DNA of 54,799 nt from a virus. Location: positions 1 to 54,799 of IMG/VR virus record IMGVR_UViG_3300038566_000115; one strand, given 5' to 3'. Numbering within the stretch: the stretch's first letter is position 1; every line of letters begins with the position of its first letter. The notes beneath the pieces were generated by a model. It was given only the letters and a program-made list of their open reading frames with translations. It made no database searches and was not told the origin of the DNA. The position numbers and the translations under genes were made by a program. Shown here piece after piece: positions 1-54,799 of the stretch.

Positions 1-17
1 GTTTCCCAGTCACGATC
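1..17 (+). other. Random-amplification primer tail (artefact)
   Basis: The first 17 bases, GTTTCCCAGTCACGATC, equal the fixed tail of the Round A/B random-priming primers used in viral metagenome amplification, and resemble the M13 forward primer. They are almost certainly not phage sequence. The contig therefore begins at an amplification end, not at a natural genome terminus. Confidence 0.85.
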
Positions 18-233
18 GGGCGCGAGAAGCCGAGGTAAACTACAAAGCAAACAGGGTGTATCTACCTAACCAATAAGACGGTAGTTAAAGACGAAAGCAT
101 AAACCCATCAAGGTTAACAGCTCTAGACGCGGACAGCACTTTGATACGTGCGACAGGTCGTTAGTTGAGCCTTAAACAGAACCGCGCGAGCTACGCGCAC
201 ATAGGAAGCTGATATAACGGCATAAAACGATAC
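18..233. other. Non-coding left end, no gene seen
   Basis: No convincing ORF with a ribosome binding site is visible. The stretch holds a short GCGCG/CGCGC inverted repeat near 184-198. The remainder of the large terminase gene, which is cut at the right end of the window, does not appear here, so sequence is missing between the two contig ends. It may act as leader for the first gene. Confidence 0.5.
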
Positions 234-283
234 TTAAGGTATCAGCATGGACATTCTAACCAGTGTCCATGCCCATACCTTAA
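234..283 (+). promoter_or_regulatory. Long hairpin in leader of first gene
   Basis: Two nested perfect arms are visible: TTAAGGTAT (234-242) with ATACCTTAA (275-283), and GCATGGACA (245-253) with TGTCCATGC (264-272). They are separated by a 2x2 internal loop and closed by a 10-base loop. The structure ends about 10 bases before the AAGGAG ribosome binding site of the gene at 308. No T-tract follows, so it looks like an RNA control element or operator rather than a simple terminator. Confidence 0.6.
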
Positions 284-294
284 CCAACCCATAA
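247..294 (+). CDS. Possible 15-codon leader peptide
   Basis: A short ORF (MDILTSVHAHTLTNP) starts inside the hairpin, 7 bases after an AAGG. It ends with TAA at 292-294, directly overlapping the AAGGAG of the next gene. This position, within a hairpin and ending at a ribosome binding site, is typical of translational attenuation or coupling leaders. At this length it could be chance. Confidence 0.3.
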   Translation: MDILTSVHAHTLTNP

Positions 295-307
295 GGAGCA
301 TTTAATC

Positions 308-817
308 ATGTTTAAATTCAATTCAAAACTTACCTCGAAGACATTCGGAACACGGCTAAAAGCTATTCGCCGGTTTGACAAGTCTGTCCAAGAGTGCATC
401 GAGTACGCCGTTAACCAAGCGCTGTCGTACAACCTCACGCCACTATATGACCTAGTTGATGCCTTGCCTCGCTCAACTAAGTCCAAGACTATCATCGCGT
501 ACGTGCATGGCATCACTAGCAACGCCATTGACTTTGAAGTGCAGGAGGTCAAGGAATCTATCAAAATTGATGAAGCGTTCATCGCGGAGTACCCCTCATG
601 GGTTGGGTACAAAGAAGCCACCGAGGAACCAAAGCCTCTAATGACCGAGGAGCAGTTTATCGCATGGATAACTAAGCGTTCGACTAGCGACAAGGTAGAG
701 CCTCATGTGCAACAGATAGCGCGTTCGATGGTCGCTGCGTACGATGAAGCAAAGCAACGGGCGGACGCTGACACAAGACTTGAAGAGTTTTTAGAGGAGG
801 ACTTGAAAGCGGCGTAA
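308..817 (+). CDS. Hypothetical early protein, 169 aa
   Basis: This soluble, charged, probably helical protein of 169 residues matches no family I recognise. The start is set by AAGGAG at 293-298, nine bases upstream. The C-terminus is acidic and helical. There are no cysteine clusters or membrane segments. It is the first gene after the left contig end and is followed by the long non-coding region, so it is probably an early, host-directed or regulatory gene, but that is only positional inference. The reverse-strand frames across it look like shadows. Confidence 0.75.
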   Translation: MFKFNSKLTSKTFGTRLKAIRRFDKSVQECIEYAVNQALSYNLTPLYDLVDALPRSTKSKTIIAYVHGITSNAIDFEVQEVKESIKIDEAFIAEYPSWVGYKEATEEPKPLMTEEQFIAWITKRSTSDKVEPHVQQIARSMVAAYDEAKQRADADTRLEEFLEEDLKAA

Positions 818-908
818 TCTCCGCTAGTTTCGTGAACTAACCACCCCATACACCGCGTACGTGTACAGAGACTCATTCTAGTCGTGTACGTACGCGTGTG
901 GTTATCCT

Positions 909-928
909 TGTGTACGTACGTGTACACA
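909..928. repeat. Inverted repeat TGTGTAC/GTACACA
   Basis: TGTGTAC (909-915) and GTACACA (922-928) form a perfect 7-bp inverted repeat around GTACGT. A related GTGTACGTACG copy lies at 884-894, giving a direct repeat with 910-920. It is one of several GTACGT-based palindromes in this non-coding region and could be a protein-binding site. Confidence 0.55.
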
Positions 929-1069
929 CTACCAATTCGCTGTAGGCCGCGTATATCAAGGGCTGTAGCCATATTAAATAATTCTCTGTCCAACTTGTGC
1001 CACTAAGCGTCCCGAATTTTCGAGCAAAAAGTGCTGTAAGTTATTGTATTTATTATATATTATTTATAT

Positions 1070-1078
1070 TGGTATAAT
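1070..1078 (+). promoter_or_regulatory. Extended -10 promoter candidate
   Basis: TGGTATAAT carries a TGn extension and a perfect TATAAT (1073-1078), the form of a sigma70 extended -10 promoter that needs no strong -35. It sits at the edge of an AT-rich tract and overlaps a small inverted repeat, TGGTA/TACCA, that could be an operator. It would drive the rightward genes from 1432 on. Confidence 0.45.
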
Positions 1079-1371
1079 TACCATACTTGGACAGAGAAAA
1101 ACAACGGAAACATTTTTTCACTTTCCGCCATACGTACGTGACACACCAACCACACAATATACACCCCGTATAAAAAATTGGGGGGTCTTATCTCTGAAAA
1201 ACTATGGCAATTAGGCCACCCAACAACAATAGCTAGGTAAATCAAACACTTACCACACTCTATTCGGGACAGAGATTGCCCATACTGGCCACTAATTTCT
1301 GTCCACCTAGTTAAATCTATGCTGTAACCCAGTGCGTACGCTCACAGAGAGCATTTACCCACTGCCCACAC

Positions 1372-1393
1372 GCGTACGTTCCATAACGTACGC
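1372..1393. repeat. Perfect 9-bp hairpin upstream of gene at 1432
   Basis: GCGTACGTT (1372-1380) and AACGTACGC (1385-1393) pair perfectly around a CCAT loop. The hairpin ends about 25 bases before the TAGGAG ribosome binding site of the next gene, and no T-run follows. It belongs to the set of CGTACG-containing palindromes that crowd this region and may be an operator or RNA element. Confidence 0.6.
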
Positions 1394-1431
1394 ACACCGT
1401 CAATAAATCTCACAACATAGGAGTGCCACTC

Positions 1432-1713
1432 ATGTACGTACGCAACATAATGGACAAGCCAGTCTTTGAATATACTCAAGCCTGCGCTTATGTCCGCGAG
1501 CTCTATCTTGATGGATACCTATCAGCCGTTAATCTTGCTAACGCCATGCGTCAGTTGACAGCTATCAAAACATCAGTGCATCATATTGCACGTAAAGAAT
1601 CAATGTATTGGCAGGAGGTCCACTTGATAGTGAACCAACAAATCGAGAAACAAAAGACATTTCCCGAACTTGCTGCGGGTGACGTTGTTACATTATACCC
1701 GCCGGAGGATTAA
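1432..1713 (+). CDS. Hypothetical protein, 93 aa
   Basis: The start is placed at ATG 1432 because TAGGAG lies 8 bases upstream; an in-frame GTG at 1423 overlaps that site and is less likely. The product is a small soluble protein with a helical middle and an acidic C-terminus. I do not recognise a family. It opens the rightward gene run after the non-coding region. Confidence 0.7.
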   Translation: MYVRNIMDKPVFEYTQACAYVRELYLDGYLSAVNLANAMRQLTAIKTSVHHIARKESMYWQEVHLIVNQQIEKQKTFPELAAGDVVTLYPPED

Positions 1714-1715
1714 TT

Positions 1716-1788
1716 ATGATTACTGAAAAACAGCGATGCAAAGGACTACATCGACCTATTGATAACTAGACTGGAGGAAAAGCAATGA
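1716..1788 (+). pseudogene. Tiny ORF with possible frameshift
   Basis: A strong GGAGG at 1704-1708 precedes ATG 1716, which opens a 17-codon frame ending at 1769. After the fifth codon, at the A-run before 1731, a +1 shift would give MITEKSDAKDYIDLLITRLEEKQ, ending in TGA at 1786-1788 and overlapping the next start. The shifted frame looks more protein-like than the unshifted one. This may be a sequencing indel, a decayed gene or a programmed shift. Confidence 0.3.
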
Positions 1789-1970
1789 ATGACGCTAACT
1801 TAGAAGAACATATCGTGATGCACGAACAGATGCGTCTAATCCACCTACGCGACCAAATAAAAGAACAGGAGCAGACGATTAAACAACTACGAAGTGATAA
1901 ACGTAAACTAGTACGTCACATCACTGACCTCGTATGTAACCCAACCAAGGGGGGGAAAGGCAATGAATAA
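1785..1970 (+). CDS. Small coiled-coil protein, 61 aa
   Basis: A 61-residue, highly charged, helical protein with heptad-like spacing through residues 15-45, so a short coiled coil is likely. GGAGG at 1773-1777 sets the start. The stop region overlaps the start of the next small ORF. No family is recognised; it may be an accessory or DNA-binding dimer. Confidence 0.6.
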   Translation: MNDANLEEHIVMHEQMRLIHLRDQIKEQEQTIKQLRSDKRKLVRHITDLVCNPTKGGKGNE

Positions 1971-2088
1971 CTTTGAGTTAAACATGGCGAGCCCAACACA
2001 TAAGACCTCTTACCACACTACGCCATGCAGACACGTACGCACCTGCATGGTAAACTACACCGCGTGCACTAACCACACTAAACAATAA
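1963..2088 (+). CDS. Small Cys/His-containing protein, 41 aa
   Basis: This short ORF overlaps the end of the upstream gene by 8 bases and stops immediately before the conserved ribosome binding site of the MoxR gene. It has a purine-rich GGGGGAAAGG region upstream and contains three cysteines and several histidines. Its fit in the gap between two genes supports it, but length and composition leave doubt. Confidence 0.45.
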   Translation: MNNFELNMASPTHKTSYHTTPCRHVRTCMVNYTACTNHTKQ

Positions 2089-2101
2089 GGAGACACTAAC
2101 C

Positions 2102-3313
2102 ATGTCGAACCAAGCTACTGCTATGCCCCAAGTCAGTCTATTAGAAGCTGTAGAACTGACCGTTATCAACTGGTACACCCAACTTACTACGGGTGAGCGT
2201 ATGCCTATAGCCTATGTATCTGCCCCGGGTATAGGGAAATCCAGCGTTATCTACAACGAGTTACCTAAGCAACTGGCTAAGTTTCTCAACGATGATGTAG
2301 ACCGCAGCAACAACGCCAATGATGTTCTTATCAGGGAGGGAAAACAACCCATTGAATTTGGGCAGTGGACACCAAAACACTTCTACCTAAATCCTTTGAT
2401 GTGCCCCACCCAAGAAGGTGTCATCGCACAGGGTTTACCCGTGCCTATACGTACACAGGCAGAGGGTGAGGAGACCAGAGCGCACACCGTACTCGCACCG
2501 TCCCGTATCAGCCGGCCCGTCACTGATGCACCGTTCGTGTTGACCTTCCTTGATGAGTTCGATAAGGCTCAGCCTGACTTTAAGATGGCGATGAGTGAAT
2601 TTATTAACTCAGGGTTTATTGGCGATACCCAACTACCCCTATCTAACTACGCTGCACTTGCGATGAACCGCAGCCAAGATAAATCAGGCACTACCAACAT
2701 GCCGATGCACATACAGAACCGGATTGATGAGGTCCATGTCAAGGTTAACCGCGAGGACTGGATAGCGTGGGCACTGGCGAATACTAATATACCTGCTACT
2801 GCCATTGGGTTACTACAGTTCAAGCCTGACATCATGGTCGATGCTGTACCTAAGTCAGCGGAGCCCTACTGCACCTATCGTTCATACACTAAAGCGATGC
2901 AAGGGCTTGCCGTATCCGACGCGATCAACCCGAACCAACCCCACCACCTACGTAGAGCACGGCTAGTCGCAGCGATTGGACAGGCAGCAACCACAGAGTT
3001 CTTCGCTTATGAAAAGTTCGAGGCACAATGTACGCCTTACGAAGACATCATGGCCGACCCTGAGAACGCACCAGTACCGACAGAACTTGGTGTTCAGTGG
3101 GCGCAGAACATGTGCTTGTGGAATAACGTGACCGATAAGGACAGCCCGAAGGTATTTAAGTATATGCTACGGATGCCGAAACAATTTTGGGCTACACTAC
3201 TTGAGCATAAACTAATGAGTTGTCCATCACTCTTCGCGGATAGTGACTACATACAGTGGGTTAGTAAGGATGAGAACCTAACCTTCCTGTCACGCGTTGC
3301 TGCATACCGATGA
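2102..3313 (+). CDS. MoxR/CobS-like AAA+ ATPase
   Basis: A AAA+ ATPase of 403 residues. Walker A is SAPGIGKSS (residues 40-48), Walker B is LTFLDEFDKA (147-156), and QNRIDEV (205-211) fits the sensor region. MoxR/CobS ATPases work with vWA-domain partners to remodel or metallate proteins. Here the vWA partner lies 2 kb downstream, with a 310-residue protein between. The start follows an 18-base leader, GGAGACACTAACCATGTC (2089-2106), that is repeated exactly before the two partner genes. The stop overlaps the next ATG. The substrate is unknown. Confidence 0.88.
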   Translation: MSNQATAMPQVSLLEAVELTVINWYTQLTTGERMPIAYVSAPGIGKSSVIYNELPKQLAKFLNDDVDRSNNANDVLIREGKQPIEFGQWTPKHFYLNPLMCPTQEGVIAQGLPVPIRTQAEGEETRAHTVLAPSRISRPVTDAPFVLTFLDEFDKAQPDFKMAMSEFINSGFIGDTQLPLSNYAALAMNRSQDKSGTTNMPMHIQNRIDEVHVKVNREDWIAWALANTNIPATAIGLLQFKPDIMVDAVPKSAEPYCTYRSYTKAMQGLAVSDAINPNQPHHLRRARLVAAIGQAATTEFFAYEKFEAQCTPYEDIMADPENAPVPTELGVQWAQNMCLWNNVTDKDSPKVFKYMLRMPKQFWATLLEHKLMSCPSLFADSDYIQWVSKDENLTFLSRVAAYR

Positions 3314-3513
3314 AGTATGAGTATGCGATTGATGGCGATAATATTTACCGACGCCACCTAGTGTATGGCATTGACCACGATTTCCAAAGGTACTTTTTTA
3401 GTACAAATAAGTGGGGGTGGATACCCAATGTACTTATGGACTTACACGACTGGAACAAAACTTACGTAGATGTAATGAAACTTATTACCAAACAACAGGA
3501 GAGATTAAAATGA
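3310..3513 (+). CDS. Small Tyr-rich paralogue A, 67 aa
   Basis: First member of a local family of small proteins. It starts MKYEY, has IYRR, then a W-x-W-I-P segment and ends TYVDVMKLITKQQ. Its ATG overlaps the TGA of the ATPase gene (ATGA) and has no clear Shine-Dalgarno, so it is probably translationally coupled. The same C-terminal TY[IV]-x-A-[LMI]-K-[LF]-[IM] signature recurs in the genes at 3739, 4873, 5102 and 6706. Function unknown. Confidence 0.7.
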   Translation: MKYEYAIDGDNIYRRHLVYGIDHDFQRYFFSTNKWGWIPNVLMDLHDWNKTYVDVMKLITKQQERLK

Positions 3514-3722
3514 AACGACCCTATGCTTATTGTAAACTCGATGGTGTTCTATATAGGTACGTACCCCCACCACTCGACATTGTAGATACATGGACAACAC
3601 ACGTCCAAGCTGCACCGTTTACACAGGGTGCATGGGGTGAACTTGTCCCACTTGAGTATGAAGCAGCTATCAAACATGCCATTCCTTCTACGGATGCAGC
3701 GATGATTGTTGCGGGTATGTAA
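3510..3722 (+). CDS. Small Tyr-rich paralogue B, 70 aa
   Basis: The start at ATG 3510 is chosen from the CAGGAGAG upstream and the overlap with the previous stop; a longer upstream frame exists but would overlap gene A. The N-terminus (MKRPYAYCKLDGVLYRY) resembles its neighbours. The tryptophan-proline region is recognisable, and YEAAIKHAI looks like a degenerate copy of the family C-terminal motif. Its stop lies inside a 14-base tandem repeat. Confidence 0.6.
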   Translation: MKRPYAYCKLDGVLYRYVPPPLDIVDTWTTHVQAAPFTQGAWGELVPLEYEAAIKHAIPSTDAAMIVAGM

Positions 3723-3749
3723 GTATGGGTATGTAAGTATGGGTATGTA
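3713..3749 (+). repeat. 14-bp tandem repeat, about 2.6 copies
   Basis: GGGTATGTAAGTAT occurs at 3713-3726 and 3727-3740, followed by a partial copy to 3749. It spans the stop of paralogue B and the start of paralogue C. Because 14 is not a multiple of three, gain or loss of a unit would change which start codons of the downstream gene lie in frame with upstream translation. Confidence 0.75.
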
Positions 3750-3951
3750 TAGATACAAGGTATACGGAGGTTCGCTTTACCGTAAACGTATCATCAAAGA
3801 GAACCCACACTGGGAACACTCAGACAACATAGAGTTATACCTACGCCTTACCGGCGAGTGGGTTCCCGCTGTTCTGCACACCACGAATATAATGTGGGAC
3901 ACCACGTACGTACAAGCCTTGAAGTTTATTAACCAACACAGGAGACACTAA
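3739..3951 (+). CDS. Small Tyr-rich paralogue C, 70 aa
   Basis: Starts MGMYRYKVYGGSLYRKR (ATG 3739, or 3745) just after the tandem repeat. There is no clear ribosome binding site, so reinitiation after gene B is likely. It contains the family features: aromatic N-terminus, LYRK, GEWVP, and the C-terminal TYVQALKFI. Its last codons contain the ribosome binding site of the 310-residue gene at 3954. Confidence 0.62.
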   Translation: MGMYRYKVYGGSLYRKRIIKENPHWEHSDNIELYLRLTGEWVPAVLHTTNIMWDTTYVQALKFINQHRRH

Positions 3952-3953
3952 CC

Positions 3954-4886
3954 ATGTCAGAGATAAAACTTAAAGACCACATCGCCCAGTCAATGGCGAA
4001 CCAATTCATCTTGACGACTGTAACGAATAAGGAGTTCCAGTACATCAAGCCATCTAAAGCACTTGGCGCGGAGTTAGCACAACAACACGGCGCTACCGAA
4101 GAGGCTGCACTAGTGAGAGTTAATTCTTTTGCGGGGATTGACCAATTGTTTAAGGCGGTTAGTACAGCTAATGGTGACATCAAGTCACACCACCGTGCAC
4201 ATACGTTAGCGTTTGATGCGACAGGCGGGCGAGGACAGACACGCATGCTACACTGCGCCAACCTCGCTAAGTTTTTTGCAGAGCACGGACGGTTACTCCA
4301 GCATAGAGACGAAGCACTCAAGAACTTACGTGATGAGTACCCCGTCTTAGTAGAGCGGGCCAAAGCTACACTCGGTACACTACGTGACGAAGTAGAATAC
4401 CCTGACATTGACGAAGTAATAAGCAAGTACCAAATCACCATGACCAAGAGTCCGATGTCAGTACCGGCTACGCTACGCGCTATCCCTATGCTGAATAGTA
4501 GAGTAACTGACACCGCTGAGATTACATGGGCCGAAGGACTAGAGAAGTCATTCAATAAAGCGCAGGAAGCCGCAGCCCAATCCGCAGCGCAGGACTTAGC
4601 TAGTAAGCTCAAGTTATTAAGCCAACAGATATCGAACACGTTTAAGGAGAAGACGGCGACAGGCAAGACCCCTTCCATCCGAAAAGATTTGTTTGATAAG
4701 TGTAAGGACCATGCTGATTTACTCTACAACTATGATTTGCTAGCAGCAGATACGTCTGAGCTAATCCGTAGCTTACGTTCACTGTCTACTATGGATGCAA
4801 AGACGGTGAAGAACTCGCACTCAACGAAGGAGAAAGCGAAGACCCATGCCGCTGATATTGCTAAGCAAATCGATGAGTTGTTCTAA
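3954..4886 (+). CDS. MoxR/vWA module partner, 310 aa
   Basis: A soluble protein of 310 residues, mostly helical, with a likely coiled coil in the second half. I see no catalytic motif. It lies between the MoxR-like ATPase and the vWA/metallopeptidase genes and shares their exact 18-base initiation sequence (3941-3958). That makes it a likely third subunit made in similar amounts. Proteins annotated DUF3150 sit beside CobS/CobT-like genes in some phages and bacteria; I suspect this is related but cannot prove it. Confidence 0.7.
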   Translation: MSEIKLKDHIAQSMANQFILTTVTNKEFQYIKPSKALGAELAQQHGATEEAALVRVNSFAGIDQLFKAVSTANGDIKSHHRAHTLAFDATGGRGQTRMLHCANLAKFFAEHGRLLQHRDEALKNLRDEYPVLVERAKATLGTLRDEVEYPDIDEVISKYQITMTKSPMSVPATLRAIPMLNSRVTDTAEITWAEGLEKSFNKAQEAAAQSAAQDLASKLKLLSQQISNTFKEKTATGKTPSIRKDLFDKCKDHADLLYNYDLLAADTSELIRSLRSLSTMDAKTVKNSHSTKEKAKTHAADIAKQIDELF

Positions 4887-5109
4887 GTATTACTACCAAA
4901 CCCCATGGGGCGCTGTTCTACGGAGTGACGTGAGTGTATACACTGCAATATCCAGGGAATATTCCCGCGCTTCTTCACCAATTAATTGTGAGAGGTGGGT
5001 AGATGCGCGTTGGCAGGACAGCACTATACACTCGCATTATTTATGGAACTCCCGAGAGATAACCTACATCGACGCACTTAAACTAATACGGGATGAGAAG
5101 AATGAATAA
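4873..5109 (+). CDS. Small Tyr-rich paralogue D, 78 aa
   Basis: Begins MSCSKYYYQTPWGAVLRS and ends ITYIDALKLIRDEKNE. The ATG at 4873 overlaps the end of the 310-residue gene by 14 bases and lacks a strong Shine-Dalgarno, suggesting coupled translation. The 29 bases encoding most of ITYIDALKL (5059-5087) are identical to 5279-5307 in the next gene, direct evidence of recent duplication or conversion. Confidence 0.65.
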   Translation: MSCSKYYYQTPWGAVLRSDVSVYTAISREYSRASSPINCERWVDARWQDSTIHSHYLWNSREITYIDALKLIRDEKNE

Positions 5110-5307
5110 CGAGTATGGGTATTACTACCATGCCGACAGCGATATTCTAATGAAGACTAATGATGAACGTCGGTACGGGTTTGTACAACTCGATGGACTT
5201 TTAAATTGTTATACGCGGACAGGTAACGAATGGCACCCATGCACTGTAACGCTCCACTATTTTTTACAATACCGCTGCATAACCTACATCGACGCACTTA
5301 AACTAAT
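5059..5307 (+). repeat. 29-bp exact direct repeat (5059-5087, 5279-5307)
   Basis: The same 29 bases, beginning ATAACCTACATCGACG and ending ACTAAT, occur at both ends of this interval, 220 bases apart. They encode the C-terminal signature of paralogues D and E. A diverged version lies at about 6899-6926 in the broken paralogue G. Such repeats could recombine and delete or add a paralogue. Confidence 0.8.
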
Positions 5308-5362
5308 GAGAGGAGACACTAACCATGTCATTCAAACCGAAGAAGATAGTTCCCGCACCTGA
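5102..5362 (+). CDS. Small Tyr-rich paralogue E, 86 aa
   Basis: Begins MNNEYGYYYHAD and carries the family features NEWHP and ITYIDALKLMR. It overlaps paralogue D by 8 bases. Unlike paralogue G, which stops right after LMR, this frame runs through the ribosome binding site of the vWA gene and overlaps it by 38 bases, so its last dozen or so residues may be an unselected extension. Confidence 0.65.
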   Translation: MNNEYGYYYHADSDILMKTNDERRYGFVQLDGLLNCYTRTGNEWHPCTVTLHYFLQYRCITYIDALKLMRGDTNHVIQTEEDSSRT

Positions 5363-6554
5363 CACGTGGGATGAAGTACTTGCCATTATCATGGCTGAAC
5401 CTAAGCTAGCGTTCTTTAGCAGCTTACTATTCCAACAACTAAAAGTATTCTTTGTTGAGGACCCCGAAGTCGACACCGCTGCAACAGATGGTACACGTAT
5501 CTTTGTGTCACCTGAATTCTGGGGCACATTAACCAACCCTAACCGTGTGTTCTTAATTGCCCATGAGATTATGCACTATGTATTACACCACAACATGTGG
5601 TGGAAGCGGGCGTTCGAGGGGTACACACTTGGTAAGGACCCCATCGACCAAGAGGAAATGAACCGCGCACAAGACTACATCATTAATGATATGTTAATCC
5701 GAGATAAGATAGGAGTAATGCCATCGGTAGGGTTACACGACACGAACATCGCCACACATGCTAGTGACTTAATGCAGACATACCTTGATTTACATGACCG
5801 TAATAAACAGAAGGGAGGTGGAGGCAATCAAGATAGCGGTGGTAATGGCGGTAAGGGTATGGACTCTCATCTACCTCCACCCCAACCAAGCAATGAGCTG
5901 GACCAGTCACAACACGAGGTGCAAGAGGCAGTGCAAGCCGCGAAGAATGCAGCGGAACAGATGGGTACCTTACCTGACAGCCTACGCCGTACACTAGGAG
6001 AGATACTAAGCCCTAAACGATATTGGGGTGACGTACTCCGCGATGAGTTCAGCGCTATTGCAGCGGGTGCTGACCGTAAGACGTGGCGCAAACCTAACAA
6101 GACCATGTTATCCCTGTTCGATATTTACATGCCGAGCACAACCGGATTCGCGTTCAACCGTATAGCAATTGTGTTTGATACAAGCGGTTCGATATGTGAT
6201 GAAGTGCTCGGTAAGTTTGTTGGCGAGTGTAAAGGTATGTTCAATGATTTACCTAGCGAGAATGGATACGAGCTATTGTACTGTAACACACGTACATACA
6301 AGCATGTGCACGCTGACAACACCGACGATATACCGGAAGCACCTGACTTCTTACAGGGTGGTGGTACTGATATGGGCGATGCGGTTAGGTATGCTAAGGA
6401 TAAGTGGGATGACCTCGATGCTATCTTAATACTAACCGATGGGTATACACCAGAGCCAAGCGAGGAAGACATACCCTGTCAGTTGGTGTGGGCTACGATA
6501 GCATCGACTAATCTGTCAACGGGCACCGTTGTTGAGATAAACGAACCGGCGTAG
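5325..6554 (+). CDS. Metallopeptidase-like and vWA-domain protein (DUF2201/CobT-like)
   Basis: 409 residues. The N-terminal half has HEIMHYVLHH (80-89), a zinc-peptidase-like HExxH with further histidines. A Gly-rich linker (164-178) follows. The C-terminal half is a vWA domain with MIDAS motif DTSGS (285-289), GGGTD (345-349) and TDG (371-373). This matches the putative-metallopeptidase plus VWA-like layout of DUF2201 proteins, usual partners of MoxR ATPases. The shared leader (5312-5329) ties it to the ATPase and 310-residue genes. Whether the peptidase is active is unknown. Confidence 0.85.
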   Translation: MSFKPKKIVPAPDTWDEVLAIIMAEPKLAFFSSLLFQQLKVFFVEDPEVDTAATDGTRIFVSPEFWGTLTNPNRVFLIAHEIMHYVLHHNMWWKRAFEGYTLGKDPIDQEEMNRAQDYIINDMLIRDKIGVMPSVGLHDTNIATHASDLMQTYLDLHDRNKQKGGGGNQDSGGNGGKGMDSHLPPPQPSNELDQSQHEVQEAVQAAKNAAEQMGTLPDSLRRTLGEILSPKRYWGDVLRDEFSAIAAGADRKTWRKPNKTMLSLFDIYMPSTTGFAFNRIAIVFDTSGSICDEVLGKFVGECKGMFNDLPSENGYELLYCNTRTYKHVHADNTDDIPEAPDFLQGGGTDMGDAVRYAKDKWDDLDAILILTDGYTPEPSEEDIPCQLVWATIASTNLSTGTVVEINEPA

Positions 6555-6562
6555 GAGGTGAC

Positions 6563-6706
6563 ATGAAATATGAATACTACAAATACACGGGGCCAGTTGA
6601 CCCTCGTCCAAGTATCACTAGCCGGTATATCCGTTATGCCCCCACCCCGCCCATTGGCGAAAGTTACCTTTGTCGAGGTGATGAAGTATATAGCAGGAGT
6701 TACTAA
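6563..6706 (+). CDS. Small Tyr-rich protein F, 47 aa
   Basis: AGGAGGTG at 6553-6560 is a near-perfect ribosome binding site two bases before ATG 6563. The product starts MKYEYYKY, like paralogue A, and is tyrosine-rich, but it lacks the C-terminal TYxDAxKL signature. It may be a truncated family member. Its TAA overlaps the next ATG (TAATG). Confidence 0.6.
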   Translation: MKYEYYKYTGPVDPRPSITSRYIRYAPTPPIGESYLCRGDEVYSRSY

Positions 6707-6933
6707 TGAATGAGTATCTTTATTTTAAACGAAGCGGTACCCACCGCAAGATTGCAATCTTGTATAGGATTCCATCAGATGATTTTTCGCGCGAAGTACA
6801 CAACGTACCCATCGAGAAGTGGGTTTCGTATGACCGACGATGACATATGGTTAACTGCGTTCACGAGAAGCAGCATACCATAAGGCACTGGGGTAGGATT
6901 ACCTACGTTGATGCAATTAAACTAATGAGATAA
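6706..6933 (+). pseudogene. Small Tyr-rich paralogue G, interrupted by in-frame TGA
   Basis: From ATG 6706 the frame reads MNEYLYFKRSGTHRK and on to EKWVSYDRR, then TGA at 6841-6843. The same frame continues open and ends GRITYVDAIKLMR with TAA at 6931-6933, carrying the family C-terminal signature. The full 76-codon frame thus looks like one gene split by TGA. Paralogue D has RW at the aligned place, so TGG to TGA mutation is plausible. Readthrough (TGA followed by C) or restart at ATG 6847 are alternatives. Confidence 0.6.
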
Positions 6934-6946
6934 GGAGACAAAGTAA

Positions 6947-7927
6947 ATGCCAGTACAAAGATACGCTATCGAAACTATATTGAATACGTATAGGGATAAG
7001 ATGATAATATTCTTAACGAAACAAAACAGAGCGACGGTCCCCATACCTTATGACGATACGTTCAATATACTCTACAATAATATGAGCCAAGACGCTACTC
7101 GGTTAGACACGTATAACGCTGAGGTTGAAGCAATAAATGCAGCAGCGATACACCTCCGGCATGTTGACCCTCACCTCTGTGGACTAGTAGGATTATTTTC
7201 AGACAAACAATATTACTCTAATCCCAAGGATGAGAACTTTAATAACAACACTGCAACTATTGATATAGTATGTGAGTTCCCTGCCCTATCCAGATACAAA
7301 CTATTAAGCAAAAAAAGTGACGGACTAAGGGCACTCGATAACGGAGCGGTTCAAGTAAAAACACAGGCTTCGGTGTGTATCACCCAACCCCACTTGCATA
7401 TAGGAACTAGAGGCAATAAGTTATTTACCCGCGAGTTATGTTCTCAAGTAGTTTCAGATGCTAGCCCGATTGAGTTACCTGAACCCCAGAGAGTACATGT
7501 AAAGTTACAGGCCACGCTCATTGTGGCATACCACATACTCTACGACATACTCTTCCGCTGCAATACAATCGTTCAGGTGTTTGACGCACTACCTCCTACC
7601 ACCCACCCCCTATTCTTAGAGAATAAAAGTTTAGTGAGGCTACTTGAGAAGAATAAAAACAAGCGCCCGAAACAAAAGTACATTCTCACCGACGAGGGAA
7701 AGTCAGTACTTAACCAAGCACTGCTGCCACTCATCATGTATCGGGAACTAAACGATATTGGTAGCGCCACACAGGAGAGAAGACCTGTAACTCCTGCCGC
7801 GTTTGACTACACCCTTGCGTTACCAACGGCATACTTATCTGTCACAGAACCCACTATACCACTATCGTTCCATCAACTTATTCCACAAGAGGACGGACCA
7901 CATTATGAATTGCTTGACTTGATATGA
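6947..7927 (+). CDS. Hypothetical protein, 326 aa
   Basis: A soluble 326-residue protein with AAGGAG at 6932-6937 nine bases before the ATG. It closes the MoxR/vWA gene run and is followed by a short intergenic gap. I see no recognisable catalytic motif, membrane segment or repeat. Position suggests a possible accessory of the module, but it lacks the conserved 18-base leader found before the three core genes. Confidence 0.7.
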   Translation: MPVQRYAIETILNTYRDKMIIFLTKQNRATVPIPYDDTFNILYNNMSQDATRLDTYNAEVEAINAAAIHLRHVDPHLCGLVGLFSDKQYYSNPKDENFNNNTATIDIVCEFPALSRYKLLSKKSDGLRALDNGAVQVKTQASVCITQPHLHIGTRGNKLFTRELCSQVVSDASPIELPEPQRVHVKLQATLIVAYHILYDILFRCNTIVQVFDALPPTTHPLFLENKSLVRLLEKNKNKRPKQKYILTDEGKSVLNQALLPLIMYRELNDIGSATQERRPVTPAAFDYTLALPTAYLSVTEPTIPLSFHQLIPQEDGPHYELLDLI

Positions 7928-8073
7928 TGGGTTGAGTATAAAGAGAAACGGTAAGAGGTCCTTATGCCTCTGGTTAGCGAGTAACGTAGGTCCCCCGCTC
8001 GTACCATAAAGGGGGTCCGCACTATCGTATAACTATATACGTACATTAACCTTTATCATAAGGAGCACTAACC
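7928..8073. other. Intergenic gap with small hairpins
   Basis: This 146-base gap has AGAGG/CCTCT and CCCCC/GGGGG short inverted repeats but no T-tract. Its end holds AAGGAGCACTAACCATG, a two-base-shorter variant of the leader used by the MoxR module genes. It may separate two transcription or processing units. Confidence 0.35.
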
Positions 8074-8376
8074 ATGCCTGACGATAACAAACCAATAACC
8101 ATCGAGGCGTTCATTACTATGTTCGACCTCGACTTACTTGACGTTGAACACTACCTCCCGTTCAACGATGCCAGAAACACCAATGGTGTAATGACCGACC
8201 TCTTCATCATTGCTATGAAGGCGGATACGGAATCGTCCATCAAAAGTAGATTGGCCTGTATGGATGGCAACTTCTTTGCAGAATCCCCACTCAAGATGAA
8301 GCTACGCAAGAAGTCTGACCTTGCCCATTCTGGAGACAGACAACAGACTCACTTCACTACGGGGGGTTCGATATGA
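8074..8376 (+). CDS. Hypothetical protein with ESPLK tail, 100 aa
   Basis: A 100-residue acidic protein of unknown role. The start follows the variant leader GGAGCACTAACC. Residues near position 80 read FFAESPLKMKLRKK, closely matching FDESPLKIFIKKEKK at the end of the next gene. The two may share a C-terminal docking motif or be diverged paralogues. The stop overlaps the next ATG (ATGA). Confidence 0.65.
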   Translation: MPDDNKPITIEAFITMFDLDLLDVEHYLPFNDARNTNGVMTDLFIIAMKADTESSIKSRLACMDGNFFAESPLKMKLRKKSDLAHSGDRQQTHFTTGGSI

Positions 8377-8816
8377 TAATCGAAGACATCATACCCCACC
8401 TTAACCAAGCACATAAAGATGAGCTACTTGCGAGAGGGTATCCAAAACACACGGGTAAATTAGTAACACATGAACACACTAAAGAATTTGTGTTGGCACA
8501 GGTCAATGATAACCCCTACAAGATATCCCGAGTACGCTATATAGATGAAGAGGTAGCACTTTGCGCGGTGGACAAGGTACCCCAAACACTTGCTTACATC
8601 CCTTCGGAGTACCAGTCACCTCGTGTATGCGCACAAGCAGTAAGTAAAGGTGATTCAGACATAATAAGCTATGTGAAAGAGTGGACCCTAGATAAGTTCC
8701 TTGCTGTGTATTCAGTAGCGCCGACCCAAATAATGTTCAACTTACCACTCGGTGAGTTCGATGAATCCCCCCTCAAGATATTCATAAAGAAGGAGAAGAA
8801 AATAAATGGGCGATAA
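8373..8816 (+). CDS. Hypothetical protein with ESPLK tail, 147 aa
   Basis: A soluble 147-residue protein that ends with the basic segment ESPLKIFIKKEKKINGR, echoing the preceding protein. It is translationally coupled to that gene by an ATGA overlap. No known family is recognised. Confidence 0.65.
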   Translation: MIIEDIIPHLNQAHKDELLARGYPKHTGKLVTHEHTKEFVLAQVNDNPYKISRVRYIDEEVALCAVDKVPQTLAYIPSEYQSPRVCAQAVSKGDSDIISYVKEWTLDKFLAVYSVAPTQIMFNLPLGEFDESPLKIFIKKEKKINGR

Positions 8817-8952
8817 CTTCTGGTGTAATAAATGCCGACGCTTCAAACCTATTGAAGACAGACGTACCCGCAAGACGCACAACGGCACGCACAACAGTTC
8901 GATATGTGCTACGTGTTTAACGAGAGTAAAGAAACCAAGGAGTAAACAGTGA
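8806..8952 (+). CDS. Small zinc-ribbon protein, 48 aa
   Basis: Two Cys pairs are visible, CNKC (7-10) and CATC (34-37), the pattern of a zinc ribbon in a small basic protein. AGGAG lies about 10 bases before ATG 8806. It overlaps both neighbours, as do most genes here. Likely a small nucleic-acid-binding or host-modulating protein; exact role unknown. Confidence 0.6.
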   Translation: MGDNFWCNKCRRFKPIEDRRTRKTHNGTHNSSICATCLTRVKKPRSKQ

Positions 8953-9227
8953 ACGTAAATGATTATATCAGAGTAGTAGATAATATATCCGATAGGATAA
9001 AGGCGGTACGTGATAGCTTCTGGATGCTGATGTTAATCACAGCGATAATAGCCTTAGCGATATCGTACCTATCCCCAAGAGACTCGACCGACTACCCCGA
9101 TAGTCGAAGCAATATGGAACTTCACATTGACGCGAAGACGGGATGCCACTACTTAAGTACTAAGTACGGCGGGATAATAAAACGCACTGACAAAAAGGGT
9201 AAGCACATTTGTTGGGGGAAGGAATGA
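8949..9227 (+). CDS. Small membrane protein, 92 aa (DUF6440-like tail?)
   Basis: Starts at GTG 8949 with AAGGAG seven or so bases upstream. One strong hydrophobic segment, about residues 23-40, predicts a single transmembrane helix. The C-terminal part (DAKTGCHYLS, GGIIKR, GKHIC) resembles the small DUF6440-type fold, a weak visual match. Its stop overlaps the DNA polymerase start. Its position in the replication block makes a holin role unlikely. Confidence 0.62.
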   Translation: MNVNDYIRVVDNISDRIKAVRDSFWMLMLITAIIALAISYLSPRDSTDYPDSRSNMELHIDAKTGCHYLSTKYGGIIKRTDKKGKHICWGKE

Positions 9228-11092
9228 AAATAGTTACGCTTGACTTCGAGAGCTACTACGATTCTGACTGTGGGTTCGCTAAACAGATAACCCAAGAGTA
9301 TGTGCTCGACCCTAAGTTCGAGTCACTGATGGTGACAGTAAAGGTAAGCGACTCCCCAACTTACGTTATACAGGGGACACACGACGAGATAGGCGAGCAG
9401 TTACGCGGTGCGGTTGACTGGAGTGAGTATGCCGTATGCGCACACAACACACGATTTGATGCTGCGATTATGGTGTGGCTGTACGACATACACCCTAAGT
9501 TTTTCCTCGATACTATGTCTATGATGAACGCCAAGGTCAAGCCTATCACCGGCGGAAGTTCGCTTGCTGTGGGTGCGGAGTATTTCGACTTACATAGTAA
9601 AGGTACGGCGGTTACTAATGCGAAGGGAAAGCGGCGGCGTAACTTTACAATCGAGGAATGGAAGGAGTACATAGAGTATGGCATACATGATACCGACCTA
9701 TGCTATGCGATACTTATGAAACTCTTACCTAAGTTCACCCGCCAAGAACTACTTATCATGGACCACAATCTGCGGATGTTCTTATATCCACAACTAGAAT
9801 TAGATGGTGGCTTACTACGACAACACCGTGATGATTTAGCCGCAGCTAAACGCAAGGTACTAACGAACCCTGTACTAAACGCTGCGTTATTAATAAAAGA
9901 TGAGGAGGAAATAATCGCCGCACTCAGGAGCGATGAGCGATTTTCTAAAGCACTGAAAGTTCTTGGCTGTCCAGTTAAGGAGAAGTGGTCAGACAAGCAG
10001 CAGAAGATGGTACCTGCCCTAGCGAAGACAGACCAGTTCATGCTGCGCCTAGTTAAGCTAAGTGAGGACCACCCCGTAGGCGTGATTGCGAGAGCGAGAG
10101 TGATGGTTAAGTCGACCATTGAAGAGTCACGTACAGGCAGGTTCTTAAGTATAGCGTCTCTCAGCCCGATGCTACCTGTCCCGTTGCGTTACTCTGCGGC
10201 ACACACCCACCGATTTGGCGGCGACGACAAACTTAACCTACAAAACCTACAGAGGGGTAGCCTATTACGTAAGGCAATCCGCGCACCAAAAGGAAAGAAA
10301 ATTGTAGTATGTGATTTATCACAGGTGGAGGCACGGGTTAACGCATGGCATTGCGGGGAGCATGCTATGCTCGATGTATGGAGAAGAGGCGGCGATATCT
10401 ATTGCGCGTTCGCATCTGCAGCGTTTGGATTTGAAGTAACCAAAGCCGATAAAGACCACCGATTCTTAGGGAAGACAGCGATACTAGGACTAGGATTTGG
10501 GATGGGCATTGCTAGGTTCACCGATACACTACGGGATGCGGGTGTGAATGACTACGAGGCTGTAGCACACACGTTATTTAATTCATACCGAGGTACGTAC
10601 CGCCGGATTGTAGGTGGGTGGAAGCGACTCGAATTGCGATGGCGTGAAGCGCTGAACGTAGGGGGGCAGATACCCTACGATGTCACGGAGTCATCCTATA
10701 TAGAGGGATACAAAGTGTTTATGCCTCATGGCCTTGAACTGATGTACCCCGACATACACCATTCACTAGACCAGCGAGGCTTAGTGTTTACAAAGGCTAA
10801 AGGCAAAGCTAAGTATTATACCTCTATATGGGGTGGCACCCTCGTTGAGAATCTAGTCCAAGCACTGGCCCGCGCAATACTTGCTGACCAGTGGGTACGA
10901 ATCTACAAACGTACAGGGCTGCGCCCCGCGATGCAGGTACACGACGAGTTAATCTACGTGGTGGATGAAGATAAAGCCGAGTCGATACTTGATATTGTAA
11001 TAGAGGAAATGTGTATCCCCCCTGCGTGGTGCGCTGACCTACCCCTCGATGCAGAAGGCGACATCGCCGACAACTATGGAGAAGCAAAGTAA
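9224..11092 (+). CDS. Family A DNA polymerase with 3'-5' exonuclease
   Basis: 622 residues from ATG 9224; an upstream TTG is unlikely. Exonuclease motifs are DFES (7-10), HNTRFD (74-79) and HDTD (155-158). Polymerase motif A is CDLSQVEAR (363-371), motif B is R413-x3-K417-x3-L421-x3-F425-G426, and motif C is QVHDE (571-575). There is no room for a 5'-3' exonuclease. The residue aligned with E. coli Pol I Phe762 is Leu421, and the Tyr766 position is Phe. It replicates the phage genome with the downstream primase-helicase. Confidence 0.95.
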   Translation: MKIVTLDFESYYDSDCGFAKQITQEYVLDPKFESLMVTVKVSDSPTYVIQGTHDEIGEQLRGAVDWSEYAVCAHNTRFDAAIMVWLYDIHPKFFLDTMSMMNAKVKPITGGSSLAVGAEYFDLHSKGTAVTNAKGKRRRNFTIEEWKEYIEYGIHDTDLCYAILMKLLPKFTRQELLIMDHNLRMFLYPQLELDGGLLRQHRDDLAAAKRKVLTNPVLNAALLIKDEEEIIAALRSDERFSKALKVLGCPVKEKWSDKQQKMVPALAKTDQFMLRLVKLSEDHPVGVIARARVMVKSTIEESRTGRFLSIASLSPMLPVPLRYSAAHTHRFGGDDKLNLQNLQRGSLLRKAIRAPKGKKIVVCDLSQVEARVNAWHCGEHAMLDVWRRGGDIYCAFASAAFGFEVTKADKDHRFLGKTAILGLGFGMGIARFTDTLRDAGVNDYEAVAHTLFNSYRGTYRRIVGGWKRLELRWREALNVGGQIPYDVTESSYIEGYKVFMPHGLELMYPDIHHSLDQRGLVFTKAKGKAKYYTSIWGGTLVENLVQALARAILADQWVRIYKRTGLRPAMQVHDELIYVVDEDKAESILDIVIEEMCIPPAWCADLPLDAEGDIADNYGEAK

Positions 11093-11358
11093 TGGCTATG
11101 CACACACAACCCGCACTAGAGAACACCTTGGTCGGTGCAGCCACCCTATCTAACCGAAAGGACCCACTACCTAAAGAGAATAAAGGCTACACCTCTATAA
11201 CAATCTGTTCGGTAAGTAACGGATGGGTGTTATATAACGGAAATAACGAACCCTATGCCAAAAATAGTATAGTCGCAGTATTCAATTCCCTCCCCGCTAT
11301 GCAAGCGTGGATAACCAACAACTTAACCAACCAACAGGAGAACCACAATGAGCAGTAA
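11092..11358 (+). CDS. Hypothetical protein, 88 aa
   Basis: A small soluble protein whose ATG overlaps the polymerase stop (TAATG), with GGAG nine bases upstream. A central region around GWVLYNGNNEPY looks beta-rich. No family recognised. The overlap implies co-translation with the polymerase. Confidence 0.6.
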   Translation: MAMHTQPALENTLVGAATLSNRKDPLPKENKGYTSITICSVSNGWVLYNGNNEPYAKNSIVAVFNSLPAMQAWITNNLTNQQENHNEQ

Positions 11359-11668
11359 AGAAAAATCTATCGAGGAGTATATAGCGGAGAACACTAATAC
11401 GTTAGAAGCACTACGCAAAGGGGATATTACGTCACAAATAATAATGTCTAGGGGAGAGGAGGACTTATCGATGGCTATGATTGGAACGCGGAGGGAACGT
11501 ATACGCCTACTGATGTTCATGATACCGAAGTTAGCAGGAGTACTAAAGCTAGATGAAGATACATTTAAGGAATTAGTACAGATGTCATTCGACGCAGTGA
11601 ACGAAGCGAAAAGACAGCACGCTCTAGTTGAGAACGCTGAGTCTGAGGACGGGTGTTTCACCGCATGA
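11348..11668 (+). CDS. Hypothetical helical protein, 106 aa
   Basis: A 106-residue charged, helical protein; GGAG lies 7 bases before the ATG. It overlaps both neighbours and ends in ATGA with the nuclease gene. No catalytic motif seen. It may be an accessory of the replication/recombination operon. Confidence 0.65.
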   Translation: MSSKEKSIEEYIAENTNTLEALRKGDITSQIIMSRGEEDLSMAMIGTRRERIRLLMFMIPKLAGVLKLDEDTFKELVQMSFDAVNEAKRQHALVENAESEDGCFTA

Positions 11669-12324
11669 AAAAACCATTCGCCTTTTCATTCAGTCACCTC
11701 AATGCATTTGAGACCTGCCCTAAGAAGTACTACTACACGTACATCGATAAGAAGTATAGCGATAAGAACGCGAGTAATGAGTGGGGTAATAAGGTACATG
11801 AACACATAGAGAACTACATGCGCGATGATGTGCGTTTGCCTATGGAGTTAACCTACCTCGCGCCTATCCTCGAACCTTATAAAAAGATGAAGGGAGAAAA
11901 ATTATTTGAGCAGCAGTTAGCGCTTACCCGCGACTTCCAACCCTCTGATTGGTTTAGTAAGTTTACCTATTGCCGTAGCATTATTGACTTCCTCGCGGTG
12001 GGTGACACTACTGCGGTGGTAGTTGATTGGAAGACCGGCAACCGAATCAATAAAGATTTTATTCAGTTGGAAATGGCGGGTGCTATATTGATGGCATTCA
12101 GGCCGGAGATACATAAAGTTATTTTGCGGTATGAATACTTCGCACACCGAAAGGGATTTACTGATAGCGTTACTCGTGACGACATCCCCATCATATGGAA
12201 TAAAATACTACCTCGTGCCAACGCGGTAGAACATGCGCGGAAGAACGATGAGTTCCCCGCTAAACCTAACGGACTTTGCAAGAAGTGGTGTCAAGTAAAG
12301 TCCTGCCCACACAATGGAGAATGA
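11665..12324 (+). CDS. PD-(D/E)XK nuclease, Cas4/RecB-like with Fe-S cysteines
   Basis: 219 residues from ATG 11665, coupled by ATGA to the previous gene. The PD-(D/E)XK core is visible: H45 in KVHEHIE, D108 in IIDFL, D121-x-K123 in VVDWKTG, and a QLEMAG helix (134-139). Cys18 with Cys205, Cys209 and Cys214 match the four-cysteine Fe-S layout of Cas4 and AddB-type nucleases. Such phage enzymes resect DNA ends for recombination. No cas1/cas2 or repeat array is nearby, so a CRISPR role is not suggested. Confidence 0.85.
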   Translation: MKKPFAFSFSHLNAFETCPKKYYYTYIDKKYSDKNASNEWGNKVHEHIENYMRDDVRLPMELTYLAPILEPYKKMKGEKLFEQQLALTRDFQPSDWFSKFTYCRSIIDFLAVGDTTAVVVDWKTGNRINKDFIQLEMAGAILMAFRPEIHKVILRYEYFAHRKGFTDSVTRDDIPIIWNKILPRANAVEHARKNDEFPAKPNGLCKKWCQVKSCPHNGE

Positions 12325-12325
12325 T

Positions 12326-12502
12326 ATGTTTAAACAAATTAAGAATTGGTTCTTATGTTTACTTGGCCATGATTACACCTGCGTTCATGAACTAGGAATA
12401 CCGCCTTCCACCGCCCAACTTAAACGGGGAATGGAAGGATATTTAGAGTACGCTACGATGTACTGCCGGCGATGTGGCCATATGTATGGGCATAAGCGAT
12501 GA
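12326..12502 (+). CDS. Small Cys-pair protein, 58 aa
   Basis: The start at ATG 12326 is favoured over ATG 12314 because GGAGA lies just upstream and it avoids a long overlap. The C-terminal CRRCGHMYGH resembles half of a zinc ribbon; other cysteines near positions 11 and 19 could complete it. The stop overlaps the VRR-NUC start (ATGA). Confidence 0.6.
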   Translation: MFKQIKNWFLCLLGHDYTCVHELGIPPSTAQLKRGMEGYLEYATMYCRRCGHMYGHKR

Positions 12503-12801
12503 GTAATATATCCGAAGGGAAGGTGAAAAAAGCAGTAAAGGACACTCTGAATACGTTCGGTGCGTATTATCATATGCCAGTACAGAACGGTATGGGACAA
12601 CCGACCCTCGATTTTGTTGGGTGCTACGAGGGTTTGTTCTTTGCGATTGAAACAAAAGCGCCTAAGAAAAAGATGACACCTCGCCAACTCCTTACACAAC
12701 GTAAGATGGAGGATGCGGGAGGTAAAGTATTTATGGTTGATTCCACCGAGGGTGGGACACTGGATATCTTAATCCGGTGGTTAATTGAGAACGGAGATTA
12801 G
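12499..12801 (+). CDS. VRR-NUC domain nuclease
   Basis: A 100-residue stand-alone VRR-NUC domain of the PD-(D/E)XK superfamily. The core is GQPTLDFVG (D38), then AIETKAP (E51, K53), then the T-x-RQ helix and AGGKVFMVD. This fits the phage minimal VRR-NUC proteins that cut branched DNA such as Holliday-type junctions. It sits beside a second nuclease and an SNF2-type helicase, consistent with recombination-dependent replication or genome processing. Confidence 0.88.
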   Translation: MSNISEGKVKKAVKDTLNTFGAYYHMPVQNGMGQPTLDFVGCYEGLFFAIETKAPKKKMTPRQLLTQRKMEDAGGKVFMVDSTEGGTLDILIRWLIENGD

Positions 12802-12802
12802 T

Positions 12803-13084
12803 ATGACTGATATACGTAACACATTGAAAGAGCGTGAAGCTACACACGGCCACTACCACCACACAGCCGCAGGGGTTCAGGGTATGAAAGAGGCGATGCG
12901 TTTGGGCCAATCATGGAACCGATTATCTTGGCAACAGAAGGAAGGATTAGAAATGATAGTACATAAGATAAGCCGTATGGTTAACGGCGACCCCTACCAC
13001 CCCGACCATATCAAAGACATCATTGGTTATGCCACCCTAGTCGAAGATTCAATGGAAGCAGTGGAGGTGTGTGATGGACATTAA
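12803..13084 (+). CDS. DUF6378-like protein, 93 aa
   Basis: Start at ATG 12803, after a GGAGA. The pattern L-x-ER-x-x-x-HG, then QKEGLEMIVHKISRMVNGD, then HIKDIIGYATLVED resembles the all-helical DUF6378 family common in phages, which looks related to MazG-like folds. Enzymatic activity is not established. The gene belongs to the replication operon. Confidence 0.7.
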   Translation: MTDIRNTLKEREATHGHYHHTAAGVQGMKEAMRLGQSWNRLSWQQKEGLEMIVHKISRMVNGDPYHPDHIKDIIGYATLVEDSMEAVEVCDGH

Positions 13085-13331
13085 ACAAACCCCACTCGAA
13101 AAGATTATCGCACTACGAGATTTACTTGAGACTAACGGAATATCAGCTGAGCCTATCATCTACATACTAACGAAAGATGAAGCTAACCAAGTAGCCGAAG
13201 ACCTATTACCAACGATTGAAACAAACGATAGACTCGAATTAGCGAGGGGCATCGGTAAAGGAGTAGCGTGGAAGATGCTCGATGGTAGTAAGGTACATGG
13301 ATTTAAGGTAGCCGTTAATGCCAATGGATAA
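13074..13331 (+). CDS. Hypothetical protein, 85 aa
   Basis: Start at ATG 13074, preceded by GGAGGTG and overlapping the end of the DUF6378-like gene. A small soluble acidic protein with no recognised motif. It overlaps the helicase start by 14 bases, so it is probably co-expressed with it. Confidence 0.65.
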   Translation: MDIKQTPLEKIIALRDLLETNGISAEPIIYILTKDEANQVAEDLLPTIETNDRLELARGIGKGVAWKMLDGSKVHGFKVAVNANG

Positions 13332-14892
13332 GGTTGTTATCTCTAAAGCCCACAAGATGGTCTTAGTCCCCAACAAATCAATGTCTAGCCTGATACCCCA
13401 CACCAAGCAAGTAACAATGCGTGGGGTTAACTACTCCTGTATACCCCATGGTATCGAGGAAACTAAAGTACTACGTAACATAGGGTACGATGTACCAAGC
13501 CCAATCCGTCACCACTATGATTGGGCAGGTAGCACAGAGGTATATGATACCCAACGCGACACCGCTGAACTAATGGTGGATAACAACGCTGCATATATCC
13601 TTAACTCCATGGGTACTGGTAAGACCAGAGCATCATTATTCGCAACCGATTACTTACTCAAAGAGGGTAGGATTGATAAGGTAATAATCTTAGCGCCGCT
13701 ATCTACACTGACGCATACGTGGGAGCGGGAGATATTCATGTGCTTCCCCCACCGTAGTGCCATATCACTACACCATCCACAAAAGGCACAGCGCCTAAAG
13801 CGTATGATGGAGGATAGGGATTACTACATTATTAACCATGATGGCGTGAAGGTAATACTGCGCGAACTACTCGTCAACATGAAGTTATGGGGGCGAGTCG
13901 CTATCATCATTGATGAACTTGCTGTATTGCGGAATCAGAAGACTGCGCGGTGGAAGGCGGTCAATCAAATGGTAAGGCAGAGTTCTTACGCATGGGGTAT
14001 GACAGGTGGTCCAGTACCAAAAGAACCCACTGATGCTTATGGACAAGTGAAGTTACTTACGCCCAACCGTGTACCTAAATACTTTAAGAAGTTCAAAGAA
14101 CTTACCATGCTGCAGATAACGCAGTTCAAGTGGATACCGAAACGCGAGGCGCTCGATGTGGTGTACGATGCTATGCGACCTAGTGTTAGGTTTACTCGTG
14201 ATGATTGTTTCGACCTGCCACCAGTCACGTACTCAACACGAGAGATTAAGTTATCGAAGACTCAGGAATTAGCAGGCAAGAAAATGTGGGATTACTTTGT
14301 GCATGAGGATTCCCAAGGGCTTATCACTGCCGCTAACTCAGCGGTAAGGATAGGAAAATTAATCCAGATATATGGAGGGTTTGTATACTCGGACGAACAA
14401 AAGATAATTAGCCTGTCCCCTGATGATAGGTTACGCGAGGTAGAAGAAATCATCAATGAAGCAGAGGGTAAGGTCATTGTATTCTGTGGGTATAGACACA
14501 CTGTCGATTCTGTCACGGATTTTTTATCTACCAATTTCAAGGTGGATAAGGTCTACGGTTCGACCAGTAAAACAAAACGTGACGAACTCTTTACAGACTT
14601 CCAGTTTGGTAGTAAGTTAGATGTTCTTGTCGCTCATCCACAGACGATGGCGCACGGACTTACGTTGACCGCTGCGAATACTATTATCTGGTACCAACCG
14701 ATAATGGACCTTGAAATCTTTGACCAAGCAAACGCCCGTATTACAAGGGCTGGACAGACAAGACCCCAACACATCGTGAAACTTGTTGCGAGTAAGATTG
14801 AAACTGCAGTATACAAAAGACTACAGCAGCGGTCGGATACGCAGAACTTACTACTCGATATGTTACATGGGGAAAACTTAACAGAATTTTAG
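13318..14892 (+). CDS. SNF2-type superfamily 2 helicase
   Basis: 524 residues. Motif I is MGTGKTR (98-104), motif II IIIDELAVLRN (196-206), motif III WGMTGGP (226-232). Motifs V and VI lie near the C-terminus (HGLTLTAANTIIWY; NARITRAGQTRPQ). This is the compact SNF2-like arrangement of phage helicases that remodel DNA at forks or junctions. Motif II is DELA rather than the usual DEAH/DEGH. The start could be ATG 13318 or 13324. It lies between two nuclease genes and the primase, consistent with recombination-coupled replication. Confidence 0.9.
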   Translation: MPMDKVVISKAHKMVLVPNKSMSSLIPHTKQVTMRGVNYSCIPHGIEETKVLRNIGYDVPSPIRHHYDWAGSTEVYDTQRDTAELMVDNNAAYILNSMGTGKTRASLFATDYLLKEGRIDKVIILAPLSTLTHTWEREIFMCFPHRSAISLHHPQKAQRLKRMMEDRDYYIINHDGVKVILRELLVNMKLWGRVAIIIDELAVLRNQKTARWKAVNQMVRQSSYAWGMTGGPVPKEPTDAYGQVKLLTPNRVPKYFKKFKELTMLQITQFKWIPKREALDVVYDAMRPSVRFTRDDCFDLPPVTYSTREIKLSKTQELAGKKMWDYFVHEDSQGLITAANSAVRIGKLIQIYGGFVYSDEQKIISLSPDDRLREVEEIINEAEGKVIVFCGYRHTVDSVTDFLSTNFKVDKVYGSTSKTKRDELFTDFQFGSKLDVLVAHPQTMAHGLTLTAANTIIWYQPIMDLEIFDQANARITRAGQTRPQHIVKLVASKIETAVYKRLQQRSDTQNLLLDMLHGENLTEF

Positions 14893-14904
14893 GAGGTGCT
14901 AACC

Positions 14905-15291
14905 ATGCCCACAATAGAAGAAGTAATCGCTGAGTACCAAGAACTCAAGACCAAGAAGAAATTGACAGAGGACAAACTTAAGGAAGCACTTGGCCCTACA
15001 GTACAACGCATGGATAAAATAAAAGCTGTACTAAAGGAATTCCTACAGAAGCAAGGAGCGGATAACACTTCTACTCCTGCCGGCACCGCGTACCTAACCA
15101 CAAAGACCAGCACTACAGTCAAAGACAAGGCAGCATTCTTTGACTACTGCAACGAGGGCGATAACTGGGAGTTCGCTGATATCCGCGCAAGTAAAACCAA
15201 TATCATGGCACAACTAGAAAAGACAGGCGAAGTACCTGCCGGTGTTTCTATCAATCAATTCATCGACGTTAACATTAGAAAAGGTAAATAA
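14905..15291 (+). CDS. Hypothetical protein with coiled coil, 128 aa
   Basis: ATG 14905 follows GGAGGTGCTAACC, a variant of the recurrent leader; the GTG at 14896 lies within that site. The N-terminal 50 residues are helical and lysine/glutamate-rich. The C-terminal half contains DNWEFADIRASK. The layout of a coiled coil followed by a small domain recalls Gam- or Gp157-like phage proteins, but I see no decisive motif. It precedes the candidate ssDNA-binding protein by one base. Confidence 0.65.
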   Translation: MPTIEEVIAEYQELKTKKKLTEDKLKEALGPTVQRMDKIKAVLKEFLQKQGADNTSTPAGTAYLTTKTSTTVKDKAAFFDYCNEGDNWEFADIRASKTNIMAQLEKTGEVPAGVSINQFIDVNIRKGK

Positions 15292-15292
15292 C

Positions 15293-16234
15293 ATGTCAGA
15301 ACTAATCGCAGTAACTAATAAACTACCCGCTAACATGGCGGCGTTGTTCGCACCAGAATTGAATAACGACCTTACGGCTAACGTAGGTTCCTCATTCCCA
15401 ATCCTATCTATAAAGGGGAGTAAGTGGGCGGTACGTTATTCCGGTGATACGGAGCCGATGTTAAATGCAGAGGGTGATTCAGTCCCTGCTATCCAAGTTG
15501 TTATATTGCAGTCGAACCCGAACGTAACGAAGACTTACTATAAAGGTAAGTACGAGGAGGGTGACGATGCTCAACCAGACTGCGCATCATGTGATGGTAA
15601 GACACCCGATAAAGGCGTAGAAAATCCTGTCGCTAAAAGTTGTGAGGGATGTCCTATGAATGCGTGGGGTTCTCGCATAACAGAGAGCGGTAAAGATGGT
15701 AAGGCTTGCCAAGATTCTCGCAGGGTAGCAGTGCTATCTGCCGGCGACCTTAAGTCTGATGTGTTCGATGGCAACCCACTATTGCTAAGAGTACCGGCCA
15801 CATCACTCAAAGAATTGTCCGCTTACTCACGACAACTCAGCGCACAAGGACTAAGCTATAAAGCCGTAGTTACTAAGGTGTCATTCGACCCCGAAGCAGC
15901 TTATCCTAAACTTATGTTCAAGGCAGTACGAGCATTAAACGAAGAGGAACTTATGAGTGTAGTCGAACACATCAAAGGTGAGACGTATAAGCCATTGTTC
16001 GAGGGTGTTGATATAGTAAGCTCTAACAACGATGGTAAGAAACCTGCCGCCAAGAAAGCTGCCACTAAGAAACCTGCCGCGAAGAAAGCTACCACTAAGA
16101 AACCTGCACCAGAACCAGTGGAAGTCGAAGCGGAACCAGAGGTGGTAGAAGCTGAGCCTGTAGAGGAGAAGACAGAGGTGGCCTCGTCAGATTTAGACGA
16201 CGAGCTAGCCAGTATCCTTGACGGCTTAGATTAA
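15293..16234 (+). CDS. Candidate ssDNA-binding protein with zinc site and acidic tail
   Basis: 313 residues from ATG 15293. Cysteines C97, C100, C117, C120 and C139 form a possible zinc site. A Lys/Ala/Pro repeat (KKPAAKKAATKK, about 249-272) resembles histone H1 tails, and the C-terminus is strongly acidic, ending DDELASILDGLD. Acidic tails are typical of phage single-strand-binding proteins, which use them to recruit polymerase and helicase. The position between helicase and primase fits. No OB-fold signature can be read by eye, so the function is inferred. Confidence 0.55.
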   Translation: MSELIAVTNKLPANMAALFAPELNNDLTANVGSSFPILSIKGSKWAVRYSGDTEPMLNAEGDSVPAIQVVILQSNPNVTKTYYKGKYEEGDDAQPDCASCDGKTPDKGVENPVAKSCEGCPMNAWGSRITESGKDGKACQDSRRVAVLSAGDLKSDVFDGNPLLLRVPATSLKELSAYSRQLSAQGLSYKAVVTKVSFDPEAAYPKLMFKAVRALNEEELMSVVEHIKGETYKPLFEGVDIVSSNNDGKKPAAKKAATKKPAAKKATTKKPAPEPVEVEAEPEVVEAEPVEEKTEVASSDLDDELASILDGLD

Positions 16235-16254
16235 TTAATACCATAGGGGGCGCT

Positions 16255-19008
16255 ATGGACATTAATAAATTTCTATCCACCGTCTTACCTAACGAGGGCG
16301 AGTTGGCAGTTAGCACACTCGCCTTTTCTGAGGGTGAGTCTGGTGCATACGGAACGCACTGGGTGAAGGACTCTACGGGAGTGGAGAAAGTCACCCAAGC
16401 GATAGCTCATTATAATAAACCCATCAACATATACGTTGGGCTTGCAGGGTTTAATTCTAAATCTCGTGTACGTACTGAGGCTAAGTGCGCTAAGACATTC
16501 CTACTCGACCTAGACGTAGGGAATATGAAGCATGCTAATAAGCAAGCAGCACTCAAGGCTTTGTTCCGGTTCATTTCAGAATCGCAGATACCTAAGCCAA
16601 CGTACGTACTAGATACGGGCAGTGGTATACATGCGTACTGGTGCCTACACAAGACCATCCCCATTGATAAGTGGACCGCTATTGCTAATGCAATACGAGG
16701 ATGTATAAAACATTACGGCCTTGTTGTCGATGATATAACACGGGACCCTACCAAGGGATTTAGGATTCCTAGTACATTCAATTACAAGACGGACCCACCG
16801 CGTCCAGTGCGAATACTCAAGGAGTGGGGTATTGTTAACGCAAAAGATTTAGTTATCGCACTACGAGATTGGATGGAGGTAACGCTACCACAAGTCGAAC
16901 TGCCTCCAGAGCTGCAAGCGGATTCTTCCCTCGAATTACCCGAGGTAGAGTATGGCCCTACCTTATTTGCTACGGCAATAACTAAGTGTAATTTATTGAA
17001 GAACGTACACGACACAGAGGGTAAGGAGGCTGACTATCAATTATGGTTACGTACGTTACAGTACTTATCAGCCTGTGAAGATGGTGAGGATTACGTGCAC
17101 AATGTATCCAGAGGGCATGAAGGGTATAGCGAAGCAAAGACTACAGCAAAATTTGCAGAGCTAAAGTCGCGAGAGTATAAACCACTACTGTGCGATACAT
17201 TACAATCATCTGCCCTGCAGACGTCGCACTGTAATGACTGCGATAACTGCCCACTAAACGGTAAAATTAAATCTCCCGCTGCTATACGTCCGGCGGCTGA
17301 GTTCCACATCCCGTTTGGATATAGCTACAACAAAGACGTAGGTATTGTTAAGCGAGGTAATAAAGACCTAGAGGAAGACGATAAAATAATATTCCCCTAC
17401 CAAGTGCAGGGCGTTGAGTTGTTATCTATGGACACTACCATGGCTGACTCAGTTCAACTGCAAGCGAACATACACGGACGGCAGCGTATTCAGTCCTGCT
17501 ATCTTCCCTTCGCAACGGTCACGGATAGTCGGGGATTCCACTCAGCTCTGTCGTCTAACGGGTTTATGCTTAACTCATTACAACTAAGAGATATGGGTAC
17601 TTTTATGACTGCTTGGATACGACAACTCCAAAGAGAGGTAACACCAAAGGTCGCTGTCCGTACATTCGGATGGCACGAAGAAGATAAGCAAATGGGGTTT
17701 GTGCTTGGTACTACTATGTACAAGAAGAACGATACCCACCAGATATCCGTAGTAGATAACGCACTGACTTCGCAGTACACACCGTCAGGCACGTTTGAGA
17801 AATGGAAGAACGCGGCCGACTTCATAGTTAAGCAAGGCACACCAGAGTTTTGTGCTACGTTGGCAGCAGGGTTCGCCGGACCACTGATTCGATTCACTGG
17901 TATATCAGGTGCATTGATATCGTTAGTCGGTGCGGCATCAGGCACAGGTAAATCCTCATGCTTACGTACATCGCAGTCTATATGGGGGAACCCCCGCCTC
18001 GGTATTAACGCACTAAATGATACAACAAATAGTGTTACTGCAAAGGTTGGGCTTCTTAACAATCTCCCCGTATATTGGGATGAGATACGAATCAAAGAAG
18101 ACGTCGCTGACTTCATACGTATGGCGTTCAGTTTAGGCCAAGGTAAATCTAAGCAGCGCTTATCAGCGTCGTCGCAGCTAAAGCATGTATATTCGTGGGA
18201 TACCTTAATGGTGTGTGCCTCGAACGAATCTATTATAGAGCACGTATATGCGACAGTGACTGACTCAGATGCAGGTGTACTACGCGTATTTGAATTGGAT
18301 GTCCAAGGTGGTTCCAAACCCATCGATAACTTAGCGGATATGATGAGTCGTTTCAAATCACTTGATGAAAACTATGGGCATGCGGGGGTTAAGTACATCG
18401 AATACCTCGTCGCTAACCAAGACTCTATACCACTATTGATAAAGCAAATCGCCGATAAGCTAGAAAAGCAAGTAACAGTAGGTGCGAACGAGCGGTTCTG
18501 GTTTTCTACTGTGGTGTCCCTTATTGCATCGGCTATGCTAGCGAAACGGGCCGGCATACTAGACTTCGATATACCCGCATTAAAGGACTACTTACTTGAA
18601 CGCTTCAACGTGATGCGTAATGTTAAGGTTACTGAATCACGTACGCAGGTAGATACACTCCATGACTATATGAACGCGAGTATACGTAACAGGTTGTATA
18701 CGGTAGGTATTAACAGGCACACTACAGGTAAGCCACCACCACAACCACTGGTCGACCCGAACGTTACTCCCTATGGAAGCATTTCATTTCATGAGGGGCG
18801 TGATTGTGGTGGACTGGTTCTGCCAATAACACCACTACGTTCATGGTGCATAAAGACTGGTACGTCCTATAATCAACTACGGGATAAGTTAGTTAAGGAA
18901 TGTGCCGCAACGGTAGAGAGGATATCACTCGGTAGCGGCACAGAGTTTGCGATTGGTCGGGTGCGGTGTATCTACATACCAGAATATAAACGTAAGATTA
19001 AACATTAG
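16255..19008 (+). CDS. Primase-helicase: AEP-like primase plus DUF927-type helicase
   Basis: 917 residues. The N-terminal region looks like an archaeo-eukaryotic primase: LDLDVG (84-89), SGIHAYW (123-129), RDPTKGFRIPSTFNYK (163-178). A Cys cluster (C326, C329, C332) follows. FGWHEEDKQMGF (471-482) and Walker A GAASGTGKSS (559-568) with Walker B YWDE (607-610) fit a DUF927-type hexameric helicase domain. Together they would prime and unwind DNA for the family A polymerase. AGGGGG lies before the ATG. Confidence 0.85.
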   Translation: MDINKFLSTVLPNEGELAVSTLAFSEGESGAYGTHWVKDSTGVEKVTQAIAHYNKPINIYVGLAGFNSKSRVRTEAKCAKTFLLDLDVGNMKHANKQAALKALFRFISESQIPKPTYVLDTGSGIHAYWCLHKTIPIDKWTAIANAIRGCIKHYGLVVDDITRDPTKGFRIPSTFNYKTDPPRPVRILKEWGIVNAKDLVIALRDWMEVTLPQVELPPELQADSSLELPEVEYGPTLFATAITKCNLLKNVHDTEGKEADYQLWLRTLQYLSACEDGEDYVHNVSRGHEGYSEAKTTAKFAELKSREYKPLLCDTLQSSALQTSHCNDCDNCPLNGKIKSPAAIRPAAEFHIPFGYSYNKDVGIVKRGNKDLEEDDKIIFPYQVQGVELLSMDTTMADSVQLQANIHGRQRIQSCYLPFATVTDSRGFHSALSSNGFMLNSLQLRDMGTFMTAWIRQLQREVTPKVAVRTFGWHEEDKQMGFVLGTTMYKKNDTHQISVVDNALTSQYTPSGTFEKWKNAADFIVKQGTPEFCATLAAGFAGPLIRFTGISGALISLVGAASGTGKSSCLRTSQSIWGNPRLGINALNDTTNSVTAKVGLLNNLPVYWDEIRIKEDVADFIRMAFSLGQGKSKQRLSASSQLKHVYSWDTLMVCASNESIIEHVYATVTDSDAGVLRVFELDVQGGSKPIDNLADMMSRFKSLDENYGHAGVKYIEYLVANQDSIPLLIKQIADKLEKQVTVGANERFWFSTVVSLIASAMLAKRAGILDFDIPALKDYLLERFNVMRNVKVTESRTQVDTLHDYMNASIRNRLYTVGINRHTTGKPPPQPLVDPNVTPYGSISFHEGRDCGGLVLPITPLRSWCIKTGTSYNQLRDKLVKECAATVERISLGSGTEFAIGRVRCIYIPEYKRKIKH

Positions 19009-19016
19009 GAGTCGAC

Positions 19017-19094
19017 ATGAAACGTTGTAACTACTGTCATCGACTATGTAAGAAGCTAACTAAGGGGCGATGCGAGCGCTACCCACCACAATAG
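19017..19094 (+). CDS. 25-aa zinc-knuckle micro-protein
   Basis: AGGAG at 19007-19011 precedes ATG 19017. The product MKRCNYCHRLCKKLTKGRC... has four cysteines (C4, C7, C11, C19), enough for a small zinc site. It is the last rightward gene before the convergent terminator. The good ribosome binding site and cysteine pattern support a real gene despite the length. Confidence 0.5.
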   Translation: MKRCNYCHRLCKKLTKGRCERYPPQ

Positions 19095-19099
19095 TATTT

Positions 19100-19177
19100 G
19101 CTACGTAACACCTTCTTGTAACGTAGTAGTATGCACTCTGGAAGACGTACTACTACATTCCGTTACGTAGCTTTTTT
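19100..19177 (+). terminator. Rho-independent terminator for rightward genes
   Basis: GCTACGTAAC (19100-19109) pairs perfectly with GTTACGTAGC (19162-19171), immediately followed by six Ts (19172-19177). Inside, GTAGTAGTA (19123-19131) pairs with TACTACTAC (19148-19156). It lies at the end of the plus-strand gene run. The stem is unusually long and branched. Confidence 0.85.
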
Positions 19178-19190
19178 CTTCCGAAGTATC

Positions 19191-19229
19191 GGTACCCCCT
19201 GATGAAGCGCCCCCGAGTCGGGGGGTACC
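19191..19229. terminator. GC-rich hairpin at end of leftward genes
   Basis: CCCCCG/CGGGGG form a tight hairpin (19210-19225), and GGTACCCCC (19191-19199) can pair with GGGGGTACC (19221-19229), giving mutually exclusive structures. It starts within a few bases of the stop of the 2503-residue gene. No T-run follows on the minus strand, so termination efficiency is uncertain. Confidence 0.5.
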
Positions 19230-19231
19230 CC

Positions 19232-22200
19232 CTATAGACCTTCTATCCCTTCCTCACCTCCACGCAAACCAGATGGATTATATTTGGATTGCCGTTCCCT
19301 TTCTCTCGCCTCCTTAACAGCGCGAGTAACATCCTTAATCGTAATACGTTTACCTAGCCTTGCTTTTGCAATGGTGCGGTTATATTCCGATATCTCTTCC
19401 TTCGCATCCTTAAGGCTCCTACCACGTAGCGATGCCTGTACATAACTGGCTAAGGCTGAACGGCGGGCAGATTTCCCCACGTCCTGCTGTGCCCAGTCTG
19501 ACATACGGTCAGCCCAATACACAGCTTCTTCGTGCGGGGTAAATCCAAACGCTTTACTCGCGGCTGTCTTGGCGGATGGTGGTAGCAGTTGCCTACCTGA
19601 CTTGGATAGTAACCCTTCGGTAGCTCGCTCATAGGCTTGGGTTAAGTCACGTATAAACTTAACTGGTATCGCATACTTCAAGGTCGCTTCTACTTTACCT
19701 TGCCCACTCTCTATTGCCCTAATGTAAGATTTAACATTCTGATACCCTGAACCTACTATTGGTCCTATCAAGCTAGAGCCGAAAGTATCCGCCCACCACT
19801 CGAACCCGTGCTCTTGTGAGGTGTTGGTTAATAGCCTGTGCATACCCGCACGAGAAGAGAAGTCTATACCCAACATAGCATTATACATACCATATGTTAT
19901 GAACTCTGCTACCTGCGGTCCAGCTACTTGCTCAACCATGTCGTACACCAAGCGCTCTGGTCTATCAAGTATCTCGTCTTCTGCTTCATCGAGTCCTAGT
20001 CCGACCAACCCAAGCGTTGAGTTGAGTATAGTCGCCGCCAAACGCACCGGTTCTATGAAGAGTGCGCCGCTAGTTCCCGTGAACAATTGAGATACTAACG
20101 CCACCCCTGCCAATGTACGCATTGCCTTAGCTTTATCCTCTTGGCTGCGCCCCTCGCGCATGAACCCACGGTATATCTGCGTCGATATCATAGAGTACAG
20201 ACCTAATGGATACATCTTCATCGCGGATATAACCTTGAGTGCCGCATTACCTACCATCCAATCTGGACGATTTAATATGTCGTAGTTTATTTGTGTTTGG
20301 TCAATGGCGTTCTGTGCTTCCTTCACTGCGACTTCATGTGACTGCCCTGAATCCCGCGCCATTTCATACGCTGCTATAGCAGTAACCGACCGGTTAACCA
20401 TTTCCGATATCTGGTTGACTACCCTACCCATAGAGAGTACGCGGTGTGCTCCTTCACCTGCGCCCTCTAGTATCTTGGCACCCACTGCAGTATCCTTTTT
20501 GTTTAAGCTAGACACAGGCGAGGATGCCATTTCATGCAACTCGTTAGTAAAGGTATGTTCTATACTTCCAGTCTCTACAAGTTTATCAAGCATAGAATTG
20601 ATATCATCTGCTAGTGGACCCTCACCTACGTTCGCTTTTATCTGCCTGAACATATCATCATAGACTACTTCGTCACCGGATAGCGCATTAGCACCGCCGC
20701 GTTCAGCCAGTACCTTACGTATAGCTGGACCCATAACCCTGCCGTGTGCCCGTGAAACATAGCTAAACGCGCTATTTATCCCAGACTGTGAAGTACCGCC
20801 ATGGTACTTACCAGATAAGTAAGGTACTGTTAACATCCAAGGTTGATGTAAGTTAATGATGGGATGCGATGGTGACATCAATGTATTCGTGAACCCAAGT
20901 CCTGACAATACTTGTAACAGTGCGCCACTCGAATCATTCCTATCGATACGCCCCGCCAACTCAGCAACAATCGAATCATTGCGGTCTTTCTCTTCCGGTG
21001 TTTTCCCCTCATTAACCTTTTCAATATCCGCCCTAAGTTTCGCTTGCTCCGGCGCTGTCTCCAACGCAGAGATATACCGACCAGTACTCTCGACGTACTT
21101 AGCCATACCCTGTACTAAATCAACATTGGTTCCTGCTATGCCCTGTCGCTTAACATGTCGCGTTAGCATAGATGAGTCTGGTAACATTTTGTAGAACTCT
21201 TGTATCGCCGGCGAGCCCTCCGTATTTTCCCCTGATAGTTTCTTAATTACGTTTAATACTTCCTCAGTAGACAGCATGCCCACTGAATCCTTCTGGATAT
21301 TACGTGGGATTAATTTGTTCGTTACCTTCCACCCATCAGGGAACCCTTCACGGTTAAGTTCGGCAATCTCACGTAGGTTCTCGTTAGACGATGGGTTAAC
21401 TCTAAACCCTTTCTCACTCTCGGTTACTAGGTAAGAATCACCCTCCAATTCAATCTTAACCGTTGGTACTCCACCCTGTACACCGCGTGTACCTAGCAAC
21501 TTACCTTTTAGTTTCTCGGCGGCTTCTTTAGTACTAACTACATGCTCTCGCGCAGTGTGTAAAGAGAACCCGTGAGTACCGTCACGATAAGAAGGTACAT
21601 AGATACCGTTCTTTTGTTTGTTGTACTGCTTGTTCGTAGATAGGAGCATCTTAGCTGTACCTTCAAACACAGCATTAGGTTGCCCACCTTTACCATAGAA
21701 CCTGTCATGTATGTGGGGAGGCATGGTAGACAGTATTTCATCCAAGTCCTCGTCACTCTTAACGTCCTTTAACCTCCCTATTAGCGAGGTTGATGGGTTC
21801 GTCATACCATGCCTGTACATTAGTGCTTTGACTAGTGCGGTGTGCATCTTGTTGTTCGCATCTTTATAGTAAGACGTCAGTGTCTTGAACACTTCCTTAA
21901 GCGGAGGAGGCAGTGAATTGTATTCACTACGGACTCGGCTATACAGTGGGCGTTTAGCTTTTTTCTGTTTATCGCTCAGCCACGTATGTACTTGCAACGG
22001 TATGCGAGGGTCTATCTGTTGGTAAGAAGCATCTAGCATAAGGCTAGTCAGTGACTGGCGTTGAACATCAGTGATGCCCTTACTTGCTAATAAGTCCCGA
22101 ACATACCTAACCTTATTGAAATTATCATGGATATACTTAGTGCCTAGCCGTACTCTCCTACGTGCATTGTCGAGCATCCCTCGCAATAATTCCTTTCCAT

Positions 22201-25200
22201 TCACCCCAACCATACTGTCAGAGAACTTTTCTACTAGTCCATCAGAGGTTTCTAATACGCGGCGGTAAATTTTACCTGTTGTATTAGCGATGTCTTGTAG
22301 TTTACTTCGCCCTGCAGCACCTGCCCCACCATCAGCGGGGTTATCTTGTATGTCATTAAAGTACAGCTCACCAAGACCGCCACCCCCATCGCCGTTCTGT
22401 AGTGCAATGAGTTCCAGTTCTGCGTCTTCTATGTATTCTTTCTCCTCCACTGCCTCTCTCTGCTCAGTGGCAGTAGACACCTTATCGCTATTGCGTACGA
22501 GTTCGCGCATCCTATCCGCAGCTTTCGTTGCTTGCGCCTCTGTCATACCCAACGATTTAAGTAGTGCGTCGCGGGGGGGAGTCACCAGTTTATTATCACT
22601 GCCAAGTTCTGTTCCTAGTGTACGTAGCTGGGTAATAGTATCTATGGTTGGTCGGCCATGCGTAGCGATATCACTTGATACTGCGGCAGATGCGGCGGAA
22701 ACTTCTAGCATTTGGTCGAAGAATGTTTTTGGTTTTATACTCGACGGCAGTATCCGCTTGAGTATTGATAGCACAGCGTCAACCATTTGGTCGTACAATG
22801 ATTTGTGCGCTGCGCGGTGGTCTTTAAGCAAAGAACTTACAGTCTCATTGGCTGGCATAGCTTTCATAGCATTCTGTACTTCTTGATTAACAAGAAATTC
22901 AGTTGCCAACTCAAGTGGGTTCTTAGTAGCATAGGATACTTCTGGGCTGACCGCACCGCTCTTATTTACTTCCGTCGTAAAGTCCCTATAAATTTCATCC
23001 ATCGCTGCCTTTAACGTAGGGTCGTTGGTTAGTGCCGGTACCGTAACTGCATGGCCTAGTTCGTGTATAAAGCTATACACGAGCATGGGGTCCGACGATA
23101 CATCATCGTTAAGTATTACAGTGCCGTCACCCACTCCAGAAATAGCGGCATCTTCCTTTAACTCGTTATATATCTTTATGATGTCAGAGTCTAAGGCGTC
23201 TGAATACCCGTACTTCTCTCTCAATGTAGATAGAGATTTACGTAGGGGTCCAGCGTGAGCTAAGTATTTACCTAGATGACTGCCGACTACTCTATCGGCA
23301 ACGTACTCACTTATCCTTACATCTGAACTCGATAAGAATACCTGCATCGCTTCCAAGGTTTCCCGCGCCTTAGACTTAGGCGGCAACGCCCCAACAAACT
23401 CTGCGATAAACTCACTAGCATTACTAGACTTGTCCGCTCGTAAGCCCTGTACGCGAGAGTTTTGATTCGCAATGTCCACACCGACCTCTAGGTTATTCTT
23501 TATCATGGTCGCTTCTTGCGGCGTGATTACAGAATATCCACTATCGGTGTTAGTACCACCACTCAACACATCAGACACCACGGAAGTTTTTTCTTTCTCG
23601 GCCTTCGCTAAAAATTCATCTGCGGCATCAGGTTTTGTTTCATCAGTCTCTTGTGTAGACTTTTTCTTAGCCTTAGCTTTTATTGATTCGCCCTTAGCCG
23701 CTGGCTTTTTCTTCTTAGGCTTAGGTGGTACTGGACTCTCACTTAACGCATCGATACTGTCAGCCAACTGCTCTATAATCTTCGGTGCGGTATTGCGGTT
23801 ACGGGATGCAGATTGTACACCTGTTAATGCGTTTGATACATGCGTCGCTGCCTTCGCCACCAACCCATCGATATCTGGTGTACGTACAGACTCTGGGGCG
23901 GCAAGCACTGCTGTCTGTAATATATCCCCTATGAATTCAGCGGGGAAGGATTTAGTTTTCGCATCTTTATTGGCTCTATCTACTATACTGGCGGCATCAC
24001 GTAGGTACTTAGTGAACTCATCTTTAGTTTTACCTGAGTCCTTATCAGCATGAGCGAGCACATCAGCTATAGCAGGGTGGCCCACGCCGGATTCGGATAA
24101 CTCATGGAGCTTCTTAAGTGCTGCCTTAGCTGCCATCTTACGTCGGGCTGGAGTCTTACCCTCAATACCTGAATCAATGAGTCGATTCACTTCCGCTAAC
24201 TTACGCGATAGCTTTTTATTTAGCGGTCCCTTTCTGCCCGTAGACTTCTCTACGTTTGATATTAAGTTCTGCAGCTTGGCAGTCTCTCCTTTTAATGGAG
24301 TCCACAACGCTGCTTTTACTTTATCTGTGTGAACCTTAAATGCTTTGGCTCGTTGCTGTACCTTGTTACCTTCTGCGTTCTTATCGTACATATGCTTGAA
24401 GTCGAGAGTAGAATCTAGCTCTGCTAAATCATCCTTATCTAACTTGTTCTGGCCCAAGAACACTGCATCATACTTACGCTTGGTACGTTCTACAAACGAG
24501 TTAGGGTTATCAAGCGGTAGCGCTGTCTGCCGATTAACATCCCCGCCGCCTTCATCTGTAGGGGTTGGAGTGGCGGGTATCGCTTCTTTCTTCTGCTTGT
24601 TTGTTTTATTACTTCCCGTACCATCAAGATTAAATTCTCGTTGGGGAGTAGAATTATTTACCGGCGCTGCAGTATCTTTGACAGCGGGCTTCTTTTTCTG
24701 TTGGGTTGGTTTAGGTTCAGCTTTTTTAACTGACTCCTGTTTCACAGGTCCCTCTTCCTTAGCTACCTCCGTGACAGGCGCTTTAGTTTCCTCAGCTTTT
24801 TCAACTTTTTTAGTTTTACTCGCTGCGTTAACTGCAGCGCGGGAATCCTCAAGGAATCCAATGGGGTCTGTCTTAACATTGTTCTCTCCATCGACTTCTC
24901 CCACCCCAGCAAGGGATTCTTCTAGGCTAATCTGTTTGTCTAACATCGCATCGTGTAGCGCTGTTTCTTCTATTGATGCAGTATCATCTGCGACTTTCGG
25001 AGATAATTCTGCCAGCTTCTTATCGATTTCTAATATACGCCCTATGGTCTCCGAAACGCTATCCAATGTAGCAGCGACCTTCGGGGGTGCGGAGGGACTA
25101 GAAGGGGTAGGTGGACGTGAGTTTTCAATGCGTTGCTTATCTGCACCCTTCGCAATTTGCTTCTGGGTGTTGGGGGTTAGAACAGCGGCAAGGCTACCAC

Positions 25201-26743
25201 CTTGTATCCCACCAACAAATGCACCTAGTGTACCTTGCTTAAGCGCTTTAACTACGGTACCCCAGTCTGCCTCTATGCTACCGCGTTCTGGAGCACCGGC
25301 ATATTTATCTGTGATAGCGGCTTCGGTTCCTTCTTGTAGAAATTCTTGACCGCTCTCTGCGAGAGCGGCTGTTCCCGCTGCAGCTTTACGTGTACCGGCA
25401 AGTCGAGTACCGGTGAATAACTTACCTGTAATCTTATCAATCCCTGTTAGCTTGCCGGCTGCTAATGTTGACATAGCTGCCATCGCTACGCCCCGTGAAC
25501 TAAGTAGCTCAGCTAGCTGCGTACGTGCTGTATCGTTAGCGTATGCCTCTGACCTACCCTCTGCTATCAGTGCGTCGCGTATACGAGTGTACGCTTCTAA
25601 GGATTCTAAGTTATCTTGCTCCGCTGTATTGATAGCATCATAGACTTCTTTGCGTACCCCTGCGCTCACACTAAGGGCCTCTTCTGCTAACACTGTCTTA
25701 CCAACTATTTTAGCTCTCTGGTCATTAAGATACTTCAATGCAGACTTAGCGTCCTTAGCTACGCCTGCTTCGACCATTTCCTTCGCTAACTTTCCTGCAG
25801 TCTTAGTAGATATTTTACTTGCTACGCCAGAAATACCACCTGCTAATACCATTTCGGTTGCAGATGACATTACGATATCGGCTACTGCCACAGGATTAGT
25901 TACAATTGCGCCGATAGTACTTAGTACTCCATCTGCTGAATCTAGTTCAGACTGTAGGTTTTGCTTTGACTCTGTTACATACTTAGGCTCATAAGACTGT
26001 GCCCATTGGCCGGAAGTATACTCACCAAAATCTTTAGCGGCCTTCACTGCTTCAAGTCCCCGCCATGCTTTAGATGAACGGCGCAAGTATGCAGCCATAT
26101 CGTGTAGCGCAGAAGTATCTTTATCTTTTGCTTTGATACTTGCGGCCCTTACAGCAGTAGCGATAGAAGGGGATGTGCCTGAGTCGGGTTCATCAGAAGC
26201 CCACTGGCGTACAGCGCGGTATATGTCAGAAGCTAATGCTAGCGGTGTGCCTGTCGACTGTAGTATTGCTTTCTTTACGCTTGGGTCGGCATCAGAAAAT
26301 TCTCCGGCCGCTTCCGCTACCAATGCTAGGATGTCCGTTGCAGTCGCAGGTAAATCTGCAGCGCCTGATATGGCGTGGCCTATACCTTGCCCACCGAAAG
26401 ACTTGTACCATTCTGCCTCTTGTTCTGGTCCCTCTCCTACTGGCGGTGGGGCAGGCGCATCGAACTCAATCGCCTCACCATCCATAGAATCGTAGCCAGC
26501 TTGCGGGTCTTGTTGCGATGCACCTCTACCAACCGCTATGCCCATACGTTGTGGTGTTGGGTCAACATGGTCGAACCCCAACGCACGTTTTACCTCTGCC
26601 CTTGCAAACTTATCATGTTGAGCGTTTAGGTCTTCCCTGTTTCTATAGGGTGCGGTTGGTATAGCAGTGGGTTTACCTCTAGCTAGACGCTCTTTCTCCT
26701 CGTCACTAAGTGTACGCACATCAACATTGTTTTGGTTTTGCAT
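19232..26743 (-). CDS. Giant polyvalent virion protein with zinc-peptidase motif, 2503 aa
   Basis: The largest gene. HELGH at about residues 1227-1231, with a downstream ELATEF, is a zincin-like active site as in the peptidase domains of phage polyvalent proteins. Hydrophobic stretches lie near residues 270-310, 505-525 and about 2200-2255. Lys/Pro/Ala-rich linkers occur near 670-750 and 1000-1040. Large polyvalent proteins are packed in the head and injected with DNA to protect it or modify the host. In a short-tailed phage it could also line the ejection channel. No RNA polymerase motifs were seen. Confidence 0.75.
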   Translation of the reverse strand: MQNQNNVDVRTLSDEEKERLARGKPTAIPTAPYRNREDLNAQHDKFARAEVKRALGFDHVDPTPQRMGIAVGRGASQQDPQAGYDSMDGEAIEFDAPAPPPVGEGPEQEAEWYKSFGGQGIGHAISGAADLPATATDILALVAEAAGEFSDADPSVKKAILQSTGTPLALASDIYRAVRQWASDEPDSGTSPSIATAVRAASIKAKDKDTSALHDMAAYLRRSSKAWRGLEAVKAAKDFGEYTSGQWAQSYEPKYVTESKQNLQSELDSADGVLSTIGAIVTNPVAVADIVMSSATEMVLAGGISGVASKISTKTAGKLAKEMVEAGVAKDAKSALKYLNDQRAKIVGKTVLAEEALSVSAGVRKEVYDAINTAEQDNLESLEAYTRIRDALIAEGRSEAYANDTARTQLAELLSSRGVAMAAMSTLAAGKLTGIDKITGKLFTGTRLAGTRKAAAGTAALAESGQEFLQEGTEAAITDKYAGAPERGSIEADWGTVVKALKQGTLGAFVGGIQGGSLAAVLTPNTQKQIAKGADKQRIENSRPPTPSSPSAPPKVAATLDSVSETIGRILEIDKKLAELSPKVADDTASIEETALHDAMLDKQISLEESLAGVGEVDGENNVKTDPIGFLEDSRAAVNAASKTKKVEKAEETKAPVTEVAKEEGPVKQESVKKAEPKPTQQKKKPAVKDTAAPVNNSTPQREFNLDGTGSNKTNKQKKEAIPATPTPTDEGGGDVNRQTALPLDNPNSFVERTKRKYDAVFLGQNKLDKDDLAELDSTLDFKHMYDKNAEGNKVQQRAKAFKVHTDKVKAALWTPLKGETAKLQNLISNVEKSTGRKGPLNKKLSRKLAEVNRLIDSGIEGKTPARRKMAAKAALKKLHELSESGVGHPAIADVLAHADKDSGKTKDEFTKYLRDAASIVDRANKDAKTKSFPAEFIGDILQTAVLAAPESVRTPDIDGLVAKAATHVSNALTGVQSASRNRNTAPKIIEQLADSIDALSESPVPPKPKKKKPAAKGESIKAKAKKKSTQETDETKPDAADEFLAKAEKEKTSVVSDVLSGGTNTDSGYSVITPQEATMIKNNLEVGVDIANQNSRVQGLRADKSSNASEFIAEFVGALPPKSKARETLEAMQVFLSSSDVRISEYVADRVVGSHLGKYLAHAGPLRKSLSTLREKYGYSDALDSDIIKIYNELKEDAAISGVGDGTVILNDDVSSDPMLVYSFIHELGHAVTVPALTNDPTLKAAMDEIYRDFTTEVNKSGAVSPEVSYATKNPLELATEFLVNQEVQNAMKAMPANETVSSLLKDHRAAHKSLYDQMVDAVLSILKRILPSSIKPKTFFDQMLEVSAASAAVSSDIATHGRPTIDTITQLRTLGTELGSDNKLVTPPRDALLKSLGMTEAQATKAADRMRELVRNSDKVSTATEQREAVEEKEYIEDAELELIALQNGDGGGGLGELYFNDIQDNPADGGAGAAGRSKLQDIANTTGKIYRRVLETSDGLVEKFSDSMVGVNGKELLRGMLDNARRRVRLGTKYIHDNFNKVRYVRDLLASKGITDVQRQSLTSLMLDASYQQIDPRIPLQVHTWLSDKQKKAKRPLYSRVRSEYNSLPPPLKEVFKTLTSYYKDANNKMHTALVKALMYRHGMTNPSTSLIGRLKDVKSDEDLDEILSTMPPHIHDRFYGKGGQPNAVFEGTAKMLLSTNKQYNKQKNGIYVPSYRDGTHGFSLHTAREHVVSTKEAAEKLKGKLLGTRGVQGGVPTVKIELEGDSYLVTESEKGFRVNPSSNENLREIAELNREGFPDGWKVTNKLIPRNIQKDSVGMLSTEEVLNVIKKLSGENTEGSPAIQEFYKMLPDSSMLTRHVKRQGIAGTNVDLVQGMAKYVESTGRYISALETAPEQAKLRADIEKVNEGKTPEEKDRNDSIVAELAGRIDRNDSSGALLQVLSGLGFTNTLMSPSHPIINLHQPWMLTVPYLSGKYHGGTSQSGINSAFSYVSRAHGRVMGPAIRKVLAERGGANALSGDEVVYDDMFRQIKANVGEGPLADDINSMLDKLVETGSIEHTFTNELHEMASSPVSSLNKKDTAVGAKILEGAGEGAHRVLSMGRVVNQISEMVNRSVTAIAAYEMARDSGQSHEVAVKEAQNAIDQTQINYDILNRPDWMVGNAALKVISAMKMYPLGLYSMISTQIYRGFMREGRSQEDKAKAMRTLAGVALVSQLFTGTSGALFIEPVRLAATILNSTLGLVGLGLDEAEDEILDRPERLVYDMVEQVAGPQVAEFITYGMYNAMLGIDFSSRAGMHRLLTNTSQEHGFEWWADTFGSSLIGPIVGSGYQNVKSYIRAIESGQGKVEATLKYAIPVKFIRDLTQAYERATEGLLSKSGRQLLPPSAKTAASKAFGFTPHEEAVYWADRMSDWAQQDVGKSARRSALASYVQASLRGRSLKDAKEEISEYNRTIAKARLGKRITIKDVTRAVKEARERERQSKYNPSGLRGGEEGIEGL

Positions 26744-26746
26744 CGA

Positions 26747-28393
26747 TTAGGTTCCAAAGTTTGTAGTATCGGGAATTCCCTGCGGGTCTGCTTCGTGTTG
26801 CATTGTACGCATTTCGTCCTCCACTTTCCTACGTTTTATTTCCGCTAGCATTTTTAACTCACGAGGTGAGTATTGGTTGCCAGTACCTCTAGTCGGTATG
26901 GCCGTTGTGTTTGCTGCTTGTGATTGAGTAGGTGGAGGTTTACGCTCCATGAACTCACTAAATATACTAAGCAGGGAAGAAGGAACTCCTACTTTACGGT
27001 GATTAGATTTATAGGTGCCGTTAGATATCAGCCCCGTATACGCCTCTAAGTTGCCATCTTCGGTAGGTTTTATATTCAACACACGGTTGTTACCAAGGGT
27101 TATAAGTACACCACTTCCAAATGGTTTAATTACGTCCCCGACATCCTTACCATCCTTCGCCATAATCTGGCCGGCCGCTCCAATAATACCCTCATAGGTT
27201 GTACCGAGTGAACCGCCGTTAGATGGCGATGGATTCAACCGCAAGAACTCACCTAGATTCTCCTGCCTAAGAACTGCAGTTTGTGCAGCATTAGTCATGT
27301 CATTAGTGACCTTATCTAAATCCGCTTTGGCTTTATCATACGCGACTAATTGCTCATCGTTTAAATCTGCCTCATCCATAAGGCCATCCAACACGTCACG
27401 TACATCAGCGTCAACACCCTTGCGGATATTTGTAGTTTGTAATTTGAATAGCTTATCCCTTGCTGTATCAGCCTTATCCATAGATTTCTGTAGCGTGTTT
27501 ATCGCTGCGTCATTCCAACCAAGTCCTTTAGCGACTTTCTTGTTTAGCCTCCACATTTCTCTGGTGTGTTGGTTAGTGATGTTAAGGTAATCATTCGCTA
27601 CTCGCATTGGTGCAAGGTCTGCATCAACACCAACTTTCCTTGCGTTCGCTTTTGTATGCTCAGTTAGCGCCGCTTGATAATCCAACTTGGATTCTGTTAT
27701 CTTATCAAATACATCGTTAGCTAATTGCTGCGCTTTTGTAGCAGCTTTCGTATGTGTATTGCCAGCACGAGTTTTTTCTAAGTTGGCTTGGGCTTGTAGC
27801 ATAGGGATTGACATTGCCCTAAATAACTCTGGACGCTCAGTAAACTTAGACATCATATCTCGAATCTGCTGTCCGTTCTGGATAATAGTACCCCCAGTTC
27901 CTGTACCTGCAGGTCCTCGGTGGTCATCTTCTTCTACTACCCCGCGCACTACCAACCCTTTAGGTGAAGGCATAAACTCAAGGCGTGTGTTGTTAGGCAT
28001 CATCGCATAGGCGGCCTTCATAACATCACTTGCTTGGTCTAACCTACCTGCATCCGCTAACATGGCGGCTTTGTTCATACCCCCCTGAAATTTTTGAAAC
28101 ATTTTCATTGAGGTCTGGTCTAAAAACTTACGGCGTTGGTCAGGGTCTAGGTCGAGGGTAGATAGTTTTTGCGTAATGTACTGTGAAAAATCCTGCGTGG
28201 TCGGCACTGCAGTATCAGTAGGTGCAGAGTTAGGTGTGGGTATAGCGCCGGAATCCACCGCGTTATCTATCTCCCCAAGCCCCGCCCGTATTTTAGCAGC
28301 GCGGTCCCTATCCTCCTCCTCATTGATACCCTTACGAATTCTATCGAATGCACCAGCCGAGTTAGCAAATGCGCCTGATAAGTTAAATGCCAT
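26747..28393 (-). CDS. Probable internal virion protein, 548 aa
   Basis: 548 residues, helical and Ala/Asp/Lys-rich with long charged stretches. No catalytic motif seen. It sits three bases upstream of the giant protein gene and its start overlaps the end of the S74-like gene, so the three are co-expressed late. Position next to the giant protein suggests an ejection or inner-core protein, by analogy with podophage internal virion clusters. Confidence 0.65.
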   Translation of the reverse strand: MAFNLSGAFANSAGAFDRIRKGINEEEDRDRAAKIRAGLGEIDNAVDSGAIPTPNSAPTDTAVPTTQDFSQYITQKLSTLDLDPDQRRKFLDQTSMKMFQKFQGGMNKAAMLADAGRLDQASDVMKAAYAMMPNNTRLEFMPSPKGLVVRGVVEEDDHRGPAGTGTGGTIIQNGQQIRDMMSKFTERPELFRAMSIPMLQAQANLEKTRAGNTHTKAATKAQQLANDVFDKITESKLDYQAALTEHTKANARKVGVDADLAPMRVANDYLNITNQHTREMWRLNKKVAKGLGWNDAAINTLQKSMDKADTARDKLFKLQTTNIRKGVDADVRDVLDGLMDEADLNDEQLVAYDKAKADLDKVTNDMTNAAQTAVLRQENLGEFLRLNPSPSNGGSLGTTYEGIIGAAGQIMAKDGKDVGDVIKPFGSGVLITLGNNRVLNIKPTEDGNLEAYTGLISNGTYKSNHRKVGVPSSLLSIFSEFMERKPPPTQSQAANTTAIPTRGTGNQYSPRELKMLAEIKRRKVEDEMRTMQHEADPQGIPDTTNFGT

Positions 28394-30008
28394 AACGATT
28401 ACCTCCTAGTGGCACACCCTGTTTCGATGGAGGCGTAACAGGTGCTGCGTCAATCTCTTGTATCATAGCGTCACGTTCAGCATAACGATTCTTAGCCTTG
28501 TGTGCTTGGATAGCATCGCCCTTTTGCTCCAGTAATTTATCGAAGAAGTCGGTACCTTTGCGGCGCACTACTTCTGCGGGTATAACGTACTCCCCATCAC
28601 TTAAGCTCGCGGGTATTAAATCCTCTTTTGGTCCGCCCGGACCATCGACTTCGCCGCCATCATTGTACATACGTACATACCCACCATCCCTGTATTGGTA
28701 CATTTGGCTTGGTGCGGCATCAGTCAACATACCAGATGGTGGTTGTAGTGCCGGTAACGCTTGAGGCGTAGGTGCGGTTACGGGAGTATCTATTTCGGTA
28801 GGGTCGTCGGGCGCGTTAAGCATTTGGTCAAGGCTAACCATCTTACTAAATGCCTTAGACATGCTGCCGCCTCCAAACGAGGCGAGCGCCTTAGCGCGGT
28901 TATGGCGCTTATGGAACTCTTCGTTAGTTTCTACCGGACCGCCATCAGCATACTTCTTGGACATTTCCCTGACAGCGCCTTCGAGTCTTGCTACCTTAGC
29001 GTTCAGGTCAATCCCCATTTGCTTACCCTTGGGAGAGTTAACCATAGTACGCACGGCAGGGTTTTCATCTTCTGCCAGTGTACCCATGTGTTTGCCCATA
29101 GGTTGTCCATACCCGTCCTTGTATTCATACTCGTAGTTCTTACCTTCTTTAACTTGCTTCAAAGACTCCTTATCAGGGATAGCCTTAATATTCTTCTTGG
29201 TCTTCTTGCTCGACATCGTAGCCCATGCACCAAGACCAGTACCTATAATGTCACCCATCATTTGGTTTCTCGAATTCGACAGGTTGAATTGGTTTTGCCA
29301 TTGCGAGTTCTGTAAATTACCAGACTGGCCATAACCTGCAAGGGCTTGGTTCCCCCACTGCCCTGCGCCGTTAGCGATGTTGCTCTGTGTGCCGAGGGTG
29401 GAGTTCAAATTGCCCACCCCACTCGAACCGGCTTGTAACGCTAGGCCATAACTCTGTGCTGCTTGGGAAGGTAGACCACGACCGATGTTTATAGCATCTG
29501 CTCTTAGGGCACGGCCTTTATCACGTACGTTCTCGCGTCTAGTATTAGCGACAGATGCTGCACCTAATGATTCTGCGAGGCGGGATTGTTTATCAATGGC
29601 GGCACTACGAACTTGTGATGGGTCGATGCCCATACTAGCTAGACGCGCTTCTGCATTATTACGCTGGGCTTGGAACTGCGTGCGTACGTCAGCAACAGCT
29701 TTACCAGCTTCCGATTCCTGTCGCTCGATAGAATCGTATGAGGTAAAGTCCTCAATCAAATCATTCTCTATCGGCTGGAATATGTCTTGGTAGCGTTGCC
29801 TATCGTCCCTAGCCCATGCTTGGTTCTCGGCCATAGCATCCATCTGGACACCAAGTACCTGCTCAAGCACGTCCTGTTGTTGGCCCCATTGCTCACGAGC
29901 CCATGCTAATTGTTCCCGTTGCGTTTCTTGCGCTATACGAGCGACCGCTTCGCTTGATTCAGCTAAGCCGCTCATATCTGGTGGAGGTGGTGGTTCACTG
30001 CAACACAT
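28383..30008 (-). CDS. Structural protein with internal S74-like chaperone domain, 541 aa
   Basis: 541 residues. The N-terminal 240 residues are Gln/Ala-rich and helical. Residues 266-350 read SSKKTKKNIKAI, KHMGTLAED, GIDLNAKVARLEGAVREM, which fits the S74 intramolecular chaperone pattern. A second region (436-481) has YRDGGYV and LSDGEYVIPAEVV, a motif seen in other phage virion proteins. S74 domains normally end tail spikes and cleave themselves; here about 190 residues follow, so the role may differ. Confidence 0.65.
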   Translation of the reverse strand: MCCSEPPPPPDMSGLAESSEAVARIAQETQREQLAWAREQWGQQQDVLEQVLGVQMDAMAENQAWARDDRQRYQDIFQPIENDLIEDFTSYDSIERQESEAGKAVADVRTQFQAQRNNAEARLASMGIDPSQVRSAAIDKQSRLAESLGAASVANTRRENVRDKGRALRADAINIGRGLPSQAAQSYGLALQAGSSGVGNLNSTLGTQSNIANGAGQWGNQALAGYGQSGNLQNSQWQNQFNLSNSRNQMMGDIIGTGLGAWATMSSKKTKKNIKAIPDKESLKQVKEGKNYEYEYKDGYGQPMGKHMGTLAEDENPAVRTMVNSPKGKQMGIDLNAKVARLEGAVREMSKKYADGGPVETNEEFHKRHNRAKALASFGGGSMSKAFSKMVSLDQMLNAPDDPTEIDTPVTAPTPQALPALQPPSGMLTDAAPSQMYQYRDGGYVRMYNDGGEVDGPGGPKEDLIPASLSDGEYVIPAEVVRRKGTDFFDKLLEQKGDAIQAHKAKNRYAERDAMIQEIDAAPVTPPSKQGVPLGGNRYGI

Positions 30009-30498
30009 CAGGTCGTACCTCTTTAAAATAATGGATAGCTATTGGCGCATATCCCTGTGACGTCATCAATTTCTCTAGTGACTTACCTCCAATGGGAGAC
30101 TTATCACTCATACCAATATAGGTTACGCCGAGTTTATATAATACACCCTCTGCATAACTGAGTAAATTCCTAGCAAGTTCGCCACCCCTATGTTCAGGGG
30201 TTATGTAGAACCAGTCTTCTTTGGCGATTCTTGTTCCGCGTACATGTACGTTAGGGCCAATGTAATACCCTAGATGTCCGACCATATTCTCTTCGTAGCG
30301 AATTGTAAATTCTAGTATAGCTCCTACTGATTCGTAATGTAGGACGCCCGTAGTATCTGGGTCAAAGGTATCGGGTAAGTATTTCGATTCAGTCTCAGCC
30401 CAATGGCTTTCCCATAACGACTCTACTTCATCTACATTTTCCGATATACGCTCTATCGCGTATGTGTAGTCCCCTATTGTTTCTGGTTTTAATTTCAT
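29995..30498 (-). CDS. GNAT-family acetyltransferase
   Basis: 167 residues. ITPEHRGGELARNLLSYAEG is the acetyl-CoA pyrophosphate-binding motif (R-G-G-x-[GA]) of GNAT enzymes, preceded by the EDWFYI strand and followed by IGM and a C-terminal YFKEV strand. The substrate is unknown; phage GNATs can modify virion or host proteins. It overlaps the S74-like gene by 14 bases and the upstream tail gene by one, so it is part of the late operon. Confidence 0.8.
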   Translation of the reverse strand: MKLKPETIGDYTYAIERISENVDEVESLWESHWAETESKYLPDTFDPDTTGVLHYESVGAILEFTIRYEENMVGHLGYYIGPNVHVRGTRIAKEDWFYITPEHRGGELARNLLSYAEGVLYKLGVTYIGMSDKSPIGGKSLEKLMTSQGYAPIAIHYFKEVRPDVLQ

Positions 30499-31043
30499 TA
30501 TAAATCCTTAGTACTGAAAAACTTTTTGAAGGTTAGTAATTTGGTTAGTATATATTCTCCTATACTCCCAATAGTTGTTATAGACGTTGTAGGTTCAGAC
30601 CACACGGCTGTTGCTATAGCATCAATATCACTAGGCGTTACTCCAGAACCAGTATTCACTGTTATTATTTCAACCTGTGGAGGCTGGTAATCAATATTAA
30701 CTGTTGTACTTGGACTTAAAGGAGTTCTATCAAAACAATCAATCCCGCTAAGACCATCATCAGTGATTATCTCGCCAATTACTTTAAGATTTTGGTCTGT
30801 ATCAAAAGGAACAACTCGAGTTCCTTTCTCTAATCTAACTCTGCGCGGAGTAGATGAAGATGGTCCTGTTGGCTCATTTCCTTGTGAAATCATAAACACA
30901 TCATAAGGCCGTAAAGTTTCATCCGTCCTACGCAATACACGCATTTCCTTATACATATCCATAGGCTGAAAATCAACGCCTACAGTATCAGCATGGAGGT
31001 ACACGCGTCTATTGACCGCATCTATATTAGCAATAATTGTCAT
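30498..31043 (-). CDS. Tail-associated protein, 181 aa
   Basis: Beta-rich N-terminal part; the C-terminal segment VTPSDIDAIATAVWSE followed by a Gly-containing helix is common in phage tail and fibre proteins. Four-base overlap with the upstream gene. Probably a small tail component; exact role unknown. Confidence 0.6.
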   Translation of the reverse strand: MTIIANIDAVNRRVYLHADTVGVDFQPMDMYKEMRVLRRTDETLRPYDVFMISQGNEPTGPSSSTPRRVRLEKGTRVVPFDTDQNLKVIGEIITDDGLSGIDCFDRTPLSPSTTVNIDYQPPQVEIITVNTGSGVTPSDIDAIATAVWSEPTTSITTIGSIGEYILTKLLTFKKFFSTKDL

Positions 31044-31348
31044 TGATCATCAATCTCTAAAACACCGTTAATCACTTGACCACCATGCTTGTCAATTATC
31101 CAAAGATAAGCGGCGTTAGCGACTAATGTAAATAGCTCAATACCATCAATAACACCATCGTCCCCCACACCAAGGTAATCCATTTGTATGGGAATAGACG
31201 AGGCACGTTCATAAATTCTATCAAAACCCCCAATAGTCTGTTTTATAGAGCCATCAGGGTTTGTTATGATTTTATCTATTTCAATAGCAATAAATGGGTC
31301 ATCACCGACCACATCTATCGCTATCTTACGTGCTTTTAAGTAACTCAT
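31040..31348 (-). CDS. Hypothetical tail-region protein, 102 aa
   Basis: A small soluble protein, mixed alpha/beta, of unknown family, tightly packed between two tail genes with overlaps at both ends. Co-expression with the fibre genes suggests a structural or assembly role. Confidence 0.6.
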   Translation of the reverse strand: MSYLKARKIAIDVVGDDPFIAIEIDKIITNPDGSIKQTIGGFDRIYERASSIPIQMDYLGVGDDGVIDGIELFTLVANAAYLWIIDKHGGQVINGVLEIDDQ

Positions 31349-32826
31349 TATACGTTTGTTTCAACCGTTGGTGCACAACTAAACGCAACGGTTGTGGTAC
31401 GTGTGACAGTGAATAAAGTTTTTGCTTGAGTAGCGCCACCATCACCCTCACAGAGATAAACACAATCCTTATCTGTACCTGCTGAACCGCCCACTGTATC
31501 GCCATCATAATCAAAGGCATCGATAATCTTGTTGTTACCATCTGCCGTACTTGCAAGCCCTTTGATTACTGAAGTATCAGATGCTTGAACTTCGACAGCA
31601 CCAGCAGTATTGAACGCAGCAGCAAAGTAACAGTGATACCAAGCATTGGCGTCGGCTTTTGCTATTGACCCGACAGTAGCTTCGATAGATACAGAGAAAG
31701 GTCTAGTTTTAGTACCACCTACATCGTCTGTGAATACAACTCGCTGTTCATCAGATACAGGGACATTTTCAATAAACAAACCCTGCCCTGAAAATGGTGC
31801 ATCAGTAACTATCTGTCCTGCGCCGTTATAGGAATACCATGTACCAACCCGCTTACCGTTAGTGACATTAGTGATATGGTCATTAATATCATCATCAGTT
31901 TGCGCAAGCGCATCTAAAAACGCAACGCATTCATCTAATGAACCAGATGCAGCATTGTTAAGAACCCATGTAAAATTACCATCGGCCTCGTTGAAGCCCG
32001 TTTCAACTTGTGGTGTATCAAGTTCCTCAAGTCCCATACTTGTCCAAGGCGCAATTTGCGCACCGCCATAAACATCAGCTAGTGTGTAGTTACCCGTTGT
32101 TAGGTGAGGTGTTTCTGATACCGCGAAACCCGCAAAATATTCACCAAGTTCTGTGATACCCAAATCAGTAGTTGATTCTTTACGGTCATAGTTTTGTCCA
32201 AAAGTTCTTACCGATACAGCCATATAAGTTCTACTGTCAAAATCTCCTGCACTTGCATCACTTGGCGTATTACCTGTAGAACCGAAAACTTGGATTAATT
32301 CATCAAAATTACCTGCCTTAGCAAAATCTACAGGGGCCCCACCTACGGACAGTTGTAAGTAAGGTTGGGAGGTAGGGAGTATTGAACCAAGACCTCTTGC
32401 ACCCATAGATATTCTATCTGTACCACCGTCAGTTGCTAACTGTTTTACTCCTGAACCACGGATAATATCAATGTCTGCTTGTGTAGAAAATTTACGGGAG
32501 TTAACCAAGTTGAATGAACCAGCGAATTTGAAATTGGCATTTGTCCAACGCTCATAAGGACGTAGTGATTCATCAGAAGCACGTTCCCTATTTTCAAAAG
32601 CATATAATGCTTCCATACGAATACCATCTTGTTGCGATAACGGATTGGGGTCAGACGCGCCACCACCAACACTCGTTAAATCTAAGGTCGGAAGTTCTTC
32701 CACAGGAATTATTTCAAGCAGTCCGTTAGTCTTATCGAAGTAGATATTCCCGTCAGGCGTACCTGCTCTACCTTGTGTACTCTGAACCAATGTAGTCGCT
32801 TGATTCGTTAAGTCTATAATAGCCAT
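31348..32826 (-). CDS. Tail/fibre structural protein, 492 aa
   Basis: 492 residues, Gly/Thr/Asp-rich and beta-dominated. The final residues VETNV resemble the VETNE and IETNE ends of the two LamG proteins upstream, hinting at a shared C-terminal feature. No enzyme motif was identified. It is likely part of the tail or receptor-binding apparatus, encoded with the LamG fibres in one leftward operon. Confidence 0.65.
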   Translation of the reverse strand: MAIIDLTNQATTLVQSTQGRAGTPDGNIYFDKTNGLLEIIPVEELPTLDLTSVGGGASDPNPLSQQDGIRMEALYAFENRERASDESLRPYERWTNANFKFAGSFNLVNSRKFSTQADIDIIRGSGVKQLATDGGTDRISMGARGLGSILPTSQPYLQLSVGGAPVDFAKAGNFDELIQVFGSTGNTPSDASAGDFDSRTYMAVSVRTFGQNYDRKESTTDLGITELGEYFAGFAVSETPHLTTGNYTLADVYGGAQIAPWTSMGLEELDTPQVETGFNEADGNFTWVLNNAASGSLDECVAFLDALAQTDDDINDHITNVTNGKRVGTWYSYNGAGQIVTDAPFSGQGLFIENVPVSDEQRVVFTDDVGGTKTRPFSVSIEATVGSIAKADANAWYHCYFAAAFNTAGAVEVQASDTSVIKGLASTADGNNKIIDAFDYDGDTVGGSAGTDKDCVYLCEGDGGATQAKTLFTVTRTTTVAFSCAPTVETNV

Positions 32827-32830
32827 TATT

Positions 32831-33118
32831 TTAGCCCTCTTTGACTAGTTTAAGTTCAGGAGTTTTGAAGGGACTCTCTGGGTCAAACCCTTTTAAATTC
32901 TGCTCTTTGGCAAAATCAATACCTGCATTAAATGCTTTCAATTCATATTTTCTTGCGAACTTAATTATCTGGAACATAAGTTCATCAGACACACCGGAAG
33001 GGAATTCTGCAAGAACTGCATCAGTAATGTTTTCCCTAACTAGCCAGTCTTGCTTAACACCATTATTTGTTAATTGGAACATATTTGCATTCTGTAATTG
33101 AATATAGTCTTTACTCAT
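32831..33118 (-). CDS. Hypothetical protein, 95 aa
   Basis: A 95-residue helical protein between two fibre genes, overlapping the 911-residue gene by 8 bases. Small helical proteins in this position are sometimes fibre-assembly chaperones, but no motif confirms that here. Confidence 0.6.
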   Translation of the reverse strand: MSKDYIQLQNANMFQLTNNGVKQDWLVRENITDAVLAEFPSGVSDELMFQIIKFARKYELKAFNAGIDFAKEQNLKGFDPESPFKTPELKLVKEG

Positions 33119-35846
33119 TAGTTTCTACCTGTGGTTGTAATGTAATTGATTGGTTAGTTGACTGTAAATTAAATGGTAAGTTAATCTCAACGTAACCCGT
33201 AGCTATATGCTGAATCCTTATACCGTTTATAGTTCCATTATGCGAGTAAGAAAAGAATGTACCTGCATTAGATTCCACTCCATCTAATTCAGTATTATAC
33301 TGGCCATCGCCATCTATCTCATCATCGTAAATTCTAACTTCTGCACCATCAATAACCCCATTTATAATAAGTGTAGCAGGTCTAAGCACCGTAACTGTAC
33401 CACCATACGGTGTGGCCACCTTACCGTCATCTATAATAGTGCCTGTAGCAGCAGTAAGTGTAAGCACATCAGAGCCTATGTATCTGATTTGTATGGAAAC
33501 TCTATCATTAAAAGTAACATTATCCATAGTTAGAGAAAAATCACCATCGGTACATGATTGTACTTCTATAGAACAAGGCCAGTCAGGGAAGTTTGAGTTT
33601 GCTATAGCGTCAACAGCGAGTTGCATATTAGCTTGGGTGTCGCTAGAAATAGTCACCTCTGCGGGAGCGCCTTTCTCAAACAGTGTTTGCCTTATATCCA
33701 AAGTATTATCTAGACTTGTATTTGACCAACTATACCAATGAGCATACCAACAAGAGGTTGGTGATACAAACTCAATGACTGTTGCATCAACACCCCTGTC
33801 GTCCCCAACTTTTAAATCTTCTGTGCCTTCATGCCCCCAAGATATATTACCTGAATGCGTTGGGAAAACTGATACTTCCCAAGGATTTCCATTAGTTCGA
33901 GATTGGAAAACCCCATCAAGATGAACACCACATATACCACCTTTTTGCGTAGAAGAATTGAATTCACCTAGTATATGGTATGGCCTATTTGGAGTAAGAG
34001 CTATATCAAAAAATGCTTGGGCGTAGTCCCCATTGGCATCAGCAAACTGAAAAATCAAGTTGTTACCAAACCCTCCAAGTAACGCAAAGTTATTAACCTG
34101 AGCACCTTCCTCCCATATAACATAGAGGTTTTGTGATATGTTACTTAGCATTATCCAACCACCAACATATCTCCTATTGGCTGTAATTGTCACATTCATA
34201 TCAGATTGGTCTGCGGGACTGATATACTCAGTCTGACTAGATATCAAGAAAGAGTGGGTATCGCCTTTTACTAACTGCGTAGTAGCATCAAAACCGGGCG
34301 AACCCCCAATAGAATTGTTAGCTGTGGCAGACTGAACTTCATCTATGTAAGTATTTTGGAAAGTCCAATAGTGGTCAGGGGCTAAAGTCATGTTCAAAAC
34401 TGCTTCACGGTACGTTTCAGGGGGAGTTCCAACAACTACTGAAATACTGGCAACTGAACCTGAGTCCGTAGTTACAAATAAAAAACAATCAGTATCAGCA
34501 AGTGAGCCGGAAGTAACATCAAATTGAATGACTGTATCAGACCAAGAGTCTATATTAGTTTGATTTACTATAACCCCTGAATAATCGGAGTTCTGTACTA
34601 ATTCCACTTTACCTGTTCCTTGTAAAGCCTCGAACCCACCAGAAGAATTTACCACAACATTTAACTGCGAGTTACCAATTGCATTATCGCCATCTACGTC
34701 TGAGATTGATAGCTTCAATGTGCCATCGATACCTGTTAGTTCTAAGACACCCCAATCTGCTCTAACATTGTTTCCCGAACGGTGGACCCAGTATTCAATT
34801 GTTCCAGAAGCAGCAGTTATCCTTGCAGATAGTCGTCCACGTGCATGAGCCGTACCCACACCAGAAGTATCTGAGAACCATTCTAAAGAAAGCTCGTCCA
34901 GAAGCGCACTTGTCGATGAACCAGAGGGCCATGTAGCATTAGTTGCATAAGTTCCATTACCTTCACTAATGTTAGTATTACTGTCGCGGTTTATTACAAA
35001 GGCAGGGTGAGATAAAACATGACAATACGCAACACCGTCATTTCTAGCATTAGAATCTTGTTGCAGTATAAATTGTGCCTGTGTTGTAGAATCGGGAACC
35101 CACACACCGAGGTTATCAGATATCCCAGTTTCAGAAGTATCACCTTCTAACGAACTTTCTATTATTATCGCATTACCCCAACTACCAACATCAAAGGCTA
35201 AACCATTTAGTCCAGTTGAGTCGGCGTTTAGAGTTATGGTTTCTGCCGTGGAATTATGACTAGCTGACCTTCCATGGCCTACTGAAAAATTAGCACCAAC
35301 AAACTCAACTACGGTTATATAAACAACCAAGGTTCCAGTAGTTGCGCCCCTCTCCACCTGTATTGTGTCAGTAGCATCTATGTATACACTGACAGTTGAA
35401 GAATCATAATCATCCACGCTAGTTGCGTCTGTTTCAGAACCTGTCCAAAAGGGAATACATTTATTTCTATCTGATATACCGGTAACAACTTGAGAGGCAG
35501 CAGCACTACCCGAAGATAGAGTAATACTGTATCGACCCCTCACAATGAATTCATCTGGACCGCTAACTGCCCCAGTGTATCGCCAAACTTCACCAATTAT
35601 CTTTTGGCTTGTCGTAGTATTCTGTCTAAATGAAATCTGATTTGTTGCGGATAGAAATGCAGCACCAGAACAAATATTTGGTGCTGAGTTACCAGTGCTA
35701 GCCGTAGGTCCAGATTGCTTATCTATCGATGTAGTTCGTCTAACAAATGCGTTGTTAAGTGAACCAACGTCATTAGAAAGTACATGCGTCTGCGTGTTAG
35801 TCGCAGTCACATCAACATCAAAACTTTCTACCTTAATAACACCCAT
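33111..35846 (-). CDS. Fibre protein with LamG-like domain, 911 aa
   Basis: 911 residues, beta-rich. From roughly residue 490 the sequence resembles a concanavalin/LamG-like carbohydrate-binding domain (DHYWTFQNTY, GGWIML, YHILGEFN, HLDGVFQSR). The last 200 or so residues (LFEKGAP, INGVIDGAEVRIYDDEID, VETNE) are homologous to the end of the next gene upstream. The first 490 residues are unique. Probably a receptor-binding fibre or spike. Confidence 0.75.
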   Translation of the reverse strand: MGVIKVESFDVDVTATNTQTHVLSNDVGSLNNAFVRRTTSIDKQSGPTASTGNSAPNICSGAAFLSATNQISFRQNTTTSQKIIGEVWRYTGAVSGPDEFIVRGRYSITLSSGSAAASQVVTGISDRNKCIPFWTGSETDATSVDDYDSSTVSVYIDATDTIQVERGATTGTLVVYITVVEFVGANFSVGHGRSASHNSTAETITLNADSTGLNGLAFDVGSWGNAIIIESSLEGDTSETGISDNLGVWVPDSTTQAQFILQQDSNARNDGVAYCHVLSHPAFVINRDSNTNISEGNGTYATNATWPSGSSTSALLDELSLEWFSDTSGVGTAHARGRLSARITAASGTIEYWVHRSGNNVRADWGVLELTGIDGTLKLSISDVDGDNAIGNSQLNVVVNSSGGFEALQGTGKVELVQNSDYSGVIVNQTNIDSWSDTVIQFDVTSGSLADTDCFLFVTTDSGSVASISVVVGTPPETYREAVLNMTLAPDHYWTFQNTYIDEVQSATANNSIGGSPGFDATTQLVKGDTHSFLISSQTEYISPADQSDMNVTITANRRYVGGWIMLSNISQNLYVIWEEGAQVNNFALLGGFGNNLIFQFADANGDYAQAFFDIALTPNRPYHILGEFNSSTQKGGICGVHLDGVFQSRTNGNPWEVSVFPTHSGNISWGHEGTEDLKVGDDRGVDATVIEFVSPTSCWYAHWYSWSNTSLDNTLDIRQTLFEKGAPAEVTISSDTQANMQLAVDAIANSNFPDWPCSIEVQSCTDGDFSLTMDNVTFNDRVSIQIRYIGSDVLTLTAATGTIIDDGKVATPYGGTVTVLRPATLIINGVIDGAEVRIYDDEIDGDGQYNTELDGVESNAGTFFSYSHNGTINGIRIQHIATGYVEINLPFNLQSTNQSITLQPQVETNE

Positions 35847-37081
35847 TATTCATTAGTCTCAATTTCAGGGAACAGTGTCTCTGTTGAGTTAGAACTAGAT
35901 AGACTAACTTTTTTTATAACTTCTTTATAACCGGAGGCAAGCATTTGTATCACAATGTCATTGGTGGACCCATCATGATTGAATGTAAAAGATGTTCCAA
36001 CATTAGATTCGACGCCACTGAGTTCTGTATCGTATTGGTTGTTGGAATCAATTTCATCATCATAGATTCGAACCTCTGCGCCATTTATAATTCCGTTTAT
36101 TGTTAAAGTAGCAGGGTTGACAAAGTTAATCGTTCCTCCTGCTGTAGTTGAGCCAATCGAAGCATTAGAACCGTTTGAATTAGTCCAAGTTAACGTACCT
36201 GTTCCATTGTATTGTACATGTATGCTAGCTAGTGGACTAAATGTAATGTTATCGGCAGTCAGACTAATAGAACCGGAAACATCAACTAATATACAAAGTG
36301 GAGAGTCTGGTCTAACAGTGGACGATATTGCATCTAATTCAAGTTGACTTGTTATTGTAACATCAGGAATAGCACCTTTCTCAAATAATTCTTCGCGGAT
36401 TTGAGTGTCTGTGAGTTGAGCATTTGCTCCATCAAAGAAAGCCCATTGCGCATAATTACCATTAATGGGCGCAAGTAATATAACTGGTGTACCGCCAACG
36501 CCCACAACACCTGCTGGATCGCCAAACTCGCCCGCGCTTCTAGCGGTTAAAGTGGTGGCATCGGGCTGTCTATTAATTGGTTCAGCATTGAATTGTTTGA
36601 CACCATCCACATAGCCACGCAACTCATTACCGAAACCATTACCTTCAAACACCATAGTTAGATGGTAAGCGCGGTCAACTGCTAAAGTAATATCGCTAAA
36701 AATTTGTAGTGTGAATGCAGGGTCGTTAACCTCGAACATTACAGTATTGCCCCAACTAAGAATTAATCTAAACGATTGTATTTCATTACCGTCCCCATAA
36801 ATGCTTTTGGGCGGACTTTGAAGCCCAGTAGCTGAGAACCATCCACACACTGCTTTTCTACTTTGTGCAGCGTTATTAATTAGAGGGGTTGTAGGTAGTG
36901 TAATCCTATCGTTGACTCCATTTGTAGTCCAAGAACCTACCGAGTCTAAACACAAGTTTGGACCCGTGAATACTCCACCCGCATTAGTCCCATTGAGCGA
37001 ACCTATAGAATCATTCGCATCTGTAGCTAGCTCATATCTGGCTACTGGGTTGAGAGCATCGATGTCTTGACTGTAAGTCAT
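35846..37081 (-). CDS. Fibre protein with LamG-like domain, 411 aa
   Basis: 411 residues, corresponding to roughly the last 420 residues of the 911-residue protein: LamG-like half, then LFEKGAIPDVTIT, INGIINGAEVRIYDDEID, and IETNE at the end. The pair clearly arose by duplication. Adjacent fibre paralogues could let the phage recognise two glycans or form a heteromeric fibre. The stop-start overlap (one base) ensures co-translation. Confidence 0.78.
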   Translation of the reverse strand: MTYSQDIDALNPVARYELATDANDSIGSLNGTNAGGVFTGPNLCLDSVGSWTTNGVNDRITLPTTPLINNAAQSRKAVCGWFSATGLQSPPKSIYGDGNEIQSFRLILSWGNTVMFEVNDPAFTLQIFSDITLAVDRAYHLTMVFEGNGFGNELRGYVDGVKQFNAEPINRQPDATTLTARSAGEFGDPAGVVGVGGTPVILLAPINGNYAQWAFFDGANAQLTDTQIREELFEKGAIPDVTITSQLELDAISSTVRPDSPLCILVDVSGSISLTADNITFSPLASIHVQYNGTGTLTWTNSNGSNASIGSTTAGGTINFVNPATLTINGIINGAEVRIYDDEIDSNNQYDTELSGVESNVGTSFTFNHDGSTNDIVIQMLASGYKEVIKKVSLSSSNSTETLFPEIETNE

Positions 37082-37086
37082 TAAAC

Positions 37087-37593
37087 TTAGAACTCATATC
37101 CAACACTGATGAAATCCATTCCACCATTATTTGAGGATGACCCACCAGTGCTGAAATGCTTATAGTTGATTAAAAAGTTATCAATCCTATAGCCTACGCC
37201 TAGAACATAGGGCGTATTGCTATTCCAAGACGGTGTTTGGTTATGCCAGTAGCTCATTCCAAATAGCATTTCAAAATCTTTATACTTAACCAAACGTCCT
37301 AAATAGATGGCTTGATTAGCACTAGTTAATTCGCCACGCTTACATGGATTGCCTTCTTTACAGTCTAGTCTTAGCTGTAGCATGATTCCGACTTCATACT
37401 TATCATTGAATACTTCCTCAAATGATAAGTTTTCTGAATCATAATACTCGCCACCGACAAAGGTTGCTCCTGCTGAAAGATTGAACCTTGTAGCGCCTTT
37501 TGACTCTTTAGATAAAACAAAGAGGAATAGAAATATAAACACAATTATTGCTATTGTAGTGCCATTTTTCCACGGACTTCTGAATTTACCCAT
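37087..37593 (-). CDS. Outer-membrane beta-barrel, PagL-like lipid A deacylase candidate
   Basis: 168 residues. A signal peptide (hydrophobic about 12-28, cleavage near SKGA) precedes alternating strands and a C-terminal Phe after ISVGYEF, the outer-membrane barrel signature. KHFS (H146, S148) near the C-terminus and D160 in NNGGMDF resemble the His-Ser-acid triad of PagL-type lipid A deacylases. If active, it would alter host LPS, perhaps blocking superinfection. The acid residue and family assignment are by eye. Confidence 0.6.
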   Translation of the reverse strand: MGKFRSPWKNGTTIAIIVFIFLFLFVLSKESKGATRFNLSAGATFVGGEYYDSENLSFEEVFNDKYEVGIMLQLRLDCKEGNPCKRGELTSANQAIYLGRLVKYKDFEMLFGMSYWHNQTPSWNSNTPYVLGVGYRIDNFLINYKHFSTGGSSSNNGGMDFISVGYEF

Positions 37594-37594
37594 T

Positions 37595-37678
37595 TTAACA
37601 ATCCCATATAGTTTTTGATTTTCGATTCTTCTTTTTAGCGTTATCTAAGGCCCGCTCATGCCAGTTCTTACTTTTCAT
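37595..37678 (-). CDS. Possible 27-aa basic micro-protein
   Basis: A small lysine-rich ORF (MKSKNWHERALDNAKKK...) lies exactly between the holin-like gene, which it overlaps by 11 bases, and the beta-barrel gene. There is no clear ribosome binding site; coupling to the upstream gene is possible. Weak evidence. Confidence 0.3.
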   Translation of the reverse strand: MKSKNWHERALDNAKKKNRKSKTIWDC

Positions 37679-37889
37679 GGATAGCAGTATCAGTTTTGTA
37701 AGTGCGTATCAACGAATTAAGCACTAACCCAAGCAACGCAAATGATTCAACAGACATGAAATTAGTTGTCACCCATGATTTAAACTCGGGAGACATAAGA
37801 ATGCCCATCATGAGCGTAGCGCCTACAGTATTAAACCAGTTAGCAGTAGACCTAAAGAACGCTTTAGTTTTAGCTAAGAAATCATCCAT
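37668..37889 (-). CDS. Holin-like small membrane protein, 73 aa
   Basis: 73 residues with two hydrophobic segments (about 20-32 and 46-60) separated by a short charged loop, and a charged C-terminus. Size, topology and position beside spanin and endolysin genes fit a holin or holin-associated protein. It overlaps the Rz1 gene by 8 bases. Confidence 0.6.
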   Translation of the reverse strand: MDDFLAKTKAFFRSTANWFNTVGATLMMGILMSPEFKSWVTTNFMSVESFALLGLVLNSLIRTYKTDTAIHEK

Positions 37890-38268
37890 TGTTATAGTCC
37901 TCTATACATTGAGTTAAATAATTGATAATTAAGTTTCGGTCTTTAATTGCTTTCAACGCAAGCTGAGTATTAGCCGCTAGGTTCTTATAGTATTGCTCTT
38001 CAATCCCTATAATTTTTCTACCATCTTCTGCTGTGGCAACCACCCATATAATCTTCTCCCAATCAGGCTTAGTTTGCTGCGGTGGTTCTGGACAGACTAG
38101 GATTTCCCGCTTGTATTCTACTACCGGAACTTTAATTTGTTTCGGCTTTGAACTCGTCATACACCCTGCCAGTAGCGCGGTTAGCATAACGAACAATAAG
38201 ACTGGCTTTCTTGTCCATAAGTCTTTCAATACGTCCACACTCTTTGTCAAATACGGCGAGGGCATCAT
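37882..38268 (-). CDS. Outer spanin lipoprotein (Rz1-like)
   Basis: A lipobox (LTALLAGC) after a hydrophobic segment marks a lipoprotein anchored in the outer membrane, followed by a Lys/Pro-rich region and a conserved C-terminal helix. It starts inside the Rz-like gene in another frame (overlap 38132-38268), the classical nested Rz/Rz1 layout. At 128 residues it is longer than typical Rz1. Together the spanins would fuse inner and outer membranes at the last step of lysis. Confidence 0.8.
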   Translation of the reverse strand: MMPSPYLTKSVDVLKDLWTRKPVLLFVMLTALLAGCMTSSKPKQIKVPVVEYKREILVCPEPPQQTKPDWEKIIWVVATAEDGRKIIGIEEQYYKNLAANTQLALKAIKDRNLIINYLTQCIEDYNNG

Positions 38269-38608
38269 CTTTCTCCTGCTTTACGGCAATCAATTTGCCT
38301 TCTAATTTCTTTCTGTTCAGTATGGCATTATCGAATTCTTCACGCTGCTTTTGAATTTCTTCTGTAGCTTGGGATAACTGGACCCCTAGATCCTCATTGG
38401 CTTTATAAGCTAACTGTAAATGTAATTCCTTCTCCGACAATTCAGCTTGCATGGACGAATACTTGTACGTTATGTATGTAGCTGTAACAGTCAGGGAAAT
38501 AAACAGCAAAACAATCATAGTAATTTTAGCTCTTTTAGACGTACTAAATGCGAAACCAAATACAGATTTTAAAACCGCTAATATAACATCAGGATTCATC
38601 ATACTCAC
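38132..38608 (-). CDS. Inner spanin (Rz-like)
   Basis: 158 residues with one N-terminal transmembrane helix (about 28-46) and a long periplasmic coiled coil rich in Glu, Gln and Lys, the usual i-spanin build. The Rz1-like gene is partly nested within it. The start overlaps the upstream holin-like gene by 20 bases. It would bridge the periplasm with the lipoprotein partner. Confidence 0.8.
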   Translation of the reverse strand: MSMMNPDVILAVLKSVFGFAFSTSKRAKITMIVLLFISLTVTATYITYKYSSMQAELSEKELHLQLAYKANEDLGVQLSQATEEIQKQREEFDNAILNRKKLEGKLIAVKQEKDDALAVFDKECGRIERLMDKKASLIVRYANRATGRVYDEFKAETN

Positions 38609-38846
38609 CTAGCTTTTGTTTTAGTAGTCTGACTTCAAGACGATGTCTTCGTATAGCAAGCGTTAAGAGTATGAGTGTTGATATAATGCCGACAATACTG
38701 GCTATCGTACCAACCTCCCAAGGTATGATATTGTTCGTGGTCGCCGCGCCTGCTGCAGTAGTCACTACACTACTAACTGCCGTTGCGGTCTTTGGGTTAC
38801 TAACAATATCCTCAGATATACGCTGCATAAGATACGCTCGCCACAT
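38589..38846 (-). CDS. Holin candidate, 85 aa
   Basis: 85 residues with a moderately hydrophobic stretch (about 22-40) and a strong transmembrane segment (47-64) followed by a basic, charged tail (RRHRLEVRLLKQK). This fits a class II holin. AAGGA lies eight bases before the start. It lies directly downstream of the endolysin, so it is one of two holin candidates. Confidence 0.62.
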   Translation of the reverse strand: MWRAYLMQRISEDIVSNPKTATAVSSVVTTAAGAATTNNIIPWEVGTIASIVGIISTLILLTLAIRRHRLEVRLLKQKLGEYDES

Positions 38847-38864
38847 GTATGTAGTCCTTACTGC

Positions 38865-39254
38865 TCATTTTTTAAGTTGGAAATGCGGCATGTCTATGAA
38901 ACCTTTCCAGTCACCGCCCCATGTTATGTCGATATTGTGGATGTTTGCCGCTGCCTTTATTACGTCAGCTACCTGCTCTAAGTGATAAGGGTCCCACGAT
39001 GCTGCGCCATCTACATACGCATATACATCCACTGCGTTACCCGATTGGTGGTACGACTTGCGTTGGTACCCATCACACTTGGACTTACCCTCGTTAAATA
39101 GAGCGCGCTGTTCCTCTGCGGTACGAAGGCCCCCAGAACTAGGTATGCCAAAATCTATATCCGACATACTTATAGCCTCGTTAAATACTTTCTGTAGGTC
39201 GGGGTGGACCTTACTAAGTACTAGCTTGGAGCGCTTGGAAAATTCGTAATTCAT
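38865..39254 (-). CDS. Endolysin, M15 peptidase (VanY/L-alanyl-D-glutamate type)
   Basis: 129 residues forming a single M15 domain. The zinc ligands are visible in SYHQSGNAVD (H69, D76) and DMPHF (H124), with LRTAEEQ upstream as usual in the family. Like the T5 endolysin, it would cut peptide cross-links of peptidoglycan. There is no signal peptide, so export depends on the holin. It heads the lysis cassette, followed by holin, Rz, Rz1 and the second holin candidate. Confidence 0.88.
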   Translation of the reverse strand: MNYEFSKRSKLVLSKVHPDLQKVFNEAISMSDIDFGIPSSGGLRTAEEQRALFNEGKSKCDGYQRKSYHQSGNAVDVYAYVDGAASWDPYHLEQVADVIKAAANIHNIDITWGGDWKGFIDMPHFQLKK

Positions 39255-39257
39255 AAA

Positions 39258-39857
39258 TCACCCGTATGTAAGTGAGGCCCTATCGGTCCATACGTTAGTA
39301 AATGCGTTACTACTGTCGGCGTACAAAGTCGTAGTATCTCCATCGGCCGCTATAGTTATCTGCTTTATCTGCCATGCTGAATCACTATCGCCGGAACCTA
39401 CTGCTGCCTTACCGGAATATATTAGCGTGTCGCCTACGAAATCTGTTCTCGTTGTATAGTCCACTTCATCATCCACCCACTCTGTATCATAATCTATATC
39501 GGTTGCTTTTTGTAGTACTTGTCCTGTAGTTCCCCCCGCAGGTACGCCTACACCGTCCTGTCCGTCCGCACCCGGACCTCCGGGTGGCCCTACTGTACCT
39601 GTGTCGGAGCTGGAGGACGTAGATACGACACCGGTAACAGGGTCTATAATACCTAATTCTACTAGGTCACGTACGGATATGAAGCTGTCCATGACATCCC
39701 CCCGCTGACGCGTCGCTATCTCAACAAGCTCCTTCATCGCGGCGATTGACTCCTCGACGGAGCCCTTATAAGGGTCCACTGGAGTTGGATAGATTGTGGC
39801 GTTTGACACCACATCCTCCCGCAGCTGTTTAATTCTTTGTGCTAAGACGTCAGACAT
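39258..39857 (-). CDS. Tail fibre-type protein with collagen-like stretch, 199 aa
   Basis: 199 residues: N-terminal helical part, then a short Gly-Pro-rich collagen-like segment (GPPGGPGADGQDGVG) leading into GTTGQVLQKATDIDYDTEW, a repeat frequent in phage fibres, and a beta C-terminus. Probably a trimeric fibre component. It overlaps the upstream 613-residue gene by 8 bases. Confidence 0.7.
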   Translation of the reverse strand: MSDVLAQRIKQLREDVVSNATIYPTPVDPYKGSVEESIAAMKELVEIATRQRGDVMDSFISVRDLVELGIIDPVTGVVSTSSSSDTGTVGPPGGPGADGQDGVGVPAGGTTGQVLQKATDIDYDTEWVDDEVDYTTRTDFVGDTLIYSGKAAVGSGDSDSAWQIKQITIAADGDTTTLYADSSNAFTNVWTDRASLTYG

Positions 39858-41691
39858 TGCGTAGTTCCCGCGCAGTACTTGCTGCCTTTATCGATTGTAT
39901 TGGGCGCTGTCCTTCTACTTCAAACATCCACCGTGTCGCACGGAATGAGCTTGGCAACCGGATTAGGTTTTCCGTAGTATTAACTGTACCCTCAAATTTG
40001 AGGTATTCAGTTCCCTCGATAATTACATATACTCGAAAGATAACATCGGGGGATACGCTCGTAGTATCTATATCAAATAACGGACTACCTGCCAAAGACA
40101 ATCGGTTATCCGGTAGTCCCGTGCCCGTGTCGATTGGAGCGGCATCCCCTGCGACAGCGGTGCCTCCAATCGTATTTAACGGCGAAGCTATACGTACGTT
40201 GTTGTATGTCTGTTCATCACTACTAACCACACCTAAGTCGCTATCAACACCTTCAAATGTAATCCTAGCTGCACCTAAATTTATCGGTGTTGGGGTGACG
40301 TACTCTTTGCTCCTCCATGTATAAGTTAACGGGGCTGCGGACTCGGCATCCCAGTTATACAGAGCGGTGCCGGTAAACAATAGTATCTCCCCTGTATGGG
40401 TATTAGTCTGTACACCGACTACAGGCAAGTCGTTAGATATTTCAATGAATGCCGACATTGGCTCATTAGGGTCAAATATAAACCCCTGCGTATCGCCAAA
40501 GAACGCGATGTACTGGTTGTGGTACGATGATGCACGGATATTATCTGGGTTGTATTCATCCTGCCACTCATACTTAGATAGCAACTGTTTGGTTACTATA
40601 GAGGGGTTCGGGCCATTTACAAGAACAAGTCCGTTTGATGAAGCATACAGTACGCCATAGATGGTAGTAGCTATAGACTGCCTAGACAAACAGGGCTCTA
40701 CCGAACTCGATGTCCGTAATGTAATTGAGGCAGGGTTCACCCCTACCCCAATAAATGGGGCGGCGTTTGTACAAGCGACTATGCTCTGTCCGAATACACC
40801 CATACCTACCACGTCATATTCTATGGCTTGTTGATAATTGTCCGGCCACGCATGAGGGCGGTATACCTCGGACATATAAATATTACGGCCGGACCACCCA
40901 ACTAAAAACCCATTCGGCATAACAACAGCCCCCTCCAAATCAGAGGGGGGTTCAGTCCACGTGGTGGACTCTAGTAATGGCCCTTGCGTGGCCTCATAAT
41001 CTGTAGATGTATCCGTATACGTGACTTGGTTGCCTACTGCCGGTATAGATAGCGTAGCTATACGGAAGTATGTAGCTGAGTTATACCCTGTCACACTTCG
41101 GTATATGTGGATACTGGTGATAGACCTGTCTGCCATTTCAGTTCTTGGGAATGAATCACTTCGTATCGTTACAATCCAGTCTCCACTAATCTCGCCCGAG
41201 GCTAATGTAGGTTCTGACGGGGCAGACTCTTCTCCGAACTCAGACACCAATGTATAAATGTAACTGCGGGATTCTATTAGCGTAGTATCGGGATTATCTG
41301 TAGTAGTCAGTGATGGTGGCTGTCGTGGTGAAGGTACACCTAAGTGTAACCACGGGTCTCCACTTATCAATCTAGCGGCGGTATTGTATTGCGGTACGCC
41401 CTCACCGAACTTATAGAACCTATCATAACTATCATTAAGTAGTGGTGATTGCAGTATATCCGCGTCTTTTGTAGTGGTCGTTTCTATATGCTGCGTACCG
41501 TCATTGAAACGTAATACGTGCGCTGCGGCTCCAGAGAGTCCACCAGCTATAGCGAGTGTACTTCGCAAGGCCCGTAACGTGCCAGAGAGTAGTCTAGCGT
41601 TAGTAGCTACAGAAGCATTGACTGCAGGTAGTAGCGCATCTGCTCTACGTGGGACCATGCCAGTGAATTGGTTTATGTTTATCGATGTCAC
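39850..41691 (-). CDS. Virion tail protein, 613 aa
   Basis: 613 residues, beta-rich. The N-terminus (INQFTGMVPRRADALLP, then A-x-N-ARLLSGTLRAL) is a recurrent start of podophage structural proteins that form part of the tail stump. The C-terminal GQRPIQSIKAASTARELRN is also typical of them. Internal segments look like propeller strands. Likely a tail hub or nozzle-type protein; the exact structural position is inferred. Confidence 0.7.
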   Translation of the reverse strand: MTSININQFTGMVPRRADALLPAVNASVATNARLLSGTLRALRSTLAIAGGLSGAAAHVLRFNDGTQHIETTTTKDADILQSPLLNDSYDRFYKFGEGVPQYNTAARLISGDPWLHLGVPSPRQPPSLTTTDNPDTTLIESRSYIYTLVSEFGEESAPSEPTLASGEISGDWIVTIRSDSFPRTEMADRSITSIHIYRSVTGYNSATYFRIATLSIPAVGNQVTYTDTSTDYEATQGPLLESTTWTEPPSDLEGAVVMPNGFLVGWSGRNIYMSEVYRPHAWPDNYQQAIEYDVVGMGVFGQSIVACTNAAPFIGVGVNPASITLRTSSSVEPCLSRQSIATTIYGVLYASSNGLVLVNGPNPSIVTKQLLSKYEWQDEYNPDNIRASSYHNQYIAFFGDTQGFIFDPNEPMSAFIEISNDLPVVGVQTNTHTGEILLFTGTALYNWDAESAAPLTYTWRSKEYVTPTPINLGAARITFEGVDSDLGVVSSDEQTYNNVRIASPLNTIGGTAVAGDAAPIDTGTGLPDNRLSLAGSPLFDIDTTSVSPDVIFRVYVIIEGTEYLKFEGTVNTTENLIRLPSSFRATRWMFEVEGQRPIQSIKAASTARELRNV

Positions 41692-42443
41692 TATTCACCG
41701 CCCGCATTACTTGTGAGATTAATACTTAGCGTTACTGGCCATGTCACTTCCACGCCATCGTCAGACTTCCTATGTATACTCAAATCAAAAGTAGCTGTGC
41801 GGCTAAAAGTACTCTCTCCATTATAATACGCCTGAAAAATAACTTGGGCAGACATATACTCTGGGACTGAACCTATGGGATAGTTACCGCCGTTGGACGT
41901 AGTATCCCCAGATGTTAAATCCATCTGAGTACCAGACCAATTGGACGTAGCTAAGTTTGGTCCATCTTTGACGTTAACGGTCAGTAATGAGGTACCCGAC
42001 GTAACCTCTGACATTACACCAGACGGTCCCGTTAAAACTAAGTTAGTAACTAAAGCATAGTAACTATCGCCAGTACCTGCAGCGTTGGGAGAGAACCAAT
42101 CTGCTACGTGAGTGAAAGACGTGCTGTGTCCTGTAGTAGTTGCGCCGTTGGGATTGCCGCCATCAAAGTGTCCACTACCCGTTACGACTAGGTTCGATGT
42201 CTTAATCCCATTAAAGGTACTTACCTGTACAGGACTGTGGGTTATACCCGTAGGGGTTACGAATCCGGGATTCGTCGCGCCTGTAGTGAATACTTGTTTG
42301 AAGTCTACCCCATCATGCACCCACATTTCCTGTATCTCCACTGGTTCAGATGGGTTGGGGTCTACTGGCTCTGTGAAATACCACAACTTCTGCACCTGTT
42401 GCGGTGCATCCAACGCGTCGTGGACCCAAAGCTCTATAGCCAT
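41691..42443 (-). CDS. Tail-region structural protein, 250 aa
   Basis: 250 residues, beta-rich, Gly/Thr/Ser-heavy. Two copies of a MWVHDGVD-type motif (ELWVHDALD near the start, EMWVHDGVD near residue 40) suggest a small internal repeat. The C-terminal part resembles an Ig-like fold. One-base overlaps on both sides. Probably a tail or fibre-attachment protein. Confidence 0.6.
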   Translation of the reverse strand: MAIELWVHDALDAPQQVQKLWYFTEPVDPNPSEPVEIQEMWVHDGVDFKQVFTTGATNPGFVTPTGITHSPVQVSTFNGIKTSNLVVTGSGHFDGGNPNGATTTGHSTSFTHVADWFSPNAAGTGDSYYALVTNLVLTGPSGVMSEVTSGTSLLTVNVKDGPNLATSNWSGTQMDLTSGDTTSNGGNYPIGSVPEYMSAQVIFQAYYNGESTFSRTATFDLSIHRKSDDGVEVTWPVTLSINLTSNAGGE

Positions 42444-42952
42444 TAATTATGTACCATAACAATATCACCATAGGCTCCCCCAGCGGGTTGGCCTGCGGTG
42501 GTGGTGATGGTTATTTTACCTATAGGTGCGCCATCTTGTATTTGGGCTACGCCTTCTATGTTTGCGTCCCCGCCTGCGTTTACGTCAGTAGTGGCATTAA
42601 CTGACGCTCCTGCTGTCAAGCTGCCCGTAGTGGAGGCATCGTCGTCCGAGGGTAAAAACGCAGACGCATCAATAGCGTTTACATCCCACCGTTGAAAAGC
42701 CCCTGAGACATATATCATCAGTCGTTGGTTAGTAGAATCTACCCAAAGCATGTGGGACCATGGGTTTGCTGGTTCCGTATCGGAAATAACTACGCCAGAG
42801 AACTCCACGACATCGCCAGAATCCGCCATCTTGAACCACATGCGTGGCGCATCGCCGTGCTGTTTAAGGGTAGGTTCGCCTTCTACTACGTTAGCGGGGT
42901 TGGGCGCGCCATCACTTGCGTCGCTCGAACGCCTGAACTGTATTCGTGCCAT
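42443..42952 (-). CDS. Fibre N-terminal-type protein, 169 aa
   Basis: The start MARIQFRRSSDASDG...VVEGEPTLKQHG is the standard N-terminus of many phage fibre/appendage proteins. A TAGASVNATTDVNAGGD triple-helix-like segment follows. It lacks a large receptor domain and may be an adaptor to which other fibres bind. Confidence 0.68.
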   Translation of the reverse strand: MARIQFRRSSDASDGAPNPANVVEGEPTLKQHGDAPRMWFKMADSGDVVEFSGVVISDTEPANPWSHMLWVDSTNQRLMIYVSGAFQRWDVNAIDASAFLPSDDDASTTGSLTAGASVNATTDVNAGGDANIEGVAQIQDGAPIGKITITTTAGQPAGGAYGDIVMVHN

Positions 42953-43278
42953 TAGTATGTTCCTCCATCTACGTCACCAGATGCAGCTAGGGCTGCGAAA
43001 GTACCTGCCGTTATCCTACATTCTACCCTAGCTCCTGCGGCAAAGGCAAAAGGAGTAGTACTTTCCTCGGCGCGGGTAACTGTGAATGAGTCTCCGTTAC
43101 GGTCAGTGGCATAGACTATTTCTCGATTGCCAAACGCATCCTCTATTACCAAGGGTGTCTGGTCCCCGACTCCGGGGGTGGCGAACGAACTACCATCTGC
43201 TACTGGGAGGTTAGTCTGTACTGCATCTATTGACGATGTTAGCGTCGTTGATGAGAAGTTAGTTAATACAAAAGCCAT
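42952..43278 (-). CDS. Tail/fibre-associated protein, 108 aa
   Basis: A small beta-rich protein; NREIVYATDRNGDSFTVTRAEE and the following AGARVECRITAGTFAAL form a motif common in short phage tail-appendage proteins. Overlaps both neighbours by one base. Probably an appendage adaptor. Confidence 0.65.
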   Translation of the reverse strand: MAFVLTNFSSTTLTSSIDAVQTNLPVADGSSFATPGVGDQTPLVIEDAFGNREIVYATDRNGDSFTVTRAEESTTPFAFAAGARVECRITAGTFAALAASGDVDGGTY

Positions 43279-43595
43279 TACACATCCTCCACAGTTATTT
43301 CCAATTCATCTTCCCACAGTATATTAGTGTCATCTGGGATAGACGTTATCGTTATTCTATACGTGTTTCCATCTACGCCCCCGCCTACATAAAGGTACGC
43401 TTTAGTAACGCTAGTTGCGTCACCCGCGACGTCCTCGATTAACTGTACGGATGTCGTAATGGGTGGTACAGAATCAGGAGACGATGCGGTGATAACCGAC
43501 GTAATATACTCGCCTGAGTCTAACGCTGCTTTAGAATAGTCTAGTTTAAACCTGCGTGTTTCCGACGGTTGTTTAGTTGTTCTACCTAATAACAT
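43278..43595 (-). CDS. Fibre-tail adaptor-like protein, 105 aa
   Basis: 105 residues with KQPSETRRFKLDYSKAALDSGEYI at the start and GNTYRITITS near the end, an Ig-like layout like that of proteins annotated as phage fibre-tail adaptors. It lies between the large 1207-residue protein and the other small appendage genes. Confidence 0.62.
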   Translation of the reverse strand: MLLGRTTKQPSETRRFKLDYSKAALDSGEYITSVITASSPDSVPPITTSVQLIEDVAGDATSVTKAYLYVGGGVDGNTYRITITSIPDDTNILWEDELEITVEDV

Positions 43596-43604
43596 TATAC
43601 ACCC

Positions 43605-46600
43605 CTAAAATAAATGCCGTGAATAAATCCATTCGCCCGAGATTGTCTTACCTGCATCTGCGGCGTTAAACCACAACGTACCATCATACAACATAGTTAC
43701 TTCGCCGGCGGCAGGCGGTTGGGTAGGGTCGCTAACATATACAACGTCCACCCCATCTAGCTGTAGAGACATGCGTTCTGGTGTGTCCGTACAAAGCCCG
43801 AGGAATAAATCATCCTCAATCAACCCGTGGCCTGAGCCATTGGACCCGACATGTATGTAACGTCTACCAGTGAACGTAGTTGATAATTTCATATCGGTGA
43901 AGAACGCAAATGTCTCGTCCGCTGCAGTATCTCCTAATTGATAGAAGCGGGTTTTCATAGGGCATCCTATTACACCTGCTGTTGTAGGTACGTTGGGGCG
44001 AGAAAGCACTTCGACTCCGTTCAATTCCAAACTAAGTGTAGTGCCCGTGCGGATTAAAGACCACTCGTCATCTATTCCTGTTCCGTTGGCGGTGGTAATC
44101 GTACCCACAAGCGAACCATTCTCAGAGAATATAAAGGATTTTTCCACCCCGCCATCATCTAACTGGGAGTGCCAGATATTCACGCCGACAATACAATCTG
44201 TTCTGTCCGCACCGAGATACCCTGTCTGTACCATTTCACCTGATGTCATAAGTCCAATGAACCCAAACCCACCGACCGTAGTATCTGTCCATGTACTTGT
44301 TATAGCAGGATCGAATGCATCGCTGAATTTAAACTTAAATGTAAAGTCGCCTGTTATTTCGTGGTGGTGTGTAAGTCCTACCCAATCTGTCGTAGTCTGC
44401 GAGTTATCGGCCTGTGTGACTGTGGAGTTACCTCGCTTGGTATAGAATACCGGCGAATTTAATTTTATCGGCCGGTCGACCCAAACTTCATCGGTAGCAG
44501 GCACAGTGGTTGTACTGAATGTGTTACTAACGATATTCGGGAATACATAAGTTTTAGCGCCATCGAAGTTAACCGTAGTTGAGTCGTCTTTCAAAATACC
44601 GTCGAACATCCACACGTCATAATATTCATCTGTTAAATAATCCGAAGCAGTAGAAGTAGTATCCTCGAAACCCAGTTGTAATCCGTCTAAGAAGTCCTCG
44701 TTGGCAACATGGGTTGTTTTAGATGATGGGTTATCTTTCTCCCAAGCACTCCCATTCCATCCGTAAGAATGCCAGATATCAGGAAAGTCAAACAACTCGC
44801 CGCCGATTGACTCGTATCCCATACCATATACAGTAGTATTTACTGAAATTAAATCCGTAGTTGATCCGTACAATGTACAGGTTCTTGTATGGATATAGAT
44901 ACCATTGCCAATGTGGATGCCTCCATTAGCGCCAAATACCATCACAGTTGCACTTAGGTTATCGCGCATGAGTTTACGCCCAACGCCATCACCATGTAAG
45001 TTATAAGTATAAGTAGTTACTCCGACCTCCAATGTATCAAGGTTTCTGAGTACGAAGGGATAATCATCGGCTGAGACATTTGCCCCACCCATGATAAACT
45101 CTACACCATCGTCCCGATAAAAAATATTAACCGAGTGGGTAGAAACAGGGCCTCCTGCTTCCGATACTGATTGGTCGAGTACTGCTACACTACCTCCATA
45201 ATCAAAAATCTGGGTTACGACAGTAGAAACCTGCCGCCTATCCACTCGGATTAATCTTCCCTTAGTAGAAAACCCTATCTTAACCTGGGCAAGAAGAGGG
45301 ACCGAACCCGAATCCGCCGAGGTATCGTTATTTAAAGTCGCCTCGTCACTAGTAGGCGATGAACCCTCCAGTGACCACCATGTCGCTTCTTGTCCATAAA
45401 GCGCCGTTGGTATCGGTATATAAAACTGGTCAACGCCAGCCGCTTGCGTATCGCGCCTAAATATTCCGGCGGTAAAAGAAAAATCACCCCCACTCGTATG
45501 GCCTGTAATCAAGAACTGTGGGTCGGTAGACTCATTATACACGGTCCATGTTGTGCCACTATCATCGGACCAACACATTTCCGCGCCCATCAATGCCCAT
45601 AGCTCGTCATTACGCCCAACCTGTACACCATAACATTTAGTATCGTCTACGGCGCTAGCATTGGTGAGTAGGCCTACAGCCGTTGTCGCGCCTAGTGGAG
45701 TACGTGTTATTTTCCATAGGCCGGTATTGCGGCAAGCGGCATAAATATTACCGGTACTATCATGGACTATCTGGGTTAGGTCAGTAGGGGAGAACGGGAA
45801 GGTGTGAGTAGAATCAAACAGTTCATACCCATAGTTAAGGTCGTGTATTACGAGGCCAGTGGCATTTGCCGTTATCCACTCAGGGTAAATATATTTAATG
45901 ATAGGACGGAACGCAGCGACATTAGTGTCCGATGTGACGGTTACTGTAGTGGAAGCGGGGTCGATACCTGCCCCCGGTAGTGTTAAAGGTACATCACTAT
46001 TTGCACCGAATTGATTGTTAGTAATCACTAGGGAGGAAGAGGAGTGGGTGTTTAGGTGGGATAAGGGTAATGCGAAAGATGCCCATAGGTTTCCTGCAGT
46101 TTGTGTAGTCGCTTTCTTGTATACTCGGTACGCTGCTGCGCCAGAGGCACCACCACTCGTAATATGTACACGATAACAGGACGCTAAACTATTATCTGCG
46201 GGTAACCACCCATTGTCATTAGCGGTTACTGCCCCCAAACCCAATGCTTGATTGGGGGTATCTGAGTAAGGTGACGAACTTATAGCTGCACGCGAATAGA
46301 TATTTTGTACTTTAGAGTCCGTACTTTTTAGTAGTTTATGGTATGTCATAGGCGCAGAGTCTGTGGTATATAAGTAAGTACCGCCTATATGACACCCTAC
46401 AATACTGTTTGTAGCCAGTTCCGATGCTGTAATAGTACACACACCACTTTGCGCATTGATGTCATAGAGACCGATGGTAGTAAGTGAGTTATACGCAGCG
46501 GGTAGGTCCGAAAGCGCACCTTTACCAAACGCATAAAGCGGGGTCCCTTCTGGGGCGTTGACGGGTGTAGAACAGAAATTACGCAAAACATACCTGTTAG

Positions 46601-47228
46601 AGACTGCGGTCCTAGAAGTAGACTGGTTGTTAAACATGGCTTGTATGTAATAATCGGTCGGGTCTTCTGCATTCATTAACCCTGTATAGCTTACTTCGAT
46701 ACGATATAAAACATCCAGAATCTCCGCGCTACCCTGAACACAGCCTGATGCGAACGGTGTGGTGCATATAACGTAAGGTGCTCCATTAGCTAGAGTAGCA
46801 GAGCCACCACCACAAAGTCCCGCACCCCAGACGGTTCTGTCACTCCCAGTAGGGTCGAACCGATAATGAAATAGGTAATAAGGTGGGTTCTGCCCATCAT
46901 CTACATACTGATACCAATTAATAGAGGAATCGTAGGTACGTATTACATTATCGTTCCTTATTGATTCAGTATTAGCATAACTAACGGGGTTAGCACCACG
47001 GTGAAATGGCTTCATATAGATTACCCCACGGGCGTTACCGCCGCGTGGCATCGGACATTCTACATCAAGAATATCACCTACAGAATAAAGCGCGTATTGA
47101 GAGGTGGGGGTGAAGTCATTTTGTACTTCTGGATAAGTAGTGAACTCTCCATCAGGAACCCATTTACCGTTAATCTTCTTAGCGGGTGCAGTACGCACAC
47201 TGACGAACCCTTTAATTTGTTTATCCAC
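43605..47228 (-). CDS. Large tail fibre/spike protein, 1207 aa
   Basis: 1207 residues, beta-rich throughout. A middle region (TQIVHDSTGNIYAACRNTGLWKITR, CYGVQVGRNDELWALMG) looks like beta-propeller repeats. The C-terminal third (GDFTFKFKF, GFGFIGLM, LEWELNG-like LSLELNGVEVL) looks like a SPRY/lectin sandwich. These suggest a host-surface-binding spike. No glycan-hydrolase motif is obvious. It overlaps the upstream gene by 8 bases. Confidence 0.68.
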   Translation of the reverse strand: MDKQIKGFVSVRTAPAKKINGKWVPDGEFTTYPEVQNDFTPTSQYALYSVGDILDVECPMPRGGNARGVIYMKPFHRGANPVSYANTESIRNDNVIRTYDSSINWYQYVDDGQNPPYYLFHYRFDPTGSDRTVWGAGLCGGGSATLANGAPYVICTTPFASGCVQGSAEILDVLYRIEVSYTGLMNAEDPTDYYIQAMFNNQSTSRTAVSNRYVLRNFCSTPVNAPEGTPLYAFGKGALSDLPAAYNSLTTIGLYDINAQSGVCTITASELATNSIVGCHIGGTYLYTTDSAPMTYHKLLKSTDSKVQNIYSRAAISSSPYSDTPNQALGLGAVTANDNGWLPADNSLASCYRVHITSGGASGAAAYRVYKKATTQTAGNLWASFALPLSHLNTHSSSSLVITNNQFGANSDVPLTLPGAGIDPASTTVTVTSDTNVAAFRPIIKYIYPEWITANATGLVIHDLNYGYELFDSTHTFPFSPTDLTQIVHDSTGNIYAACRNTGLWKITRTPLGATTAVGLLTNASAVDDTKCYGVQVGRNDELWALMGAEMCWSDDSGTTWTVYNESTDPQFLITGHTSGGDFSFTAGIFRRDTQAAGVDQFYIPIPTALYGQEATWWSLEGSSPTSDEATLNNDTSADSGSVPLLAQVKIGFSTKGRLIRVDRRQVSTVVTQIFDYGGSVAVLDQSVSEAGGPVSTHSVNIFYRDDGVEFIMGGANVSADDYPFVLRNLDTLEVGVTTYTYNLHGDGVGRKLMRDNLSATVMVFGANGGIHIGNGIYIHTRTCTLYGSTTDLISVNTTVYGMGYESIGGELFDFPDIWHSYGWNGSAWEKDNPSSKTTHVANEDFLDGLQLGFEDTTSTASDYLTDEYYDVWMFDGILKDDSTTVNFDGAKTYVFPNIVSNTFSTTTVPATDEVWVDRPIKLNSPVFYTKRGNSTVTQADNSQTTTDWVGLTHHHEITGDFTFKFKFSDAFDPAITSTWTDTTVGGFGFIGLMTSGEMVQTGYLGADRTDCIVGVNIWHSQLDDGGVEKSFIFSENGSLVGTITTANGTGIDDEWSLIRTGTTLSLELNGVEVLSRPNVPTTAGVIGCPMKTRFYQLGDTAADETFAFFTDMKLSTTFTGRRYIHVGSNGSGHGLIEDDLFLGLCTDTPERMSLQLDGVDVVYVSDPTQPPAAGEVTMLYDGTLWFNAADAGKTISGEWIYSRHLF

Positions 47229-48189
47229 CTATGTTTCCTCCATTTAGTCGGGTAGCTACAACAGATGCAGCGATGGGTTTTGTAGTAACGACACTCGTTG
47301 CTAGTGTATCTGTTATAGTATCACATGTAATAGCGGAGTAGGATGTCTTAACAAACGACGATGAAACGCCACTAACTTTAGCATAATCAGAAGATAGCGT
47401 ATCTGTAATCAGTTTTTTTACTGAGCCGAGGATGTCTCTAACAACAATAGGAGAAGTAATGTTACTATTTACTTTGGTATAATCTACTAATAAGTTAGAA
47501 CGGATATGCTTCCCAAACGTATTAATATTGCGGGTAGATAGCTGGACTGTTCGAGAACGTACAACACCGCCGCCATAGAACTGAGCCTCAACATAATACC
47601 TACCTGCAGGTTGGATAGTTCTATGCAGTCCCAAAACCTCGGTATCGATATAAACCGGTATCCCCTGCTCAGTATATAATACGTATTGGATAAACGGTTT
47701 ATTAAACGAAGGGGAATTGCCGAACGTAAACCATACCCTAGCAGGCTGTTCACCCGAGATATATTCTCCGTTATTATCTACTGCCTCGACCCCTATCAGT
47801 AACTCATCAGACGTTATTGAATTCTGATGTAATAGAGGCGATAACGTAGGTGCGATATTTGCTGTGAGGTTAGATTGTATCGTATCGGTTACAGTATAAT
47901 CCTCGGATACCTCGACGCTAGTGTACCGGTCCACATACAGGCGGAATACGTGGTCGACTGTTTGTTCACGAATGAATGATAGCGTGAGGCCATCGGAAGA
48001 TACGTTAAAATCTACCGTAGGCCCCGTTATCTGTTCCCACACAAAGCTATGGACTTCGGGGTCGGATACGGACGCAGTGATAACAATCAAGGCTCCACAT
48101 ACATCCACGATAGGGTCAGGTGTTTCTATCTCTGCCTGCGAGTAAATCGGTGGTGGGTATTGATTTATGTATCGTGAACGGTACGGCAT
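47221..48189 (-). CDS. Tail structural protein with Ig/PKD-like domain, 322 aa
   Basis: 322 residues. VITASVSDPEVHSFVWEQITGP is a PKD/Ig-like strand pattern (S-D-x-x-x-x-x-W-x-Q-x-x-G-P), followed by further beta domains and a Thr/Val-rich C-terminus. Likely an appendage or tail-surface protein attached near the large spike it precedes. Confidence 0.65.
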   Translation of the reverse strand: MPYRSRYINQYPPPIYSQAEIETPDPIVDVCGALIVITASVSDPEVHSFVWEQITGPTVDFNVSSDGLTLSFIREQTVDHVFRLYVDRYTSVEVSEDYTVTDTIQSNLTANIAPTLSPLLHQNSITSDELLIGVEAVDNNGEYISGEQPARVWFTFGNSPSFNKPFIQYVLYTEQGIPVYIDTEVLGLHRTIQPAGRYYVEAQFYGGGVVRSRTVQLSTRNINTFGKHIRSNLLVDYTKVNSNITSPIVVRDILGSVKKLITDTLSSDYAKVSGVSSSFVKTSYSAITCDTITDTLATSVVTTKPIAASVVATRLNGGNIGG

Positions 48190-48323
48190 TAGCGCGCCCG
48201 CTTAGGGATTATATACGTGGTTGTCTTCTTAGGAGCGTACGTTACTCGCCTACTTCCTATAGGAAATATAGCGGACTTCACTTTGAAAACGAAAGTTTGT
48301 TTCGTTATTACTGGGTAGTTCAT
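48189..48323 (-). CDS. Small basic protein, 44 aa
   Basis: A 44-residue ORF fills the gap between two larger leftward genes: it begins three bases after the connector stop and its TAA overlaps the next ATG. It is basic (KKTTTYIIPKRAR end) and beta-like. The exact fit supports a real gene; no family is recognised. Confidence 0.55.
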   Translation of the reverse strand: MNYPVITKQTFVFKVKSAIFPIGSRRVTYAPKKTTTYIIPKRAR

Positions 48324-48326
48324 ATC

Positions 48327-48947
48327 TTACGCCCACGGAGGAAAAACCCAACTCGCATTGCCGCGTGAGAATCTAGCTAAGACTTCCTTACGGGCCATCA
48401 AAGTTTCGTTTTTGAATTTACGTTGTTCGCGTATCGCCTTGTTATCATTAGACCATGGGCGGTTTGGCCAATTCAAAAGCTCTGCAACCGTACCACATAT
48501 AATCGATTGGCGGTGGTGTATCCATGTATCGTCTGGTACCAACGTATCGAAAGACTCTGGGATTAATGAAACGTCCACCAATAAATCCTTACCATTATCT
48601 ATCTCTTCTGGCTGTGGAAATAACTGCATTGTACCTGAATCGTGCAGATAAAATCCTCTTGGTAATCCAGCTTGGGGGTCATCAATTGGCTCAACCGTGA
48701 GGGGGTTAATAACCCTTTCATCGTATATCACTCTAAGGACAGTGCCGACCATCGCCCCCTCTACTGTTGGTGCGAGGTATACGTAGGTCTTGGTGTTGTC
48801 TACAATGAATGGTAATCGTACTGTCCATGCGCGGGATTCCCTAAAGAATTGCTGGGCTGTATTAAATAACTGATTCTCTACGACACTGCGGGTGACTCCC
48901 GGCAATCGTAGCATAATGTCCTGTACCCAATCATCTAACTGTCTCAT
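48327..48947 (-). CDS. Head-tail connector/adaptor, 206 aa
   Basis: 206 residues. The N-terminus (DDWVQDIMLRLPGV) and the FYLHDSGTMQLFPQPEE segment resemble podophage gatekeeper or tail-tube-A-like proteins. The C-terminal helices (QSIICGTVAELLNWPN, then charged) also fit. It follows the smaller adaptor with a 4-base overlap. A connector role is inferred from this and its position after the capsid genes. Confidence 0.68.
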   Translation of the reverse strand: MRQLDDWVQDIMLRLPGVTRSVVENQLFNTAQQFFRESRAWTVRLPFIVDNTKTYVYLAPTVEGAMVGTVLRVIYDERVINPLTVEPIDDPQAGLPRGFYLHDSGTMQLFPQPEEIDNGKDLLVDVSLIPESFDTLVPDDTWIHHRQSIICGTVAELLNWPNRPWSNDNKAIREQRKFKNETLMARKEVLARFSRGNASWVFPPWA

Positions 48948-49309
48948 CGCATGGGTCTCCCTATAGCGTTAGAGAAAGATTTAAGTAATAGTGCTGCGCG
49001 GCCATCGACAGTGAACTCGTCGTCAATAAGTTCTAGGTTGCCTGCTATGTAATAAATGATTGGCTGTAGGAATGTATTGTCTAACGCAATTACTGTTGGG
49101 TCATCTATCGCCGCTGTTGGGGTTACTGTATCCTGCGGGTATGACGGTATTGCGTCGAGCCTATCGATAAACGCATCGGGCCTAAGCCGATACAAATCAT
49201 AAAGCGATGTTTCTAACTGCTCATACAAATGGGCATCTGAATAGCGGTAAGGCGTATCGACATCATTGACAATACGCCTTACACGTAAGAATAGCTCTCC
49301 AACTAACAC
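48944..49309 (-). CDS. Phage adaptor protein (DUF6682-like), 121 aa
   Basis: 121 residues, all-helical. VGELFLRVRRIVNDVDTPYRYSD then LYDLYRLRPDAF resembles DUF6682 family adaptor proteins that sit below the portal. It lies between the capsid and the 206-residue connector, as expected for a head-tail adaptor. Confidence 0.7.
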   Translation of the reverse strand: MLVGELFLRVRRIVNDVDTPYRYSDAHLYEQLETSLYDLYRLRPDAFIDRLDAIPSYPQDTVTPTAAIDDPTVIALDNTFLQPIIYYIAGNLELIDDEFTVDGRAALLLKSFSNAIGRPMR

Positions 49310-49315
49310 TAGGGT

Positions 49316-49456
49316 TTACCCCTTAGTCTTCTTGGCAGCTTTCTCTTTCTTAGCTGGTTTAGGTTCGTGTAATTCCCAGTCTTCGTGTTCCTCAAAGCGG
49401 AACGAATCTCCGACCATTACTACCCGACCATCCTTCTTGTTTTTAACACAAGGCAT
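49316..49456 (-). CDS. Small Lys-rich protein, 46 aa
   Basis: 46 residues with GGAG upstream of the ATG. Starts MPCVKNKKDGRVVMVGDSF and ends with a Lys/Ala-rich tail (PAKKEKAAKKTKG). Short proteins of this type are often found between capsid and connector genes and may be head-decoration or assembly helpers; the function is unknown. Confidence 0.6.
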   Translation of the reverse strand: MPCVKNKKDGRVVMVGDSFRFEEHEDWELHEPKPAKKEKAAKKTKG

Positions 49457-49474
49457 AGTATAACTCCAAAGTTA

Positions 49475-49497
49475 TAGGTGGGGGTTATCCCCACCTA
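49475..49497 (-). terminator. Hairpin after the capsid gene
   Basis: TAGGTGGGG (49475-49483) pairs with CCCCACCTA (49489-49497) as a 9-bp stem. It lies within a few bases of the capsid stop on the leftward transcript. No U-tract follows, so it may be an attenuator or RNA-stabilising element that lets capsid mRNA exceed downstream mRNA. Confidence 0.5.
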
Positions 49498-49504
49498 AGT
49501 TGGA

Positions 49505-50482
49505 TTACTGCTTAACAATACCTACCGCAAGGCCAGTACCGTCAACAACTTTGTAACCATACACCTGTAGTCCTCGCATCATGTGCCCGAAGGTACGCTC
49601 TGCTCGGATGGTTTCGGTTTTAGTAACCTGCGACGCGAAGGTTAACCCATGTTGATGTCCTGCGAATACAGTCCACTCTAGGTTATCCCGTGGTAACAAG
49701 TTAGATACATAAACCGTAGTACGGTCAATCATACCAACACGTCCGTTACGCAAGATAGAGGTAGAGTCCCCTGCGATAGACGCGTCTTTCAACTCACCTG
49801 TTTTGATTCTGTTACAGAACCATGCAGGTAAGATAACGTAACGCCCAGTCTCTGGGATGTTCTGCTCGTCAAGCGCTTGGTTAAGGTCGACGATAAAGTC
49901 AACAGCGTTTCGGATACTGGTTGAACCATCGCCACCACCTGTCGCTAGGATTTGGGTAGCTGTAGTACCGGCACCTGCCGCTGCAACACCTAACTGCAAG
50001 CTACCTGAAATAGCGCCAGCGATATTACCTTGGTTTGATGCGTCAACATCAACAGCGATATTACCTAACACGTCAGTATCAATTTGAATCTTCATCTGCT
50101 CAGAAGCATCTTCTGCCCAGATATTCATCATATTGATATCGCTTTGTGTTTCCATAACATCATCAACAATCGCGTTCCAGTACTTACCTTTATCGATGTT
50201 CAGTGACACGATATTAGAAGTAGGACGCTGTACCGCTAGCTCTTGTCCAGCTTGGTAATCGTTGATAGTCAACGTAGGGCGAGTTCGGATATTAACTTGG
50301 TCGCCTTGGCTTTTAATCTCACCCTCATAATCAGTATTAGCCATTACGTTTAATACTGTGGTGTTGTAGAACTTCTCAATTAATTTAGAAGACCACAACG
50401 TAGGGATGAACGTGCCTGAATAGGCGGGAGACGGTGCGGCGGCACCATCATAATACTGCGACGCAGCAACTGTAAACGGCAT
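49505..50482 (-). CDS. Major capsid protein
   Basis: 325 residues. Recognisable features are the early PTLWSSKLIEKFYNTTVL, SLNIDKGKYWNAIVDDV, SIRNAVDFIVDLNQALDEQNIP and C-terminal RAERTFGHMMRGLQVYGYKV, the typical string of HK97-fold major capsid proteins of podophages. It follows the scaffold gene and has GAGGA before the start. It should be the most abundant virion protein. No N-terminal prohead protease site is evident. Confidence 0.88.
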   Translation of the reverse strand: MPFTVAASQYYDGAAAPSPAYSGTFIPTLWSSKLIEKFYNTTVLNVMANTDYEGEIKSQGDQVNIRTRPTLTINDYQAGQELAVQRPTSNIVSLNIDKGKYWNAIVDDVMETQSDINMMNIWAEDASEQMKIQIDTDVLGNIAVDVDASNQGNIAGAISGSLQLGVAAAGAGTTATQILATGGGDGSTSIRNAVDFIVDLNQALDEQNIPETGRYVILPAWFCNRIKTGELKDASIAGDSTSILRNGRVGMIDRTTVYVSNLLPRDNLEWTVFAGHQHGLTFASQVTKTETIRAERTFGHMMRGLQVYGYKVVDGTGLAVGIVKQ

Positions 50483-50496
50483 GATTTAATTCCTCA

Positions 50497-51522
50497 TTAC
50501 ATCGACATCCTTCGCTTTATCTCAGAGTTGGGTAATACCCGTCCTTCTTTGATGGCAGCGTTGATGTCTGCTTCTATCCTCGCGTACTCTTCCTGTCTAT
50601 GGGTATAGAGTCCTTTACGAGAATCATCATAAAACTTCTTAATCTCTCCCTCGCTATACACAACCATCTTACCGCCAGTATCCTGTGCAGGGTTAGGCGC
50701 TGTTGACGGTGCTGCGAACTCAGTAAGGGTTGGATTCTCACTTTCTGTACTGTTAGGTTCAGTAGCGATTGTCTTCCCATACATAGAGAAAAACGAAGCA
50801 ACTCGTGGAGCATTGAGTTGGGAGTATGCTTGCCCGATAAGGTCTTTGCGGGTACTGCCGCTTAGCTCATCGACTGCATCTAACCATTCTACAAAGCTTT
50901 CGTCTTGGTTAATTTCACGCCAGTTATCAACATTTTTATCGAGGTACGCATAAAATGCTTCCTCTTTGTTGGACTGGGATTCTTCATCCAGACTTTCTAT
51001 GCGGTTACGGAGGTGCTGGTTCTCGTTGGCGAGGTGTGTCATCGTACTTGACATCTCTTCTTTCGCGGTTCTCTTCACTACGTCCAAGAACTCTTCCCCA
51101 TATTCCTCTACTTCCGCTGATGTAATAAGGCGCTTATCCTCGGGAGGGTTCGCTTTATTAATTTCATTATTATCCATATCTTTCGGCTTTGCAAGTATTT
51201 GTTTCTTGAGTGATTCAACCTCACTCAATAAGCGGGGTACCTCTGCTTCATACTTCCCACGCAAAGAATTGTATCTCGCTTCTGACTTACGTAGCTGTTC
51301 AGATAGATTAGCGATTGTTTCGTTTGGGCCAACCGGTTTTAAATCTGGCTTAGGGTCTTCATCTGGCTTTGAGTCTTCTTTCGACTTAGGGTCTTCATCT
51401 GGTTTAAGGTCTTCATCTGGCTTTGGGTCTTCATCTGGTTTAAGGTCTTCTTGGATGTATATTTCCGCGTGTAGTTTATCGGCCGCTTCCGCTGCAGCGG
51501 AGACTTGCTTAGGTACTGACAT
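50497..51522 (-). CDS. Scaffolding protein with acidic repeats, 341 aa
   Basis: 341 residues. Residues about 25-60 contain repeats of the type DLKPDEDPKPDE, encoded by a run of 18-base repeats (51355-51450). The middle is a long coiled coil (SEQLRKSEARYNSLRGKYEAEV; LRNRIESLDEE). The C-terminal part is basic and helical. Acidic, elongated coiled-coil proteins directly before the capsid gene are scaffolds that shape the procapsid and then leave. Confidence 0.78.
   Translation of the reverse strand: MSVPKQVSAAAEAADKLHAEIYIQEDLKPDEDPKPDEDLKPDEDPKSKEDSKPDEDPKPDLKPVGPNETIANLSEQLRKSEARYNSLRGKYEAEVPRLLSEVESLKKQILAKPKDMDNNEINKANPPEDKRLITSAEVEEYGEEFLDVVKRTAKEEMSSTMTHLANENQHLRNRIESLDEESQSNKEEAFYAYLDKNVDNWREINQDESFVEWLDAVDELSGSTRKDLIGQAYSQLNAPRVASFFSMYGKTIATEPNSTESENPTLTEFAAPSTAPNPAQDTGGKMVVYSEGEIKKFYDDSRKGLYTHRQEEYARIEADINAAIKEGRVLPNSEIKRRMSM
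51355..51450 (-). repeat. 18-bp repeat array in the scaffold gene
   Basis: Several imperfect copies of an 18-base unit (core GTCTTCATCTGG on the plus strand) encode the repeated Asp/Pro/Lys/Glu motif of the scaffold. In-frame 18-base units could expand or contract without breaking the frame. Confidence 0.7.
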
Positions 51523-51539
51523 GGTTAATCCTCTTTGAG

Positions 51540-51755
51540 TTATGGTTTCATCCTATCCATGTCGGATAGGAATTCGGTGTACGCAGACGCACGCGTAGAA
51601 AAGTGCGCTTGCAGAACAGGGTCCGTGGTACTCATAGCGGATTTAAGATGGTCATCGCGTTTATCTTCTATTGCTTTAAGCAATATCTTAAACTCAGGAA
51701 TATCTCTGAGTGTTATACAAGCGCGGTGGTGTTGGTCGGTTTTTATTACATTCAT
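51540..51755 (-). CDS. Hypothetical protein, 71 aa
   Basis: A 71-residue helical, charged protein between portal and scaffold, overlapping the portal stop by 4 bases. Position and size resemble small head-assembly accessory proteins of podophages; no motif is recognised. Confidence 0.65.
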   Translation of the reverse strand: MNVIKTDQHHRACITLRDIPEFKILLKAIEDKRDDHLKSAMSTTDPVLQAHFSTRASAYTEFLSDMDRMKP

Positions 51756-53791
51756 ATATTGCCGCTAGGTCCACGCACGGATTGTTGCTGCGGGGCTGCG
51801 GCCTGTTGAGGTGAACCTTCCCCTTGGGGATTTGGTGCTTGCTCGGATGCCGCTTGCGCCTGCTGCTGTTCAGCAATCTGTGCAAGTATGGTCTCTTCAT
51901 CGGGCATAGAATCCTGAACTCGATTGAGTCCAATTCCGCCCGCCACTTCTTTCAAAATCTCACTACGGACACCGGGACCCACAATCTGCGAATCTATCGG
52001 GTTGGCCGTAATGTTCAAGAATTCTAGCTGTCTCATACGCTCTGTTTCGCGTTGGAGGGCTTTAGTTACTCCGGTAATACGGAGTTCGATGTCGCCTTTG
52101 TACGTTCCCTCGGGTGAGGTCAACGCTAATAGCTCATGTACGTGTGTCAGTGCGGGGGTAAGAATATCCTTGTCCACATGACTAGCGACAGTCTGAATTA
52201 ATTTCGATGCGTTCTGCATGAGCATGTTCAGTCCACTAGCCGTACGTCCCGCACCTCCACTCGCTCCAGAGCCTTGCATATAGCGCGGGATGCCACTGGC
52301 CTCGTCCGTCGCTACATTTAATTGGGAATACACAGAGAGTAGTTCTTGTGCGTTTGATTGTGGTTGGAAGAACCTAACCACCGGTTGATTAGAACCTGTA
52401 GGGTCAGACGCAGTGAGCCACCGTTTCCACGGGTATAATTCCATTTCATTGTCCGTCGCCTGCATGCGGTCCATATTCACCTCGACCTGTGGTCCCGATG
52501 CCATGGCCATATTGTTGACCAGACTACGCAGGCTTGCGTTCATCACGTCTTCGTAATCCGACAAAATCTCAGGTAAGCCTTGTCCGACACTCGCACCCGG
52601 AGTCTTATCATATGAGGTGATGTAGTATATGGGGCGCTCGGAGGTATGTGGGTTGAGCGTAATGCGTATGATACGGCTGTCCACAAGCCATACTCGGCAT
52701 GAATATTCTGCGGATGGGTCTTTAATCTTCGTAATCCCATAGGTCTGGAGCATACTACCCTGTACATAACCGTGGAATTCTAAGGCGTCAATGGTGTCCG
52801 TCTGACTCGTTGGGTCTTCTTTGTTCTCCAAATCACTACGTTCGGAATCAATTGAATCCACCCAATCCGTTAAACCCCCCATACTATACTGCTCCAGTAT
52901 GGCGTCGATGGCGTCTTTGTTATACCCCTCTAGGTCTCGATATGATGACAAGTCACCCCGCGTTAGTGGTACTCGCTCAATAATCTCACGGCGATGGGGA
53001 CGAGATTCCCTAGGAGAGAAATAAATATCGAATGGGCTTATCCGCTTCCACACCATTTCTGGCGCAACAACTTTCTTCGCCTTACCATTGACCCACTCCA
53101 TCTTGGTCCTCATTTCAACAATGGGTCCCTTGAGTACTGCATAAGGGAACACAGGTAAGTCGATGAGGAAATCTGCTAACGCTTCATAGAATCCGCCTTG
53201 TACTAGTAAGTCTTGTATACGGTCGCCCTGTTCCTCCGCTTCCTTCTCCGCCGTTTTCCGCTGCTGCTTCTCAATCATCTTACGGAGCGCTAACGTACGT
53301 TCAATGACTAACTCCTCAGTTATCTGCATCCCTTCGGATTCTGCTTGGGCAACTTCTGCCTGAACCAACTGGGCAACTAGTTCAATTACCTCACCGGGTA
53401 AATCAGGTACCGGTGTTGGCCTTGTGAACCAAGGGCGGTCGGTGGATAAGTAGATATCGCGTAGTAACGCCGTAGCACTACGGCACTTACTCGCTACCAC
53501 TTTAGAATACACCTTACTACCGCCAAACTTATTTATCTCGTTGAGCTTTTCCGCATCGTACTTCCCGCGATATGCGCGTAAGGCAGAGATTAATAACTCA
53601 GAAATCCCCTGTGTTTCCCTTTCATTTCTAAAATGGCTATACTTAGTTCGGACTAAATTGACAATCCCAGATTCAGACATTGGCGTGAGCTTTAGGTTCG
53701 CCAGAGCACCTGCTTCCATCGTCTGCTTAGTAGTTTCCGCTGCAGCCTGTGCCTCTGCATCAAGTTGTATAGGAGATTTTACTTGTATCAT
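51752..53791 (-). CDS. Portal protein
   Basis: 679 residues. Portal-like features: SKVVASKCRSATALLRDIYL, ISPFDIYFSP, GQGLPEILSDYEDVMNASLRSLVNNM, the helical GRTASGLNMLMQNASKLIQ stretch, and a Gln/Pro-rich C-terminus. This is the pattern of P22/N4-like dodecameric portals. It is the first leftward gene, divergent from terminase. The ATG lacks a clear Shine-Dalgarno. Confidence 0.88.
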   Translation of the reverse strand: MIQVKSPIQLDAEAQAAAETTKQTMEAGALANLKLTPMSESGIVNLVRTKYSHFRNERETQGISELLISALRAYRGKYDAEKLNEINKFGGSKVYSKVVASKCRSATALLRDIYLSTDRPWFTRPTPVPDLPGEVIELVAQLVQAEVAQAESEGMQITEELVIERTLALRKMIEKQQRKTAEKEAEEQGDRIQDLLVQGGFYEALADFLIDLPVFPYAVLKGPIVEMRTKMEWVNGKAKKVVAPEMVWKRISPFDIYFSPRESRPHRREIIERVPLTRGDLSSYRDLEGYNKDAIDAILEQYSMGGLTDWVDSIDSERSDLENKEDPTSQTDTIDALEFHGYVQGSMLQTYGITKIKDPSAEYSCRVWLVDSRIIRITLNPHTSERPIYYITSYDKTPGASVGQGLPEILSDYEDVMNASLRSLVNNMAMASGPQVEVNMDRMQATDNEMELYPWKRWLTASDPTGSNQPVVRFFQPQSNAQELLSVYSQLNVATDEASGIPRYMQGSGASGGAGRTASGLNMLMQNASKLIQTVASHVDKDILTPALTHVHELLALTSPEGTYKGDIELRITGVTKALQRETERMRQLEFLNITANPIDSQIVGPGVRSEILKEVAGGIGLNRVQDSMPDEETILAQIAEQQQAQAASEQAPNPQGEGSPQQAAAPQQQSVRGPSGNI

Positions 53792-53864
53792 GGCATCGCC
53801 CAGATAGAGGGTATTGTCGGATTAGGTTTCATTATTAACCAATATTAACCGTTGATGAGGATTT
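53792..53864. promoter_or_regulatory. Divergent intergenic region, portal/terminase
   Basis: 73 bases between the outward-facing portal and terminase genes must carry control signals for at least one of them. ATTAACC occurs twice in direct repeat, near 53834-53850. No confident -35/-10 pair is visible; a phage-specific or activator-dependent promoter is possible. Confidence 0.4.
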
Positions 53865-54323
53865 ATGCAAAGTTTACCCAAACAAATGCCCGTACCGTCG
53901 GATACATTTATCTCCGAACTCGCCAGTGAAATCTACCCCGCCGAAGAAGTCGCCTCTCGGCATGGGTACTCCATTGAACAATTATCCCACCTTCTTAACC
54001 AAGGGTGGTTCAAGGCGAGACTCAGGGAGGCCAAGGGTGTATGGTCGGCCGACAGCAACGCAACGGAGCGCGTACGTATCAAGGCAGCACTCGCGGCTGA
54101 ACACACCTTACTCGATATCACTAAGATTATCCAAGATATGGACGCGCCACCCGCATCGAGAATCACTGCACACCAACATATCACTAAGCTTAGTGGTATC
54201 GATAATGCCGAAGGCATCCAGTCGAACGATGTGTTCCGTGTAGTCATTAACCTGCCCACCGGTAATCTCGATGTGTCCGCTAGTAAGGCAAAGGTAATTG
54301 AGGGGGAGACCGTCGATGAGTAA
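53865..54323 (+). CDS. Small terminase subunit
   Basis: 152 residues, helical, with an N-terminal helix-turn-helix-like segment (YPAEEVASRHGYSIEQLSHLL) typical of small terminases that bind pac/cos DNA. The C-terminal part (VFRVVINLPTGNL) is beta-like. GAGG precedes the ATG. It overlaps the large subunit start by 8 bases, the usual arrangement. Confidence 0.82.
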   Translation: MQSLPKQMPVPSDTFISELASEIYPAEEVASRHGYSIEQLSHLLNQGWFKARLREAKGVWSADSNATERVRIKAALAAEHTLLDITKIIQDMDAPPASRITAHQHITKLSGIDNAEGIQSNDVFRVVINLPTGNLDVSASKAKVIEGETVDE

Positions 54324-54799
54324 CACCTTCACTTACAACGCACCGGATACCCTCGTCGACTTCTTCACCTCTCCTGCATTCGCCTCGTTCCAAATGGGAC
54401 CCGTCGGAAGCACGAAGTCCACCGCGTGCATAATGAAACTTTTCGTTAACTCCTGCACCCAACCCCCTGACGCACAGGGTGTCCGCCGTACACAACACGC
54501 TATCATCCGTAACACCCGCCAACAACTCGAACAGACCTGCCTTGAACCTGCAAAGGATTTACTCGGCGACCTTGTGATATTTAAGCGCAGCGCGATGACT
54601 ATCCAAATAAAGGGACTAAAACTCCCTGACGGTACTACCGTTGAGAGTAAATGGCTTGGTATACCCCTCGAAAAAGAAGACGACCAACGCCGACTACTCT
54701 CCCTCAACCTACATTCAGCATGGGCTTCGGAATTCAGAGAGCTACGCCCCGACCTAGTGACAGCCGTGATGTCGCGGTTAGGCCGATACCCCTCTCCCG
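54316..54799 (+). CDS. Large terminase subunit, N-terminal part (truncated by window)
   Basis: Open from ATG 54316 to the end of the window (161 codons). Walker A is GPVGSTKS (residues 28-35), followed by IIRNTRQQLEQTCL and SAWASEFREL with RLGRYPSP, where E is the likely Walker B/catalytic acid. This is the ATPase part of TerL that drives DNA packaging; the nuclease part is missing. The residue before the Walker A lysine is Thr instead of the usual Gly. Confidence 0.85.
   Translation, partial: MSNTFTYNAPDTLVDFFTSPAFASFQMGPVGSTKSTACIMKLFVNSCTQPPDAQGVRRTQHAIIRNTRQQLEQTCLEPAKDLLGDLVIFKRSAMTIQIKGLKLPDGTTVESKWLGIPLEKEDDQRRLLSLNLHSAWASEFRELRPDLVTAVMSRLGRYPSP

Follow-up and report, generated by a model that had tools for sequence, protein, structure and literature searches.

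Gene content of the locus

The stretch of DNA analysed here, referred to as the window, is a single virus record of 54,799 bases (54.8 kb). Its PolA-type DNA polymerase is closest to those of the Rhizobium phages RHph_TM and the Pseudomonas phages Rollin, phiR18, and KPP25, with identities of approximately 35% or below. No DNA-level kin were found in GenBank phages, and single-protein scans of IMG/VR with MoxR, VWA, or PolA revealed no close kin; the comparisons described below are, therefore, based on distant relatives only. The record begins with GTTTCCCAGTCACGATC (1–17), which we take to be a random-PCR primer tail, and this end is probably an amplification artefact. On the reverse strand, positions 19232–26743 form an ORF of 2503 residues. 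The features of the locus under study are as follows.

2102–3313, plus strand: MoxR-type AAA+ ATPase (phrog_1297, E = 1.4e-37; Walker A APGIGKSS, Walker B FLDEFD)
3310–3513, plus strand: paralogue A, 67 residues, predicted β-meander plus helix (shuffles, AlphaFold model, leave-one-out profile, N-terminal motif)
3510–3722, plus strand: paralogue B, 70 residues (N-terminal motif only; C terminus EYEAAIKHAI)
3745–3951, plus strand: paralogue C, 68 residues (shuffles, leave-one-out profile)
3954–4886, plus strand: DUF3150 protein, the middle gene (profile E = 3.9e-19)
4873–5109, plus strand: paralogue D, 78 residues (shuffles, AlphaFold model, leave-one-out profile)
5102–5362, plus strand: paralogue E, 86 residues (shuffles, leave-one-out profile)
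5325–6554, plus strand: DUF2201 metallopeptidase-like plus VWA protein (PF13203, 91.5 bits; PF09967, 40.2 bits; HEIMH and DTSGS)
6563–6706, plus strand: paralogue F, frame-disrupted (N terminus MKYEYYKY in frame; TFVEVMKYI in another frame at 6666)
6706–6933, plus strand: paralogue G, with an in-frame TGA (6841–6843) at the invariant Trp column
2089–2106 (MoxR), 3941–3958 (DUF3150), and 5312–5329 (VWA), plus strand: start region GGAGACACTAACCATGTC, 18 nt, exact copies
5059–5087 (in D) and 5279–5307 (in E), plus strand: 29-nt stretch, exact identity

The seven small ORFs, A to G, were described in a first-pass annotation of the DNA as being interleaved with MoxR/vWA genes. An ORF check found all seven at these positions and the interleaving is borne out, the module being defined more sharply as MoxR–DUF3150–VWA. 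The PF13203 and PF09967 scores of the third protein both exceed the Pfam cut-off, and no C-terminal effector domain was found on this protein in Pfam. Its homologues carry the name "HNH endonuclease" in phrog_1314 and in many RefSeq phage records, for which Pfam offers no support.

The middle gene product has no match to PF11348 in Pfam. A homologue that adjoins MoxR and VWA in another locus (L059) scores 18.7 bits against PF11348 (cut-off, 24.9) and leads to the annotated DUF3150 protein of Synechococcus phage MinM2. Since this annotated member also falls below the cut-off, the PF11348 model is narrow. A DUF3150 profile built from plasmid and MinM2 members, with the window excluded, gave the match listed above for 3954–4886, the next window ORF having an E value of 0.6.

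Of the three genes, at least one was present in 190 loci, and 85 of these, including the window, carry the full set. After removal of near-identical loci, the order MoxR–DUF3150–VWA was seen in 31 of 31 chromosomal loci, as in the window, and the 36 viral loci showed three gene orders. Phages, plasmids, and chromosomes all carry this recurrent set of DUF3150, MoxR, and VWA; no mention of DUF3150 was found in the open literature searched. MoxR–vWA pairs have been described as assembly or remodelling systems, and the VMAP/vWA–MoxR ternary conflict systems combine, like the window, MoxR and vWA with a third protein (PMC7159879). The third gene of the window encodes DUF3150, where a VMAP-type system would carry VMAP-C.

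Overlapping frames and shared start regions

The small genes are tightly packed against each other and against the module genes. The MoxR stop overlaps the start of A in ATGA, as does the stop of A with the start of B. The first 14 nt of paralogue D lie within the DUF3150 gene. Paralogue E overlaps the end of D by 8 nt at its start and the VWA gene by 38 nt at its 3′ end; the stop of F and the start of G have one base in common. The 18-nt start region occurs in three exact copies (0.01 expected) and nowhere else in the window, and was also detected as a 20-nt repeat (D2). Paralogues C and E lie directly upstream of two of these identical start regions. The overlaps proposed in the first-pass annotation are thus real, and the translational coupling that was read from them stays an inference. 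Because the three start regions are identical and small genes overlap or abut module genes, joint translation of small and module genes seems likely, judging from the gene layout. The B/C junction (3713–3740) contains a perfect 14-nt tandem repeat, GGGTATGTAAGTAT.

The small proteins form a family

The paralogues are rich in aromatic residues (Tyr plus Trp, 10–14%, versus 4.9% in large genes), and similarity could in principle arise by chance from such a composition. Pairwise shuffles that keep composition gave z-scores of 16.7 for D–E, 9.6 for A–C, 8.3 for D–G, and 6.3 for E–G, with lower values for C–D (4.5), C–E (4.7), and A–D (4.7). For B–E, the shuffle p was 0.003; one control pair also reached p = 0.001, which cautions against relying on any single pair. 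Leave-one-out profiles, which are a stricter test than pairwise shuffles, were run against 26,829 ORFs and recovered D (E = 1.1e-5), E (2.1e-4), C (1.6e-3), and G (4e-3). Paralogue A had an E value of 0.34, yet ranked first. Each of these five members outranked all nonfamily ORFs, whereas F had an E value of 2 to 100 and B was missed by the family profile in this set. The pattern Y.Y...(G.|.G).[ILV][YL]R, written post hoc, is restricted to A, B, C, and D among 2,586,057 residues, and the idea that B is unrelated to the family was dropped because this N-terminal motif is unique to A–D. Shuffle scores up to 16.7, the recovery of members by profiles that exclude them, and the unique N-terminal motif leave practically no room for chance similarity, and for A, C, D, E, and G this explanation is refuted. 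These five are homologous by sequence comparison, and the proposed similarity among the small ORFs is confirmed. Of the mid W-[VIH]-P-like motif in the first-pass annotation, the Trp is invariant and the Pro after it is not conserved.

Significant small-ORF pairs on the coding strands of the window were restricted to A/C and D/E. Gene duplication has genuinely occurred and is limited to the MoxR–DUF3150–VWA operon.

A nine-codon helix block near the C terminus was compared between copies. In most pairs, synonymous differences far exceed amino acid changes, although these values are rough because few sites are involved: pS 0.89 and pN 0.17 for A–D, pS 0.86 and pN 0.28 for C–G, and pS 0.5–1.1 and pN 0.14–0.28 for A and C against the others. 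At the sequence level, this shows protein-level constraint on the helix motif, which has been kept through saturating synonymous change. The exception is D–E, with zero synonymous differences in the block. The 29 identical bases reported for D and E are exact and were matched in 0 of 100 shuffles, whereas the remainder of D and E is 60% identical, compared with 61% for shuffled DNA. Identical 3′ ends attached to sequences at the shuffled level fit best with, and look like, a recent local exchange of the 3′ end.

AlphaFold2 was run from five window sequences. The model of A (mean pLDDT 85) has strands at residues 2–8, 11–18, 21–29, and 34–37 and a helix at 52–66; the model of D (pLDDT 71) shows the same order of elements. 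The predicted family fold is a four-stranded antiparallel β-meander followed by a C-terminal helix. Foldseek searches of BFVD and the PDB gave no match at E ≤ 0.001. The best VIA-align Z was 4.3 over 40 residues, to single propeller blades, a single meander being a common arrangement. A PDB profile match to the designed Kelch protein SAKe6BR (E = 3e-5) was rejected as a repeat artefact with no single significant stretch.

Two copies are disrupted

The open frame of F loses the C-terminal motif, which resumes in another frame. Paralogue G matches the Trp column when its in-frame TGA is read as Trp for alignment. Since TGA terminates MoxR, the gene at 6947–7927, and other genes of the window, including several large ones, the TGA in G is taken as a stop, and G does not hold up as an intact member. 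It is conceivable, albeit unlikely, that all seven copies are intact and that the disruptions are sequencing or amplification errors, or that the stop in G is read through. Errors would fit with the presumed primer tail at the start of the record and with the divergence of the two F frames near a C-rich stretch, and the position of the TGA at an invariant Trp would suit error and readthrough alike. Readthrough is opposed by the use of TGA as a stop elsewhere in the window; in addition, a nonsense change at this position is unsurprising, given that a single base change turns a Trp codon into a stop. The question concerns the state of two copies only and is compatible with any functional reading.

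Relatives and analogous arrays

Searches of A–E against PHROGs, Pfam, NCBIfam, and PADLOC gave nothing better than E = 0.019, all at chance level; the lack of a PADLOC match should be seen in light of PADLOC listing defence rather than counter-defence, and an anti-defence role, also suggested in the first-pass annotation, gains or loses nothing from it. An IMG/VR scan with the motif TY[IV]xA.K[LF][IM] returned 32 matches and no relatives, and tblastn searches of phages with A, D, and E as queries returned E values of 3 or worse only. With the window as positive control and sole match among 32 records, the family was not found in 31 other phage records, nor in eight further ones (39 others in total, most with the same neighbours). 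The description of these genes as an undescribed family of small paralogues therefore stands for the libraries, structures, and sequence collections searched. Being absent from every other module-bearing phage searched, the family is not required by the machine.

The window's three genes occur in the same order on Burkholderiales plasmids (for example, Burkholderia vietnamiensis pBVIE02 and Cupriavidus basilensis pRK1-1) and on Acidobacteria chromosomes, but these sets are compact and lack interleaved small paralogues. Gaps of at least 250 nt were present in 2 of 62 chromosomal gaps versus 22 of 72 viral ones (Fisher p = 2.4e-5), although these gaps come from different lineages and from loci that are not fully independent. 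The viral gaps often hold small genes, mostly of mutually unrelated families.

Tandem paralogues inside the three-gene module were seen in the window and in MinM2 only, where three genes, MM2_66/67/68, lie 2 nt apart between DUF3150 and VWA. They are the sole clear small-gene family among the 77 small CDS of MinM2. Their products are unlike the window family (approximately 112 residues; motif RPC.GGL.RF...WW...AEKLLP), and the window family profile found nothing in MinM2 at E ≤ 10. In the Schitoviridae, Acinetobacter phage genes nACB1_064/065 are also tandem, aromatic small paralogues (approximately 110 residues) that adjoin MoxR, but they lie upstream of MoxR, outside the module, and the profile comparison gave a probability of 0.2%. 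Neither the small paralogues of nACB1 nor those of RHph_TM3_14A showed any relation to the window family when profiles were compared.

Possible roles of the small proteins

One tentative reading is that the small proteins are accessory partners of the MoxR–DUF3150–VWA machine, born by duplication in its operon. A phage-lineage-specific family of 67–86 residues would have arisen inside the operon, its copies spreading into the gaps by birth and death, with A, C, D, and E kept, B reshaped, and F and G disrupted. The proteins may be made in step with the machine through translational coupling, and could act as adaptors that bring clients to MoxR/VWA, or themselves be its clients or regulators. 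A common docking face might be provided by the conserved helix and Trp, and a specific one by the variable meander. An exchangeable recognition subunit is plausible because MoxR–VWA pairs elsewhere are chaperone-like remodellers.

This reading draws on the location of all coding-strand small-ORF paralogues of the window in one operon, on their overlaps with module genes on both sides, with no terminator-like site found on the plus strand between 800 and 9300, and on the start regions shared by the three module genes, two of them just downstream of C and E. It is further favoured by the preservation of the helix motif, by the agreement between the A and D models, and by the analogous MinM2 array. 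The earlier suggestion that the proteins are adaptors or substrates of the ATPase thus gains circumstantial support from placement, overlapping frames, common start regions, and MinM2, although not as a required part of the machine. Against accessory partners speak the absence of the family from other module-bearing phages, the restriction of in-gap tandem paralogues to two three-gene loci, and the state of the copies, two of seven being broken and one diverged, as would also be seen in dispensable genes.

About equally probable, and just as tentative, is that these are independent host-takeover or counter-defence proteins that diversify against host targets and do nothing for the ATPase, their site reflecting expression timing and the tolerance of the gaps for small insertions. 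The excess of large viral gaps filled with mostly unrelated families is what a landing site would produce, and the absence of the family from other phages with the module also favours this reading. Moreover, in N4 the counterparts of this MoxR/VWA pair, gp24/gp25, belong to the middle genes (PMC4193335). Yet the copies are spread over three of the operon's gaps and occur nowhere else in the genome, more than insertion tolerance would predict, and they have neither a match to defence in PADLOC nor a known host target.

Third, and rather improbable, the copies may be neutral or decaying duplicates, in which recombination copied a small gene together with its downstream start region and the copies are now eroding. 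The disruptions of F and G, the divergence of B, and the weak codon bias of D, E, and G all fit, and the D/E 3′ ends show that exchange between copies occurs. Decay is harder to reconcile with the retention of the motif in A, C, and D/E despite saturated synonymous change, and with the persistence of four long-diverged open frames.

Accessory partnership also has a broader and still less probable form: mobile elements would share MoxR–DUF3150–VWA as a remodelling machine of general use, with interchangeable small recognition proteins, encoded in the gaps between its genes, determining the targets; the window and MinM2 arrays would then be two independent adaptor repertoires. The idea that the module as a rule carries tandem paralogues in its gaps was not upheld, as they occur in these two loci only. 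If the phage versions of the machine do enlist small partners of their own, the genes in the gaps would be natural bait for the targets of the machine; if they are hitchhikers only, the gaps would still be a handy place to look for small phage effectors.

Three further observations concern other viral records. In several viral contigs with the order MoxR–VWA–DUF3150 (L098, L099, L117, and L121), a conserved gene of 60 residues lies between MoxR and VWA. The phage records OQ594354, OL906435, and PP438419 have equal length (65,014) and identical DUF3150 proteins, and are assigned to three different cyanobacterial hosts. Finally, Rhizobium phage RHph_TM3_14A (L035, 296–2051 and 10784–11626) carries, near MoxR/VWA, its own array of small AMLLG...DADTMEP paralogues, unrelated to those of the window.
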